A stretch of DNA of 64,000 nucleotides from Entamoeba invadens IP1. Its lineage: Eukaryota > Evosea > Mastigamoebida > Endamoebidae. This document shows, one piece after another, positions 1-64,000 of the stretch (its first letter is position 1; every line of letters starts with the position of its first letter). The DNA is taken from assembly GCF_000330505.1 (NCBI RefSeq), contig NW_004440426.1:293094-357093 (forward strand). Reading direction: 5' to 3'. Made by a program: the position numbers and the translations under genes. Under the pieces are notes generated by a model. That model worked only from the letters and a program-made list of their open reading frames with translations. It was not told the DNA's origin and did not search any database.

Positions 1-387
1 ATCAAGAACAACAATACAATTGAATGTTGTTTGTTTTCTATTTGTTTTATTATCTGTTAACAATAATATATAAGAAAAATTATTATAATTTTATTTTATA
101 ATTTATATTATATTTTGATAGAATATATATTATACTAAACACAACATAACAAAGAAGTACTAATAATTGTTCAAAATATAGTAAATTAATAATAACAATT
201 CTATAATTAATGGTTAATTATTAAAAACAATATTTGGTAAAATATCCTGATTGATTGAAATGAAACAAAGAAAAAATTTGAAAATAAAAAAAATAATTTA
301 TTTCTAGTTTATATAATAGAAATAATTAAAATACAATCCCAGAAGGCAGGCTTTTCCCATAAGGCTAGCTTGAGGGACTGAACATGA
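1..387. other. AT-rich spacer, no gene seen
   Basis: Nearly pure A/T sequence downstream of the first TLDc gene. The only less AT-rich stretch, about 337-385, abuts the stop codon of that gene and is probably its 3' UTR. I see no ORF or RNA gene. Confidence 0.5.
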
Positions 388-942
388 TTATTTGAGTTCT
401 ATATTTTCAATAACTAGTATTCGTTTCGTCAAGAAGTACTGAGGATGGTTAGTCCCATTCAAGTCCGTGTCCTCCATGTTTTTATATTCCCACGACAAAT
501 TCACACAATGACTCAAACACACATTTGTTTTACATATTGTGAAATAGCCATACCCAAATCCACCAACAGTATACAATTTGTTTGGGTCATTTTTGTAGAC
601 CATAAGGGCATGCTTAGCATTTCGACCTTTTGGAAACCAATGCTTTTGTGATGTTATCGGTTCGGTAGAATCAATTGATATTATGAAGTGGTTGCTATCC
701 TCTATCCACACGTCAGTACCTGTTATCATGCTTTTGATATACGCTCCAAACACATTCCCCTTCTGGTCAAAGTTGAAGAAAAACAAATTCCGCTTACCTA
801 CAATTCGCTTTGTAAATTCGTCACTCGACGTACCACCATAAATGTCACTGTCATACAACACACTCCCTTTTGGAAGAAGTCCCCACCCTATTTGCCTTGG
901 AACTCGGTCTTCCCAAGTGTCTTGTTTCGTGTCTGTCATCAT
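388..942 (-). CDS. TLDc-domain protein, short form
   Basis: A 184-residue protein that is almost entirely one TLDc-like domain. Visible hallmarks are an early serine/glycine segment (GGTSSDEF, about 36-43), a hydrophobic strand reading NLFFFNFDQKGNVFGAYI (about 52-69), and the late GGFGYGYF segment followed by a C-terminal strand RILVIENIEL. TLDc domains in other eukaryotes (OXR1, NCOA7, TBC1D24) are tied to oxidative-stress responses and V-ATPase binding; whether that holds here is unknown. Two adjacent ATG codons are possible starts; I use the first at 942. No signal peptide or membrane segment is seen. Two other TLDc-like genes lie in this window (2061-2600 and 38248-39330), so this is one member of a dispersed family. 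Family call fairly sure, function not. Confidence 0.7.
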   Translation of the reverse strand: MMTDTKQDTWEDRVPRQIGWGLLPKGSVLYDSDIYGGTSSDEFTKRIVGKRNLFFFNFDQKGNVFGAYIKSMITGTDVWIEDSNHFIISIDSTEPITSQKHWFPKGRNAKHALMVYKNDPNKLYTVGGFGYGYFTICKTNVCLSHCVNLSWEYKNMEDTDLNGTNHPQYFLTKRILVIENIELK

Positions 943-2060
943 ACTTTTCTAGTGGGTTTGTCTTATAATTAGTTTATTTATAATTTACTATTACTATTTT
1001 GTTATTGCTATTGTTTTACCCGACATATCATGGCGGGTGTTTTTCTTTTTTTATGTGAAATATAATATAGTTGTTTTAATACATTGTTTAGAATAATACT
1101 TGTGTCATAAAACAATTAAAATGAATTTATAATAAAACCAACATGTTTTGTCAAAACAAATATCATTGAATTACTCAACCAATATAGATTGGATTGTTAA
1201 TGATCTATAAATACAAAAAATATATTCACGGCATTAGAAGGCTGTTGGTTTATTATTATTAAATCAATATAATAATAAGTTGTTATCAATAAAATAATGG
1301 GATAATTGATTGGTATTAAAAAAATGGTGAGTTTCGTCTTTTATTTGGCACTTCCTTTTCTATTAAACAAGAATATTCTTATTAGTATTTTTATTCCATC
1401 TGTTTCAAAAATGTGTTTGATATGGTAATAAATCAGCTCTTCTTATGAAAAAAAAAATAATTATTTTATGGTTAAAAAAATCATTGTTTTAATAAATCAA
1501 TTGAGATTATATATTTAGAATGCCGTTCAAAATGAGAAACATGGTATAATTAAACTAGCATGTAGAAATAGCAAATCTCAAAACCACGTTCTTTACATAC
1601 GATTAAATAAACTAAAAAACAATTGATTATAAAATTAATAAGAATGGTTTAAAATGTCATAATAAGATAACAAATAAAAAAACAAACGAAATAAAAAAAC
1701 GAGACAATTTGTATATTAATAAACCACGTTTGTTCCGCCACTTTAGTATTAAAAACAAACAATATTTCGGGAATATCACCGCAAACCACAGACAATGAGA
1801 AACTCGGATTAAAAAATAGATTTACCACATCCCCCATTACAACAGCGACATTTGATGTAAAAAAGTGGGCGTCTATGCACTCACGAAAAAGAATAGAAAA
1901 AAAAAGAAAAAAACAGATGAGCCAAAAATGCACCAGCGCAAAAAAGTGGCGGAACAAAGAGAAACAGAAAGCACCATTTTTTGGTAAAGTTCGAATACAA
2001 CATGGCTAAATATACTCACCACACTATTTAAGCGATCTCCGTCTTTTCAATACACAACGA
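943..2060. other. spacer between divergent TLDc genes
   Basis: About 1.1 kb of AT-rich DNA that must hold the promoters of both flanking divergent genes. A short ACCCG/CGGGT inverted repeat sits near 1018-1040. The ORF readable on the minus strand at 1649-1957 is low-complexity Phe-rich sequence and is not accepted as a gene. Confidence 0.4.
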
Positions 2061-2600
2061 ATGGGAAACAACGCCTCGACATCTTCCGATAGTGAAAAGA
2101 ACTTCAGTGTCTTCAAAGAGAAGGTCTATGAATGGACCGGGAAGACTGAGATGGAAGTCTTGTTTGACACTGATATGACCCCATTCAATCAAAAAGTCAT
2201 TAACGACTACACAAAACAAAGAGACGTTTTATTACTCTTCTTTGACTCGAAAAATGATGTCCTTGGACAATTCAGACTTGTCAATGGAAAGAATGGAGTG
2301 TCTTACAAAACACTCACTTGCTCTTTTGTGTATAACGGAGTGGCAAATCCACTCTTCTGGAACTGGAAAAATGCGTCATTTAAATCAAAGGGAGTCCCTG
2401 TGTTTATGTATTCATCACAATCTCTTTTTGAAACATCAAATTGCGTCATTAAAAGGTCAGCAATCAACAACGTCGGAAACAAAAACGTGAGAGAAATGAT
2501 TGACGTCCCAATCAGAATGAGTTTCATTCCAAATTCTAACAACCAAAACAACGAATCAATGTGTTTTGTGAAAAGAATGATTGTAGTTGAATTATTGTAA
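2061..2600 (+). CDS. TLDc-like protein, short form
   Basis: A 179-residue protein resembling the neighbouring TLDc gene at 388-942 in size and layout. After a Ser-rich start (residues 3-12) come a DVLLLFFDSKNDVLGQF strand pair (about 54-70), which matches the FFFNFDQKGNVFGAY region of its neighbour, and a C-terminal FVKRMIVVELL strand matching RILVIENIEL. The second-glycine context MGNNAS could be an N-myristoylation signal, which would put the protein on membranes; this is inference from the motif only. It is transcribed divergently from the first TLDc gene across a 1.1-kb spacer. The domain is divergent, so the assignment rests mainly on the parallel with its neighbour. Confidence 0.6.
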   Translation: MGNNASTSSDSEKNFSVFKEKVYEWTGKTEMEVLFDTDMTPFNQKVINDYTKQRDVLLLFFDSKNDVLGQFRLVNGKNGVSYKTLTCSFVYNGVANPLFWNWKNASFKSKGVPVFMYSSQSLFETSNCVIKRSAINNVGNKNVREMIDVPIRMSFIPNSNNQNNESMCFVKRMIVVELL

Positions 2601-3508
2601 TATGTATTATATATTTAGTTTACGTGCGACTTAATGTTATTGGACAAAAAATAATGTATCATATTATATTATATATAAATATTATATCATTTTTTAAATA
2701 AAAAAATAAAATGTGTTAAAATTATTTTTAAAATGTTTTTCATAATTTGTAAAAAAATTGATTTTTCAATTTGAATTGTTGAAATTGTTAAAATAAGTTA
2801 ATTAAAGATCAATCAGATGAAAATCTGACTTGATCTTTAAATAAATTTATTTAAAAATAATATTTTCATGTTAGTTTTATTATATTTAGTTTTAATATTA
2901 TAAATATTTATTAATTTACTCTAATAAAAATATATAAATTTAAATGATTTAATTTAAATCACTGATGATAGTAAATTTTTAATATAATTTTTAACTAATA
3001 AAACAAGTAAACAAATTAATGTAATATTATAATTAAATTATAACAAAATTATTGGTTATAGTTAGTTAAATGATATAATATTTAAACTAAGAAATAACCA
3101 TTAAAGAAATGATCAATCCAATTATAGAACAAGTGACGTGTTTCTCTTTTCAGAAATTTTGTGAAGAGTACTATTTTATTTCTTCCCACCAGTCTCCACA
3201 AAAACATCCCAGTTAGATACAGATAGTTTTAATTATAACGGAAAATGATTCAAAACTAAAGTTGTTAAGATAAAAACCACTTGAGTCTCCCAAGCAAAAA
3301 AAAACATCCATCTCTTTTCGTTCGATTAAAAATGGCAATGTTTAACTTCTCCACACAAAAAGACTACCATTACAAAAATCACGTTTCTAGACTAAAAACT
3401 ACTCTGTAACAAATTTGGGCAACCAAACGTTATACATATAATACTTTATACCAACCAATTATTATAAATTGACTCTTCGCAGTTTAGTCCAAAGGTAATA
3501 AAACTGCA
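2601..3508. other. AT-rich spacer, nothing recognised
   Basis: A 0.9-kb spacer, extremely A/T-rich to about 3110 and then somewhat richer in G/C toward the malate dehydrogenase gene, as expected for a promoter-proximal region. I see no ORF, tRNA or repeat. Confidence 0.4.
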
Positions 3509-3566
3509 ATGACTGTGGTAAACGCGTACGCAGTAATAACCCAACTCACAGAACTGACAAAAGACA

Positions 3567-4637
3567 ATGGCAAAGTTCTGCAGAGGTATATCACAGTACT
3601 GGGAAAGGATTAACACCGACCCCAAAAAGGAGTCTGTCCCAATTCACGTCTTAGTGACTGGTGCTGCTGGTCAGATTGGTTACAACTTGACGTTTCTCAT
3701 AGCCAACGGCCTCATGTTTGGCGAGCATCAAACGGTGATATTGCACTTATATGATGTTATGGTTGAAATGATGGAAGGCGTGAAAATGGAATTGACTGAC
3801 GGGTGTTTCCCATTAGTGAAAGGAATAGTGGCGTCCAACAAGACTGATGTTGCTTTTACGGGCGTTGAAGTGGCCATTTTAGTTGCTGGTATGCCACGAA
3901 AGGTTGGGATGGAGCGTAAAGAGCTTATAAGTATCAATACGCGTATTATGAAGGAGCAAGCTCTTGCTCTCAAAGCTTACTCGAGTCATCAAGTGCGAGT
4001 TCTTGTCGTTGCCAATCCAGCAAACACAAATGCACTTGTCGTCGCAAACAACGCTGGAATCGATGTGAAGCAAATCACGTGTCTGACAAGACTCGACCAG
4101 AACAGAGCCATCGCACAAATAGCACAGAAGTGTAATGTACCAATTGCAACTGTTAAACACGTCTTTGTATGGGGAAATCACTCTGAGAAGCAGTGTCCAG
4201 ATATCAGTCATGCGTACATCGAGACAAGCGAAGGTGAGAAAAAAGTCGAAGATCTAGTCGAGGCGTCATGGCTCGAGTCGTTCAATAAAATCGTTCGCGA
4301 GCGTGGCTCTAAGGTGATTGAAGCTCGTAAAGCTTCTTCGGCCGCTTCTGCCGCAAAGGCCATTGTTGACCATTTCAAAGATTGGTGTTTGGGCACAGAC
4401 ACGGAAAAAGTCGTGTGTATGGGAATATACAGCGAAGGACAGTACGACGTCCCAAAAGGAATTTTCTTTTCAATGCCAGTTGTGTGTTGTGGTGGAGAGT
4501 ATCACGTCGTTGACGACTTAGTATTAAGTCCTGCGCTCAAAGAGTCGCTCAAAGAGTCAGAAGAAGAACTTATTGAGGAGAAGAAACTCGAACTTGCCTT
4601 CGAAGAAATAACACAACAGTACCATGTTCACGACTAA
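3567..4637 (+). CDS. malate dehydrogenase (cytosolic type)
   Basis: NAD(P)-dependent malate dehydrogenase interconverting malate and oxaloacetate in the cytosol. From ATG 3567 it has 356 residues. The Rossmann motif GAAGQIGYN lies at about 33-41, the substrate-binding arginine loop GMPRKVGMERKE at about 108-119, the VVANPANTNALV strand at about 147-158, TRLDQNRA at about 173-180 and the catalytic-histidine segment VWGNHSEKQ at about 201-209. The acidic C-terminal tail after the fold (about 325-356) is longer than in most cytosolic enzymes. The N-terminus is unsettled: coding-looking sequence starts at ATG 3509 in another frame (34 codons to a stop at 3611-3613) and runs into this frame, so a short intron or a frameshift near 3575-3630 may replace the first 21 residues given here. 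Enzyme identity is secure. Confidence 0.9.
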   Translation: MAKFCRGISQYWERINTDPKKESVPIHVLVTGAAGQIGYNLTFLIANGLMFGEHQTVILHLYDVMVEMMEGVKMELTDGCFPLVKGIVASNKTDVAFTGVEVAILVAGMPRKVGMERKELISINTRIMKEQALALKAYSSHQVRVLVVANPANTNALVVANNAGIDVKQITCLTRLDQNRAIAQIAQKCNVPIATVKHVFVWGNHSEKQCPDISHAYIETSEGEKKVEDLVEASWLESFNKIVRERGSKVIEARKASSAASAAKAIVDHFKDWCLGTDTEKVVCMGIYSEGQYDVPKGIFFSMPVVCCGGEYHVVDDLVLSPALKESLKESEEELIEEKKLELAFEEITQQYHVHD

Positions 4638-5916
4638 ACATTGAATTATTAAGTTTTTAATAACAATTGTTTATTATTATTGTAATAATATTTTTTATAA
4701 TGTCGAAATTAAAAAAATCAGTTAATTGATTATAGTTATTTAAATGATTATAATTATAATAATTTATAGTTATAAAAAGCTTATCAATCTTTCCGTCATA
4801 ATATGGCGGTTATATTAATCTTATTTAATTTAATTATTTTTTTTATTTAATTTTTTTATTCAAACTAAATTATTGATTGATAGTAATTTATTATAATAAC
4901 TCTAATATTATTTGTCAATTTTACTAAAGATATAGTCTGTTTTCTATTTAACGATATTGGATTTTTAATACTATTTATAATAACAGTATTATAATTTATA
5001 ATAAAAATAAAGTTGTTTTTCAAAAAAATGGCTTGTATTTTATTTTTTGTTCTTTTTTTATAAAAATTTGCTTAAAAAAACAAAAAACAAAATTGCTTGA
5101 CAACAAAAAAATTTATCAAGCCAAAACGAATGATAACTTGGTGTTGAAATTTGAATACGACGAAATAAACTATGTCAAGTGGATTATTCAAAATTAATAA
5201 ATGTCATATTAGATAGAATAGACATGTCAAATTATCATTTGGGTCATATTGAAGACGACAACAAGTGATTTGGAAAAAAGTCAATGCTCAGGATTTGTTT
5301 ATCATTAGTTTAAATTAATAACAATTTTATTAATAGTTAATGGTTTTTAATTAGTAATATTGAGTATAGTAAATTATAGTTTAATATTTTCGGTCTAGTT
5401 CTTTTCTTTGTTATATTTTTAGATTATTGTTAAATAGAAAACAGACTTTAGTTTGAACTTCTATAAAGTATTATTCTTTTTAATATAAAACAAATATAAT
5501 AAAAAGACCGAAAGGGTTATATTTTTTTGAAAACGATATTAATAAATACACACAAAACGGGTGATTTGGGCAAACAAATAATGGATGATGTGAACATTTT
5601 TGTTGAAGAACCATTGAATTCAAAACATTGGGTTTATAATAACAAATTCCAAAATATAGTAAAAATAATTATACGCGTATAATTAATAATTTCGATTAAG
5701 GTGGAGTATGTGGGTTGATGTTGTTTTGTTCAATATTCAACGTTTAAATGGTCTGTAAGTGATTAAATGTATTAGAAAGATATATTCCAAAGTCTTTGAT
5801 AACCAACTCGAATTAACACAAAAGGATATAAACATCTATGATATGAAAAAAAGGTCGAAGTGTTTGAAAAACAAAAGCAAAAAATAGAAGAGAACTGCCA
5901 AAATCATAAGACAACC
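4638..5916. other. AT-rich spacer holding an inverted-repeat pair
   Basis: A 1.3-kb region without a credible ORF. It contains the inverted pair described separately (4934-4952 and 5429-5447). The rest is A/T-rich with no recognised signal. Confidence 0.4.
4934..5447. repeat. 19-bp inverted-repeat pair, possible MITE
   Basis: AGTCTGTTTTCTATTTAAC at 4934-4952 is found again, perfectly inverted, at 5429-5447. Outside each arm the match continues as ACTAAAG, the left copy carrying a 6-nt insertion. The enclosed 0.5 kb has no ORF. This is the shape of a non-autonomous DNA transposon, but I see no convincing target-site duplication, so chance or a different origin remains possible. Confidence 0.4.
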
Positions 5917-6159
5917 ATGCGCGTGTTTCAGTTCAAAGACAAAAGGATCACTGTTACCGAAGACTGTATTGGATGCACTGCGTGTATGGACAATTGTCCC
6001 GCAGGAGTCCTTGTTGTTGTTGATGGGATGTGTACGGCACCAAACATCGAGGAATGCCTTCGCTGCCATTTATGTGAAAGCAACTGCCCAATAAATGCTA
6101 TTCGTGTCGAACAAATACCAATGGGTCCCGAGTGCCTTGCGCCTGCTTCTGTGGTGTAA
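5917..6159 (+). CDS. 2[4Fe-4S] ferredoxin
   Basis: An 80-residue bacterial-type ferredoxin, a soluble low-potential electron carrier. Two cluster-binding motifs are visible: CIGCTACMDNCP (about 18-29) and CLRCHLCESNCP (about 48-59), each the CX2CX2CX3CP pattern of a [4Fe-4S] site. Such ferredoxins serve pyruvate:ferredoxin oxidoreductase and related anaerobic reactions in Entamoeba. I chose the ATG at 5917 because the open frame upstream begins only with a GTG and lies in A/T-rich non-coding sequence. The 19-residue spacing between motifs is close to normal, and the C-terminal EQIPMGPECLAPASVV tail is slightly long. Which oxidoreductase it serves cannot be read from context. Confidence 0.85.
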   Translation: MRVFQFKDKRITVTEDCIGCTACMDNCPAGVLVVVDGMCTAPNIEECLRCHLCESNCPINAIRVEQIPMGPECLAPASVV

Positions 6160-6824
6160 AACAGTGTTTTGTACATTTTCTTCGGTTCATAAGACGACAC
6201 ATTCTTTTTTATTCACTAATAGCTTCTATACCATTTTTATATGGATTTACGAGAAAAATCAAAATGGTTTTTTATATAGTTTTATTTTAATATCAAATAT
6301 TTGTTGTATTTTTAGAATTACTTTTTTACTAAAAAAGTTGTGAATTTTAGAAAAGTTTTTCATATTTAGTAATAAATAGTAATATTTATTATAATTTGAA
6401 GTAATTAACTTGAACTTAAAATAATAAAAAAGTTGGTAAATTATAACATAGTATTATATTTTTATTAATTATTATATATATTTTTGATAAAAAACTTTTA
6501 GATTCTATTCTAAAAATATAAATATATCTTTTTTTAAATATTATTTGGATAAATAATAATAATTTTACCATTTCAATATTTGTTTTAAAAATAAATTACA
6601 AATCAAATAAATAATTTATAAGTAATAATATTATTATCATAATAATTTGTATTTTTTATTGGTTCATTTTTAAATTATGTACTATAATTTTTTAAATAAT
6701 TGATTAGTTGATTGAAATATAAAGAGAACCAATATGATTGTTTCCTTTGTTTATGGAAACTAAGACAAAAGATCCATTCTATGATACTTAAGGTATTTTC
6801 GAAACTCAAGTCCCATTCGACATA
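6160..6824. other. AT-rich spacer, nothing recognised
   Basis: A 665-base spacer composed almost wholly of A/T tracts. The open frame at 6095-6343 is an overlap shadow of the ferredoxin gene running into the spacer. No RNA or repeat seen. Confidence 0.4.
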
Positions 6825-6986
6825 ATGGGCTGCTCAACACTCTCACTGATTATCATTGCGATATTTCTCCCACCACTCGCTGTTCTTCTGAAGAAGGGAT
6901 GTGGGTGCGACTTTCTCATCAATTTACTTTTGACTATCATCTTGTACCTACCAGGTCTCATCCACGCCATCATTGTGATTACATAA
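6825..6986 (+). CDS. Pmp3/UPF0057-family membrane peptide
   Basis: A 53-residue hydrophobic peptide. It has the two-helix layout of the Pmp3 (UPF0057, SNA/RCI2) family: first helix LSLIIIAIFLPPLAVLL (about 6-22) with the characteristic FLPPLAV, a short loop KKGCGCDFLINLLLT whose GCGCDFLIN matches the family loop, and second helix LTIILYLPGLIHAIIV (about 36-51) with the LPG.IHA signature. These peptides sit in the plasma membrane and in yeast and plants influence membrane potential and salt tolerance. Start and stop are clear (ATG 6825, TAA 6984-6986), and the peptide has the family's full length. Confidence 0.85.
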   Translation: MGCSTLSLIIIAIFLPPLAVLLKKGCGCDFLINLLLTIILYLPGLIHAIIVIT

Positions 6987-7795
6987 ATGATTTTTATTTG
7001 TAAATTGGAATTACATAATTAAATGTTTAATGAAGAAGATTATAATTGAAACTTTACAACAAAGTTGGATGGATAATAATCACATTTAAAGACATTAATT
7101 ATTTTTACACTATATGTTCACACAATCATGTGTTTTTGGATTTCGTTATCATTATGGCATTAACGTTTTATTACCCAAATTTCTCGATAGTCAATCATAA
7201 TTATTATTATGATAAAAATTGAATAGACAACAATAACTTAAAACAAATACATTTTAATAATTGTGTTATCTTTGTTGTTTTCATTGTTTATTCTATGTAT
7301 ATATAGCGAGTGTTAATTTAAAAAGTGATATGTTTAACAATAATGAGTGTGATTAACATATAAAAACAACTATGGTGTCTCTTAATTTTTAAAATAAAAT
7401 ATAATAGATAACTGATTTAATTAAAAAAGTATATCATTTTTTAATCATACAAATCTTTTTTTGAATATTACATTTTTTGAAAAAAACTGTTTTGTTGATG
7501 AAAACAGTGATTAAACTGTTTATAATTAAATTAAAACGTTTCCAAAAATCGAAGAAAAATAATAAATAATAAATAAATTGTTGTTTTCGCGGTTGGCTTG
7601 TAAGTGTTAAATAGCAATCAAGCTGTTTTCTGACATTTTAAGTAGTTTGTGAATGACTGCGCAATTATAGTGACGCGATTGTCTTTTTAAATTTATTCCA
7701 ATTTACCCAAAAACAATCTATTTTATTTTAATTTATAACAAATTAAAATATAAAAACATGTTGTATTAAAAACTATACCAATTTTAAACTAAAAA
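6987..7795. other. AT-rich spacer between convergent genes
   Basis: An 809-base A/T-rich spacer between the Pmp3-like gene and the 3' end of the ABC ATPase gene. No ORF, RNA gene or repeat recognised. Confidence 0.4.
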
Positions 7796-8797
7796 TCAAT
7801 TATTTAATTCGTCTTGGAATTTCACAGGTGGATAGTCATTTGGTTCTCTGTACTCCGTGATAGACGTTTGGTCTTTTTCAACGACGATTCTTTTCAGTTC
7901 GAATTTCTGATCGATAACATCAAGTGCCTCTTTTCTCTTCACTGGGTCCATATTCTCGATTTTACCGACTTTTCCGTCTCTCATCCAAACGACTCGATCC
8001 GCTAAGTTTTTCAATGAGACGTCATGTGTCACCATCAATAACGTCAGTCCTTCGCTATGTAATTGAAGTAACAATTTAATGACCATTGCAGTGTTGTATG
8101 AATCCAAGTCCCCAGTCGGTTCATCTAGTAATAATAATTCGGGCTCATTGGCTAAAGCCCTTGCAATGGTTACACGTTGTTGTTCACCGCCAGACATTTG
8201 CGATGGTTTGTGCTTTACTCTCTCGCCCATCCCTACTTTGTTGAGTAACATCAATGCCCTCTCGTGACGCTCTTTAGCAGATAATTTGCCTAAAAGAATC
8301 ATCGGAAGCTCGACGTTTTCAATTGCGTTCATCGATGTTATTAAGTTAAACGTTTGGAACACAAAGCCAATTTTCTCGAGACGGAGATAGCTCAAGAGGC
8401 GGTCTTTGGAGTTCTCGCCGATGCGTTTGTCACAGATGTATATCTCTCCTTTGGACGGTTTGTCGATGGTCCCAATTAGGTTTAAAAGGGTGGTCTTTCC
8501 ACCTCCACTTGTTCCGTAGATGCACACATATTCCCCTCTTTTCACGGAGATACTCACACCTCTTCTTGTTACTATTTGAAGACAAAAAGGTTTTAAACAT
8601 GGCAAACCTGAGAGCAGCAACACCCTCTACACCAAGTAAATAGGTTTTGTGAATGTTTTTTACAGAAATGAGGTACTCCTCTTGGTCGTGTAATACATCA
8701 TCTTTCTACTTGTGAGAAATTTACTAATGGGAATATAACAAACAGTGAGTCTAACATTGCCAAAGTATTCGTCTTGTTGTTCTTGTTGTTGTGTCAT
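7796..8797 (-). CDS. ABC transporter ATPase, LolD/MacB type, two introns
   Basis: Stand-alone ATP-binding subunit of the LolD/MacB class, which in bacteria pairs with FtsX-like permeases. I assemble three exons: 8797-8744, 8705-8608 and 8561-7796, giving 305 residues. Intron 1 (8743-8706, 38 nt) is GTTTGT...TAG; intron 2 (8607-8562, 46 nt) is GTTTGC...AAG. Splicing intron 2 creates the class-typical stretch VAALRGVSISVKRGEY, and removing intron 1 bypasses a frame break, so the 5' exons are well supported although a reader using only the open frame would start at 8623. Motifs: Walker A GTSGGGKTT, Q-loop FVFQTFNL, signature MSGGEQQR, Walker B LLLLDEPTGDLDS, H-loop VTHD. No membrane segment, and no permease partner nearby. 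The C-terminal 50 residues after the fold are lineage-specific. Confidence 0.85.
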
Positions 8798-9556
8798 ATG
8801 TCGTTTTGTTTCTAAGAGGTTTTAGTTTGTCAATTTTTTTGAATGGATAAACTCTTGGACGAGAAGCTATTTGGTTTTAACACTTTTTTTTAATCCTTTT
8901 CGTTGTACCAAAAAAAAGTGTACTGCAACGACGAGATTTTTGTATGTTATTTTACATGTGTTTTGTTCAAAAATGGTTGTTTTATAATTAAATTACTATC
9001 TTTAAAACAAATAAATTTATATCAGGCTTGAAAAAACAAGCAAAGTTCTTTCAATTATTTAGACTTTTTTTTTAAATTGTCCAAATTGTATTACTTTTAA
9101 TTTATTATAGATAAATAAATTTATTATACAAATTATAACTTTAATTATACATTAAACTACTGAATCAATCTATTTATATTCTAGTGTTATATTTATTATT
9201 AAATTGTTATAATATTATTAGTAATTATTATAAAATTATTATTAAAATATTTCTAATTTAAAATTTAAGAATATTTGTTATAGAAAATAATTATTATAAC
9301 TTAATTATAACAAATAGTAACTATTCAAACTTCAAAATAAAGTCAATTCCAAAAATCATATTTTGTTCAACTCAACAATCTATTTACAACTTAGTAAACA
9401 GTGAAAATTTTTTTTTCTGAACGATAACAAAAATATGAAAAACTCAAAACTGAATCCAAATTTCTATCTATCAATGAAATTAAAATGTAAATAAAAAGAA
9501 ATTAAAAAATAGACACAGAAATTGAAAAGGGTTATTTCAAATGTCTAAATTATTTG
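8798..9556. other. AT-rich spacer with overlapping uORF
   Basis: A 0.76-kb divergent promoter spacer. Its last bases hold an ATG at 9541 that opens a 10-codon ORF (stop 9571-9573) overlapping the next gene's ATG in another frame. Otherwise A/T-rich and featureless. Confidence 0.4.
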
Positions 9557-10624
9557 ATGTCGATTTCAAGTGAGTCAATCACAACACCACACCCCGGTAA
9601 AGTTTATGTTGGTGGATTTCCCACTGATTTTACTTGCGACGCACTCAAAAGCATTTTTAGCGTCTGCGGACAAATTGAATCAGCGGAAATATTTCATAAA
9701 TGGATTACATTCTGTCACATCATTTTCACGGACTCTTCGTCATGTAAAAAGGCGATAGAAATGTTTGAACAAAAGGACATGGGTGGGTACACTTTTCGAG
9801 TCGGTGAAATGAAGATGACAGCCCCAAAGGCTGAAGTGAAGAACTTGCGTTCATTTGGCGACATTCAAGTGAGTGTTGTTTTAGTTCGTCCGATGCATGA
9901 AGAGAACATTGGTGCCATTGGTCGACTTTGTGCCAACTTTGATGTCAAAGCTCTTTATGTTGTCAACCCCGAGTGTAAAATTGGCGAAGAAACGATGAAG
10001 ATATCAAGACATGGGAAGAGTTACATTGAACATTTGAAAATTTATAATAACTTGACTGATGTGAAGCAGGAGTGCGGATTTCTTATTGGGTTCACTGCAC
10101 GTGAGGGTAAAGGAAATACCAAAAACAAGCGTGTTCTCATTAAATATCAAGAGACGTGCGAAATTTTGAAAACAATGCAAGGCGACGTCGGGCTAGTGTT
10201 TGGAAATGAATCAAACGGACTGAATTCAGAAGAGGCTGAAGCGTGTGACCTCCTCAATAAAATTGATATTCAGACAAGTTACCCCGTTCTCAATTTAAGT
10301 CATGCAGTGAGTATCGGACTGTCATACTTCCACTTAAAATTGAGAGATGCAGGAGAGATGGTACCGTCCGAGTGTAAAGAGAAAGTTGTTGCTGCAAAAA
10401 TCGACTTAGCGAGTAAATGGGAACACATCGTTAAGTTGTCTTTCGGTGATAGGAAAGACAATGGGTCAATTGATGTGATGAAAAAAATATTAGGAAGGGT
10501 CGTACTTACCGAACGAGAAGCTGCCGTGCTTGAACATGCTTTCAATGGAATCAACTATAAATTGCTTGCTGACACTAAAGTGCTCCAAGACGAAAAATTC
10601 GAGAAAGAAAAAGAGGAAAAGTAA
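9557..10624 (+). CDS. RRM-SpoU fusion RNA 2'-O-methyltransferase
   Basis: A 355-residue protein joining an RNA-recognition motif to a SpoU/TrmH-family (SPOUT) methyltransferase. The RRM occupies about 15-88: RNP2-like KVYVGGFP, then ITFCHIIFTD in the RNP1 position, weakly conserved. The methyltransferase spans about 103-270 with the three SpoU motifs: ENIGAIGRLCANF (motif 1), GLVFGNESNGL (motif 2, knot) and VLNLSHAVSIGLSYF (motif 3). The arrangement is closest to TrmJ-like enzymes, which methylate tRNA ribose in the anticodon loop; the true target is unknown. A charged helical C-terminus ends in EKEKEEK. I use ATG 9557; the frame opens one codon earlier only with TTG. A uORF at 9541 overlaps the start. 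Catalytic family is sure, the RRM moderately so. Confidence 0.85.
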   Translation: MSISSESITTPHPGKVYVGGFPTDFTCDALKSIFSVCGQIESAEIFHKWITFCHIIFTDSSSCKKAIEMFEQKDMGGYTFRVGEMKMTAPKAEVKNLRSFGDIQVSVVLVRPMHEENIGAIGRLCANFDVKALYVVNPECKIGEETMKISRHGKSYIEHLKIYNNLTDVKQECGFLIGFTAREGKGNTKNKRVLIKYQETCEILKTMQGDVGLVFGNESNGLNSEEAEACDLLNKIDIQTSYPVLNLSHAVSIGLSYFHLKLRDAGEMVPSECKEKVVAAKIDLASKWEHIVKLSFGDRKDNGSIDVMKKILGRVVLTEREAAVLEHAFNGINYKLLADTKVLQDEKFEKEKEEK

Positions 10625-10696
10625 ATGTGTTATTTCTAGTTTATTTAATAATAAATTTCTAGTAAAAAAAAAATTATTCAAATCATGAAAATCTTA

Positions 10697-11100
10697 TGGC
10701 TGTTCGGCGACTTTTGTTATTACTGAGAAGTCGGCGACTTTTTGAGTCCCTTCAAAAGTCGCCGACTTCTTTTAGAACTAAATAACTATTAACTTTAATA
10801 AATTATACCATATTCATTATAGTCTCAAAAATGTGTAAAAACACAATAGTTGTTATAATTTGTTATATTATAATCATATAAATATAATTTAAAAAATGAT
10901 TTGAGAAGATATAATTGGGACGGTATTTTTTCATTTCTTTTTTTAATAATAATTATATTAAATTTATATGGTTTATTTTTTTCAATATCTTTTACATGAT
11001 AAATGGTATTTTGAATAATTATTTAACTAAATATTTAGGTCTTTTAAGACATTGAAAAGTCGGCGATTTTTAAAAAAACTGTAAAGTCGTCGAACAGCCA
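10697..11100. mobile_element. 404-bp MITE with TTA target duplication
   Basis: Terminal inverted repeats TGGCTGTTCGGCGACTTT (10697-10714) and its inverse at 11083-11100 match at 17 of 18 positions. TTA flanks both ends (10694-10696 and 11101-11103), the 3-bp duplication expected of PIF/Harbinger-type elements. Inside, 17-bp perfect arms at 10726-10742 and 10754-10770 form a hairpin from the same AAGTCGGCGA core, and another core copy lies near 11056-11066. There is no ORF, so it is non-autonomous. The ends differ from those of the complete transposon at 29785-32126. Confidence 0.75.
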
Positions 11101-11445
11101 TTAACACAATCTGTTTTTTTAATAATTATTATATTATTATTATAATATAATTATAATATATAGTACTTATATATTATTATAATATTAGTACATATATTAG
11201 AAAAAAACTCGAAATAAATAAAACAATTATTTCAATAAGCCGAAATAATTGAAAACAATTGTTTCCACGTTTATATACAAAACAATAGAAAATAATTTGA
11301 ATTGATTTTTTTTAATATCTTTTTATATTAACAAATCATTTGGTACCAAAAACTGACAAAAGTTGTCGTGGTGTTTGGTTTTGGGTGATGAAAACTACTT
11401 GTAAATCGAAAAATGTAAAAAACTGAATAATACCGATTGTGAGCT
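11101..11445. other. AT-rich spacer, nothing recognised
   Basis: 345 bases between the MITE and the hydrolase ATG. A/T-rich, probably carrying the hydrolase promoter; no clear element. Confidence 0.35.
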
Positions 11446-12881
11446 ATGAAGATTGGGATGCTTCTTCAGTTCTATTTGGCATCACTTGTCGCTCAAGTTC
11501 AAACACTTTTGTTAGCAATGCGACACAATCGTCCGTATTATTATTTCACAAGCTATGTCGTGTTTGTAGTATTTAGTATATACAACCATATCCCTTTCTT
11601 CATAGTTATCGCCCCTCTTCTTGTTTTCATTCTCTCACTCTTTATTGCTACCGATGACTTCCCACATATGTACTATATGAAACAGTCGCCGTTCTCGGCA
11701 ACTTTAATCCAGAAAACGCCAAAGCTACAGGAACCCTACAAATGCCCTCTTAAAGTGCTCTCGGGCCATTTATTGACTACATACACCTCTCAACGCCCAT
11801 CTCCCTATTCGTTCTCATATACTCGTGTAGTTGTTAATTGCATTGATGGTGGCGTGTGTGGGTTAGATATCTTAGACAATGATATTCCAGACACTGCCTC
11901 GGTAGTTTTATTAGTGCCTGGTGCAGTTGGTGACACAAAAAGTTTGTACATCAAGAAAGCAGTCAAAAAGTTCAGTGACGAAGGGTTCCGACCCATTGTT
12001 CTTATTAAAAGAGGATTGTCTGGACTTCCTTTGAAAACACCAAAGATATACAATGCACTCAATTGTGAAGACATTCATGACGCCGTCAAGGTGTTACATC
12101 AAAAGTATCCAAATGCATATGTTAATGTCGTTGGATACTCTCTTGGGGCATCACAAGTTGTTCGACTGTCGTATCAATACTCAAGTGAGTTACTTCAGTA
12201 CAACGTCAATAGTTGTGCTGGTGTATGTGTTCCATGGGGATTGTCTGCTTTAGATATACCAGATTTGTACTCAAAGAAGTTAGCCGGGGAGTACGTTGAC
12301 ATCATTACAAACAACAAAGAATTGTTTGAGAACGTCGTTGTTGACAACAAAAAGGTGTACGACCTCGACGATATCAAAGACATCAATTTGACTCAATTGG
12401 AGCAGAAAGTGATCACCCCAATGTTTGGGTATAAAAGTGTTGAGGCTTATCATTGGGACGCTGAACAATGGTTCCAGAACTTACCATGCACTAGTTTGTT
12501 TTATAGTTATATATAGTAATATATAGTAAGAACACAAACTAATAGAATAGTTTGTGTTCTACTAGTTTAACAATACAATGCTTACGAATAGAAATACCGA
12601 CTTTCACAATCAATTCATTCGATGACCCAGTTTGCAACGATCAAAGTTATTCATATTTGAGAGTTAAGGCGATTTCAGGGTTCAGTCCATTTGTCATCAC
12701 ATCATATACTCAACGAGGAGGACATTGTATATTCAGCGATTCAATGGATGATACAACCCTTTCTTATGCCGATGGGAACGTCTCTGCGTTCATCAAGAGT
12801 GTTGAAGAGATGAACAAAAGTGGAGCTCTTGCGAATTATGTGAAAGACGCGGAGGATCAATTTAAATGGATAAATGAGTGA
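11446..12881 (+). CDS. membrane-anchored alpha/beta hydrolase, ABHD1/3-YheT family
   Basis: Predicted lipid or ester hydrolase of 445 residues made from exons 11446-12493 and 12592-12881. The intron (98 nt) runs from GTTTGT to TAG; splicing restores IPTFTINSFDDPV, the typical YheT acid-residue segment, right after LPCT. N-terminal hydrophobic stretches at about 28-66 likely anchor the protein to membrane. The fold shows VVLLVPGAVGDTKSLYI (about 152-168; oxyanion region), the nucleophile elbow VVGYSLGASQ (Ser about 234), the acid Asp in SFDDPV and the final His in QRGGHCIF. All three catalytic residues are therefore present across the two exons. Reading the open frames separately would give two broken halves. 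The intron itself contains a 12-bp perfect stem (separate entry). Substrate unknown; ABHD relatives act on phospholipids. Confidence 0.85.
12529..12560 (+). other. 12-bp hairpin inside the hydrolase intron
   Basis: AGAACACAAACT (12529-12540) and its exact reverse complement (12549-12560) flank an 8-nt loop in the middle of the 98-nt intron. In the pre-mRNA this would form a stable stem, bringing donor and acceptor closer; it also masks a second GTTTGT-like donor string lying in the right arm (the AGTTTGTG run). Confidence 0.6.
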
Positions 12882-12981
12882 CTCGAGTTTTATTTTTAGA
12901 CCAATTCCATAGTTTGATTTAAGTTATAAAATTCCTTTTAAGTTGGCTACTGAAAAGGAATTTGAAAAGCACTCAAACATA

Positions 12982-13560
12982 ATGACAACAACACTCATCT
13001 TTGTTCGACATGGTGAAACGGAGTGGAACAATAAAAAGGTGATTCAGGGATGCACAGACATCCCACTCTCTGAAAAAGGTCGACAGCAAGCCTTCGAGTT
13101 GTCAAAGAGGATACCTGAGAATGTTGATGTGATCTATACCTCCCCACTTAAACGTGCTCTTGAGACCGCAAACATAATAAGTGAAGGTAAAGAAGTGGTA
13201 ATATCACAAGATTTAATCGAGCCAAATTTTGGAAGTTGGGAAGGCAAAGAGTTCAATTCCATAGGAGACATGAGTGCAAAGGAGTTTGTAGAGTGTACAA
13301 ATGGTATTCCTCTTGGGGACGCTGGTAATACCGTCCACACTCTTTCTCAAACGATTTTAGGGTTTCTCAATTCACTTGTTCAAACATATGAAAACAAAAC
13401 AGTGATGCTGGTATCCCATGGGACTTGGATAAAATGTGCTCTTGTTGGCATTTTAGAGTTTCCTGACAGAATGTATCACCAACTTGGTGTTTGCAACGCT
13501 TCGGTTACGACAGTTGTGTATCGAAAAGGGTACTATTGTATGACTCACCTGAGTTGTTGA
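12982..13560 (+). CDS. histidine phosphatase (phosphoglycerate mutase-like)
   Basis: A 192-residue member of the histidine phosphatase superfamily, branch 1. The phosphorylated histidine lies in FVRHGETEWN (about 7-16), followed by the family segments IPLSEKGRQQA (about 27-37) and YTSPLKRALETA (about 52-63). The acid-donor region EPNFGSWEGKEF (about 78-89) and the second catalytic histidine in VSHGTWIKC (about 145-153) are intact. Size and motif set fit cofactor-dependent PGM-like or fructose-2,6-bisphosphatase/alpha-ribazole-type phosphatases; sequence alone does not settle mutase versus phosphatase, and the short length favours phosphatase. I use ATG 12982 because the open frame starts upstream only with TTG at 12943. 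The gene follows the hydrolase after 100 bases on the same strand, with no sign of co-transcription. Confidence 0.85.
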   Translation: MTTTLIFVRHGETEWNNKKVIQGCTDIPLSEKGRQQAFELSKRIPENVDVIYTSPLKRALETANIISEGKEVVISQDLIEPNFGSWEGKEFNSIGDMSAKEFVECTNGIPLGDAGNTVHTLSQTILGFLNSLVQTYENKTVMLVSHGTWIKCALVGILEFPDRMYHQLGVCNASVTTVVYRKGYYCMTHLSC

Positions 13561-13624
13561 TTGAATTATTCTATTATTCATATACTATTAACTAACTATT
13601 AAACTCTAAAACTCTATTAAATCA

Positions 13625-14257
13625 TCAACTGAACATTGCTAATAGCTTCTTCTTACACTTATCGTTTGTACTCTTCTCGTCTCTCTTTCGTACTTCTTGG
13701 ATTTCGATGTTGTCTATAGGAATCACATAATTCGTATAATCTTCACAATTGCCAGACTTGAGTGAAGCTTCTACCCAATCTACGGAAACAATTGGGACGC
13801 CCGATGTATTACACTTTTCGAGAATGTCTTGGGGAAGCTTTTTCTCTCCCAATACAACCACAGTGGTCAACGGGTTGAACTCCTTTGAATTGACTTTTTT
13901 CTTGAGGGTTTCATCAGTCCCCATACAAAACACCACACACTCTTTGAACGATGTTTTTGGCGTTTCTACCTTTTTGAGTGTTGTTGGTTTTATTAAGTCA
14001 ACAAAAGACTTTTTAATTGGCGTTTCATCGTCACTACCTTGAGTATTTTGTTTTTTCGAATTCTTTGGGGTTGTCGTTTTGCTTGTTGTCGATTTCGGTG
14101 TTTTAGTACGCGTTTTGGGGACGTGAACTTTCATTGAAGAGTCTTTGTTGTCTTCATCGAATTCCTCGTCTTTGGCTTGTGTTTTGGTAATTGTTTGTGA
14201 AATTTTTTCTTCTATCTCGTCGTCTTTTTGAGGAATTAGTTTGCGCTTTGGTGGCAT
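13625..14257 (-). CDS. BRCT-like, lysine-rich nuclear protein
   Basis: A 210-residue protein with two parts. Residues 1 to about 105 are charged and Lys/Thr/Ser-rich (PPKRKLIPQKDDE, then a run of KTPKSTTSKTTTPKN), which looks disordered and nuclear. Residues about 107-185 resemble a BRCT domain: a strand KECVVFCMG, TVVVLGEKK in the middle, then the tryptophan signature IVSVDWVEASLKSG. BRCT domains bind phosphopeptides or DNA ends in replication and repair. The start is ATG 14257; the frame extends upstream only through a TTG. The small size rules out a full RFC1 or ligase. It converges on the histidine phosphatase gene with 64 bases between stops. BRCT call is by the tryptophan motif and length only. 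Confidence 0.6.
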   Translation of the reverse strand: MPPKRKLIPQKDDEIEEKISQTITKTQAKDEEFDEDNKDSSMKVHVPKTRTKTPKSTTSKTTTPKNSKKQNTQGSDDETPIKKSFVDLIKPTTLKKVETPKTSFKECVVFCMGTDETLKKKVNSKEFNPLTTVVVLGEKKLPQDILEKCNTSGVPIVSVDWVEASLKSGNCEDYTNYVIPIDNIEIQEVRKRDEKSTNDKCKKKLLAMFS

Positions 14258-15018
14258 AAAGACGTGGTTTAATAATTCAGTTGAAAAGACAACTCTGTTT
14301 AACAATTTCTATGTATTTAATTTCATTATAGTTTTTTAGTATATTAAAAAAAGTGAAAAAATATATTAACATTTATTATATTTTTAATTGTTATTATAGT
14401 TTAAAAAAAAATTGGTTTATTATTATAATAATATATAATATTTAATAATAATAATAATATAATATATTATTACAATATATTATTATATATTATATCATAA
14501 TAATACATTTCATTTAACGGAAAAAAATATCATTATTATGTATTTTTATACATATATTTTATTCCAATATAAATAATTACATAATTTTGAAAAAAGAAAA
14601 ACACCCAACGAAAATGAAAAAGAAACATGAAAAACAATTTGAATAAAATAAATAAAATTTTAATTTCTTTTTATTATAAACAATAATTATTTTTTATTAG
14701 AAATAAAAAAAGTGACTTAAATTGTTTCTCATTCAAATTTTATTTCTTAAAAATAAACTTATTTATTATGAAAATCAACTTTATTTAAATGATATATAAT
14801 TTTATATAAAAATAGTAATAACAAATACTTTTTCATTAAAGTTAACACTTAATAATTCTCGACTTATATAATGAAAATAGATAATGTTGATTTTCACATC
14901 CACAATTCAAAATAACCCATTTAATTTCGATTATTTGAAGTATCCTTTTATTTTAGAATAAGAAAGAAATAGATATAGAAGAAACAGGTATACCCAAAAA
15001 TCAGAACTATTGACCCAA
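14258..15018. other. AT-rich divergent promoter spacer
   Basis: 0.76 kb of very A/T-rich DNA including TA-rich near-palindromes around 14400-14510. No gene, RNA or transposon-like ends seen. Confidence 0.4.
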
Positions 15019-15835
15019 ATGGTTTTCAGCGTTATTATCAGCAACACCATTCTTTTTGTTCTTATTGTGAACGCAGTTATCCACCTGGGTTCAATTTTGA
15101 ACCAAAACAAGTTGATGATCCGGCTCACAAAGTGCCCTTTTTGTCTCTTGTGTGCTTTATATGTTTTCACCTCCCTTCCTCAGCCATCACTTCTCATGGT
15201 GTTTGGTCTAATATTTTCTTTCTTAGGAGACCTTCTTCTCTTATTTGAAGGAAATGTTTTCCTTATTGGTATGGCTTCTTTCGCTCTGACTCATATTCTC
15301 AATGGCATACTTTTCTTGACCATTGCTGTTTGTTGTTTATTACTAATTCCAAACTATTAATTTACCATTATGATACTATAACAATAAGAAGAAGGTTTTT
15401 ATATTCAAACGAACAACTTCAAGACTAATATAATGTACTGACTCTAAGCCACTCACATTTAACCCACTTGCTGCAAGTTTTGTCTTGACGTGTGCACTGT
15501 TCTGGACTGTCGTCAAAAACTATTCGATTCTTCCAAGCTTTATGAGGAAAATAGTGTATGGCTACATGTCTATTATATGTTTCGGCTTTTACACATCAAC
15601 AATGCTCCTTAACACGGAATGGACGACACTCTCGAAAGTACTTATCATCATGGGGTATTCATCTTTTGTTATAAGTGATGCGGTCCTTTCCATTGTACTC
15701 TGGGTCAAAAACACGCCTTTTATGCACTTCGTTGTGATGTTCACTTACTACTTCGCGCAGTTTTGTATTTCTGTCGGGTACGTGGCAGGCACAACCAACA
15801 CCGACTTCTCTACTTTCATGTCCTTCCTCAATTAA
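15019..15835 (+). CDS. TMEM86/YhhN-family membrane protein
   Basis: Polytopic membrane protein of 231 residues from exons 15019-15327 and 15449-15835. The 121-nt intron opens GTTTGT and, by frame, closes at CTAAG; both exon edges are codon boundaries. The YhhN signature is visible in exon 1: GLIFSFLGDLLLLFEGNVFLIGM, followed by SFALTHILNGILF (the family H..Y-like segment). Hydrophobic helices continue through exon 2. Family members include TMEM86 lysoplasmalogenases, which hydrolyse the vinyl-ether bond of lysoplasmalogens; activity here is inference. I use ATG 15019, since the frame otherwise opens with TTG. No TAG acceptor occurs in the interval, so the AAG acceptor is the only one giving a continuous family-length protein. 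Confidence 0.75.
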
Positions 15836-15929
15836 CTTTTTTTACTAGACGTTATTGGTTCTTTTATTATTAGTTGATAATTAGAATATGTATAGTACCA
15901 AAGTTGAATGTGATGAACACAGAACTCAA

Positions 15930-17102
15930 TTAGTAAGTCGACGAGAGCTCTCTCAGTCTCTTGACAGATTCCTTGATGACTTCAATAGTGTAGTCTATCT
16001 CTTCCTCCGTGTTAAATCGAGACAATGAAATTCTAATACCTGTATGTGATAAGTCTGACCCCATATGCATTGCTTGGAATGTGGGATTGGCCTGGAGAGA
16101 CTCCGATGCGCATGCGCTCCCCGTTGAAGCAGCAATCCCGTGTTTGTTTAAATCCCACAACATCGCTTCCCCTTCGACTCCCTTAAAAGCACACAAAATA
16201 GTGTTTGGCACTCTGTTCTCTGGTTTTCCGACAATGGTAGTGTCTGGGATGAGTCTCAGTGCATTCTCAAGCTTGTCTCTCAGCTTCTTAATCGTCGAAT
16301 TTTCATAGTCGATGTATTCAAATGCCTTCTTCAAGGCAAGAGCAAGTCCGACGACACTTGGGGTATCAATAGTTCCACTTCTAAGGCCACCCATTTGCTC
16401 TCCACCGTGTAACAATGGAATTATAGGTCTTCCAGCTCTGATAAACAAACACCCGACACCTTTTGGTCCGTGGAATTTGTGAGCAGTGAATGTCATGTAG
16501 TCGACGGGAACTTCATCGACTCTCGTCCGGATTTTTCCAACTGCCTGTGTGGCGTCTGTGTGGAAATAAGCGCCGTGGTCGTGCGCAATTTGGCAAAGTT
16601 CCTTAATCGGAAGAATGAGCCCAGTCTCGTTGTTCACCCACATACAACTGACAAGTGCTGTTCTCTCGTCAATGTTCTTCTTCAAAATCTCTGCATCGAC
16701 TATTCCTTCGTTGTTCACGGGAAGAGAAACCACTTCTATGCCATGGCTAGAAAGGTATTTTGATGATTCAGAGATCGAGGGGTGCTCAATTTGTGTGACG
16801 ATGATTTTGTTGCGCTTGCCTTTTTCAGTCTCGTAATTGGACAGAATGGTCTTCAAAACAGTGTTATTACCTTCCGTCGAGTTGGAAGTGACCAACACCG
16901 TGTCATCATCAGTGGCCCCCAAACAAGTGTAAATCGAATCTAAAGCATCGGAGACAGCCTTTCTCGCTTTTTGACCAAAGGTGTGAAGTGAGTTTGGATT
17001 TCCGTATACCTCACAAAAGTATGGAAGCATAGCCTTAAGAACTTCCGGGTCGACTTTAGTTGTTGCGTTGTTGTCAAGGTATACTTCGTGTGGTGGATTC
17101 AT
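15930..17102 (-). CDS. nifS: NifS-type cysteine desulfurase
   Basis: Pyridoxal-phosphate enzyme that takes sulfur from cysteine for iron-sulfur cluster assembly. It has 390 residues, the usual NifS length. The N-terminus YLDNNATTKVDPEV is family-typical; the PLP site has HTDATQAVGK (about 193-202) and the Schiff-base lysine in FTAHKFHGPKGVG (about 217-229). The persulfide cysteine lies in STGSACASESLQ (about 334-345). Entamoeba is known to rely on NifS plus a scaffold NifU acquired from bacteria instead of the mitochondrial ISC set, and this gene fits that system; NifU is not in the window. No targeting peptide is seen, in line with a cytosolic enzyme. No intron. A possible small gene ends only 5 bases upstream of its ATG. 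Confidence 0.95.
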   Translation of the reverse strand: MNPPHEVYLDNNATTKVDPEVLKAMLPYFCEVYGNPNSLHTFGQKARKAVSDALDSIYTCLGATDDDTVLVTSNSTEGNNTVLKTILSNYETEKGKRNKIIVTQIEHPSISESSKYLSSHGIEVVSLPVNNEGIVDAEILKKNIDERTALVSCMWVNNETGLILPIKELCQIAHDHGAYFHTDATQAVGKIRTRVDEVPVDYMTFTAHKFHGPKGVGCLFIRAGRPIIPLLHGGEQMGGLRSGTIDTPSVVGLALALKKAFEYIDYENSTIKKLRDKLENALRLIPDTTIVGKPENRVPNTILCAFKGVEGEAMLWDLNKHGIAASTGSACASESLQANPTFQAMHMGSDLSHTGIRISLSRFNTEEEIDYTIEVIKESVKRLRELSSTY

Positions 17103-17107
17103 TCTGT

Positions 17108-17380
17108 TTATTCATTTTCGAGAACCTTTTTGTAGGGTTCGAAGTTGTGTGAAATTTGTGGAGAGATGTTCACCAAAAATGTAACGAAGTTCTATAACGG
17201 ACGTTTATTTCCATTGGAACACTTTTTTTTATAGTAAAGGAACACTTTTGGGAAAGGTTGATGGTAAATAAGTGTTGGAAAAGTGCTTGAGGTTTTGGTA
17301 ATCATGGGCCATTTGGACCACTTCATGGGGTTCTTTTGAAATCTCGGCATTTTAAAAAGAAGAGGATTTGTTCTGGTCAT
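17108..17380 (-). CDS. possible small spliced protein, unknown
   Basis: Two coding-looking blocks share one frame upstream of nifS. The first, from ATG 17380, encodes 62 residues starting MTRTNPLLFKMPRFQKNP and ends at TAG 17194-17192. The second continues directly after that stop as NFVTFLVNISPQISHNFE and ends at TAA 17110-17108. If the AT-rich piece 17245-17192 (54 nt, GTGTTC...TAG) is an intron, the product is a 72-residue basic protein. The donor is poor compared with GTTTGT, so a 62-residue protein, or a decayed gene with one stop, are alternatives. I do not recognise the product. Base composition is clearly less A/T-rich than the adjacent spacer, which is the main support for coding. 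Confidence 0.35.
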
Positions 17381-18202
17381 ATGTTTAAAACAAATTTTTA
17401 TTATTTTTATATGATAAAAAACATGTGAAGAACTGATGCTTAGCGACTATTAAAATTATTACATATATATTATATTATTTATTATTTAAATGTATTACTA
17501 ATTATATTTATATTTTAAATTATAAATATATTATTAAAAAACTATAAAAATGATCACCTAAGAACACATTTTATTTTCATGTTGAATATTTGGGATATCA
17601 TTTTTCTTAAATTATTCAAACATTAAAAATATATTATAAAATAGTTAATAAACTATATCAGTTGTACTTTTTTTCGAAAAAATAGAATTGTTAATTCATA
17701 ATTTCAAAAATGCTTTTTCGAAGGTTAACATAATAAAGAATTGTCACTAGATAGAAGGAAATTAATTACTATTTTTTATTTAATGTCAATGAATACATAC
17801 AAATGTTTCCACGAAACAGATCACAATCACGCGATATTTTTTTTATTTCTTTGTGCAAAATAAATAAATTAACTTTCTTTATTTCAATAAAAAAGTTAAT
17901 TTTTAATATAGTATTATATAGTAACATTATAGTAATAGTATATTATAGATTATTTTGATTATGATTATTTTGTAATATAATTTATACACATATTGTAATA
18001 CAAATCGAATCAAAAAAAAAGAATGAAAGAAAAAATTTTAAGATTTTACTGACATTACAAACTTGTAATACAAATTATTTTATTATTTACTGACAATCAA
18101 AATTCCATCAGTATTATTGGTAATACAGAGAAATAAAACGAAGTACATGGGTGTTTTATTAAATAAAAACCAACCAACAACAAATCACAATAACAAATTA
18201 TA
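17381..18202. other. AT-rich spacer, nothing recognised
   Basis: 0.8 kb of A/T-rich DNA between the small upstream gene and the 3' end of the nucleotide-sugar transporter. No ORF, RNA or repeat accepted; the open frame at 18117-18359 is antisense to the transporter tail. Confidence 0.4.
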
Positions 18203-19276
18203 TCACTCTTCTAATTCCTTTAAGTTGGCCAATTTATTTAATACAGGAGAAGCCAAATCGTCCAATGTCACAACTTCTGTTTCAACAGTTTCCACATTGA
18301 TTTCTCTTTCATTCCTTTCGGCTGGTGCACACTCTGGGAGAGTTAGTATTTCGTTTTGATAGTTGGAACTAGCCTTAGTGTCGTTGTAATTCAAAAGTGA
18401 GATACACAATGCAAATACACCAAGTGTGAGCTCAATTGAGAATTCGTATTTAACAACAAAGAATTGGCACCCCAACACACTCAACATTGCAAATACATCA
18501 AAGAGTTTTGTTGACTCACTTGGAATAACAACTAAGAAGGAAGTGATGAATGTTGATAATGTCAATGATAGTGCGAGTGTTCCTAATGTGTATCCAAAAA
18601 CCACGTCATTTGTTTTTAAAGTTCCAAGGTCAAGAGTGACCAAAGCTATAAGAGAACATGGCACAGTTATCATAGGTGTCAAGAAATTGTTTTCAAGAAC
18701 TTCATTGTCTTTGACTTCACTATTTTTCGCAGCAACGTCTTTAAGAGTACGAATTACAGCAACCAGAAGAGCGGATATAACACCAACTATTTTTTCATAT
18801 TTTCCAATTGATGGTAAGAAATTGAACGCACCATTGACTACAGCTACTACCGAAACAACAATTCCACCAACAGCTCTCCACTGAGTAAGTGTGATTCTGT
18901 TTCTAATTCGAATTGATGAAAGTGCCAAGAATACATATGAGCAATTTGTGAGTGCAACAAATAAAAGGGGGTGTATTGTTGTCAAAGCAAATTGAGTCAA
19001 AAAGAGTTCAAAAAAGAGAAAGAGTCCGTCAAATAAGCACTTGGGCACATTCTTATACAACTCCACATAATATTTAAACAACCCATCTTTGTGTTTGACA
19101 AAGAGTAAGAACAATCCACTCAAGACAAATTTTGTTGCTTCGGAAATAAGTATCAAAAGTGAGATGGAATAGCTCTCTTGTGTCATCGTGCGGATAAACG
19201 ATGTCAATAGAACAACAGAAGTCACTTGAGCGGAGTATGCAAAAGTGTTAAGTACTTGAGTGGCTGTGTTGCTCAT
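18203..19276 (-). CDS. nucleotide-sugar transporter (SLC35 family)
   Basis: A 357-residue polytopic protein of the drug/metabolite superfamily, SLC35 type, which exchanges nucleotide sugars for nucleoside monophosphates across Golgi or ER membrane. About ten hydrophobic helices can be traced from residue 12 to 295. Recognisable family segments are ISLLILISEATKFVLSGLF (helix 2, with the conserved E..K), HPLLFVALTNCSYVFLALSS (helix 4) and ITLTQWRAVGGIVVSVVAVV. The last 60 residues form an acidic hydrophilic tail ending in LANLKELEE, on the cytosolic side by analogy. Substrate (UDP-Gal, UDP-GlcNAc or other) is not readable from sequence. No intron is needed; ATG 19276 is clear. It precedes the candidate snoRNA by about 280 bases on the opposite strand. 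Confidence 0.8.
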   Translation of the reverse strand: MSNTATQVLNTFAYSAQVTSVVLLTSFIRTMTQESYSISLLILISEATKFVLSGLFLLFVKHKDGLFKYYVELYKNVPKCLFDGLFLFFELFLTQFALTTIHPLLFVALTNCSYVFLALSSIRIRNRITLTQWRAVGGIVVSVVAVVNGAFNFLPSIGKYEKIVGVISALLVAVIRTLKDVAAKNSEVKDNEVLENNFLTPMITVPCSLIALVTLDLGTLKTNDVVFGYTLGTLALSLTLSTFITSFLVVIPSESTKLFDVFAMLSVLGCQFFVVKYEFSIELTLGVFALCISLLNYNDTKASSNYQNEILTLPECAPAERNEREINVETVETEVVTLDDLASPVLNKLANLKELEE

Positions 19277-19552
19277 AAGTGAATTGAGTTGTAATCACTT
19301 TTTGTTTTTCAAAGTGATTGTGACATTTCTTCTCACTTTATTACTTTACTAAATTTACTATTCTTGTTAATTGTTTATTATATTTTATAGTTTCAATAAT
19401 ACTTAATTATTTTGTTCGAACAAAATCACAACTTGTCATTTTTTTTCATTTTTTGTTAAGTTTTTTTTAATTGAGCAAAACAAATACCATTAAAATCCCA
19501 TAATTTAAAATAACAATAATTATAATAATATATAAATTAGGAGATAATAAGA
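19277..19552. other. AT-rich spacer
   Basis: Promoter side of the transporter gene; A/T-rich without recognised elements. A second unassigned stretch, 19655-19986, lies between the candidate RNA and Ras and contains a CCTGAACTGATT string at 19910-19921 resembling the Entamoeba GAAC promoter element. Confidence 0.3.
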
Positions 19553-19555
19553 GAT

Positions 19556-19653
19556 GGATGTGATGATTATTTCTTTCCCCAAATGAACGAAAGTTGATTC
19601 AAAAGTAGTCGAGACCCACAGCCAGTGCGGAATCGCAGATCTGATCCTTTTTT
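19556..19653 (+). ncRNA. candidate C/D-box snoRNA or other Pol III-type RNA
   Basis: An island of mixed composition in an A/T-rich spacer. It has GTGATGA (19560-19566) fitting the C box and CTGA (19641-19644) fitting the D box, 74 nt apart. GGA just before the C box can pair with TCC just after the D box as a terminal stem. Six T residues (19648-19653) follow at once, like a Pol III stop. Around 19580-19590, AAATGAACGA could be a degenerate C' box. If correct, the bases just upstream of the D box (GCGGAATCGCAGAT) would be the guide for 2'-O-methylation. No ORF explains the segment. Box motifs are short, so chance remains possible. Confidence 0.45.
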
Positions 19654-19986
19654 GTTAAAAAAATCATCTTTAAAATGAAGATTATTCCAATTATTAAGAT
19701 AAAACATCAAAGTTGTCTTTTATAATCAAAGGAAAAAAAATTATTGTAAAAAAACCTAAATAGTTTTATAAATACTCTTAAACAATAATTTACTATATGT
19801 TACTAGTAAAATATAGTTTATTGCATCAATTTCAATTTAGAAACGAATTATTAATAAGTATTATAAAAATAATAAAAAGCCATCACCTTTTCGTCGAACT
19901 CGAGAAAACCCTGAACTGATTTGAAAACGAATAATTCTTATGTTTTGTTTTCTTCTTTTTATTTTGAACTCAATATTTCATTGAAT

Positions 19987-20823
19987 ATGTCAAGTGGGAC
20001 AACTTTTAAACTTGTCATGTTAGGTTTGTTCTATTTTCAACCCAGACAACAGTTCTCGTAGCTTTTTGATCGCCACATCGTTCTGTTGTCAATCTATTAG
20101 ACCCTTGATGGGTTCAACCATTTTACTATAAATGTCTAATATTAAAACCATTTGAAATAGTTTAACGAAGAAGGTGGAGGTGCCGTCGGGAAGTCAGCTA
20201 TCACTGTGCAACTTGTTTCTGGCCACTTTGTCCAGATTTACGATCCGACTATTGAAGATTCATACAGAACGTCGATTTCAGTCGATGGTGAGATGGTGGG
20301 CTTGGACCTTGTTTGTTATTTTTATAGTTTTATAAACTATATGATATAGTAAATTGTATTTGTAATAACACAACAGCTCGATACCGCCGGTCAAGAAGAA
20401 TACTCTGCTTTGAGAGATCAGTACATGAGATCTGGTGATGGATATGTCATAGTCTATTCCATCACATCCACAACTTCTTTCCTTGAAGCGAACGGATTCA
20501 GAGAACAACTTTATAGAGTGTTGGATAAGGATATGGCGACTGACCACGTCTCCATTGCTCTTTGTGGGAACAAGTGCGATTTGGAGTCCGAGAGACAAGT
20601 CCAAACTACAGAAGCGAAGAAGTTGGCTGATGACTGGAAGGTTCTTTTCTTCGAGACTTCTGCTAAAAACAAAATCAATATTAGCGAGACTTTCGTTGCT
20701 CTTGTGAAGGATATCAAACAAAATAGAGCATCATCTCAGGCTGCCGCACCAAGCGCAGGTGAAGAGGCTGGTAAAAAAGACAAGAAAAAGGACAAGAAAG
20801 ACAAAAAGTGTACACTTCTGTGA
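19987..20823 (+). CDS. Ras-family small GTPase, three exons
   Basis: Prenylated GTPase switch of 206 residues from exons 19987-20023, 20174-20310 and 20377-20823. Intron 1 (150 nt) is GTTTGT...AAG and intron 2 (66 nt) GTTTGT...CAG. Splicing builds the P-loop LGGGAVGKS across junction 1 and [20 protein letters not shown] across junction 2, both diagnostic. Effector loop is [10 protein letters not shown], exactly the Ras/Rap pattern; G4 is GNKCDL and G5 ETSAK. The tail is a long Lys/Asp run ending in the CaaX box CTLL; a final Leu favours geranylgeranylation. The effector loop and [10 protein letters not shown] mark it as Ras/Rap rather than Rab or Rho. Only exon 3 is apparent from a simple open frame. 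GAAC-like element at 19910-19921 may belong to its promoter. Confidence 0.9.
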
Positions 20824-21557
20824 TTTGTCTGTTGACCTTATCAAGTCGTTCAGTGATTTTATTGGTTTTCGCTCTTTTTGGTATCTAATTTAACAAAAAC
20901 TGTGTATTATGGTATGTAAGATAGTTTTATACACGTAAAAATAGATCAATTATTAATGGAGTGTCGCTATGACTTCAAATGGTGTTAAAATGTGGTTTTT
21001 ACTCTTTGAAAAGACTGGAAAACTCCACCTTCACTTATTTACCTGCGAATAATAACTCTTCTGTTTTATCAAAGTATTGCACGTTTATAAAACAAACTAA
21101 TTATATCAACAACACCAAGTATCGTGATTCATTGTTTTGTTATAGTTTATTCTATCACAATTTTCTATATTAATTTAGTATACTAAACTACAATTTGATG
21201 TTCGAAAGTGATGAAAAGTAACAATAAATCAATTTCAATAAGTAATAGCAAGGTGACAGCTTTGTTCTGGTTAATTTCACTTAACTATGTTAAGAGAAGG
21301 ATGGTTAATAACAAATTTTATTTTTATAAATTAAATTATTATTTAATAGTTATTATACAAATTTCAATATTTTATAATTTATCAATTATAATTAATAGTT
21401 TTATTTCGTATAATATAAATATGATAATAATAAACCATTTATTTATATAGTATACATATTAATATTTTATAGTTTAATCGTTAACTGTTGTTTTAAGTGT
21501 TTTCAATTTTTTTTGTTTTTAGGGTTTCCGTGCATCAAGTAGGGTTTCTCAATTCAA
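20824..21557. other. AT-rich spacer, nothing recognised
   Basis: 0.73 kb between Ras and SHQ1. Open frames here (for example 21208-21450) have Ile/Asn/Tyr/Lys composition expected of random A/T sequence and are not accepted. Confidence 0.4.
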
Positions 21558-23040
21558 ATGATCACCCCTTTCTTCAACCTCACTCAAAACGACGACTTTG
21601 TCATCGTCCACATTACAATTCCTTCTTACCAACAATTTGGAAATGGGGACGTTGCAATCAATGGAAATCAAATGGTGTATCATTCACACCCTTACTTCCT
21701 GTCTCTCACATTCAACAACGAAATAGCAAAAGATGGCTCTGAAAAGGCGGAAATTGATCGTCTTGACTGCAAACTTCATGTCTATATACCTAAGGCAACG
21801 AAAGGAGAGGTCTTCCCTGACTTGGATGTTTTGCCACTTTTTCTTACAAAAAAGAAAGTTTTGAGCCGGGTGGAAGTGACTGGTAAAAACACAGACTTTG
21901 AAACCCTCCAAAATGAGTCTGAAAAAACTCAGGAAACTTTTGGAGGGCAGGAGGAAATGCTTCGCAATTTTACTGCCGAAGATTTGCAAAAGATGAAAGA
22001 AATAGAGGCCAAAAGGGCGGAAAAAATAGAAAAAACAGAAAAAGAGGAACCCCACGAAAAACTCGACTTTTTCGATCGAAACGATTTGATACTTGGGGAA
22101 GACCAGATAATCAGAGAAAGAGATGAATCAATCAAAATGACGATTGGGAAGTATGGATTCAATTCGAGTCACTCCGGCGTTTTTATCGATTTAAATCAAT
22201 CAGCAGCGGAAATTGTAATGGTAAACAACCCCGAAACTGCAACACAATATGATCGTCATAACCAGCGCGTCGAAGATGAAAACAAAAATTTTGACAGAGA
22301 TCGATACATTTCAGACACTTTTGAATGGGAATACATGGATGATGTCATGGGCAACAATTCGTTTGTATGGAAAACAACTGAATGGATGGATGAAGAAAAA
22401 GATGAAGCAAACAAAACACCACATTTGGACGTAGCTGTGGAGGATGGTGAACAAAAGCAACTTTTCAGAGATTTGTTCCAAATTGTATTTGGTTTTGTGT
22501 ATGATCAAATAGTTATGGGAGACACCACAGTTGAATCTGCGTGGACTATTGCGACTTTAGCCCCCGTGCTTTCATATCTTGATGTTTGTTAACTTTGCAC
22601 TGTTTATTGAAATAAATATTGACGAAAAGGAAATTGAAACAGCACACGAAGTGGTGAGTGCTTGTGTAAGACGGGGAGTTACATATCCATTGGTAAGAAA
22701 TTATGACCTTGCAAAAAAAGCTATTGAAGAAACACTTTCAATTTTTGAGGGTGGAAAGTCGACTTTGGTTCGAATGGTGCTTCGGATCCACAGAATTTTC
22801 AAGTTGGACGAATTGAAGCACTACCTTTGCTTTATTTTTTTGGACGAATTCACAGTATGGGCACCTAAATCCAGTGATGACATTCGATTTGAAGTAACAA
22901 AAGAATTACGAAACGCATTTGATACAATCACAAAAGATGGGTTGGGACTTCCACTTCTTGAGGCTGAACAGGTTTATATTGACTACATGAATTCAATGGA
23001 TGAAGCACCAAATGAAGTCAAAGAAAACTTTTTGAATTGA
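21558..23040 (+). CDS. SHQ1: SHQ1, H/ACA snoRNP assembly chaperone
   Basis: Chaperone that binds free dyskerin/Cbf5 before H/ACA RNP assembly. It has 478 residues from exons 21558-22583 and 22630-23040; the 46-nt intron is GTTTGT...AAAAG, with codon boundaries at both sides (SYLD joined to EIETAHEVV). The N-terminal CS domain starts MITPFFNLTQNDDFVIVHI, the hallmark SHQ1 opening. A charged linker (about 115-175) follows. The SHQ1-specific helical domain begins near LFQIVFGFVYDQIVMGDTTVESAW and continues into exon 2 with RRGVTYPLVRNYDLAKKAI and a C-terminal LLEAEQVYIDYMN. Total length is near that of the yeast and human proteins. The intron junction falls inside the helical domain, so the open frames alone would wrongly give two genes. 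Confidence 0.85.
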
Positions 23041-23138
23041 TTGTATTTTGATTTTATTTACTTTGAGCTCAAATGTTTTAACTCTTTTTAAAAGTATTAA
23101 ATGATGTTTTTTTCAAGAACTCTAAACAAAATATTCTA

Positions 23139-23399
23139 ATGACTGAAGATTTATTAGTAAAACAACAGAGTTTAGCCGCAAATCTTGCTAACCTAATTCA
23201 ACAAACTGACTTACTCTACAACCAAATTTCTCAAGAAGATATCCAACTTAAAGAAACAAAATCCAAAATCGAATTACTTCAAGAGGAAGCATCAAAAAAT
23301 CAATTTTTCGATATAAACACTTCGCAAGAAATAAATCAACTCATTGCATATCTTAACGATCTTATTGCTAAGGTTGCTTCTCTTGAAGCGATGGTTTAA
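23139..23399 (+). CDS. small coiled-coil protein
   Basis: An 86-residue acidic protein that is nearly all helix. Residues about 5-50 carry heptad-like spacing of Leu/Ile (LAANLANLIQQTDLLYNQ) and about 63-84 a second short helix ending ASLEAMV. Size and layout resemble small subunits of prefoldin, BLOC or kinetochore-type complexes, but no motif decides among them. It follows SHQ1 on the same strand after 98 bases, with its own ATG and composition distinct from the A/T-rich DNA downstream. No intron evident. I do not recognise the family. Confidence 0.55.
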   Translation: MTEDLLVKQQSLAANLANLIQQTDLLYNQISQEDIQLKETKSKIELLQEEASKNQFFDINTSQEINQLIAYLNDLIAKVASLEAMV

Positions 23400-24125
23400 T
23401 TTGGTGTTGTTGTTTATTTGTTTTTTATTATATTACACAAAAACATCATTATTTGTAATTTTATTTATAAATAATAATTTAATTGTAAAATTATTAAAAT
23501 ATATAGTTACTCTTATACTATTTATTGTAATTAATTATATAAAATATTATTTTACTGTTATTATATTTTATTATAAAATCAAAATTAAAAAAACTATTTA
23601 TTGAAAATAGTTTTGATAATTAAAAAAATATAGTTTTTCAATAATTCAAAAAATAAAAAATCGAACTATAAATCAAAAAAAAATTTAATTGTTATTAATT
23701 AATGTTAGAAATTAGAATAAAATCAATAATAAATAAATAAAAAGCTTCATCAATGATTTTTATTGTAAAAAAAAAATAAAAAACTTTAATAAAACTTTTT
23801 TTTTAAATGAATTGAGTTGATTATTTTTCAAAAAAACAATTTTTTTCCCAAAAGTGTTTTATTATACATTTTTATCTATCAAAACGACTTTTTTGGTTCA
23901 TAAATAATAAAAAATGTTCCGTCAAAACCAATTTTTTTGATTTTATTTTATCTAAAAATAACAATGATGTTTAAAAGAAAAACTCACCTATTTTATTCTA
24001 GTAATATATGATTAATTAAACTATAATTTATTAGTTAATAAATTTTAGTATTAATTAATAATAAAATAAATATAATATGATAGTAAAAAAGATACTAACA
24101 ATAAATGAACTGAAAACACAGATTA
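23400..24125. other. AT-rich spacer with GAAC-like promoter
   Basis: 0.73 kb, very A/T-rich. Only the last 25 bases hold a recognisable signal (24104-24111, separate entry). The frame at 23344-23604 is random A/T sequence. Confidence 0.4.
24104..24111 (+). promoter_or_regulatory. GAAC-type core promoter element
   Basis: AATGAACT lies 15 bases before the ATG of the Bax-inhibitor gene. It matches the GAAC element described for Entamoeba histolytica core promoters, (A/T)ATGAACT. Assignment is by sequence and position only. Confidence 0.4.
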
Positions 24126-24773
24126 ATGGTCAATTCAGATATCGACGCTAAGACTTCAAAAATTTTAACTCAAACTTACGCGATTGTGTCCACCGGGTTT
24201 GTCACATTTGGCGCTGGTCTATTCTTTTCTCAGTACATCAACCCGATAGCTGCTGCCGCCATATGCGTCGCGGCGTTTATTTCCGCATTCATGATGTTGT
24301 GCACCACATCGTCAAACCTTAAGATGTGCTACATCTCACTCTTTGCTTTTGGCATTGGGCTTTCTGGTGGGTATTATTGCCAACGATATCAACTTGTCGA
24401 CAAAGAGATAGTGTTAGTAGCGTTATGTACTATAGCCATATTTGTTGGTGTCACCGTAGCTGCTTTCTTCTCACGTAATTTGTATGTCTTTTATGGCGTA
24501 GCACTAGTCGGATGTTCATTCTTATATTTGGTCTCTGCGATCTACTTCTTGTTTACTTGGGGAATGACAACGCTCTTCTTTTTGTTCTCTTTAACATTTG
24601 TAATGGACGTCATCGTCTTACTCATGGACACACAAAAGATTATCGCTCTTATCGAAAACGGACAGACCGACCCGTTCCCACTCTCATTCATTTTACTTTC
24701 TGACGCTTTCGAAATATTTATCGACTTGGTCAAAATCGTCTCGTCTCTCAAAAAAGATAAGAATGAGAAGTGA
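24126..24773 (+). CDS. Bax inhibitor-1/TMBIM-family membrane protein
   Basis: A 215-residue protein with seven hydrophobic helices covering about 15-205, the TMBIM topology. The C-terminal signature is clear: LMDTQKIIALIENGQTDPFP followed by LSFILLSDAFEIFIDLVKIV, matching the family's DTQ..I and LFLD...LF..IL pattern with the pH-sensing aspartates. Family members sit in ER or Golgi membrane and leak calcium, influencing stress responses. The charged tail KKDKNEK fits a cytosolic or loop-inserted C-terminus. Length is close to bacterial and short eukaryotic members. No intron. A GAAC-type element lies just upstream. Confidence 0.85.
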   Translation: MVNSDIDAKTSKILTQTYAIVSTGFVTFGAGLFFSQYINPIAAAAICVAAFISAFMMLCTTSSNLKMCYISLFAFGIGLSGGYYCQRYQLVDKEIVLVALCTIAIFVGVTVAAFFSRNLYVFYGVALVGCSFLYLVSAIYFLFTWGMTTLFFLFSLTFVMDVIVLLMDTQKIIALIENGQTDPFPLSFILLSDAFEIFIDLVKIVSSLKKDKNEK

Positions 24774-25182
24774 TCAATCAATATTTCATTGGTATTTCGT
24801 TCGATTCTATTTTTATATATAACATACATAAACTAGTTGTTATTAATAAAAAACTATATTTTTTTTAATCAGCAATTACCCAAAATTGTATGTTAAATTC
24901 ATCTACTTTAAATTTAAAATTTATTAACGAATAGTAAATAATTAACACAGGAAAATGAAGGAAAAATTTATAAAACTCGTTAAATATATTACACAATCAA
25001 TAAAGAATTATAATGACTTGAAAAGAAAAATAAATACGTTAATTTAATTACCGAAAATAAAAATAATAATGTTAAATAAATGAATCAGTGAAATAAAAAG
25101 GCGTCGAGTAAAAATTAATTATAAGACAAAACCAGGAAATCTCTATGTTCAAAACGAAACTTGAAAAACTGAAAACAATTGT
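24774..25182. other. AT-rich spacer, nothing recognised
   Basis: About 0.4 kb of A/T-rich sequence between tandem genes; presumably the promoter of the ARM-repeat gene. No clear element. Confidence 0.35.
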
Positions 25183-27300
25183 ATGGAGCCGCCGTTCCCA
25201 CTTGAACAGCTTCTTGACGAGTTGAGCAAATTACCAACTAAAACGGAACTTCAACAGGACGTTATATATTACGTCGACCAAAAGAAGCCATCAGGAACAG
25301 ACCTTCGTAAATTTCTTCAAATACTTCGGCCTGTGTTTCGGACGCAAGCCAATGAAGTTGTCTTATGCACTGTTAGAGCAGTTTTATGTGGAGAGTCAAG
25401 TGACTTAATTCAACCGGACGTCTTTGTTAGAGTCATCACCGACAACTTGCAAAAACATTCTTTCGAAAGCTTTTTGTTATTGGAGAGAGTCACCGACTTG
25501 GGACTGCTATCAGAGGAATATTGTAAAAACATCATTCAAAGCGTTGTACAATGCACGGCAAAGGAAAAGTACACAGACGAGGCACTCTGCTGGTTCTTCG
25601 ACGCACTTTTCCATATGAACAGTCTTTACGACTTGGGAGAGGTACCATTCTTCACACAAATCACAACAAATTCATCGCAAAAATTGAAGAAGCGACTTGT
25701 TAATGTGTTGTTATCGTCACCGACTCCAAGCTATGGAAATTTACTTGTCGAAATTTTACAAACAGAAAAGGATGAGGACTTTTTGGTACTGTGCACTTCC
25801 CTCTTCACATTCGAAGAATTCGACATCTCCGCAGTACTCAAATTGGCACAGAGTAATCAGTCGCCAAAAATACAGGAAATCTGTTGGACGGTGGTGAACA
25901 TAGCGAGTATGGACAAAACGCGCCTTGAAGAGTCGATTGCAAATGGAGGAATTAAGTGGATGACGGATACATTGGTTCAACCGCTGAGTGAAGATGTTTC
26001 TCGGAATTTGTATGGGTACTTGGGGTCGATTTGTTGTGACGAGAATATGAATAAAAAACTCGAAGAGAACCCGTCGTGGGTTGTGTTGTTTGGGAAGAGT
26101 ATGTTAAACTCTGTGATGTATCCGGAAGCGCTCAAGTGTGGGTTTGAAGTGATTTCGATCATATGGAGTAAGATGCCTGAAGACGGGGAGATTGTAGAGA
26201 TCATGTCGGAGGTGTGTGTGAAAGCGTTGTTTGCTTCAATTCATTCGGTTGAAAACACTGAAATTGTTTTGACCTCTGCCATCAACATGTCGGTCAATGC
26301 GAATTTCACGTTGTACATTTTGAAATGGAATTTGGAAGAAATATTGGATCGAATATTGCTGAGTGGTGTTGACACGTTAGTAGAAAAGGGGTGTGGTCTA
26401 CTTATGAATATCATTGTCGACCCCGACGCAGCGGAGTTGTTATGTGATCACTACATTTTGTTGTCTGTTGACTTAATCGAGAATTACAAAGACAGTTTGA
26501 TTAGTGCGTTAGCGATGGGATGTGTAGCGGCGTTTTCAAAGAGTGAACATGGAAGAGAGATTTTAGTTGAAACGCAGTTATTTGGATTGATACCAGACAT
26601 CTTAGGAAAGTATGAGTTGGATAGTTTGATAGACAAGACTCTCATAGCGCTGACATTCTTCATCAATAAAGAGTCTGGAATTGAGCTGTTAGTACAGTCC
26701 AAAGTCCTTGAAGGGATTGCACGAATCTCATACAACTACGATGACAACCAGATCCTCGAAAAAGCGATGAACATCATTGTGAGTGTCGCGAAGTTTCAGA
26801 AATGGCACACTGCTCTTTTCCAGAGTAAAGTTGTTCAGAACGTTGTTCGAGTGATTGCGTTGTCCAGCAAAGAGCGAATAGAAGCGTGTTTAAAGGCTTT
26901 GAGTGCGTTGATTAACATTGCCGCAGTTAAAGAGTCTCGCGAGAGTTTATTTTCTATTGGAGCGTTAGATTCCGTGATTTACGCTCTTCAACAAAATGCC
27001 GATGATATAGAAGTTGTCAAACTCTCCTTCGGAGCACTCGCAAATTTGTCGTTAGCAGATGAGGTGAAAGAACAAACAAGGGAATTGGGGTTTTTAGAGC
27101 AAGTCAGACCATTCCTTGAGAATTTTAAGGATCAATTCGTGTTGTTAAAGATCATCACCTTCTTGTACTGCGTTACACACAACTCTCCAGAGAACAAAAA
27201 AGTCGTCAAGAAGAAATTGGGCGATTTGCTCAAAAAAATGCTCTTTCAATTCAAAGAAATCGCACAGTTCAAAGACAAAATCGATACAATCTTGAAATAA
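25183..27300 (+). CDS. armadillo/HEAT-repeat protein
   Basis: A 705-residue, wholly helical repeat protein. Repeats become easiest to see in the second half: ALMCVAAFSKSEHG-type units, then KALSALINIAAVKESRESLFSIG-like and SFGALANLSLADEVKEQT-like units, each about 42 residues with the armadillo pattern of hydrophobic positions and a G or S before helix 3. There is no N-terminal importin-beta-binding region, no catalytic domain and no membrane segment. Such proteins serve as scaffolds or transport adaptors. It converges on an importin-alpha-like gene 273 bases downstream, another ARM protein, but the two share no obvious close similarity. No intron needed. Exact role unknown. Confidence 0.7.
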   Translation: MEPPFPLEQLLDELSKLPTKTELQQDVIYYVDQKKPSGTDLRKFLQILRPVFRTQANEVVLCTVRAVLCGESSDLIQPDVFVRVITDNLQKHSFESFLLLERVTDLGLLSEEYCKNIIQSVVQCTAKEKYTDEALCWFFDALFHMNSLYDLGEVPFFTQITTNSSQKLKKRLVNVLLSSPTPSYGNLLVEILQTEKDEDFLVLCTSLFTFEEFDISAVLKLAQSNQSPKIQEICWTVVNIASMDKTRLEESIANGGIKWMTDTLVQPLSEDVSRNLYGYLGSICCDENMNKKLEENPSWVVLFGKSMLNSVMYPEALKCGFEVISIIWSKMPEDGEIVEIMSEVCVKALFASIHSVENTEIVLTSAINMSVNANFTLYILKWNLEEILDRILLSGVDTLVEKGCGLLMNIIVDPDAAELLCDHYILLSVDLIENYKDSLISALAMGCVAAFSKSEHGREILVETQLFGLIPDILGKYELDSLIDKTLIALTFFINKESGIELLVQSKVLEGIARISYNYDDNQILEKAMNIIVSVAKFQKWHTALFQSKVVQNVVRVIALSSKERIEACLKALSALINIAAVKESRESLFSIGALDSVIYALQQNADDIEVVKLSFGALANLSLADEVKEQTRELGFLEQVRPFLENFKDQFVLLKIITFLYCVTHNSPENKKVVKKKLGDLLKKMLFQFKEIAQFKDKIDTILK

Positions 27301-27573
27301 ATTATTCAACTTACTCTCTGTTTGTTGTAATTTACTGGAAGGTAATGGTTCTTCTCTACTGTTTTTATTTTCTAGTGTTTCTAGTAAATATTTTAATATA
27401 TTAAATTATTAGTATTGAATTATAAAAAATGGTAGTTATGATTTACTAATAAAAACTAATAATTGATTTGTCTTGTATTAGTAATTATTTATAATTATTT
27501 ATAATTAAATATTAATTAATTATTTAATCAACATTTTTATAAACCCATATTTTATTAAAAATAAACTATATTT

Positions 27574-29084
27574 TTACATCTCATCGTCCTCATAGATATA
27601 ATAGTGGTCGAGAATATATTGACTCCTCTTTTGCACAGTTCGATCAGTTGAATTGGACTGATTGTCAGATATCATGTTTTATAGTAAAATATTATTATTA
27701 TTATTTATTACTAAAACTAATAAACAGAATAACAAACAGACAACTGTTCGAGCAAGTCTTCGAAGAAGAAAGTGTCGAGAATGGACAATGGGTCAAAGTC
27801 GACCTTTTCAGAGAATTTCAAAACATTGATGAGAGCCATTAAAGCGATTGCAACACAACGTTTCATGGCATCGCTATCAACATACGTTTGAATGATTATA
27901 GCCAACACCTCTACCACTTTATAATGTTGTACAATGAAAGCCAAAGACTCTTCGTCTTTGGTGTAGACATAATTTGCAATAGTCCAATGAGCTTCAAGTA
28001 AAGAGTTGTCTTTCAGACTTCCATTTTGAAGAAGGTCAAAGACGTGAGGAATCAAAGATGATGAGATCAGTGTTTTGTGGACTTCTGGGAGACTGAAAGT
28101 CGATAAATTAGACAACACTTTCAAGATGTAAGTGTATTTGTCTAATGTATCAAAAGCTTCTGTTAAATACTCAAACAGTCCCAAATTTATTAAAAGCAAC
28201 ACAGCATTCTCGTCATTTGCGATAATGTTATTAACAAATGTCAGAGCATGAGTAGCAACTTCTGCATCTTTGCAGTAAGGCAATATCACTTTAAAGAAGC
28301 GAGTGTTGTCAACAAGTTGATATAACTTACTTCCAGAGATATAACTCAAGCCAGAAAGGATGTTTGATAAGAAGTCTGTGTTAAAGTTCTCAGTCACGTG
28401 TTCGAGCACAGATAAGAAGAACACTGTTATTGGTTGAATGAAGTCTTTGTTTAAAATAGGGTTGGTGTTACACAATTCTCTGAGTAAAAAGAGCATAATT
28501 TCGTTCAAATATTCGTTTGAAATCATCGATTGAATGGTTGTCACAATTTGTAAGACATTGAGCTCTGCCACTTTCAATTTAGTCGATGGGTTGCAACACA
28601 AATTAGAAAGAACCAAAAAGGTGTAATAAGTCAGGCCAATGTCTTTCGATTGAACAAGATTGGGTACTACATTGATGAACCCTGAAGCTACAGTAGCCTC
28701 CGCACATACATTATTTAATGCTGTAAAGTCGACAAAGTACCTCAGGACATTCATTGCTATTTTATAGTCATTGTTGTTCTTCATTTGTAGCAACAAAAAT
28801 GGTGTCACATTCTTCTGTATCAAAATGTCGCAAATCGCACTGTCCTCACAAAGACATTTCCTAAGCGGTTCTATTAAAGTTAGATTGCCACTAAGTAACT
28901 GGTCACATATTTGAATAACATCCCTTGTCGTGTCAAACACTGGGATGTTATCAATCGGGTCCGTGATAAAAGCGCGCCGCGCTTTCATGGCATCTTCTCG
29001 ACGCATATGTCTCATCGACTGAAACTCTGATCTGAAGGCAGCGAGTGTTGTTTCTTTGTTGGGAGTTGCTCGTAGGTGTGACAT
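27574..29084 (-). CDS. importin-alpha-like ARM protein
   Basis: Nuclear-import adaptor candidate of 476 residues from exons 29084-27738 and 27657-27574. The 80-nt intron opens GTTTGT and closes TCAG at codon boundaries; it adds 27 residues ending HYYIYEDDEM, similar in place and acidity to importin-alpha C-termini. The N-terminus has an importin-beta-binding-like basic helix FRSEFQSMRHMRREDAMKAR (about 18-37). About ten ARM repeats follow (about 65-445). The usual importin-alpha NLS-groove signature W..N positions are poorly kept: only one clear case, AHWTIANYV (about 381-389), so cargo binding may differ. Convergent with another ARM gene. Alternative: a general ARM protein not acting in import. 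Confidence 0.7.
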
Positions 29085-29309
29085 TAACTTTAGAAGTCAG
29101 ATATACTAGAGGGTTGATAAACTATATTGAATAGTAATCTCTAAGTATTACTTATAACACTATATGTATTATTCCATTCTATATGAAACCATTATTAAAT
29201 AATAATAAATAATTATCATATAAGTAAAACAATTAAGTAAATTAATTAATAAAAAAGGTATAAAAAATAATTATTAAATTTTTTAATTAAAACTATTAAT
29301 CATTATAAT

Positions 29310-29498
29310 ATGTCAACAAATGAAATAAACAAACAAACATTAGAGGAAAAACTAAAGGAACAAGAAAAACACGACAAGGAAATGGGTTCGTGGAATTTTT
29401 ATTTGTCCACAAGTCTACACGATAGAATGCCACGCGGCGAGGTCTTTGATTGTGTTCTCGAGAGTGTGTTAAACAATGTCAAAGATCATGTGAAATAA
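29310..29498 (+). CDS. small hydrophilic protein, unknown
   Basis: A 62-residue protein. The first half is charged helix (QTLEEKLKEQEKHDKEMG), the second carries WNFYLSTSLHDRMPRGEVFD followed by CVLESVLNNVKDHVK. Base composition is less A/T-rich than the flanks on both sides, the ATG is in an A-rich context usual for this genome, and the second half is unlike random A/T translation. I do not recognise it. It ends 286 bases before the left end of the transposon. Confidence 0.5.
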   Translation: MSTNEINKQTLEEKLKEQEKHDKEMGSWNFYLSTSLHDRMPRGEVFDCVLESVLNNVKDHVK

Positions 29499-29784
29499 AT
29501 ATTTGTTATTGGTTAATTATACTATTTGTTTGAAATTTGTCTTATGCTAAATTGTTATTTGATTTGTTGTTGTTTCATTATCACTTATTTTTATTAAAAA
29601 GATAAAACTAATAATTAAAAACTATTGTTGTATTAGATAAAAATTATTTATTTGTATTAATGTTTTGTTTCAATTAATAAATAAAAACTATTTAATAGCA
29701 ATATTATTAATTATAATACAGTTTTATTACCTTAATAAAATTAGAATTAGATACTATTTTTAATGAAAACAAATCATAGTAATA

Positions 29785-30081
29785 TGGGTCACAATACGAA
29801 AATGAAATAATTTCATAAACAAAAGTAAAATTTGAATAAGAATTAATTATTTAAAATTACTTACAACCTTTGAAGTTTCTCTGTTTTTATGTAGTGTCTT
29901 ATTTTTGAAACTATATAATATAATAACTTTTATCAATGTGTATACTATTATTGTTTTTTTCTTTTGAAAAAAAAACATGTATTCTATTGTTTTACTATAT
30001 TCAACTATACTATATATAAGTTATATTTTAATTTAAATTAACAATTAATAAACCAGATTAAGTTATCCTAATCGCCCGTTT
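29785..30081. repeat. left terminal inverted repeat
   Basis: 297 bp from TGGGTCACAATACG to ATCGCCCGTTT; exact inverse of 31830-32126. Confidence 0.95.
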
Positions 30082-30140
30082 AAATACTAAACTTGAACGC
30101 CAATTATTCCGTCAAATGTCCAATCATTGTTTTGAATTAA

Positions 30141-31739
30141 TTAAGCAATTCTTTGTTGTTCTTGTATGACTCGTGGAGGTAACTGCCTTATTACTCCTGG
30201 GAGAGAATAACGTTCATTAATTAAATAAAAATGAACATCTCTTAATGGATACGCAAGAACATGATAGTTACATAAACAATGACAAATTGTAGTCAAATTG
30301 TTATATTTGTTTATACTCAACGAATAAGGTTCTCGCATTATTTTAAATAAACTAACTAATCTCCCAAACATGTTTTCCACTATAATTCTAAGAGAAGATA
30401 CTATGCTGTTGTGAATTTTTATTATACCATGGGTGATTTCATCATCAGTTGTGTCGAATTTATACATTCCAATTACATTTTCAATTGAACCATACGCAGA
30501 GTCAGCCAGTACAAATTCGTTATGCTGAGTCAACCACATTTTGAAATTTTTAAAAATAGTTGCATCGTGGAATGAAGCTGGTATACACGTTGTCAGCTTT
30601 GTAACAATTCCCAGAGAAGTGCAATAAGCTTCACTTTTTAGTGCACTCTTGTTAATCTTTTGACTAAAAAAGACACCATTCCAACACAGCCTCCCACCCA
30701 CGATTTTTGAAGAGTTGTTAACCCTTTGATCTCTACCATCTACTGCAAACCTACACTTTTTTAAATTGGGAATCCATTCACTATAAGAAGCCTCACAGGT
30801 CTCTGCAAACGTTTTTGTTATTTCTGTTGTATTTTCCAACTTTACCATTAAATGTTCTCTGGCGTTATCTGTGAACAAATTTAATGCATCTTCTATTGCC
30901 CTTTCAACTCTTAACTCAGCTCTGGTGGTCACCAATAATGATTGTTCTGAATTGATGCTCCAATCTCGATCTTTGAATTTTTTATTCATTCCCAAACACA
31001 AATAAATATCAAAATAAGATTTGTTGGTGTGTAATAGAGTCATCAAAATCAACAAATTTTCGTTTGTTTTTAAATTGTTTGATTTTGAATGTCTCAAAAT
31101 TTCTGATGAATACTTTTTATCAGACCATGTTGCAACACGTACATTGTGTCCGTTATTATCAAAAGAGAATCTACACATCAAACTACTAAAAATTTCATGT
31201 ATCTCAACAAAGTCTTTTATCTGAAAACCCGTTAATCTCTTTATGTTGTTTAGATTTATTTCAACAAGGTCAGTGGCTTCTGGCATAACAAGGTGTAAGT
31301 CGAGTGGGTTTGGAGTTTGATGATTAAGTAAATTGGGTGTGGATAATATTCTTTGAATAAAGTTTTGTCTTGTTTCATCAACGAGCGGTTGTGCAACAAA
31401 CATACCTTCGGATCTCAAATGACGCAAGTAATCAGTTGTATCTCTTCTCCGAGTATTTGAGAGTTGTTGTGGTGTGTTATGTGTTTCTGAGTTTCTTCTG
31501 GATTCATTAGAAGTCATTTGTTGCTGGCGTATATCCATATCGACATGTGTTGCTCCTCTTCTTGTTGCCACTGTGGTATTAAGAGAGTTTGAGGTAATTT
31601 GTCTTTCTCTTTGGGTGGCTATTCTTGTTGGTTGTGTTGTCTGCATTCGGGGTGCAACAAATCTCAAAACACTGGTTGGGGTTGGTGCAGTTGTTGTACT
31701 TGTGTTCGGGTTGTGTGTGTTCTGTCTTTGACGAGGCAT
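30141..31739 (-). CDS. DDE_Tnp_4 transposase (PIF/Harbinger-IS5-like)
   Basis: A 532-residue transposase, intact from ATG 31739 to the stop. The first 115 residues are Thr/Gln/Arg/Asn-rich and probably disordered or DNA-contacting. A helical middle region (about 150-300) precedes the RNase-H-like core. The catalytic triad is readable: D334 in FAVDGRD, D413 in VLADSAYG, and E455 in IIVENMFGRL, with 79 and 41 residues between, the DDE_Tnp_4 spacing. The HDATIFKN segment before D413 (about 391-398) is also typical of IS5/Harbinger/HARBI1 proteins. No Myb-like partner ORF, which most PIF/Harbinger elements carry, is in the element, so it is closer to single-gene IS5-like eukaryotic elements. No stop or frameshift is seen. 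Confidence 0.85.
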   Translation of the reverse strand: MPRQRQNTHNPNTSTTTAPTPTSVLRFVAPRMQTTQPTRIATQRERQITSNSLNTTVATRRGATHVDMDIRQQQMTSNESRRNSETHNTPQQLSNTRRRDTTDYLRHLRSEGMFVAQPLVDETRQNFIQRILSTPNLLNHQTPNPLDLHLVMPEATDLVEINLNNIKRLTGFQIKDFVEIHEIFSSLMCRFSFDNNGHNVRVATWSDKKYSSEILRHSKSNNLKTNENLLILMTLLHTNKSYFDIYLCLGMNKKFKDRDWSINSEQSLLVTTRAELRVERAIEDALNLFTDNAREHLMVKLENTTEITKTFAETCEASYSEWIPNLKKCRFAVDGRDQRVNNSSKIVGGRLCWNGVFFSQKINKSALKSEAYCTSLGIVTKLTTCIPASFHDATIFKNFKMWLTQHNEFVLADSAYGSIENVIGMYKFDTTDDEITHGIIKIHNSIVSSLRIIVENMFGRLVSLFKIMREPYSLSINKYNNLTTICHCLCNYHVLAYPLRDVHFYLINERYSLPGVIRQLPPRVIQEQQRIA

Positions 31740-31829
31740 TCTGTGAATAAAGTTAACAAAAAGTGGTTTAAATAAATAACCTAAAATATACTGAAATATT
31801 GGAAATATTTCTATTTTAATTACTTAAAA

Positions 31830-32126
31830 AAACGGGCGATTAGGATAACTTAATCTGGTTTATTAATTGTTAATTTAAATTAAAATATAACTTATATATA
31901 GTATAGTTGAATATAGTAAAACAATAGAATACATGTTTTTTTTTCAAAAGAAAAAAACAATAATAGTATACACATTGATAAAAGTTATTATATTATATAG
32001 TTTCAAAAATAAGACACTACATAAAAACAGAGAAACTTCAAAGGTTGTAAGTAATTTTAAATAATTAATTCTTATTCAAATTTTACTTTTGTTTATGAAA
32101 TTATTTCATTTTCGTATTGTGACCCA
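31830..32126. repeat. right terminal inverted repeat
   Basis: 297 bp ending CGTATTGTGACCCA; exact inverse of 29785-30081. Confidence 0.95.
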
Positions 32127-32265
32127 ATAAACTATAATACAATCTATTTAAATAAAACAGTTTAAATAAAAAGAAAAGAAAAAAAACATAGTAAAAGTAT
32201 AGTAAAAATGTAGTAAAGTCTAAACCATTAAATTAGGGTTTTTAGAGTGTTCAACTTTGGTGCAG

Positions 32266-32670
32266 ATGGTCGGACCAGTTGTGAAGCCAAAGATCGTAAA
32301 GAAATATCGCGGACACTTCAAGCGCTTCGACTCGAACCGCTTCCTCCGTGTGAAGCCCTCATGGAGACACCCAAGAGGTATTGATAACAGAATGCGCAGA
32401 AGATATAAGGGCACTGGTCCAATGCCACGCATCGGGTATGGAAGTGACAAAAAGACTAGATTCATGCTCCCATGCGGTATGTTCAAATTTACCGTCCACA
32501 ACACCACCGAGCTTGAGATGATCATGATGCAAAACAGAACCTACGCTGCTGAAATCCACCACGCTGTCTCAGCCAAAAAAAGAATGGAAATCGTCGCAAG
32601 AGCTAAAGTCTTGAATATCAGAGTCCTCAACGGTGATGCCAGAATCAAGAAACAAGAAGTCGCCAAGTAA
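32266..32670 (+). CDS. RPL32: ribosomal protein eL32
   Basis: Large-subunit ribosomal protein of 134 residues. Family segments run in order: PVVKPKIVKKYRGHFKRFDS, WRHPRGIDNRMRRRYKG, then MPRIGYGSDKKTRFMLPCG and the C-terminal RMEIVARAKVLNIRVLNGDARI. I start at ATG 32266 (MVGPVVKP); the open frame begins three codons earlier only with TTG. Codon choice is strongly C-ending, as expected for a highly expressed gene, and unlike the neighbouring transposon. The transposon ends 139 bases upstream, so it now forms most of this gene's upstream region. Confidence 0.95.
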   Translation: MVGPVVKPKIVKKYRGHFKRFDSNRFLRVKPSWRHPRGIDNRMRRRYKGTGPMPRIGYGSDKKTRFMLPCGMFKFTVHNTTELEMIMMQNRTYAAEIHHAVSAKKRMEIVARAKVLNIRVLNGDARIKKQEVAK

Positions 32671-33014
32671 TTGTCTTCCTCAATTTAAGTGCCTTTTTCT
32701 GTTTATCTTTTCTTGCTCGTCAAACCAAGTGTTTATAATTAAAATACTATTACAACTACTATACACTTTTATTGTATTTTTTCAAATTTAACTATATATA
32801 AACTATTGTTTGTTATTCAAATACAACAAATAGTATATTTATAATATAAATAATAAATTGGTATAATACCAAGCCCTCCCGCCCAAATAGGCCAAATAAG
32901 CCCTAGACATCATATGTGTTACAAAAAAAGGAGAAGAATAGTAAAAAGTATAATAAAAGAAGTAAAAAGTTAGAAGAACCCTACGAAAACTGAAAAATGT
33001 GAGAGGACATCGTG
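32671..33014. other. spacer with P0 promoter region
   Basis: 344 bases. Unlike most spacers it has a C/G-richer patch at 32868-32912. An AUG followed at once by a stop (ATGTGA, 32997-33002) lies 15 bases before the P0 start; it may be upstream of or within the very short 5' leader. Confidence 0.4.
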
Positions 33015-33971
33015 ATGGCTCCACACAAAGCAGGACTCAGCAAAGAGCAAAAGAAGCAAAAGAAGAGCGACTACTTGGCCAAGATGAAGAAATACTTTGA
33101 CGAGTACAAGGAGATCGTTATTGTACGTGTGGACAACGTCGGGTCTTCCCAGTTCCAGGTCATCCGAAAGGAGTTGAGAAGCACTTGCGAGTTTGTGATG
33201 GGGAAGAACACCCTCATCCGTAAAGCAATTAAGATGGAGATGGAGGCCCACCCAGAACTTGAACTCCTCTTAGAACACATTAAGGGCAATGTCGGATTCA
33301 TCTTCACTAAAGGAGACCTCCACGCCTTAAAGGATAAATTGGCCGAATTGAAGAGCCCATCTCCAGCTAAAGCTGGTATCATTGCACCAAATGATGTCAT
33401 TGTCCCCGCTGGTGACACTGGTTTGGACCCAACTCAAACTTCTTTCATTCAGGCTTTGAACATTCAGTCTAAGATTACTAAGGGGCAGATCGAAATCATT
33501 GGTAACACCCTTTTGATTAAGGAAGGCGAAAAGGTCGGCGTCTCACAAGCCGTGTTGTTGCAGAAGTTGAAGATCAACCCATTCAGATACGGAGCCGTCA
33601 TCGACACTATTTACGACAATGGCGTCGTCTATGGAGCTAGCGCTTTGAACTACTCCGACGCAGATATCGTCAAGACTTTCCAACAAGGCGTCCAAGCAGT
33701 CACTTCAGTCTCACTCGCTGCTAACATCCCAACAGAAGCAGCTTGCCCACACATCATGCTCAACGCTTTCCAGGCTTTGCTCGGCTTCTCAAAGGCCACC
33801 GGCGTCAAGTTCCCATTGGCTGACAAAATCTTCGAGAATATGTCATCCGCCCCAGTCGCTGTCGCCTCCGTTGCCGCATCTGGAGCTACAGAAGAGAAGA
33901 AGGAAGAAGTTCAGGAAGAGAAGAAAGAGGAAGCCGAAGAGGACTTCGGTGGTTTTGGTGATCTTTTCTAA
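33015..33971 (+). CDS. RPLP0: ribosomal stalk protein uL10 (P0)
   Basis: Base of the acidic ribosomal stalk, 318 residues. The N-terminal rRNA-binding domain has KKYFDEYKEIVIVRVDNVGS (about 24-43) and FVMGKNTLIRKAIK (about 60-73). The middle carries the eukaryotic insertion PSPAKAGIIAPNDVIVPAG. The C-terminus has the Ala/Glu-rich hinge and the conserved peptide EEAEEDFGGFGDLF that recruits elongation factors; this lineage ends FGDLF, close to the common FGLFD-type tail but with order changed. Start is ATG 33015, the frame opening one codon earlier with GTG. Codon use is highly biased. No intron. Confidence 0.95.
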   Translation: MAPHKAGLSKEQKKQKKSDYLAKMKKYFDEYKEIVIVRVDNVGSSQFQVIRKELRSTCEFVMGKNTLIRKAIKMEMEAHPELELLLEHIKGNVGFIFTKGDLHALKDKLAELKSPSPAKAGIIAPNDVIVPAGDTGLDPTQTSFIQALNIQSKITKGQIEIIGNTLLIKEGEKVGVSQAVLLQKLKINPFRYGAVIDTIYDNGVVYGASALNYSDADIVKTFQQGVQAVTSVSLAANIPTEAACPHIMLNAFQALLGFSKATGVKFPLADKIFENMSSAPVAVASVAASGATEEKKEEVQEEKKEEAEEDFGGFGDLF

Positions 33972-34180
33972 ACGTAATTCGTTGCTGAGAATATTTGGTT
34001 GTTTGGTCATTGCCTTGTAAAATTCTACTCGAGTTATAGTTACTCTTTAGTATAGTATTATTATTATACATATATAGTTTTGAAAATATAGAATTATTAA
34101 TATTATACTTCTTATAATTTGAGTTTACTCAGAAACTATAATTCAAAGTATAAATAGAATTGATAGTATAAATGTGGAGT

Positions 34181-35636
34181 CTAGTCTACAGGAGTTAGTG
34201 TCTCTTCGAGAGCCGAAAGACATATTTTGACAGCCACAGTATCAACAACACACTTCTTGTTCTCCGTTTGAAGAGATAAGATGAGTTTGTTGACAACACT
34301 TTTGATGTGTTTTGTGTGTGCTTGTAACTCGCAGAATGAACTTGGAGCGACCCAAAATGGCGTTTGTTTTGTTTTGATTGCTTTAAGAGTCGACGGTGAG
34401 ATTGGAGCGAACACAAAGTCGACCGATTGTGTAGTTTTCTTCTAAAAGTCAAATGAATATTTGTAGAGAGAAAGCAACGAGTTGACAAACCTTTTCTTTT
34501 TGAGTGAATTGGTGTCTATTCTTTTTATTCGTCTTTGTTAATTCATTGTGTATTATATCGTCATCAAAACAATTGATTTTGGGAAATACACCGAGTAATA
34601 TATTTTCAGCTATTCTGATGAGTTCATAAATATCCTCAAAATGTGGGAGTGGAGTGACTTCTCTCAGTGCGCTTGGTAAGTCGTCCGTGGGTAATAAGTT
34701 ATCCCGTGTTTTGTGTAAAATAGCTATAAAAATACCATTGGCCAACTCAAGGTGATTTCCATATGCAAAAATGGCATCCCAAAGTGGTGGAACTTGGTCG
34801 TAGTCAAGATCTCTAAGAAAGAGGACCTTATAGAATCGATAACTGATGACATTCAACAACTCAGTTTCTTGTAATACGTCCGCCAATTGTTTATCATAGA
34901 ACGAAATTGTTTCAATGATTCTCTCGCACTTCAATTGAATGGGAAGAACTTCGTCTTTGATATCGGACGTTCTTAATTGGTAGACATCGCTCATCATTTC
35001 TCCGAGTTTGTCAAATAACGCATATACAAATACTTCAATGTTTTCGTGGATACAAAAGACCTTCATTATCTCTTGAATGTCTTTTTGTAATGTCCCAACT
35101 TCGCTCTGTAACATCGTAAAAGACTTATAGAACACAAAGTATAAGGTGCCAACTAATTCATTTTGTCCTTGTTGATAACTCAGTGTCTCATGTTCCATTG
35201 CAAAGATGTAACAAATCCTTTCTATGGTCTGTTTCACACTTTCATCAAAGAATGGAGTGTCCATATAAAGTCGATTGATATCTAATTCAATCAGATATTT
35301 GACGTTTTCTTGCTTCTTGTAGACCTCACTCTCCTTTTCTATCAATGGATCTCCTCGGATGATGTGTCGCTCTTTTTCTGTAATCGACTCCCAATGTCTT
35401 GTGGTCACTTCCTAATTCAAATAAGACACACTAACAAACACTTCTCTAAGCCTCTTATATTCAGAAACCTTTTTATTCAGTAGTACTCCCCACCTCGTCG
35501 AAATTTGCTTTGGTAATATTTTCATAAAAACAAGCCACGCTAAAGCTCGGCACCTCTCACCAACTCCTTCGGTCATAGCTTTCTCAATTAATGTTTTGTA
35601 TCCAGTCTTCTTCACAAACAACTCTTCTATATCCAT
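34181..35636 (-). CDS. TBC-domain Rab GTPase-activating protein
   Basis: TBC (Rab-GAP) protein of about 458 residues. Proposed exons: 35636-35442, 35411-34491 and 34441-34181. The 3' intron (34490-34442, 49 nt, GTTTGT...TAG) is convincing. The 5' junction is odd: the two parts are in the same frame, separated only by 30 nt (35441-35412, GTGTTT...TAG) whose last codon is the sole stop. Either a very short intron or a true stop. Domain signs: ERCRALAWLVFMKILPK (start of TBC), ELDINRLYMDTPFF where most TBC proteins have IxxDxxRT, and SYQQGQNELVGTLYFVF matching the YxQGM motif with the catalytic Gln. The R finger is replaced by N-R in DINRLY, shifted by one, so activity is uncertain. Closest in layout to TBC1D5-type proteins. 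Confidence 0.75.
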
Positions 35637-36036
35637 TTGAAATGGCTATGATACTAAGTTCTTTAGTTCTTATTCAATCTTTGACTTTTTCTTTAATTTG
35701 GTATGGAATTTTTCGAAGATTTTTCTTCTAAATTTAAGTTTTTTTCTCGTTTTATACAATTTTAAAATAGATGGTTAATAACTATATTTTTTAATTATTA
35801 ATAGTATTTCAATAACCAATTTTTTTTTTTTTTATAATAATATAAAAAATTATAAATTGTAGTTTAGTATTTTATTTTGACACACTAATAATAGATTTAA
35901 ATTAATATAAATACAACTTTATTGAAAATAATAATATTATATAATAATGATAATATTATTATTATTATTATTAAGTCATTATAATATTAGAATTAATAAT
36001 AACACAATCAACAATACAAACAACTCAAAAAGATAA
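35637..36036. other. AT-rich divergent promoter spacer
   Basis: 400 bases between divergent genes, with a T11 tract near 35821 and an ATT repeat near 35950. Nothing else. Confidence 0.35.
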
Positions 36037-37041
36037 ATGAATAAAATCCAAATCCATCCCTCACTCATTCTATCAACAACAAAAATAACGTTAGACGAAA
36101 TAAAGCGCCGGTCACAAGGGACTGTTCTCGAACAATGCATTGCGAAGAACGAACCTGCTACTTCAGACGTTTCAGTGATTTCGTCGGTGAGCGACTTTTT
36201 ACAAATGACCGACATCACTACACTCCCGTTGGTACTTTTGTGTGAAAAAGTCGAACAAATGATACAAGGTGGTGTCAACCCATTTGATGCATTGACATAT
36301 TCTAAGATCATAGAAAGTCCAGAGTCACTCGACTTCTTTTTCGAAACGATCTGTCCATCGACTTTATATAAAATTGCACTCTCAGACACTGGAAAGGTGT
36401 TCCGACTTGTGCTCTACGGACTGACTTCGCAAAATCTTCTGTCTCCTCCGATGACACTTCTCGCAAACCAACTCTACTTCTCGTCATCAAATATCCCACT
36501 CAACAAAAACTCCAATTTCTATTACAACTTTTACTACAACAATGGGTCTGATACAAACTACGCGGCAGATAAAAGCAATAAAGAACACATCAGAGACTGT
36601 AGAGTGACTGACTTGGAAGGGAAAGTGGATGAGATGCACAGAATTGTCGACTCTTTGAAGTACAAAGTGTCTCAACAGTATGAGAACAAGCCCGTAGAAG
36701 TGTCACACCCTCACAGTGAGAACGACGGATTCAAATATCTGGTATTTAAAGACAAGACTTATGTCAAAATTTTTGAAGGGAAATTACAAGGGAAGACGTA
36801 CATCATCGACTCTCCACCAGATGGTCTTGACTTTTCTCTCAGCACCGAGAAGTTTGTAGTGACGTCTGGAGGTAAAGAAGTCGATGTTTGTGAAGTGTCT
36901 ATAGATGAGCAGATGGCTGTAGTGTGGAGTGTAGTTGAGTCATTATTCACGTACAAAATGCATTCAGTGGAGCCCAAGAATGTGATTCTTTCTGGCGACC
37001 AGCCCGTGCAATGGGATGTATTTGACGAATTGCTAATTTAA
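36037..37041 (+). CDS. uncharacterised 334-residue protein
   Basis: No family recognised. The N-terminal half (about 1-150) is helical with balanced composition. A low-complexity patch at about 157-175 is Asn/Tyr-rich (NSNFYYNFYYNNGSDTNY). A short coiled coil follows at about 192-215 (VTDLEGKVDEMHRIVDSLKY). The C-terminal 110 residues look beta-rich, with FKYLVFKDKTYVKIFEGKL and a final acidic segment. No signal peptide or transmembrane helix. Shares a divergent promoter spacer with the TBC gene. Codon use resembles that of neighbouring genes, so it is expected to be real and expressed. Confidence 0.65.
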   Translation: MNKIQIHPSLILSTTKITLDEIKRRSQGTVLEQCIAKNEPATSDVSVISSVSDFLQMTDITTLPLVLLCEKVEQMIQGGVNPFDALTYSKIIESPESLDFFFETICPSTLYKIALSDTGKVFRLVLYGLTSQNLLSPPMTLLANQLYFSSSNIPLNKNSNFYYNFYYNNGSDTNYAADKSNKEHIRDCRVTDLEGKVDEMHRIVDSLKYKVSQQYENKPVEVSHPHSENDGFKYLVFKDKTYVKIFEGKLQGKTYIIDSPPDGLDFSLSTEKFVVTSGGKEVDVCEVSIDEQMAVVWSVVESLFTYKMHSVEPKNVILSGDQPVQWDVFDELLI

Positions 37042-37174
37042 AATGATATTGAAGTTAGAGATAAAGGTGGTCTTCCATCACCAGAACACCTTCGCTTACT
37101 TAGGAACCAAAGAATTAAAAAGATTAATAAAAAGAACTATATAAGGATTTGAGAGAGTTGATAACAGAAACCCT

Positions 37175-37188
37175 GGAACTTATAAATA
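37175..37188 (+). promoter_or_regulatory. GAAC plus TATA-like element before eL40
   Basis: GGAACTTATAAATA, ending 12 bases before the ATG, joins a GAAC-like core to a TATA-like string. Both resemble reported Entamoeba core elements; the close spacing to the ATG fits the very short leaders of this genus. Sequence match only. Confidence 0.35.
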
Positions 37189-37200
37189 CAGTTGTCAAAA

Positions 37201-37371
37201 ATGGGAATAGAGCCAGCCCTCGAGGCCATTGCGAAAAAATACAACTGCGATAAGATGATCTGCAGAAGATGTTATGCGAGACTTCCGCTGAGAGCCACCA
37301 CATGCCGAAAGAAAAAATGCGGACATGCAGCTGATTTGAGAATTAAGAAGAAATTGCAGCCAAAGAAATAA
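37201..37371 (+). CDS. RPL40: ribosomal protein eL40, no ubiquitin fusion
   Basis: A 56-residue basic zinc-ribbon protein of the large subunit. The family core is clear: [17 protein letters not shown] followed by CRKKKCGH, giving the four Cys of the zinc site (C16, C21, C24 and C35/C40 region), and the basic tail [12 protein letters not shown]. In most eukaryotes eL40 is made as a C-terminal fusion to ubiquitin and released by cleavage. Here the ATG directly precedes the eL40 part (MGIEPAL, matching the usual IIEPSL) and the upstream bases hold stops and a promoter-like string, so there is no ubiquitin moiety. The gene is too short for a standard ORF cutoff. Confidence 0.9.
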
Positions 37372-37481
37372 TCAAGTTATTGTGGTCCACTTAGGTTTTC
37401 CGTCTTTTTGTCTTGTTTTCTTTGTTATTAATTAAAAGAAGTTTAATAAACAAGTTAATTAAAACTCAAAAAAGAAGTTGC

Positions 37482-38086
37482 ATGTTTATCCAACTGGTAG
37501 TCACAGGGTATTCGTTTCTGTGTGCCCTTCTCTCTGAATACATCACAAAATATTTTGTGACAGGTAACACGGATTATTTGTCTTACGTCGATGCTTTAGA
37601 AAAAATCGACGAAAAACGTTTGAGGGTTTTCAATCAAATTTTTTATAAAGGAATTAGAGGAAAATATAGCACTCAGGAATTGTATAACAACTAGTCGCAA
37701 AACTCGGAGGGTACGAAAATAAGAAGAAAATCGACAAATTGAACAAAGACAAGGAAGATATCAACCAAAAGATCGCGTTCATCAAATTCAAACCAATGAT
37801 CCTCAATGTCGTCATCATGATCGTTTCTACTATTCTCGTCAATTATCTCTTCGACCCACAACCAGTCGGAATACTCCCTTTCGAACCATTTGGGTTCTTC
37901 ACTCGTGTCACTCATAGAAACTTGCCGGGAGAGAATATGCAAGAATGCTCAATCTTCTTTTTCTTCATATTGACACGAATGACTCTGAAACCAATTTGCG
38001 CTCAACTCTTTGGGAACGACAACGTGAATGAGGCAAGCTTCATGAATGCATTCATCCCGAACTCTGAGGCATTCAAATCCGAATAA
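37482..38086 (+). CDS. TMCO1-like ER membrane protein
   Basis: A 175-residue protein of the TMCO1/EMC3/GET1 insertase superfamily from exons 37482-37617 and 37695-38086. The 77-nt intron is GTTTGA...TAG; splicing gives EKIDEKLAKLGGYENKKK, a continuous coiled coil. Topology: helix 1 (about 2-22), coiled coil (about 36-75), helix 2 (about 82-102) and helix 3. The TMCO1 signature is well kept: GILPFEPFGFFTRVTHRNLPGENMQ, where human TMCO1 has a LPF.P...Q..SHRNL.G.D pattern. TMCO1 acts in ER calcium leak and in the multipass translocon. I start at ATG 37482; the upstream frame uses TTG. The GTTTGA donor deviates at one base from the usual one. Confidence 0.85.
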
Positions 38087-38247
38087 TTAATTCATTACTA
38101 ATTAATTTAATAAATAATTATTAATTAATTTAATTGGTAATAAATAATTATATATTAATTAATAATAATATATTATTAATATATTAATAATGAATTAATT
38201 AATTGAATTTGATTGAATTAAAAATACCACAAAAAATTTAAAGCCAA

Positions 38248-39330
38248 TCAATTCATCTGAAGGGCGACCATCTCGTCTACAGCAAATGTTGGAGTACTGC
38301 AGAGCTTTTCCCCATTATCAACATAATCTCGACTAAAATTGCCAGAGATCCTACTCTCCTCATTTGCTTTACAATTTCCACTGATGACAAAGGCCCCAGC
38401 AAACGACAAAATGTTCTCGGAATCATCAGGAAAGGCCCAAGTCGAGTATGAGGAATTGTCACGCTTCATGTATTTGGTGGCTTTCCCGTCTTTCACACGA
38501 AACACAAAATGCTCCTTGTCACCAAAAACCCCTTTCGCGACGTCGTCGACGATCGGAAACTCGGAACAATACCCGCCAAATATGTCGTTTTTAGTAGTCT
38601 TCACTATGACTAACACCTTCTTGTTGGATCCCACACATCGATTGAACTCCTCTGCACTAAAACCCTCGTCAGTGCCTTTATAAAAGGTGTCCACCACTTT
38701 CTTCTCCGCCATTTTCTCGATTGCGTCGATCACTGTTTTGTCAAATGGCGTGTCTAAGATCTCTTCGACGCCTTTTGGCTCTTCCTCTTTTTTAAGTTCA
38801 CTGATTACTGTCGCCGTCGTCGTTTTTTCTGAAGGCTTTACAACTACCTTTTCCGGTTCTTGAACGACGGCAGTTGGCTTTTGTGGTTCGATGAGTTCCA
38901 CGTGAGGTTCTTCATGATGCTCAAATGGCTTTGCCTTTTCTTTGACTATTTCATGAGTTACTTCTTTGGCTCCAAAAGTCGATGTGGTTGAAAGGGAATG
39001 GACTAATTGTTCTAAGGCGACAAGACGGTCGGTGAGGTGCTTAATAGCATCTGAGCTCTCAACCTCCGCTTTTGTTTTTGCGGCTATTTGTGACTCGAGT
39101 GTACCAACCATTTGTTTGAGTGCGTTGTTTTCAGTTGTAAGGCGTTGTGTTTCCTTTTGAAGCTGTTCGATTGTTTTGGATGACGACTCGACCGTTTCAT
39201 TTAAAGTGACTTGAACGGCAGACACTTTCTTGACTTCGTCTAAGACATAAAGGTCTGCGGACTGCCTGTTATCAAGATATCTCTCAAAGACGTACTGTTT
39301 CAATATCAGCGAATTGATGGTTTCTTCCAT
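38248..39330 (-). CDS. coiled-coil TLDc-domain protein
   Basis: A 360-residue protein. A coiled coil covers about 30-120 (TIEQLQKETQRLTTENNALK and following heptads). A Lys/Glu/Pro-rich linker runs to about 195. The last 155 residues are a TLDc-like domain: DTFYKGTDEGFSAEEFNRCV (about 214-233), KKVLVIVKTTKNDIFGGYCS, and the late SFAGAFVISGNCKANEESR segment. The canonical TLDc opening has the same S/G-start and a conserved F..G.. pattern. Unlike the two short TLDc genes at 388-942 and 2061-2600 it adds an oligomerising coiled coil. Role unknown; homologues elsewhere associate with V-ATPase. ATG 39330 clear, no intron. Confidence 0.75.
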   Translation of the reverse strand: MEETINSLILKQYVFERYLDNRQSADLYVLDEVKKVSAVQVTLNETVESSSKTIEQLQKETQRLTTENNALKQMVGTLESQIAAKTKAEVESSDAIKHLTDRLVALEQLVHSLSTTSTFGAKEVTHEIVKEKAKPFEHHEEPHVELIEPQKPTAVVQEPEKVVVKPSEKTTTATVISELKKEEEPKGVEEILDTPFDKTVIDAIEKMAEKKVVDTFYKGTDEGFSAEEFNRCVGSNKKVLVIVKTTKNDIFGGYCSEFPIVDDVAKGVFGDKEHFVFRVKDGKATKYMKRDNSSYSTWAFPDDSENILSFAGAFVISGNCKANEESRISGNFSRDYVDNGEKLCSTPTFAVDEMVALQMN

Positions 39331-40307
39331 CTTGTATTTATAATACGAGTTCTCTCTATTTACAACTAGTAATTGAAATTAATGTGATTTCTCTTCAAAT
39401 CATAGACACTGAAGGGTCTGACAAATTATCGGGAAAGTAATGTAATATTTCAACTTACTTTGTTATACCAAGTTTTTATTATTAGTTAAACTATTTGTTT
39501 GATTTGATATCATATTCTTTTAAATTGTATATAAACGTTCGTTATGAAAAAATTATGGATTTGATTAGATGTTTGTTATTAGTATAATTAATAAGTTTAT
39601 ATGGTTTTTCTTTATTCAAAACAAATTTCATTTTTTATTCTATTTTACTATCTAAAAATTAGATAATTAAAATATAGTAGGTAATATAGTTAATTGATAG
39701 TTATAATTTAAAATATAATTTTATGATACAAAAATCGATGTTTGTTAAGTTTATTGATACATCTTACGCCACTAACCAGTTCTGCGGTGCATAAATTAAC
39801 ATAAATGCCCTTGTTTTATTACTGGAAGTTTTTTCTTCTGTTTTTTATATCACCAAAACAAATCACAAATTATTGTTAATTTTATTATTTTTCTATAGTA
39901 TAATTAATATATGTTTTTATTTTCCATTAATTTGGTCAACCCTAAAAAAACAATTTAAGTATCAGGGTTTATTAACTTAAAATCAACTGATACCAACAAT
40001 ATAGTTTACTTAACCAGTGTTAAATAGTTAATTGTCATCACAAGTGAGTAATCAGTAATAGTGTTGCAATTTTAATAATAATCAGAAACCATCCAATATA
40101 CAAACAAATTATTTTTAAATTCATTCATTAAAAAATGAACATTCCAACTTGGCACGTTGATTGGTTGTATATATTTTAATTAATTCAAAACCAAAATCAA
40201 AACAATAAGTTGATATTTTTAAACAAAAAAACAACGAGTCGTCTATTTTAAGAATTTCCCCAAACATAAATAATTTCTTGATAATAAAAAAGTGGGTGTA
40301 AAAACTA
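39331..40307. other. AT-rich spacer, nothing recognised
   Basis: Nearly 1 kb. One mixed-composition patch at about 39765-39800 (CACTAACCAGTTCTGCGGTG) stands out but has no ORF, tRNA-like fold or box motif that I can see. The frame at 40121-40339 is random A/T sequence. Confidence 0.4.
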
Positions 40308-40616
40308 TTAGCAAAACAGGAGATAGAGAAGACACACAATGATGAATGTGATAAAATACACCAAAAACATGTAGAGTGATACGGTCGACCACATTTTTTC
40401 GTTTTTGAATGTCGTTTGTTTGTAGAGAATATAATTCACAATCCACACTATTGGCATCATGAATCCAAAGACAAATAGAATGAGTGGGATAGTTGATCCT
40501 TTAACGTTGACTTGAACGTCTTCTTGCGTACTTGCTACGCCAACTTCTTCTACATTGGTATTATCTTTGCCAACATCCGCTTTGTCTTGTAACTCGGTAT
40601 ATTTTATATTCGACAT
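40308..40616 (-). CDS. small two-helix membrane protein
   Basis: A 102-residue protein with a polar N-terminal 40 residues and two hydrophobic helices: STIPLILFVFGFMMPIVWIV (about 41-60) and VSLYMFLVYFITFIIVCLLY (about 79-98). Between them is a basic loop KQTTFKNEK. The Gly-Phe-x-x-Pro..W pattern in helix 1 recalls small fungal and protist membrane proteins of unknown role. No signal peptide; the N-terminus is probably cytosolic. It shares a spacer with the divergent 1702-residue repeat gene. Family not recognised. Confidence 0.6.
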   Translation of the reverse strand: MSNIKYTELQDKADVGKDNTNVEEVGVASTQEDVQVNVKGSTIPLILFVFGFMMPIVWIVNYILYKQTTFKNEKMWSTVSLYMFLVYFITFIIVCLLYLLFC

Positions 40617-40984
40617 TTATCGTTTTTAAGTTCCCCATCATTTTACACCCTTTTCTTCTTTTGGGTTCACATCTAAAACTCTGGAAAAATGGCTTTTTAT
40701 TGCCATTGTCATTTACTATCTATTTATCATAAATTTATCATAAATTTATTATAAAAAACATTTGTGTATTTCAATGATTTTAATTAACGAGCTGGTTGTA
40801 TTTAATATTTTGATATCATTTTTTAGAACTTTTTAATACTATTACATGTAATTTTACATATTCAGAAAAACTCGTTAATTAAACAATTGAGTAATTTAAT
40901 CGTTAAATTATGATATGGGTATCAACAAAGTTAAAATAAATAGTGACCAAAAAAGTGTTAAGGAGTCAAACTCAAAAATACAAC
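40617..40984. other. AT-rich divergent spacer
   Basis: 368 bases, A/T-rich, presumably two promoters. An open frame from GTG 40943 joins the downstream gene but there is no ATG before 40985. Confidence 0.35.
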
Positions 40985-43900
40985 ATGTCAGAAAGTGATG
41001 GTCGGACTGACACTTGGCTCCAGTCCACCAAAGAGAAATGTGTAGTTGCGATGCGTCGAGGCGATGGAGAACTCAGTAAAGAACTTCACATTCAAATTTT
41101 GTTATCATCAAATACAAAACAAAACTTGAACCAGTACACTGCGTTGGTAGAAATTATATTGCCCTTTGTCACGACGAAAAAGTCGATGGAGGTTACAACC
41201 CCCTTTCAAATAATTTGGTTCTATAAGATGTACACACACTTTTTGTGTTCATTATTAGACAACGCATTTCCATCCACACAAAGGTCGTATATCGTCGCAT
41301 CAAAAGCTCTTTTCTTTTTACTCAAAACAAGTGTTATGATATCACAGAAACACATAGTAACACTTTGGGAGCATATTGTTAACTGTTTCAAAACGAGAAA
41401 AACAGTAGACTTTCTGACAACAGTGTCTTCAACACTTTCGGAGCTTTACAATTTGACGATCACTATACCTGAAATTGACTCGGTCCTTTTAAACGTCTCG
41501 TTTGATCAAATGGTGTCTGTGTCGTCGTCACAAGAACGCAGCGCTGTTGTCGAGTTTTTTAGAATCATCTCGACATATAACCAGAACCAATTTACCAATT
41601 CAGTATCTGTTGCAATGAGCATCGTCGAGCCGCTTGTTGCTAACACTGAAATAGCTCAAATTTGTAACAGAGAATATGTGGATGGAATGGCTCACATTCT
41701 CAATAACATAGATGTCTATGGAAAAGACCTTCAAATGGAGAATGTGGACGTGAGTGGAGTCGTCTTATTCTTCACTGAACTACTGAAAGAGGATTTTCGA
41801 TTTTTTAGTCTGTACAACTACTCGATTGTATTCATGACAGTCGGCCTTATTGGGTTTGGATTGAAATCTTCGCAAGTAGATTCCGTCGACTTAATTTGTT
41901 CTTTTCTCAAGCTTGAAGTTGACGATACCAACGAGAAGGTCGACAAATTACTTACAAATGTGATAACCAACTTGTACAGCAGAATTGATTTTTCTCAAGA
42001 GGTACCAGTCACGTTATACAATTCGTTTATTACAATGACTGGTATTCTTGCGGAGAAGAAATGTTCGATATATTCTGAATTAAGTCAAAAGGGGATTTTT
42101 GATAACATTTTTAGAGTAGTGCAAAACTCAATAACGTCGCACAAAGTTAGAGGAGAAGAAATTGAAATGATGTCGAAGATTTTAATAATAAACAAACATC
42201 AAGTGGACAGAAAGTGGTGGTTATGTGAGCTCAAAAGGTGGGGGTCGTTACACTTTTTGTCTCAGTTTTTCATTACAGAAACGACTAATTTGAGGAACTG
42301 CCAAGCGGCATATTCAGCACTTGGGAATTTGATATCATTTTTGGTGTTTAGTCCAATTGAGAATTTGAGTGTGATGAAAGAGTCGCTGTACGCCTTTTTG
42401 TCGATCCCAACGACACTCCCGCCGCGAGTGAAAAGTGCTTATCTTAAGAAGTTGGAAAAAATAGAATGGGAGGATCTAATCAAATTTGATTCAATTCACA
42501 GACTTCTCCCCGTTGTTCAAGTGAAAACAATTTTGTTCAGAATCGTCCACAACTTTTTGGAAGACCCCGACGAGTTTGTGAGACAAACAGCACAGAAGAC
42601 GTTTGCTGATATAGTGTACATCACCGCTTCACAAAAACCACAAGACTTTGTATTACGCTTCTTAACAAAAACGGCATGCGAAACACAGCCACTGTTTCGC
42701 CTCACGGCACTGCAAGCGATCAATTGTGTGTTATCAAAGATGTCGGACTATTCACAGACACCTTTTCTTATTTCTCGTTCAGACAATTCACTCGGGAAGT
42801 TGAGCGAAAAGTATCTACAGATCATACATAACGAGGGAATGAATTTGATCAGGACCTCAATAGACTCTTATGGTCGCGGGGGTGGTCTGTCCATTGTGAA
42901 TGGTCTAATCTCGATTTCCGAGTGCGTTCAGTTCATCTCGCGTACGGAGACCACACTCAAAAGAGTTCCAAAATGTTATTCGGAATGTTTTACGTTTTTC
43001 AAAAGTGTGTTGTACTGTCTTATAGAAGTGATTGGAGTGAAGCAAAGTAATGTGTTTGTTGGGTATGATGAATCTCGCAAAAATGTCGTGAACTCGCCCA
43101 TTTGGGGAGTTTTGATACAACACTTGGGGGACTTAGAAATCATTTCGAAAACCGTTGAATCCCCCGTGAACACGTTAGTTCAAAAAACGATGATGGCGTT
43201 GTCGACATTAATTCGATCGTGTGGACTTGATGAAAGTGGGGTCACTGAAATGTGTAAATACGTGAGGTTATTTCGCTCTTTTTGCCCTTCAGAAAGTCTT
43301 GTGATGCTTCGTGAAATATTAGAAAGTCAGCTGGAATATCACACAATTCAAATACAAGACATGAGCAGTATTACACTTTTGTTTAAAGAATGGGATTATT
43401 GGCTTATGTATGACACTACGGTGAAATTCATTGGAAGTCGCGTTTCGTGGGGTGATATTAATGACACTTCTGTGTTACTTTTGGAAGAGTTTTTATCACG
43501 AGAAACGACCAATTTTGACTACCGATGCGCATTAATAAATTATGGCTATTTCTTTGTGAGGATTGGTGTGATAATTGGAAGCCCTCGGATGGGCGAAAGC
43601 GCAAAGATCAAAGTGACAACACAGACTCAAACAGACTATTTTGAAATTTACACAAAGCTGAAATCACAAATTGAATTCACAAACCAACGACTCTCAAAAA
43701 TCGAAGCAATTTACCCCAATAAAGTGATTCCTTCTTTTTATCAGATTCCACCAATAGATTACTCATCTTCACCAGACTTATTAGTCGAAGAATTGACTCG
43801 AATGAAAACTAAAATGTCATCGACTGTGTTTTATACCCAATTTCACGTTTACACCCTTTTAAGACTAACAGACTTGTGTATCTCGTTGTATAACAAAGTG

Positions 43901-46093
43901 TTACACACATCAACAACAACATTAATCAGTCAATGCGCAGACATATTTGGGAATATCGTGAACGAGTATTTGAGAACAAAGGACAGTGTATTAAAAGGTA
44001 CACAAAATGGGTATAATGACATTCTTAAAATGGTAGAAGATGACAAAACTCTATCGAACAAAGGACCAACAGTTGTGGAACTTAAAAAACTACGCGATTT
44101 ACTGACATCATTCCACTTGGCTTTCGACATCTTGTTAAATATTTTGGAGACTACTTTCACACATGGGAAGTACTGTAAATTAACAGTCACCCTCTTCACG
44201 TGTTGCGCCATGCAAATATTTTGGAGTATCAGGTCAAGCAGAAACACTCACCTCTTCTTTTTGAAACCAATAACTCACATCGACTTGACTTCAACATTCA
44301 TCAGACAAGTAGCCGTTGTCGCTAACTTTCCACGAATATACCGCACCGATTCTTTTGGTAAAATATTTGAAGTCGCTTATTTGTGCTCGTCGGGGATGAT
44401 CAAACAACAAGCCGCCTATTTGCAACTTAAAGATAAAAAGAAGTTTGGTCCCATCGTAGAAATGATGCGAACGGCAAATTGGTGCCACGAGACGGTCAAC
44501 GAGAATTTAAAATTTGGGACAAAAAATGTCCACAAAATCAACAAGACAGTCGCACAGATACAAAGAAAGCCGTTCGAGGTGGTCGAAGTGATTTTAAATT
44601 CGAAATTGAAGATATCAGGAAAGGTCTGCGAGCAAATGGCGTTTTTCATTTCAAAGAACCCAAAGGCATATGAAAGACTCAAAGAGAAAATACCATCTTT
44701 GCCAGACAAAAGTTGTGTCGAGTTGTTTGATTTCTTCTCAGAAAACGTTCAGAAGAATCAACAGAAATACAAACATTTGAACTATGAGAGTCCGTCGGAA
44801 GACTTTTTGGAACAATACACGGAATTGGCAAGAGACACTCCTTTCATGAGAGACTCTGCCCTTGTATCTCCAATTCCCCAACTCGAAAAATTAAAGTTGG
44901 ACGAAAAAGTTGAGAGCAGATCTGAAACTATTGAAAAGGAAAGAATAGAAAAACTCTTTACGATCATGTACTTACGAACAGATAAACGATTTTATGCCAA
45001 AATCATGAAACTCGATATACCACGAATTGTATATGCAAAAATGGTAAATATCCTCCCTTATATCCTTATTAAACATATCGACAAAATCCCTCTTTATGAT
45101 ACTAAAGGAATGATGGTGGACGTGTTGAATGATACTACACTCCTCTCAACGACTTTTTGGCAACATAAGACCCCTCCCGTGTCGTCAAGAAAAGAGGCGA
45201 TTTCTATTTTAATTAGTTTGTCGAGGTCGTTGGCTATTTCAACAATCGATTTGGCAGTGATTTCAGCACTTTTATTTGACGAATTTTGTTATACGAAAGA
45301 ACCCTTTTATTTGATATCGATAGTCTCATTCTTGTTCCGATACGACAACATCGTTTCACTTGGACTTGAAAATCCACGAATTTTGTTGACATGGGGACAG
45401 CTCCCTGTCACTACCCATTGGGGGATATTGAACAAGGAGTTGATCAAAAAGGTCGAATTGACATTTTTCACAGAAGACAACAAAATATCAAATGTTTTGG
45501 ATTCCATTCTACATGACGAAAACACGATTCAAGCAACACTCAGACTGTTGGCTTTCTTCCAAAATGTATTTGAAACGAAAAATCAAGAATTGCTATATAA
45601 GTGGTATTCCTCACATGAAATGCTTCAATCAACAAATCAAATCATTGTGGCTTACAATCAATTTTCACTTTATTTGACTCACCCAAAATGGCAAAAGGTC
45701 AACACAAAAAAATTGAAGAAATCGCGACAAGTCGGCTTCATTCTTGCCACTCACCACAACATCCCAGCTCTTCTCACTCATCAGAACGTATTCATTTATC
45801 TTTTAAAAACTCTTCTTGAAGGAATCTTCGACTGTAACTCAGACTCTATCATTTTCCTCGGAAGCATTATAGAACCTCCTATCGGGCAGTTACTCCGAAT
45901 AACAATTTCGTTTCTAGTTTCTCTTCTAGAGGCTTGCACTGTCGATGATATACCATTTTTGATCAATTTATTTGGAAAGAACATTGTTCCCAGTAGTAAA
46001 GAGGAGTTCGAAGCGTTCATTAAAAGCACGAAGACTATTTTCGTGTCAAAACTGCAGTTCATGGCGGACGCTGTCACCAAACAAACTATGTAA
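40985..46093 (+). CDS. giant helical-repeat (HEAT-like) protein, 1702 aa
   Basis: The longest gene here, one uninterrupted frame. It is helical throughout, with HEAT-like units such as FLEDPDEFVRQTAQKTFADIV (about 528-548) and LFRLTALQAINCVLSKMSD (about 564-582). No kinase, GTPase or membrane segment is visible. A basic helical region sits at about 1140-1230, and a charged segment at about 1280-1330 (ending EKVESRSETIEKERIEKLF) may be a linker before the last repeat block. Large HEAT scaffolds with this look include symplekin-, TTI1-, MMS19- and HEATR-type proteins, but I cannot assign one. The start is ATG 40985; the frame opens 14 codons earlier only with GTG. AMP-deaminase-like gene follows 288 bases later on the same strand. 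Confidence 0.7.
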   Translation: MSESDGRTDTWLQSTKEKCVVAMRRGDGELSKELHIQILLSSNTKQNLNQYTALVEIILPFVTTKKSMEVTTPFQIIWFYKMYTHFLCSLLDNAFPSTQRSYIVASKALFFLLKTSVMISQKHIVTLWEHIVNCFKTRKTVDFLTTVSSTLSELYNLTITIPEIDSVLLNVSFDQMVSVSSSQERSAVVEFFRIISTYNQNQFTNSVSVAMSIVEPLVANTEIAQICNREYVDGMAHILNNIDVYGKDLQMENVDVSGVVLFFTELLKEDFRFFSLYNYSIVFMTVGLIGFGLKSSQVDSVDLICSFLKLEVDDTNEKVDKLLTNVITNLYSRIDFSQEVPVTLYNSFITMTGILAEKKCSIYSELSQKGIFDNIFRVVQNSITSHKVRGEEIEMMSKILIINKHQVDRKWWLCELKRWGSLHFLSQFFITETTNLRNCQAAYSALGNLISFLVFSPIENLSVMKESLYAFLSIPTTLPPRVKSAYLKKLEKIEWEDLIKFDSIHRLLPVVQVKTILFRIVHNFLEDPDEFVRQTAQKTFADIVYITASQKPQDFVLRFLTKTACETQPLFRLTALQAINCVLSKMSDYSQTPFLISRSDNSLGKLSEKYLQIIHNEGMNLIRTSIDSYGRGGGLSIVNGLISISECVQFISRTETTLKRVPKCYSECFTFFKSVLYCLIEVIGVKQSNVFVGYDESRKNVVNSPIWGVLIQHLGDLEIISKTVESPVNTLVQKTMMALSTLIRSCGLDESGVTEMCKYVRLFRSFCPSESLVMLREILESQLEYHTIQIQDMSSITLLFKEWDYWLMYDTTVKFIGSRVSWGDINDTSVLLLEEFLSRETTNFDYRCALINYGYFFVRIGVIIGSPRMGESAKIKVTTQTQTDYFEIYTKLKSQIEFTNQRLSKIEAIYPNKVIPSFYQIPPIDYSSSPDLLVEELTRMKTKMSSTVFYTQFHVYTLLRLTDLCISLYNKVLHTSTTTLISQCADIFGNIVNEYLRTKDSVLKGTQNGYNDILKMVEDDKTLSNKGPTVVELKKLRDLLTSFHLAFDILLNILETTFTHGKYCKLTVTLFTCCAMQIFWSIRSSRNTHLFFLKPITHIDLTSTFIRQVAVVANFPRIYRTDSFGKIFEVAYLCSSGMIKQQAAYLQLKDKKKFGPIVEMMRTANWCHETVNENLKFGTKNVHKINKTVAQIQRKPFEVVEVILNSKLKISGKVCEQMAFFISKNPKAYERLKEKIPSLPDKSCVELFDFFSENVQKNQQKYKHLNYESPSEDFLEQYTELARDTPFMRDSALVSPIPQLEKLKLDEKVESRSETIEKERIEKLFTIMYLRTDKRFYAKIMKLDIPRIVYAKMVNILPYILIKHIDKIPLYDTKGMMVDVLNDTTLLSTTFWQHKTPPVSSRKEAISILISLSRSLAISTIDLAVISALLFDEFCYTKEPFYLISIVSFLFRYDNIVSLGLENPRILLTWGQLPVTTHWGILNKELIKKVELTFFTEDNKISNVLDSILHDENTIQATLRLLAFFQNVFETKNQELLYKWYSSHEMLQSTNQIIVAYNQFSLYLTHPKWQKVNTKKLKKSRQVGFILATHHNIPALLTHQNVFIYLLKTLLEGIFDCNSDSIIFLGSIIEPPIGQLLRITISFLVSLLEACTVDDIPFLINLFGKNIVPSSKEEFEAFIKSTKTIFVSKLQFMADAVTKQTM

Positions 46094-46381
46094 GACTCAA
46101 CTTATTAATAAAGTGGAGTCTCTGGTGCCAAAGCATCTATAGTACTATTATTATAATTATATTTATTAATACTTTTTGCTCTTTGGTTTTTTCCATTGTT
46201 TTACCAAATAGTACAATCAAAAACTATAACTTATAATACAGTTAATTACACTTTTTAACACTTTCAACTCAATACTATATGATATAGTAATTTAATTATA
46301 ATTTATTAATTCCAATTATTGAATCAGTTTATACACACTTTAACACCTTTGCCTATGATAATAAACAACTAGAAAAGTAAA

Positions 46382-49300
46382 ATGACTGAAACTCATCCAC
46401 TGACGGTCACAATCACTAATGTCGAGGCAAATGGACACACTGAAAGAATAGAAATACCACGAGCTGGACGTGACGAAGATGTGTTAGTATCGTCTCCACT
46501 ACCGCGTTCAAGGAGTCGGTCTTATTCTCGAAACAATTCGGTCAAAAACAAATTTACTAAAATATTGGACTTTACAAATACACTCAATCAGAAGGCTAAA
46601 GACATTGTAGATGACGACCGACCTATGTCCCCGTCACTTCTTGGAGACGCTGAAGTCACGATTGAACGATCGATTAATTGGGTGACGGACGAAAGAAAGA
46701 AGGCGGCTTCGATGATTCAAACTGCCTTAAAGCTTCGAACGAAGTATCAGAATGTCACATGTGAAGCACTAGAAGATAGTGTCGACATCAAGTGCAAGAA
46801 TGAAAATGGGGTATTAGTATTTCCTCCCCACTTCACTGATGGTACAGTGAATGACACCACCAAGTTCATTGATGACGAGGATGTCAGAGTTTATCAGCAA
46901 AAAGGGGTCTTTGTCGTTGAAAATGTCGTTGGGAATGTGCAGTATACCCCGCCATCATTTGATGAATATGTGAAGGACTATAACACCCTCCTCAAAATAG
47001 TCGATGACGGTCCAACGAAGACGTTTTCATCGGAAAGAATGCAAGAGATCCATCACCAATTTGAAGCACACAAAATATTGTCGATAGGCCAGTCCAAGTC
47101 CGGGAAAGACTTTTTCTCTGCGATTAAAGTGGACACCCATATCCACGCGGATTCGTTTGTGACGGAAAAGAATCTTGTGAAGTTTATTCGCGACAAGTTC
47201 AAGGAGAATGCTGTCGTGAAAATAAAAGAAGAGAACGGGAAAACAGTTGAAGAAACGTTTGACCACTTTTGCGAAAGAACTGGGATCTCGGTGGACAAAC
47301 TCACATTGAACAAAATCGGCAACGGAAGAAATAAAATCGAAGACACACTCTATTCGATATTTTTGAGGTATGACAACTCCACAGATGGAAAGTACTTTGC
47401 CGATCTCCTTAACAACTGGTTCAAGCAACTCATAGGAACAAATACATATGCTGAGTTACGACTTCAGATCTTTGGATATGGCTTGGATGAATATGTGAAA
47501 CTGGCGAAATGGGTGAAGAAGTACCATGTCAAGAGTTCACATAACAAGTGGTTGATTCAACTTCCAAGACACTTTGTATCAAGAAAAAGCAATGAAGGGG
47601 GATTCACGTTTTCGAAGTATTTGGCGAACTTTTTTGAACCACTCTTTCTGGCTTCAACGACACCAGAGAAGTACCCTGAACTCACCGAATTGCTTGAAAG
47701 TGTGTCGGGGTTTGACTCTGTGGACGACGAAGGACTCGTCGAGGCAATTACGTGGAGCGAAGTGTTTGATCCGGACAATTTCACGCAATCGACGAATCCA
47801 TCATACTTCATCTATATGTACTATTTGTATGTGAATATCACTACATTGAATCTCTATAGAATGTCTCGTGGGATGTCAACGTTTGATTTCAGACCACATA
47901 GTGGAGAGACTGGACATTATAGTCATCTGGCTGCTACATTTTTGGTTGCAAAGAGCATGTCACATGGTATCAAACTAGTTGACTCTCCGTCATTGAATTA
48001 CCTCTACTTCTTAACACAAATTGGACTGTCACTTTCACCGATGGCTAATCACTTGAAGAGTTGTAGCTACAAAAACAATCCATTTGACAACTTCTTTGTT
48101 GAGGGATTGAATGTCACACTGTCCACAGACAAACCACTGTATTATCACAGAACTCAAGACGCTCTCTTAGAGGAATATGCTATGGCGCAACAGACTTATA
48201 AATATGAAGACGCTGATATGGTGGAGATGTGTGACAATTCGATCAAGCAAAGTGGGTTCTCTGTATTAAACAAATTGAAGATGTTGCAACTGTCCAAAGG
48301 AGGTCGTTTTTCGTCGAAAAGAACGTTGTTCAGAGAGCGAATATTAAACACTGAATTTCAGATATTGGACGCACTCCAACATGAAAACAAAAATGGGCTA
48401 TTCCTCAATCTCCCTTATTCGACGGTGGACTTGAACTTCTCGACGAATGATAAGAAGGAAGTCGATGTGATGAGGAAAGTGACGTACTTTATGTCGCTTC
48501 GAGAGAAATATCTCGAAGAGTGTCCTCCGGCAATTATGACTGAGGCGGATGAGGCACAAATAGAATTGCCGACACGCGAACAACTCTTCTGTTCAATGGA
48601 AAATGGGGTGTACAATATATACAACACGCCGGACTCTGTGTGCGATATCGATAAGTTCCACCACTCGTTCATATACTGTTTTGACTGCAAGAAGAAGTTC
48701 TGCAAGAAGTGCTTTAAGCAGTCCCATAAGGACATCTACCACTCTATTAGGAAGATTCCCCAATTTCCATTTTTCCCGACCATCCCAATTGAAGGATTTT
48801 TGGATGACTATACCGAACTTGTCCGATTTTGTGCGGATGGTCCGTCGCGATCGTACTGTTACAAACAACTGAAGTGCAGAGAAGAAATATTCTTGTTACA
48901 TAAGATACTGAACAACTCACTGGAGAGTCAGGAGATGAAGAAGTTGCCGGTCGACTTTGAGAAGTGCATTAAAGTGGATTCTGTTGTTTCTGCGTCCCGA
49001 TCATTCCATCCTAAGGACTTGCTCCGGTTGATTGAGAAAAAGGTGTCAGAAGACGGGGACAGAGTGGTCTTTCCGGAGCTCAAAATTACGACGGAGAATG
49101 GGATGAAAGTGTACAAACATGTGATACTGAAGAATGCATTCCAGATATATAAAGTCAAAGAATTTTCGTTAGACAAGATGTCTGTCTCATGTGACCCATC
49201 TATGCTGCAAAGGTATGATTTGTGGGATACGAAAAACACTGTCTTTAATGTGAAAGAACTCCGCGACTTGTTCTTGACGACGAACAACTTTTTAGACGGA

Positions 49301-50356
49301 GAGTATTTCTGTGAGTTTTTGAAACAAACGCAATTCAACAAAAAGAAGATCACGTCGAATATTAAGACTGAGATGCACTTGTGTTTGTATGGGAGAAAGA
49401 TGAGCGAGTTGGAGGACATTGCGAAAATAGTGATTAAAGAGGATATCATCCGGGAGGACTCGAATAAGTTTTCCATTCAAATACCTCGAAAATATTCTGA
49501 ACTGAAAAAAGCGGGAGATGTCACATGCTTTGAAGATGTGTTGAGAAATATCTTTGAACCCATTTTCTTGTCGACATTGAATCCTGACAAATACCCTGAA
49601 CTGACTCATTTCTTAAATAATGTGGGAGCCTTTGATTGTAAAGGAGATGAAATGGAGTATGAAGGGAAATTGTCGATTGATTCATTGCCATTGCCGAGGA
49701 AGTGGAATTCACATAAGGAACCCCCTTTTGTGTATTGGATTTACTTTGTCAAAAGTAATTTGTTTGTGCTGAACAATTTGAGGAGAAGTCTGAAGATGAA
49801 TACATTTGACTTTAAACCGCATTGCGGGGAGGCGGGAGACCCAATGCATAACGCCGCAGCATTTTTGACGGCAGACTCGATTTCACATGGGAATACACTG
49901 GACAATCAAAACACACTCCAATACCTCTTCATATTGGCGAGAATTGGAATTGTGTGCTGCCCTATTTATGACAAGTTCTTGTATGACATTGTCGACCACC
50001 CTTTTTATAAATATTTCATGAGAGGAATGTTGGTCACTTTATCTACAGACTCTCCGATGCATACACACTCGACTAAAGAACCACTCGTTGAAGAGTATGC
50101 CTCAACTATAAAACAATTCAAACTGACGGCCACAGACATTGCAGAGATCACACAGAACTCCGTAACAGTCTCTTCATTCCCAGAGACACTCAAGAAGGAC
50201 TGGATGAAAGACCAAAACTTGGAACCATCAAACGTCGTCCCAGAAACACGAATTGCCTTCAGAGAAAAGTATTCACAGATTGACTTGGACACACTTTTGA
50301 AATTCAACATCGGGTCAACTCACATAGCCCAGGAGAGTAAGATCGATTTATATTAG
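46382..50356 (+). CDS. tandem double AMP-deaminase-like protein
   Basis: A 1324-residue protein with two AMP deaminase (adenosine deaminase superfamily) domains in a row. Domain 1 spans about 225-690: zinc ligands H253 and H255 in VDTHIHA, H506 and catalytic E509 in RPHSGETG, H528 in MSHG, D583 in LSTDKPL. The residue after D583, Asp in AMP deaminases (STDDP), is Lys584. Domain 2 spans about 830-1290: the HxH pair is gone (V868 and S870 in VDSVVSA), while H1147 and E1150 in KPHCGEAG, H1169 in ISHG and D1223 in STDSP remain; the following Asp is Ser1224. Between them, C766-C769-C774-C777-H782-H787 form a B-box-like zinc motif. The N-terminal 90 residues are Arg/Ser-rich. Neither half has a full canonical AMP deaminase site, so activity is doubtful. 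Confidence 0.85.
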   Translation: MTETHPLTVTITNVEANGHTERIEIPRAGRDEDVLVSSPLPRSRSRSYSRNNSVKNKFTKILDFTNTLNQKAKDIVDDDRPMSPSLLGDAEVTIERSINWVTDERKKAASMIQTALKLRTKYQNVTCEALEDSVDIKCKNENGVLVFPPHFTDGTVNDTTKFIDDEDVRVYQQKGVFVVENVVGNVQYTPPSFDEYVKDYNTLLKIVDDGPTKTFSSERMQEIHHQFEAHKILSIGQSKSGKDFFSAIKVDTHIHADSFVTEKNLVKFIRDKFKENAVVKIKEENGKTVEETFDHFCERTGISVDKLTLNKIGNGRNKIEDTLYSIFLRYDNSTDGKYFADLLNNWFKQLIGTNTYAELRLQIFGYGLDEYVKLAKWVKKYHVKSSHNKWLIQLPRHFVSRKSNEGGFTFSKYLANFFEPLFLASTTPEKYPELTELLESVSGFDSVDDEGLVEAITWSEVFDPDNFTQSTNPSYFIYMYYLYVNITTLNLYRMSRGMSTFDFRPHSGETGHYSHLAATFLVAKSMSHGIKLVDSPSLNYLYFLTQIGLSLSPMANHLKSCSYKNNPFDNFFVEGLNVTLSTDKPLYYHRTQDALLEEYAMAQQTYKYEDADMVEMCDNSIKQSGFSVLNKLKMLQLSKGGRFSSKRTLFRERILNTEFQILDALQHENKNGLFLNLPYSTVDLNFSTNDKKEVDVMRKVTYFMSLREKYLEECPPAIMTEADEAQIELPTREQLFCSMENGVYNIYNTPDSVCDIDKFHHSFIYCFDCKKKFCKKCFKQSHKDIYHSIRKIPQFPFFPTIPIEGFLDDYTELVRFCADGPSRSYCYKQLKCREEIFLLHKILNNSLESQEMKKLPVDFEKCIKVDSVVSASRSFHPKDLLRLIEKKVSEDGDRVVFPELKITTENGMKVYKHVILKNAFQIYKVKEFSLDKMSVSCDPSMLQRYDLWDTKNTVFNVKELRDLFLTTNNFLDGEYFCEFLKQTQFNKKKITSNIKTEMHLCLYGRKMSELEDIAKIVIKEDIIREDSNKFSIQIPRKYSELKKAGDVTCFEDVLRNIFEPIFLSTLNPDKYPELTHFLNNVGAFDCKGDEMEYEGKLSIDSLPLPRKWNSHKEPPFVYWIYFVKSNLFVLNNLRRSLKMNTFDFKPHCGEAGDPMHNAAAFLTADSISHGNTLDNQNTLQYLFILARIGIVCCPIYDKFLYDIVDHPFYKYFMRGMLVTLSTDSPMHTHSTKEPLVEEYASTIKQFKLTATDIAEITQNSVTVSSFPETLKKDWMKDQNLEPSNVVPETRIAFREKYSQIDLDTLLKFNIGSTHIAQESKIDLY

Positions 50357-50470
50357 TTACATTTTATCAATGAATTGAGTATTATAAGTATTATTAGATA
50401 ATAAAAAGGAATAGAAATAGAATTATATAAATAGAATAGTAGATGTATCTAAAATTAAACTATAAGCAGA

Positions 50471-51907
50471 CTAGACTAGAGTGCAGGTCGAAGACTCTTT
50501 AGGGAGAGTGTTCTCGTACTCTTTGAGCTGCTTGACAAAAGACGAATTAGGGCAAATGATCGGCCTACACTTTACTGTGTGATTGAGAGCCGTTTCGTAA
50601 GACCACCGAAAAGTTTTCATCAAGTAAGCGATCACTATTGAGGCACTCCGTGAGATGCCAGCAGCACAGTGTACTAAGACACCCCCACACTTTCTCCCCT
50701 CATCTATAAAACTGATACATTCGTTAATAAAAGGGGTGATATCTAATAAGACGCTGTCGTCGATGTCAATACATTTGTATTTAAATAATTCAGGGAAAAC
50801 GGGTTTGAGAGGTGCGACAGATAGGATGTGCGTGACTTTGTTTTCGAGTAAAAAGCGCTTGTTGTGTGCGTTAGCGTAACTTCCTAAATAAAGGCGGTCG
50901 ACGATTTTGTCGAACTTTTTCCACTCTCTTCCGATGATGACACAACCCTTAGGTAAGAGGGGTTGATAATTCTTCGCACACGAATCGTCCTCAAACCCAA
51001 CAGAGAAGTTCTTTAATTCCATTGTGGACATATTGGGCAACTTTTCGATGATACAATCGACGACATCCAAATGTGTCAAGTTGGTGAGTCGAGTGATTTG
51101 TTCTGGAATTTCCGTGAAAGGGTTTGACGAGAGTTGGACCAACTCAAGACTGCGAATCTGGAGCAACTCTTCTGGAAACCTTTTGAGCTCCCCAAACTGC
51201 AAAACCGCGTTTTTAAGGTGTGAAATTTTTGAAAGTAATGCGCTGACAGAGTCTGCATTCGCGTGGTTCATCATCAATCCTTGGAGATGTGGCAAATTCA
51301 AAGTTGAAGTTGGTGGTATCACAGAATAATCTGCGACAAGTTCCGTGAGATGTTCGCAGTCCAAGTCGAGATATGTGAATTCACAATTTGATATTGACAA
51401 GTGCTCGAGTGTTTTGATATTCAACTTCAATTCTTTCATTGGCACTTTGTCAAGAAAGAGTGACCTAAGAGGCGATGTTATTGTCAGTTTTTGGAGTGGA
51501 GTGTTTGATGTTTTGAGTCGATTCAAATACGGCGACGTTGTTATTTCTGTGATCAAGTTATTCGACACATCCAACGTACTTAACGCGTGAAGACTAGACA
51601 AACACGCGATGTCCTTAATTTCATTTTGCGCCAAAATAAGTGTTTGAAGGGACTTACATTTCTCAAGTATACTAATGTCATTGATTTTATTAAAACTGAA
51701 GTCCAACATACTCAGTAAAGTGAGTTGTTCCAAATTTGGGATGTGGTCGACTTGAGCGGAGGAAATGACTAACTCCTGGATCATCGGTTTTATAGTTGAG
51801 ATATAATTCACCAAATTGTCGACATTATCCACAGCGTCCAACATCACGATGAACGAGTTTTTGCCAAAACAACGATTCCACCTCTTGGTCACCTCTTCTG
51901 ATGCCAT
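50471..51907 (-). CDS. LRR dual-specificity phosphatase
   Basis: A 478-residue fusion of leucine-rich repeats and a dual-specificity protein phosphatase. LRRs fill about 45-310, for example LTLLSMLDFSFNKINDI, LQTLILAQNEIKDIA and LSTLDVSNNLITEI. The phosphatase domain covers about 330-470: VDRLYLGSYANAHN opening, general-acid D in CIDIDDSVLLD, and the P-loop HCAAGISRS with C414 and R420. All catalytic residues are present. The chain ends CTLV, a CaaX-like tail that could be prenylated. The LRRs likely choose partners as in other Entamoeba LRR-phosphatase proteins. ATG 51907 is used; the frame opens one codon earlier with TTG. It converges with the AMP-deaminase-like gene 114 bases away. Confidence 0.85.
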   Translation of the reverse strand: MASEEVTKRWNRCFGKNSFIVMLDAVDNVDNLVNYISTIKPMIQELVISSAQVDHIPNLEQLTLLSMLDFSFNKINDISILEKCKSLQTLILAQNEIKDIACLSSLHALSTLDVSNNLITEITTSPYLNRLKTSNTPLQKLTITSPLRSLFLDKVPMKELKLNIKTLEHLSISNCEFTYLDLDCEHLTELVADYSVIPPTSTLNLPHLQGLMMNHANADSVSALLSKISHLKNAVLQFGELKRFPEELLQIRSLELVQLSSNPFTEIPEQITRLTNLTHLDVVDCIIEKLPNMSTMELKNFSVGFEDDSCAKNYQPLLPKGCVIIGREWKKFDKIVDRLYLGSYANAHNKRFLLENKVTHILSVAPLKPVFPELFKYKCIDIDDSVLLDITPFINECISFIDEGRKCGGVLVHCAAGISRSASIVIAYLMKTFRWSYETALNHTVKCRPIICPNSSFVKQLKEYENTLPKESSTCTLV

Positions 51908-52055
51908 CAACGCTTACTATTTCGAGTTCTTTGTAGAAACTGGGATGGTAAAATTATAGTTCAATATAGTTTATTTTATTATACTATTGAAGACTTAAAT
52001 GACCTATTGAACGAAGTTTTATAAACTAACTAATGAAGTTTTAAAGGGTTTAGAA

Positions 52056-52991
52056 ATGGAGGGAGAAAGCAAGAGAGAGTACATTTGCACAGTAGGTGCA
52101 TTTACAAAACAAGGAGTTAAAAAGAGTGACGAGGACGACAAGGAACTCTCCAGTTACAGTGGAAGAGCTGTCGATATCGAAGCACCCCTTTGCGACAAGT
52201 GTAAAAAGACGATGAAGACAATGCTCTATTTGCACTGCCCTACTGATGTGTTACAGAACAGACATGTCGCTGTGTTTTATTGTCCTACACATGCAACTTA
52301 TAAGGCATTTTCAAATCCATGTAAGCGCTTCGACTCTCCACAACTCGACAAACAAGTTGAAAAAATTGAAAAAACAAAAGATGAAGAGACATCCAAAGTC
52401 GGGTTTTCGTTTGGACTGGGCGACTCTTCAACACAGACAACTACTGGATTTGGTTTTGAGATGTGTGATTTGGACGATAAGGCACTTCACACTTTAGTAA
52501 TTTCTCAAACGAAGACCCCTTCCAAAAAAAGTACTCAGAAAAAAGACAAACAAGAGAAAGAGAGGGTATGTGGCAAGTGGATTGAGTGGTACGATGAGTA
52601 TTCCACAAAGAGTGAATTCAACGAGAATGAGCTCGAGAAATTAAAAACATTTAAAAAAGAAGTAGACGATCTTGGTGGAGAGGATTCCTTTGAAGAAGTT
52701 GAAGACAAAGAGTGGGACGTATTCACAGAGTCGATGTTAAATAACCCGAAACAGATTATACGATATGGTGGTGAGCCTTTGATAGTCAACAAGTGTTACA
52801 AAGGTCTTGAGATCTCAACCACAAAGTGTCCACATTGTGGGCACCTTCTTAACTTTGAATTTCAAGTCCTCCCCTCCATCATCTCACTCATGCGCGACAT
52901 CCCGGAGTTCGACTCTCTCTTTGTGTTTTCTTGTGATCACTGTGAACGTTCATCTAAGAGTGAAGTAGTTGTTTTGTCTCAAAGTAAATGA
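52056..52991 (+). CDS. PDCD2/TSR4-family ribosomal protein chaperone
   Basis: A 311-residue member of the PDCD2 family, whose yeast and human members escort ribosomal protein uS5 (RPS2) during translation. The N-terminal zinc half has CDKCKKTMKTMLYLHCP (about 46-62), then RHVAVFYCPTHATYKAF, matching the PDCD2 pattern C..C...L.L..Q..CP....R..YVF.C. The middle is a charged linker (about 100-200). The C-terminal PDCD2_C domain is clear: KQIIRYGGEPLIVNK (about 232-246), CPHCGHLLNFEFQVLPSII, and SLFVFSCDHCERSSKSE with a second zinc site. Length is close to PDCD2-like proteins. No intron. Its upstream spacer is shared with the LRR-phosphatase gene. Confidence 0.85.
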   Translation: MEGESKREYICTVGAFTKQGVKKSDEDDKELSSYSGRAVDIEAPLCDKCKKTMKTMLYLHCPTDVLQNRHVAVFYCPTHATYKAFSNPCKRFDSPQLDKQVEKIEKTKDEETSKVGFSFGLGDSSTQTTTGFGFEMCDLDDKALHTLVISQTKTPSKKSTQKKDKQEKERVCGKWIEWYDEYSTKSEFNENELEKLKTFKKEVDDLGGEDSFEEVEDKEWDVFTESMLNNPKQIIRYGGEPLIVNKCYKGLEISTTKCPHCGHLLNFEFQVLPSIISLMRDIPEFDSLFVFSCDHCERSSKSEVVVLSQSK

Positions 52992-53037
52992 CTTCATTGT
53001 ATTTGTTACTGGTCAAAACCAATTCACACGGTAATAT

Positions 53038-53888
53038 TCACTTCTTCTTCTCTTGCTGAGTTCTTTCGTTCTTGTTCATTTGATACCCGACAAAGCCAAA
53101 AGAGAACAAGAAGAGTAAAGTAAGAATAATAGCATTAAGCCACATCATTCCTTTATCTTGTTTTTTCGAGAACATTAAATCCTCACCAAGTACCTTTTTC
53201 ATGATCTTATCCAAATCAATTTTGGTGGTATCCTTCTTGCTAACATCAATGATTGATTCTACCGAGTCTTGGAGTATATAAACAAAGACATCCCTTATAA
53301 NNNNNNNNNNNNNNNNNNNNNNNNNNNNNNNNNNNNNNNNNNNNNNNNNNNNNNNNNNNNNNNNNNNNNNNNNNNNNNNNNNNNNNNNNNNNNNNNNNNN
53401 AGGTGTGGTCGTCGTACTCCGGTCTTGACAAACTCTCCACAGATGTTTCTCTTTATTTCAGAGAAATTCGCATCGCCCTTATCCTTTGAAAAGACCATTA
53501 CATGTCTTCCACTTTTCGGGAACACCAAATTCTTCTTCACAAAGTCAAGTGGTATGTTGATGAGCACAGAATGCCCGTCGTACTTCCCCGCAGTTATTAT
53601 TTGGAACAACACCAATGCTCCATACCCATCACCAACACAGATGTGTGGGTGATACTCTAATAATGAGTCTAATTGATAATAAAAAGATCCCAACGGGTTA
53701 AGTGGGGCCATGTGGACGGTGTTTGTATCATAAAAGTAGTTCAAGTATACTCCCAAATTACTATGGGGTCCTTCACAAACACCGTGGAAGTACTGCACTC
53801 TAAATGGGTTGGGGTACATCGTGGTTGGCTTGTTTTTCAAAAACCTTTCGCTCTTGATGTACTGCACTTCGTTCTCCCCAACAGCCAT
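53038..53888 (-). CDS. tail-anchored protein interrupted by assembly gap
   Basis: Gene split by N at 53301-53400. The N-terminal part (ATG 53888 to the gap, about 162 residues) is mixed alpha/beta with HICVGDGYGALVLFQII resembling a nucleophile elbow with Asp in the nucleophile position, which may be chance. After the gap the frame continues to TGA 53040-53038 with a Lys-rich helix (VSKKDTTKIDLDKIMKKVLG), one transmembrane helix WLNAIILTLLFLFSFGFVGY and a basic tail KNERTQQEKKK. That places it as a single-pass protein with N-terminus in the cytosol or lumen; without a signal peptide a tail anchor is likely. Whether both parts share a frame depends on the true gap length. Family not recognised. 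Confidence 0.55.
53301..53400. other. assembly gap of 100 N
   Basis: Exactly 100 N, the usual size for a scaffold gap of unknown length. It lies inside a coding region. Confidence 0.99.
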
Positions 53889-54105
53889 CTTTTCTTTGCC
53901 TTTTCCAGTTGTATGTTCTTTATAGTTTAATTATAATAAAAATATAATTTAACTCTAGTTTTACTACAAATGGTAAACAAAACTATAACAAAGTGAAAGA
54001 TTGTAACAGCAAAACGGCTTTTTTTATTTTGGTAATAATAATAATAGAAAACTATTTTAATAGTAAAACTGTTATAAACTGAACCATATTTCAATTCCTT
54101 GTTGT

Positions 54106-55212
54106 CTAGTCGATTTTTGCCTCAATCTTGAGAAGCTGAAGTGCCGCTGCGAACGCGGCTGTCTGTGTCTTCTCGTTTCCTCCAACAGAGAGATTTCTCC
54201 TACGAGTCACTTTATTGTTTTTCAACGCGCCAAAGAAAAGATACAGTCCAATGCAAACCAAAAACTATAAGAGTATAATAAAAACCTATAATTTAAATTA
54301 AAAGAAGAGAAGAACAAACTCAATGGTAGCGAGTGCTGTGACGCACTTAATTCTCGCATTCTTGTCGATCCCCTCTCTCACCTTGATGTCGACAAGTTTA
54401 GGAACTACCCGATTGATGATGTCATTGAGTGATAACCCGCCGACGATCAAGTCTTCAATGGCTTTATATGCTCCAATAAAATCAGAAGATAACATCTGAA
54501 CGAAGATATTAGTGATCTGTTGTGGCGTTGGGAGCCCGACCATAGCGAAGAGTGTTTCATTAGAAATTTGGTTGCACGTCATTGAGAGAGCTTGAAGTGT
54601 ATTGATGATGGTCCGCGCGTCGCCTTTAGATATGTCGATGAGGGACTGTTGCGCGTCTTCGTCGACAACCATCTTCTCTTCGTCCGTGATGTGTTTCATA
54701 ATCTTTTTCAACGCCTCTGGCGACAACGGACCAAACCTAAATTTCGCACAACGGGATTGGATCGCTGGGGTTATCAAATTGACTTCATTGCATATAAACA
54801 CAAATCTGCAGTTACCAGAGTACTGTTCTAAAGTCCTTCGAAGCGCGTTCTGAGCGTCTTTTGTTAACTTGTCGCTTTCGTCCAACACAATGAATTTGGT
54901 GCAATTGGTGTAAAGTGTACGCGTCGACGCAAAGGACTTGATTTGTTCTCTGACAACATTAATTCCACGTTCGTCTGACGCATTCAATTCAAGCACCAGC
55001 GCTGTATATTTGGGTCCACAAATTTGTTTCACAATTGCCAGAGCCGTCGTTGTTTTTCCTGTTCCTGGCGGTCCATAGAACAGAAGGTGTGGTAATTGAT
55101 TTGCTGAGATAAACTGTTGTAATGACTCCAATATGTATTCATGGCCTTGAACACCCGAAATTGTGGTGGGTCGATATTTCTCAACCCATGGAAGACTTGG
55201 TTCCACTTCCAT
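54106..55212 (-). CDS. replication factor C small subunit
   Basis: AAA+ clamp-loader subunit that loads PCNA at primer ends. I assemble 328 residues from exons 55212-54320 and 54199-54106; the 120-nt intron is GTTTGT...TAG and splits the codon before RNLSVGGNEKTQ, giving the typical IE.RLS.G..EK.Q C-terminal helix. Motifs: LPWVEKYRP opening, Walker A FYGPPGTGKTT (about 46-56), LELNASDERGINVVR (RFC box), Walker B IVLDESDKLT (about 107-116), and the arginine-finger SRC in PAIQSRCAKFRF. Domain set and length fit an RFC2-5 subunit, closest by the FASTRTL and LNASDERG pattern to the yeast Rfc3/human RFC5 branch. Walker B has S where most have A; otherwise intact. Confidence 0.9.
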
Positions 55213-55670
55213 AAATACAAGCTTTACTATTGTAAGTTATTTTTTTAATAAAAATAACTATATATATATTTATAATATATATTAATATATATTAATAATC
55301 ATTAGTATTCAACTTAATTAACATTATTCTAATAAATTAAGTTAAATTAATTTAAATTAATTGATAGTACATTCAATAGTAATACATTTTAATATAAATT
55401 GCTTATAAAATAAATAAAATTTTCAAATTATTGATATTATTAAACATTAGTTTTATCAATTAAATAAATTGATCTATAAATAATGTAAATAACAAAAATA
55501 AGAAAAAAATGTTTTACACCTTTTGTATTACTGAACTTCAAATTTTTTTTGGTCTTTTAATAAGAAAAAGCACAACAAACAGAGGTCTAATAAAGTAACA
55601 TTCCCAAAAAAGCGACTCTAGAGTACATTTTAAGTTTCATTACTCTAACTTGGAGGAACAAAAAAATCAG
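55213..55670. other. AT-rich divergent spacer
   Basis: 0.46 kb between RFC and the AGC kinase. Very A/T-rich; no clear promoter element. Confidence 0.35.
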
Positions 55671-56861
55671 ATGTCTGTGGCGAATGTTGGCCAGTCCAAG
55701 AGTTCGGAATCAGACGATGACTCACCTGGTCCTATAGCGACTGCTGCGTCGAAAACTGTAGAATCTTTGAAAGGAGGGTTAGCTCCTCTAATGACTTTAT
55801 TTTCACCTATCAAGCAATGTGAGTTTTTGACTCCGACGGATTTTAAGAAAATTGCGATGATTGGACGCGGGAGTACCGGAAGAGTCTTTCTCGTGCAACG
55901 GAAAAACACGAAGGAGTATTACTCGATGAAGGTTATGGACAAGAGGATAATTGAGCTCAACAAGAAGCAGAATCGCGTCGACTCTGAGCGTGAAATCCTC
56001 GAGCGTCTGAAACATCCATTTTTGGTGAACTTATATGCCGAGTTTGAGTCTCCGAAGTATCACCTGTTTGTCATGACTTACTGCGCTGGTGGGGATTTCT
56101 GGAGATTATTGAATCGACAGCCTGGAAAGTGCTTTAAAGAGAACGTTGCCCGATTCTATTTAGCTGAAGTTGTTTGTGCTTTAGAATATCTTCACATGGA
56201 AGATATCGTGTACCGCGACTTAAAGCCGGAGAATTTATTGTTACACGAGAGTGGTAATATCATGTTAGGCGACTTCGACTTAAGTAAAGTGAGTGAGAAA
56301 GAAGAGGCTGCTGTCTTCAAGAATGGCTTATTTGGCTCGTCCGAAGTCGTCGTCGAGCCACAGAATTTCAGAAGTAATTCATTTGTCGGGACAGATGAAT
56401 ATTTAGCGCCAGAGATCTTGTCGAAGACTGGCCATTCCGCTTCAGTCGACTGGTGGACGTTAGGTGTCTTGATGTATGAATTTTTATATGGGTGTAACCC
56501 TTTTGTCGCAAGTAGCAAACAAGAGACGTTCCAACGCATTCAAAAGGGCGAATTTTCATTTCCAAGACAACACCGATACCCCGTCTCAAAAGATGCAAAA
56601 GATCTTATCAGAGAATTACTCGACATCGATTCAGATGACCGTTTGGGAAGTAAAGGTGGCGCGCCAGAAATCAAACAGCACGACTTCTTCGCAAGCATTA
56701 AGTTTGCGCTGATAAGAAACATGACGCCACCTATAGTCCCTAAGCTCATGGGACCTAGAGACGTTTCTAACTTCTTCCAGTATAAGCCGTATGACGACGA
56801 TGTACCAGATGACTGGGCATACGTCGAAGAAGAAGTGTCAGCTGAAGACAGCGAAGGGTAA
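55671..56861 (+). CDS. AGC-family Ser/Thr kinase, DFD type
   Basis: A 396-residue protein kinase. The catalytic domain starts near F58 with IGRGSTGRVFLV (about 64-75), AMKV-type lysine in YYSMKVMDK, and E in NRVDSEREILERL. The catalytic loop is VYRDLKPENLLL. The magnesium loop reads DFD (D201-F202-D203) rather than DFG, with LSK after, and an insert of about 30 residues leads to SFVGTDEYLAPEIL; both are marks of the AGC-VIII/NRC2 branch known from plants and fungi. After the kinase domain comes FASIKFALIRNMTPPIVPK and a short acidic tail with no clear FxxF. The start is ATG 55671 because the open frame begins upstream only with TTG. No PH or C1 domain. Confidence 0.9.
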   Translation: MSVANVGQSKSSESDDDSPGPIATAASKTVESLKGGLAPLMTLFSPIKQCEFLTPTDFKKIAMIGRGSTGRVFLVQRKNTKEYYSMKVMDKRIIELNKKQNRVDSEREILERLKHPFLVNLYAEFESPKYHLFVMTYCAGGDFWRLLNRQPGKCFKENVARFYLAEVVCALEYLHMEDIVYRDLKPENLLLHESGNIMLGDFDLSKVSEKEEAAVFKNGLFGSSEVVVEPQNFRSNSFVGTDEYLAPEILSKTGHSASVDWWTLGVLMYEFLYGCNPFVASSKQETFQRIQKGEFSFPRQHRYPVSKDAKDLIRELLDIDSDDRLGSKGGAPEIKQHDFFASIKFALIRNMTPPIVPKLMGPRDVSNFFQYKPYDDDVPDDWAYVEEEVSAEDSEG

Positions 56862-57238
56862 TAAGTGCTGGGACGAGGTTTTGTGAACTCGTGTTTGTAT
56901 TGTTTTGTGTTACTGTTTTTAGGCATTTTGCCTCTCACTTGCCAGTCCATTTGCTTAAGTTTTTGGTGGTTTCACCACACACTGTAATAACAAATGCTAT
57001 AAGTCTAATTACTTTTATTAATAATGAATGGTTTTATCAGAAGACAAGACTTGTTCACACAAAACCAGTTTTGCCATTTCAATTTGGCTAACCAAGAAAC
57101 ACCAATGAAAATACGAAGAGAAAAAGAAGAAGTACAGATGAAGGAAAGTAAAGTGAAAGTAACAGACATAATGATTTACACACACCAATTTTCAATGAAT
57201 AAGTCACTCAACGAGGTCAGAACCCGCTGATAACTTCT
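56862..57238. other. spacer between convergent genes
   Basis: 377 bases of fairly mixed composition. A 68-codon open frame at 57024-57230 has Lys/Glu-rich translation but no recognisable feature; I do not accept it as a gene, though it cannot be excluded. Confidence 0.3.
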
Positions 57239-57811
57239 TTAATTAACTCGACGACTTTCTATGAGTTTCTTTGGACCTATACACCAACAACAAAACAAAC
57301 ATTTCATAACCATTGTCGACTCCTCTTCTTTATCACACCACTCCAGAAGAAGACCAAAAAGCTGGTCGGACTCAATAAATAACTTTTTGACGTTTTCTGT
57401 GATGGGAAGTTGCTGAAGTTTACAATCCTCGTTCTTCTGAAGTGCTTCCCCAAGCTTTGCGCGAGCTAAATTGAAGACAAACTGCTCGGGATTCACAGAA
57501 ACGTCGTCTTTGGTTAGGGCAGTATACTTCTCGATGTACATGTTATAGGCCGCGCGAATGTCCGTCCACTCTTTCGGCGTAGCAGCAAACCCTTCGAGCT
57601 TTTTCGCGTACTTTGCGAGTGTTCCCGAGAATCGATAGAATAACCCGAGGAGTTCACTTGGTGCCATGTCGTGCGGGACATTTTGCATGACAAGACGAAT
57701 AGCGCTATTGATAGAGTTCCATTGATCGACTGCATTTGACATTGCTGGGAAGTGAGCTGAAGCGGTTGGGAGGGAGAGTGTGAGTTTTGTGATATCGATG
57801 AGGTCCTCCAT
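57239..57811 (-). CDS. uncharacterised helical protein
   Basis: A 190-residue protein, helical and soluble. Segments such as WNSINSAIRLVMQNVPHDMAPSE (split here at about 29-51), LLGLFYRFSGTLAKYAKKLEG and EWTDIRAAYNMYIEKYTAL suggest a helical bundle. The final part KCLFCCWCIGPKKLIESRRVN is Cys-rich and out of character; a GTTTGT string at its start (57301-57296 on this strand) may open a short intron that would end the protein at or near MVMK instead. The start is ATG 57811; the frame opens three codons earlier only with GTG. No family recognised. Convergent with the AGC kinase gene. Confidence 0.6.
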   Translation of the reverse strand: MEDLIDITKLTLSLPTASAHFPAMSNAVDQWNSINSAIRLVMQNVPHDMAPSELLGLFYRFSGTLAKYAKKLEGFAATPKEWTDIRAAYNMYIEKYTALTKDDVSVNPEQFVFNLARAKLGEALQKNEDCKLQQLPITENVKKLFIESDQLFGLLLEWCDKEEESTMVMKCLFCCWCIGPKKLIESRRVN

Positions 57812-58096
57812 TTTCGCCACAAAGTCCTATCTTTTCTTTGATTTTTGTTCGAGATCGTGTTCCACTTAATTAATTCTCTTTGATTGGTAACAAATACTAC
57901 TTTTTCTATATTAATTTAAATTTAATTAAATAGAAGAAAAAATAAAATTAAATAATATTAATTATTAATAATTAATATTAAATAGAATACAAATAGAATT
58001 CAAATAGTGTTCAATAGTATTGAACAATAATATTATAATAATTGTTATTAATTATAATATTATAAACTACACAAACTATAATAACAAATTTGTGAA

Positions 58097-58522
58097 ATGT
58101 CAACCGACGACACCGTCATCAATGACGTCGAAAGGATGTTAGTCGTCGCTTCAAATCAAATTCGTGAAATCTATGACGTCTCCTCAGACTATCAAGAATC
58201 AAACAAAAGCAAATTGGTCGAGTTGGTTCAGAAGTTCGATCACTCTTTACAAGAAATTAGTGTCTATTGCGAGGGAGTCTCGTCACAAGCAAAAAAGGAC
58301 TTGGTGATCCCTAAACAAGTCATTCAAGACATTGACAATGGTCATAAACCCGATTCATATGGAAAGGAGTGTGTCGATAGTTTTAAAAAGAGTCACCAAC
58401 TCGAGCGGGTTCGGAGCGAAGGACTTCAAAAGCTCTTTACGTGTCTCTGTGCTGAGATTAATGAAACATTCCCTCAAGACTTAGCGTCGAACATCATCAC
58501 CGAAGCGACCTTGGATTACTAG
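58097..58522 (+). CDS. MED10: Mediator subunit MED10
   Basis: A 141-residue subunit of the middle module of Mediator, which links activators to RNA polymerase II. The family pattern is clear: NQIREIYDVSSDY and LVELVQKFDHSLQEIS in the helical N-terminal half, then the MED10 hallmark VIPKQVIQDIDNGHKPDSYG (about 75-94), matching the usual VP..VI.YID.G.NPD.Y, and a terminal helix LQKLFTCLCAEINETFPQ. Length equals that of human and yeast homologues. Cytosolic entry to nucleus is assumed. No intron. Shares a divergent spacer of 285 bases with the uncharacterised helical gene. Confidence 0.85.
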   Translation: MSTDDTVINDVERMLVVASNQIREIYDVSSDYQESNKSKLVELVQKFDHSLQEISVYCEGVSSQAKKDLVIPKQVIQDIDNGHKPDSYGKECVDSFKKSHQLERVRSEGLQKLFTCLCAEINETFPQDLASNIITEATLDY

Positions 58523-58579
58523 TTTTTATTATAATTATTTTATTATACATATATAGTACAATGAACAGCAGTCTACAAC

Positions 58580-59257
58580 TCATTTAATTGCCTTTAAAAA
58601 GTTTTCAAGACTCTCTTGTGGGCTTTTACTTGATGAATATCGATCCATGAAAGGACTTGGGCTTGGAGAGTCCGAGTACGAGTCAAAGAAATCTTTTGGG
58701 GTGATTTCTTTTCTCTCCAAGATGTCTTCCTTTATCTTTTCAATTCTCTCAAACCCAGTTTGGAGGGTCTTGACCTGCTTTTTGAACAGATACAAATTGA
58801 CTCGAGAGCACATTGAACACTTATACGTGAACGCAGTGGACCGTTTTGGAAGGATTTTGTGTGGGTATTTCTTTGCAAACTGTTTGCGTGTGAGTGTTCT
58901 CAACAGTGTTTTTGAATCGAACGATGAGGAGCAGTATTTGCAAAAATACAAATTAGGGTTTTTTGGAAACTTTACTTTTGAATCAGTAAATTCGCTCAAT
59001 TTTGTTATATCGGGGAAAAAGTGGCTGTTCTTCATATTAATATCTTTAACAACTTTTTTCTGCGCGTTGATTTTGTTGTTGAGATCCCCTTCAGCAATTT
59101 TGACTATATCATTAAACCCATAGTTATACCATCGACTCGGAAACAATTTTGAAAATGAATTCATAAATGACGTGGCAGATGCTATGGTTTCTGCTTCCTC
59201 CGTGCTTATGATTGTCGTTTCAACTCTCCTCTCCACAATACTATCTTGTACTTCCAT
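58580..59257 (-). CDS. zinc-ribbon protein, possible RNase P/MRP-type
   Basis: A 225-residue protein with one zinc-ribbon-like module: CKYCSSS (about 106-112) and YKCSMCSR (about 144-151) form CX2C...CX2C separated by a basic segment KQFAKKYPHKILPKRS. Pairs of this sort with basic spacers occur in Rpp21/SNM1-like RNase P/MRP subunits and relatives; similarity here is by layout only. N-terminal helical region about 20-60; C-terminal tail Ser/Pro-rich (SDSPSPSPFMDRYSSSK), likely phosphorylated. No catalytic motif. Convergent with MED10, 57 bases between stops. Identification is weak, but the gene looks real by composition and cysteines. Confidence 0.6.
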   Translation of the reverse strand: MEVQDSIVERRVETTIISTEEAETIASATSFMNSFSKLFPSRWYNYGFNDIVKIAEGDLNNKINAQKKVVKDINMKNSHFFPDITKLSEFTDSKVKFPKNPNLYFCKYCSSSFDSKTLLRTLTRKQFAKKYPHKILPKRSTAFTYKCSMCSRVNLYLFKKQVKTLQTGFERIEKIKEDILERKEITPKDFFDSYSDSPSPSPFMDRYSSSKSPQESLENFLKAIK

Positions 59258-59537
59258 TCACGTCTTTCCAGTTCATCCTTTATTAGTTTTTTTTATTGAT
59301 ATATTTAACTATAATTATAGTTAAAAACAAATTGTATAATTTATAGCAAATTAAATTATAAATTTGTTCTGTATTTTTAGTTCAAAACAAGCGTTGAAAA
59401 TGTTATTCAAATGTCTGAGATAGAAGTCAGAGTTTCAAGAACTCTTGAAAGGAAGTCTAGTAAATGATAATAAAAAGAACTAGACGAGTATAGTAGAACA
59501 GACAACTGTAAAATCTAACTCGAAAAGGCAACTGAGT

Positions 59538-59858
59538 ATGAATAAAGGTGGTCTGCGAGGTGGGCCAGTCTCCCACTCGACTACAGTGACGATGGGGCAG
59601 AAACGGAGTTCCGGGTCATTTGCGAAAGAGAAAGACGACAAAAAAATTTCGCATTCAGTTGGGCAACTCCCAACTGCGGTGTGCACGGACTCGCCGATGC
59701 GATGCGAGAACCCGGGGTTTTCTAATATTAAAAATAAAACACTGTTTGAAGATGATAGTTCGGAGACGGACACTCCCGTAGTAGAACAAAAGCACAAAGT
59801 CAAACAACAAAGTCTGGAGAGTCCAGACGACGACTTTACACTTGTGCCTATTAATTAA
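59538..59858 (+). CDS. small disordered protein, start uncertain
   Basis: From ATG 59538 the frame encodes 106 residues, Ser/Lys/Asp-rich and disordered (HSTTVTMGQKRSSGSF, then ETDTPVVEQKHKVKQ). No family recognised. Coding-looking sequence also lies upstream: ATG 59411 opens MSEIEVRVSRTLERKSS and a stop follows. If a 37-nt piece starting GTAAAT and ending GTATAGTAG (59460-59496) were an intron, the two would join in frame through QTTVKSNSKRQLS to the ATG at 59538. The donor is weak, so both models stay open. The opposite-strand open frame at 59480-59803 is a shadow. Confidence 0.4.
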   Translation: MNKGGLRGGPVSHSTTVTMGQKRSSGSFAKEKDDKKISHSVGQLPTAVCTDSPMRCENPGFSNIKNKTLFEDDSSETDTPVVEQKHKVKQQSLESPDDDFTLVPIN

Positions 59859-59953
59859 TTAATTTATCTTTCACTTCAGAATTGGTTCTTTTTTTTAGCT
59901 TTCAATTTCATCAAAAAGTGTATGGAATAAATCTTACTCAAAAGTATTAACAA

Positions 59954-60473
59954 TTAAAGGTAAACAGCCATACAATTGTCTTTAAACTGAATACCACACT
60001 TCTCATAAAACCCTTTCACCGTGTTGGAACAATCTAAGACAATCTTGTAACACTTGGTCGCTCGCGCTAAATCCTCGAGACATGTTATTAAGGACTTACC
60101 TATTCCCCGTCCTCGATAATTGATAGAAACAGCAACATCTTCTATATGACCGACTAACCCACCACAATGAATGAATTTGCGTTCTACTAATAAAGTGGCA
60201 CAAGCGACTATTTTGGTGGTCTTGGGATCTTCCGCTACTACCACAAGATGGCGGTTAATAACTCGCTTGAAGTGAATTCTATTTTTAGATTATGAGAAAA
60301 ACACAAACCATCTCTTCAAAAAAGGTCTTGAACTCGTCTTCAGTCATTTGACATGAAGTAAGCTCTGCTAATAAATGAGTAAAGCCTTTCTGATAGTCTC
60401 CAAGCTCTAAGAAACGAAAGTCAAGGCCACTGAATGATGGGAATTTGTATGAGACTGTCGTGATAACAGACAT
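59954..60473 (-). CDS. GNA1: glucosamine-6-phosphate N-acetyltransferase
   Basis: GNAT-fold enzyme making GlcNAc-6-P from glucosamine-6-P and acetyl-CoA, a step to UDP-GlcNAc for glycans and cyst-wall chitin. It has 158 residues from exons 60473-60309 and 60265-59954; the 43-nt intron is GTTTGT...CAAG at codon boundaries. Exon 1 carries the N-terminal strand and helices (FTHLLAELTSCQMTEDEF). Exon 2 has VVVAEDPKTTKIVACATLL, the GNA1 signature LVERKFIHCGG, the acetyl-CoA loop YRGRGIGKSLI and the substrate segment KCYKIVLDCSNTVKGFYEKCG. All family motifs are kept. The open frames by themselves look like two separate pieces. AAG acceptor was chosen because a TAG 24 bases upstream breaks the frame. 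Confidence 0.85.
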
Positions 60474-61278
60474 CTGTTGTTTTTTTTTCTAAGATGGAGA
60501 ATATGTTTTTCTCTGTCTTACTATTCTTACTCAAATATATTCTTTGTTATAAAACTATTCATTAACTACTCATAATTTTTATTGAATGGAAAAAAAAAGT
60601 TTGATGAAAAAACACTCTTGAAAAGTTATCGGTTGTTTTTTTTCTCTTTTTGTGTGTTTTACTGCAACTGTACTTTTTATTCTACCGATAAAAAACAGAA
60701 AATATTTACTTGGTTCTGTTAGTTAGTTTTTATAACAATTATTACATAATTTTTTTATATAATTATAATGGTTTCAATTTAAAATTGTTATTAATAAAAT
60801 TTAAAATTTTTATAACTATTTAATATTATTTTTATATAATTTTTTTTAATTCAATTTAATTAATTTGTATTAGGAAATTATTAAATACATATAGATTTAA
60901 TAGTTTATTTTTAACTTATATTTGTATACCATAAATAACTATTAAGTATAGTTGTTATTATTTATTCTTTTTAAACACAAATAAACAATTATTTAAAACC
61001 TAAAAACAAAAATGAGTTTGTTTTTATAATAAAACTGTCAATAATTATATTAAAATGATAATTAAAAAAGAAATTATATTTTTAGAAAAAGTAATTTCAA
61101 ACTAAAAGTGTTTTTATTTTCCAACGAATATTTTTGTCAAAATGGGAAAACACCTAAAAGAAATTTATCACATTTATATTTTTAATTTTTTATAAATAAA
61201 TTATAAAAATTATTATTTTTTACTAAATTTTTAATTGCTTCTCAATTATAATCGAAAATAAATCTTTGATAATCAACT
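60474..61278. other. AT-rich divergent spacer
   Basis: 0.8 kb, among the most A/T-rich stretches in the window. No ORF, RNA or repeat recognised. Confidence 0.4.
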
Positions 61279-63753
61279 ATGGCGTCTTTGCAGAACGAGC
61301 AGCAAGTTGAGGACGAAGGGTATTTAGAAAATTCAATGGAGAGCTCCGACTCCTCCGAGTCTCCGAAGATATCTAAAACAACTAACTCGACTGGGACATC
61401 GCAAGCAACTTCGACGGAGTCTGATAGTAATTCCACAAGTACAACAGACTCCATAGAACAGCTCCAAGAAATTGTCGACGCGATGCAAGTCCAAATCAGA
61501 AACTACAAACAAACCCTCCTCGAAACACAAAACCAGTTGCATTTACAAATCACAGACCTTCAAAACAAAAACGCGGAGTTGGTTAGAAAGTCGTCGGACA
61601 AAGACGACAAACTGTTTAAAGCTGCTGACACGGTGAAGTCCCTCATCGGCGAGTTAAAGGAAATGACTGACAAAAACACCAGTTTGCACTGCGAGATATT
61701 GAAAGACAAAGACGACTTAGCTGCACTATATAAGCGGCTTGGACAGCTTGAGAACACAAGCCATGTTGGAAATTTGAATGAATTGGAAGTGTCGTTAGTC
61801 CTCAAGTTGGAGCGAAATAAAGTGGTAAGTGCGGACGTATTGACAAAGAGTGCTGACGAACAGAAGAAGGATTTAAAGCTCCAAATTGAAATATTAGAAA
61901 AGAACTTGATGATGAGTAAATCGGACATCTTAGCTTTGAAGTCTTCGAATGGAGACCTTACTCAAGAACTTTCTAAGAAGAACGATGAGAACCAAAATGT
62001 CAAACAAAAGAATGAGGAATTGTCAGAGAGCAACAAAACCCTTAATTTGCAAATCAACAAACTGACTGACGAACTCTCGAAGATCAGAAATGTGAAGAAG
62101 AAAACAATATCTATCAAAGGAGAGTCGAACGAAGATATTTCAATGAAGGAGGCTGCATTGGAAGTGATTAGGAAAATCAATAACTCACAAACAAAGATAT
62201 TCGACCAGCCAATTTATGACGAATTTGCACTGTTTCAGAAACAAAACAATTTCACCCCAAACACATTTGCCCATGTTCAGCAAAAGTGTTACGAAACGTT
62301 GAAGGACGACTTGGACAAGTTCATGAAATCGTCGTCGCTAATTACAGTACAGAAGGCAACGGACTACATCGACATATATAAGGAAGTCTCAAGTCGAACA
62401 TATTTCACCACTTTCGTGAAGACACACTCACCAAATTTATTGAAATACCACAACGTCCTTGCTGATGTTATCAACTTCAACTCAAAGTTTGGGAAGAAAA
62501 CAGTGAAACGATCACCGACGCCGGGTATTGAAAACAATCAACCTCAATTGATACAAAGACAAAGAAAGAGGAGACCAACAATTAGTATTGCAGATGATTT
62601 GCAAGAGGACGGTCTCAACTTCTCGGCTTTCAAAGAACGAAAACAAGTCCCGCTCACGGTCTCTGACTCATTTATTACACGAAAAAACAAAGGAAGCCCT
62701 GAGATACTCTCTGAAAGTGGCGAAACGCCAGATAAAGTGTTTAAGAGCGAAGAAAGTATGGACAGTGAAGAGAATAAGGAGTATACTGATCATTATAAGA
62801 ACTTTAAAACTAAAATGCTTTGTTGGACAGGTAAAGAACTTTGGGCGTTTAAAGAGCAAAATGCAGGTAAAACGGCGGTTGGGATATACACAAATTTCAG
62901 TAAGGAGGTACCACAACAGATATTCAATATCGTTGGAGAAGTCATTTCGGTGGTGTATCTAGACTCTAATGTATTTGTTGCAAAGACAGATAACAGTGTT
63001 ACTGCGTATAACATTGCATCAAAAATTGGGAAGAACATCATCGACACAAGTGACAGTAACATTGCGCATATGGAAAGCTGCGAAAGGAAGGTACTTGTCT
63101 TTGTTGAAGGAAAGTTTTACTACGAGATCAACGAGCGCCTCGAGAAGACTGTGCGCAAGTTATCATTATTGAGTGATATTAAGACTGTCGCGATTTGTGG
63201 AGAAAACTTGTGGGTTGGTACATTGGCTGGTCTTAACGTCTTCAACACGTTTAAAAAGAAGAGTAAAATTGTCAAAGGAATTCCCAAGGGAGAAATATCG
63301 CAGTTACTCCACGCAAATGAAAAAGTGTGGGTCGTCCTTAACGATGATATCAACGTGGTCGACGTTGAAACACACGACGTCGTCAAAGTGCTTTCTCTTC
63401 CAGTGCAAAAACTTAAACTGATAGGGAAATTTGTTTGGATATTACTGCGAAATGGGTCGGTTAAGGTGTACGACAGCCAAACCCTTGAGTTAAAAACAGA
63501 ACACAGTATATCTCGGTTTACATTATACGACGCAGTACCGACATTCAAACCAAAACTCGACAACACCGAGAAAGAGATGAAAGAGTGGGTTTGTGTCTTG
63601 TGCGGAGAGGAGAACAAATTGTTCCAAGTTGGAACACCATTCCCGTTTCATGATTGGTGTGTAATTGAGAATCAGTCTGGTACTAAGACGTGTCGGTGTT
63701 GTTCCAAGAAATTCAAGTCTGGTGGAGTGTTTTGCCACAGTTTGTTTTTGTGA
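61279..63753 (+). CDS. coiled-coil protein with propeller-like C-terminus and zinc site
   Basis: An 824-residue protein. Residues 1-60 are Ser/Thr-rich and disordered. A long coiled coil fills about 60-275 (for example LQEIVDAMQVQIRNYKQTLL and ELSESNKTLNLQINKLTDEL). A helical region at about 290-400 and a basic Pro/Arg patch (KRSPTPG, QRQRKRRP) at about 408-435 follow. The C-terminal 310 residues look like beta-propeller blades: KTAVGIYTNFSKEV, VFVAKTDNSVTAYNIASKIG, LWVGTLAGLNVFNTFKKKSK, WVVLNDDINVVDVETHDVV and WILLRNGSVKVYDSQTL. The end holds a probable zinc site, CVLCG...HDWC...CRCCSKKF. No catalytic domain. Plausibly a cytoskeletal or vesicle scaffold; family not recognised. Confidence 0.65.
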   Translation: MASLQNEQQVEDEGYLENSMESSDSSESPKISKTTNSTGTSQATSTESDSNSTSTTDSIEQLQEIVDAMQVQIRNYKQTLLETQNQLHLQITDLQNKNAELVRKSSDKDDKLFKAADTVKSLIGELKEMTDKNTSLHCEILKDKDDLAALYKRLGQLENTSHVGNLNELEVSLVLKLERNKVVSADVLTKSADEQKKDLKLQIEILEKNLMMSKSDILALKSSNGDLTQELSKKNDENQNVKQKNEELSESNKTLNLQINKLTDELSKIRNVKKKTISIKGESNEDISMKEAALEVIRKINNSQTKIFDQPIYDEFALFQKQNNFTPNTFAHVQQKCYETLKDDLDKFMKSSSLITVQKATDYIDIYKEVSSRTYFTTFVKTHSPNLLKYHNVLADVINFNSKFGKKTVKRSPTPGIENNQPQLIQRQRKRRPTISIADDLQEDGLNFSAFKERKQVPLTVSDSFITRKNKGSPEILSESGETPDKVFKSEESMDSEENKEYTDHYKNFKTKMLCWTGKELWAFKEQNAGKTAVGIYTNFSKEVPQQIFNIVGEVISVVYLDSNVFVAKTDNSVTAYNIASKIGKNIIDTSDSNIAHMESCERKVLVFVEGKFYYEINERLEKTVRKLSLLSDIKTVAICGENLWVGTLAGLNVFNTFKKKSKIVKGIPKGEISQLLHANEKVWVVLNDDINVVDVETHDVVKVLSLPVQKLKLIGKFVWILLRNGSVKVYDSQTLELKTEHSISRFTLYDAVPTFKPKLDNTEKEMKEWVCVLCGEENKLFQVGTPFPFHDWCVIENQSGTKTCRCCSKKFKSGGVFCHSLFL

Positions 63754-63840
63754 ATTACATTAAACTTTATAATACAACACATTATACACAAGTATTCTAT
63801 AAGTTAATAGTTAATTCAAGTCATGTATAATAACATACAG

Positions 63841-63974
63841 AGTGTTGTGCCGTCTTTATCTGTGACAAGTGTCGAGGTAACCCAGAAGTCTTTTCGTTGA
63901 TAACTAACACGGACACATGTAGTGAATATTCTGCTTTAAAAGCCGAGTTTATTAAAAAGGAAAAGAAGAAGTAA
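63841..63974 (+). CDS. unassigned coding-looking terminal exon
   Basis: A frame running from about 63843 to TAA 63972-63974 reads AVFICDKCRGNPEVFSLITN and continues to a basic end EFIKKEKKK. Composition is that of coding DNA and there is a CX2C pair. An in-frame stop lies just before it and no ATG starts it, so it would need a 5' exon; ACATACAG at 63833-63840 could be the acceptor. I find no matching first exon in the 87 bases after the preceding gene. The ATG at 63823 opens a different frame of 25 codons. It could be the 3' exon of a small basic protein (the C-terminus is vaguely like SRP9), a truncated gene, or chance. Confidence 0.25.
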
Positions 63975-64000
63975 ATTTTGCACTTCCATTTATGACTGAA

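Follow-up and report, generated by a model that had tools for sequence, protein, structure and literature searches.

The window analysed here, a 64,000-nt stretch of the Entamoeba invadens genome, contains a real, well-bounded, low-copy Harbinger-like transposon, and in every full copy of this transposon the arms evolve in concert. The element very likely represents the PIF/Harbinger-IS5 (PHIS) kind of cut-and-paste DNA transposons, with one gene and few copies, and the identity of its arms is then maintained and is no clock. The element is 2,342 bp long (window positions 29785-32126), and its parts are as follows.

29782..29784, no strand: left copy of the target site duplication (TSD), ATA; the 3-bp length is supported by one paralogous empty site of the copy C8a
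29785..30081, plus strand: left terminal inverted repeat (TIR), 297 bp, starting with TGGGTCACAATACG
30141..31739, minus strand: transposase open reading frame (ORF), 532 aa, DDE_Tnp_4, with D334, D413 and E455
31740..31829, minus strand: 90-bp spacer from the start codon to the right arm, a putative leader or promoter region judging by its position
31830..32126, minus strand: right TIR, 297 bp, the same as the left arm
32127..32129, no strand: right copy of the TSD, ATA

The two arms (29785-30081 and 31830-32126) match at 297 of 297 bases, and the mismatch starts at the next base inward. Chance cannot plausibly account for perfect 297-bp inverted repeats on the two sides of a transposase gene. 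A sequence-only reading of the window had described a single-gene element with long, identical TIRs and had proposed a search for near-identical copies. In the 35-Mb assembly (233 contigs), we found two full copies, C8a (C8:117597-119933) and C8b (C8:306506-308838), each of which is 97% identical to the window copy (W). A fourth copy is partial: 807 bp are visible at C7:442240-443046, where the copy (C7) runs into a large N stretch (assembly gap). The exact 19-base end pattern GGGTCACAATAYGAAAATG occurs seven times, always at the ends of W, C8a, C8b or C7. Thus, the description of the arms and of the single long ORF was borne out, and the same ends recur at other sites. Miniature elements (MITEs) sharing the window ends, which had also been proposed, did not appear: the 19-base pattern, which would miss diverged ends, turned up no MITE in the genome. 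Matches of 66 bp to the arm on C220, C231, C206 and C204 were considered as MITEs and rejected; they belong to another multi-copy repeat.

ATA stands immediately outside each end of the window element, as had been noted from its sequence. The TSDs of the full copies are ATA (W), TAA (C8a) and TAT (C8b), all of 3 bp (3/3), and C7 has TTA on its single visible side. Because the full copies carry ATA, TAA and TAT, the duplication is constant in length and variable in sequence; on this small sample of three full copies, the target would be described as WWW rather than TWA. The flank of C8a is an interspersed repeat with 28 matches including itself, and two of the paralogs were aligned to the joined flanks. 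One of them, L082, is an empty site that is missing exactly one 3-bp copy, and the other, L083, has indels at the junction. The suggested comparison with empty sites therefore succeeded only for C8a; one flank each of W and C8b was searched, and only self-matches were obtained with a search that skips simple repeats. The element ends and the 3-bp length of the duplication are firm. Different boundaries or a different duplication in other copies had been named as evidence against the sequence-only reading: the boundaries and the 3-bp length are the same in the other copies, but the sequence of the duplication differs.

The ORF at 30141-31739 (minus strand) encodes 532 residues and is the sole long ORF of the element; an 85-aa ORF on the opposite strand overlaps it (ORFs of at least 80 aa were considered). 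Residues 354-491 match Pfam DDE_Tnp_4 with an E value of 1.5e-16 and 60.9 bits (cut-off, 24.8), in agreement with the assignment made from the sequence. The first aspartate of the proposed triad, D334, lies outside the Pfam match; it is invariant in all five aligned sequences, the window's included. In an alignment with a remote protein carrying PF13613, PF01609 and PF13359, D334, D413 and E455 fall on the triad residues of that protein. Pfam detected no Myb/SANT domain in the long ORF, and no second gene was seen among ORFs of at least 80 aa. The element had also been called intact, and this part was not supported. From the PLRDVHFYL motif onward, 35 residues are present in the window ORF, as compared with 55 in C8a, 55 in C8b and 53 in C7; a copy of a sister family, C132, has 53 residues (hand count) with a recognisably similar tail. 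The window frame ends 18-20 residues before the frames of C8a, C8b and C7, and is shorter than in all three sister copies and in C132. The window gene appears to be slightly cut short, and the window copy probably no longer makes full-length transposase, although the early stop may be a sequencing error. The reading frames of C8a, C8b and C7 are broken, and no full-length intact frame of the window family was found in the assembly. The pN/pS values are 0.25 (W-C8a), 0.58 (W-C8b) and 0.57 (C8a-C8b). The value for W-C8a fits past purifying selection on the transposase, and taken together the values are compatible with a protein once under selection and a later decay of C8b.

A protein search with the transposase as the only query found none of 5888 candidates at E <= 0.001, the window family being too divergent for a search with one sequence. 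A five-row alignment used as query gave a single remote protein. A single-sequence AlphaFold model of the transposase had a mean pLDDT of 31 and was discarded, the fold being not predictable, and a PDB comparison gave nothing meaningful. Among viral contigs, 178 pattern matches contained no relatives. The tRNA and Rfam scans of the whole window gave no matches (0 and 0). The window has a G+C content of 34% and contains a 100-N run at 53301-53400, which is an assembly gap within an ORF.

PF13359-type elements are common across this genome, in which the window family forms one branch of low copy number. With 81 of 90 candidates scored, the transposase matched at least 74 genome stretches at E <= 0.001; PF13359 had 51 matches, and 45 of them were above the cut-off, one only when taken together with its neighbours in frame. 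A second single-gene family is present at L012 (C132) and L013 (C114). Its copies are 97% alike and have arms of about 250 bp that start with TGAGAAATGACAC. The duplication of C114 is TTA, and the two sides of C132 are unmatched, TTA on one and TAA on the other. A third family (L030 on C209, L032/L078 on C13, and L068-L077) possesses 383-bp arms, a longer transposase ORF and TWA duplications. Its transposase is related to that of the window element (29% identity in the alignment), and its duplication is likewise 3 bp. The TIR of this C209/C13 family starts with AGAGAAAGG, its arms contain repeated AAGGACGTCC-like motifs, and the arms of C209 are identical over 383 bp. With 40 of 86 candidates scored, the C209 arm has at least 63 matches in the genome, a figure that includes the long copies. 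The C209/C13 family, unlike the window family as searched with its exact end pattern, has MITEs; together they show TAA or TTA in 12/12 insertions with both ends read (C203, with one end, was left out).

Several other elements were observed. L053 (C180) and L065 (C190) also carry DDE_Tnp_4, but their inverted ends are short (20-22 bp), and they may form a lineage separate from the long-arm families. L041:544-3180 is an 879-aa ORF with a DDE_Tnp_4 domain. Pfam sees DDE domains only in this ORF; by eye, its C-terminal part resembles an Ulp1/CE-clan cysteine protease, and the best PDB match is ChlaDub2 with an E value of only 0.44. A multi-copy repeat common to L014-L017 is interrupted at L016:2407-4109 by 1.7 kb of sequence whose inverted ends are 53 nt long (91%).

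We compared the arm changes within each long-arm family. W, C8a and C8b are 2.4-3.3% apart in the interior and 0.3-1.7% apart in the arms. The arm changes in these copies are five substitutions and two homopolymer-run indels, and 7/7 are present on both arms with none on one arm. C7 was excluded from this tally because only one of its arms is visible and the pattern cannot be tested; this arm has about nine differences from the window arm (hand count). In the sister family, C132 and C114 differ by five changes on both arms and two on one arm near the inner edge. In the C209/C13 family, the arms share two substitutions and one 2-bp deletion, and a single change, at the tip, affects one arm. Counting changes within the inner edges and leaving out C203 (one arm), the three families sum to 15 changes on both arms and three on one (hand tally). 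C114 has a broken frame, and its arms are 100% identical over 250 bp. In each full copy, one arm thus evolves in concert with the other. Independent change of the arms would have required many parallel mutations, so copying between them seems to have occurred, probably as repeated gene conversion that rewrites one arm to match its partner. Arms that change together give no date for the insertion. The sequence-only reading had taken the identical arms as a sign of little time since insertion, which the shared changes do not support, and had offered conversion between arms as its alternative, which is what the copies show.

The MITEs of the C209/C13 family give a different picture. In a sample of 10 MITEs (628-632 bp), the duplication is TAA or TTA in 10/10. 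The arms are 6-8% apart within each copy in 10/10, whereas they are only 2.5-3.1% apart between copies, and 14 columns show a fixed left-right difference. Outside these columns (n = 47), both arms carry the change in 17 cases and one arm carries it in 30; the 17 are counts of copies, not of events. These values suggest that arm conversion is weak or absent in the sampled MITEs. However, the contrast is imperfect since 17 of the 47 changes are found on both arms and the lower arm similarity alone could block conversion. A role of the transposase in driving conversion is not proved by it either, because the MITE arms may be too different to pair.

As a mechanism, we propose that the DDE transposase would bind the element ends and excise the element, which would then insert at a 3-bp A/T target that becomes duplicated. 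One arm would be copied over the other, either in place via pairing of the inverted repeats or in gap repair after excision. Tentatively, excision and repair cycles in an Entamoeba single-gene Harbinger-like lineage may keep the 250-383-bp arms identical, with non-autonomous MITEs escaping and drifting; we regard this as possible, with the odds somewhat against it. A comparable chance, well short of even, is given to equalisation of the arms at transposition only, where one arm would be copied onto the other as the excision gap is repaired, and in-place conversion plays no part. The elements with identical arms are of transposase size (2.1-3.2 kb), and the ten MITEs of one arm family show no clear arm homogenisation, as this transposition-only route would have it. 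Nothing stands directly against it; however, MITEs also transpose, and the differences at the C13 tip and the C132 inner edge fit either route.

The identity of the arms might instead mean simply that every copy was inserted recently. The full copies are only 2-3% apart overall and no more than 1.7% apart in their arms, both of which are compatible with recent insertion. Nevertheless, this explanation is improbable: it accounts for the absence of later differences but not for the earlier changes that the two arms share, nor is it favoured by the identical arms of C114 with its broken frame. The shared changes refute recent insertion as a sufficient cause; it may hold in addition to conversion. 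It is more doubtful still that the arms look identical through collapse or overwriting by the assembler. The assembly contains N gaps, and identical repeats are a known trap, but the same assembly retains the arm differences of all ten MITEs and the one-arm differences in C132 and C13. Furthermore, collapse is expected to blend copies, and the copies here are distinct. Finally, one long open frame and few copies would conform to a host gene, domesticated or single-copy, that lies between repeats by chance. This reading is refuted by the empty site and by the recurrence of the ends and of 3-bp duplications elsewhere in the genome.

The PIF/Harbinger survey (PMC4482050) gives a TWA duplication for this group, states that most autonomous elements have two ORFs including one for a Myb/SANT protein, and describes TIRs of which about 93% are shorter than 60 bp (range, 5-1042) and whose first base is usually A or G. 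The window element shares with these elements a DDE_Tnp_4-type transposase with the DDE triad and a 3-bp A/T duplication. Of the four matched duplications in the window and sister families, two are TAA or TTA (C8a and C114). In contrast, the window element has one gene and 297-bp TIRs beginning with T; a second ORF of this kind was not seen, although the word "most" means that this trait is not strictly defining. Within the window family, TAA occurs only in C8a, and two of three full copies are non-TWA. Because ATA (W) and TAT (C8b) are not TWA, the element, being single-gene and long-armed with a relaxed target, is filed under the PHIS kind and not under the PIF/Harbinger group proper.

Other groups have a related DDE domain, and Spy is likewise single-gene. 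As described in the same source, Spy makes no duplication (AAATTT target), ISL2EU has a 2-bp AT duplication and a YqaJ gene, and the duplications are ANT in Pangu, CWG in NuwaI and TNA in NuwaII (PMC4482050). Spy was ruled out by the presence of a duplication, ISL2EU by the 3-bp duplication and the lack of a YqaJ gene, and Pangu because the duplications of the window family are not ANT. Neither CWG nor TNA fits the combination of ATA, TAA and TAT. These distinctions are made by duplications and genes as described. The bacterial IS5 family was rejected as well: NCBIfam transpos_IS5_4 gave 16.2 bits against a curated cut-off of 140.

Galileo belongs to the P superfamily, a superfamily other than that of the window element. 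In each of two published copies its TIRs are more than 99% identical to each other, and from one copy to the other they are about 7% apart, which is the same concerted-arm pattern as in the window family; its 7-bp duplication is unlike the 3 bp found here (PMC2775673). Conversion between TIRs has also been argued for ISWpi1 (PMC3004938). Concerted arms are thus previously published for Galileo, and here they are seen in three long-arm families. For three Entamoeba species, Lorenzi 2008 lists mutator, hAT, mariner/Tc1, piggyBac and unknown elements; PIF/Harbinger is not listed, and the words Harbinger and PIF are absent from its main text (PMC2657916). Among the titles retrieved, we found none that describes a PIF/Harbinger element in Entamoeba or E. 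invadens; such an element may be catalogued in Repbase.

A PHIS-type transposon is added to the element lists of this Entamoeba host group. TIR divergence is tempting as an estimate of age, and it would fail here: full copies that are 2-3% apart have zero arm-arm mismatches because their arms change together. The genome offers matched material, namely three homogenised long-arm families and the MITEs of one of them without homogenisation. In these families, long identical arms appear to mean conversion, not youth. If excision and repair cycles do maintain the arms, then arm identity would be a by-product of transposase-driven repair and not of age.
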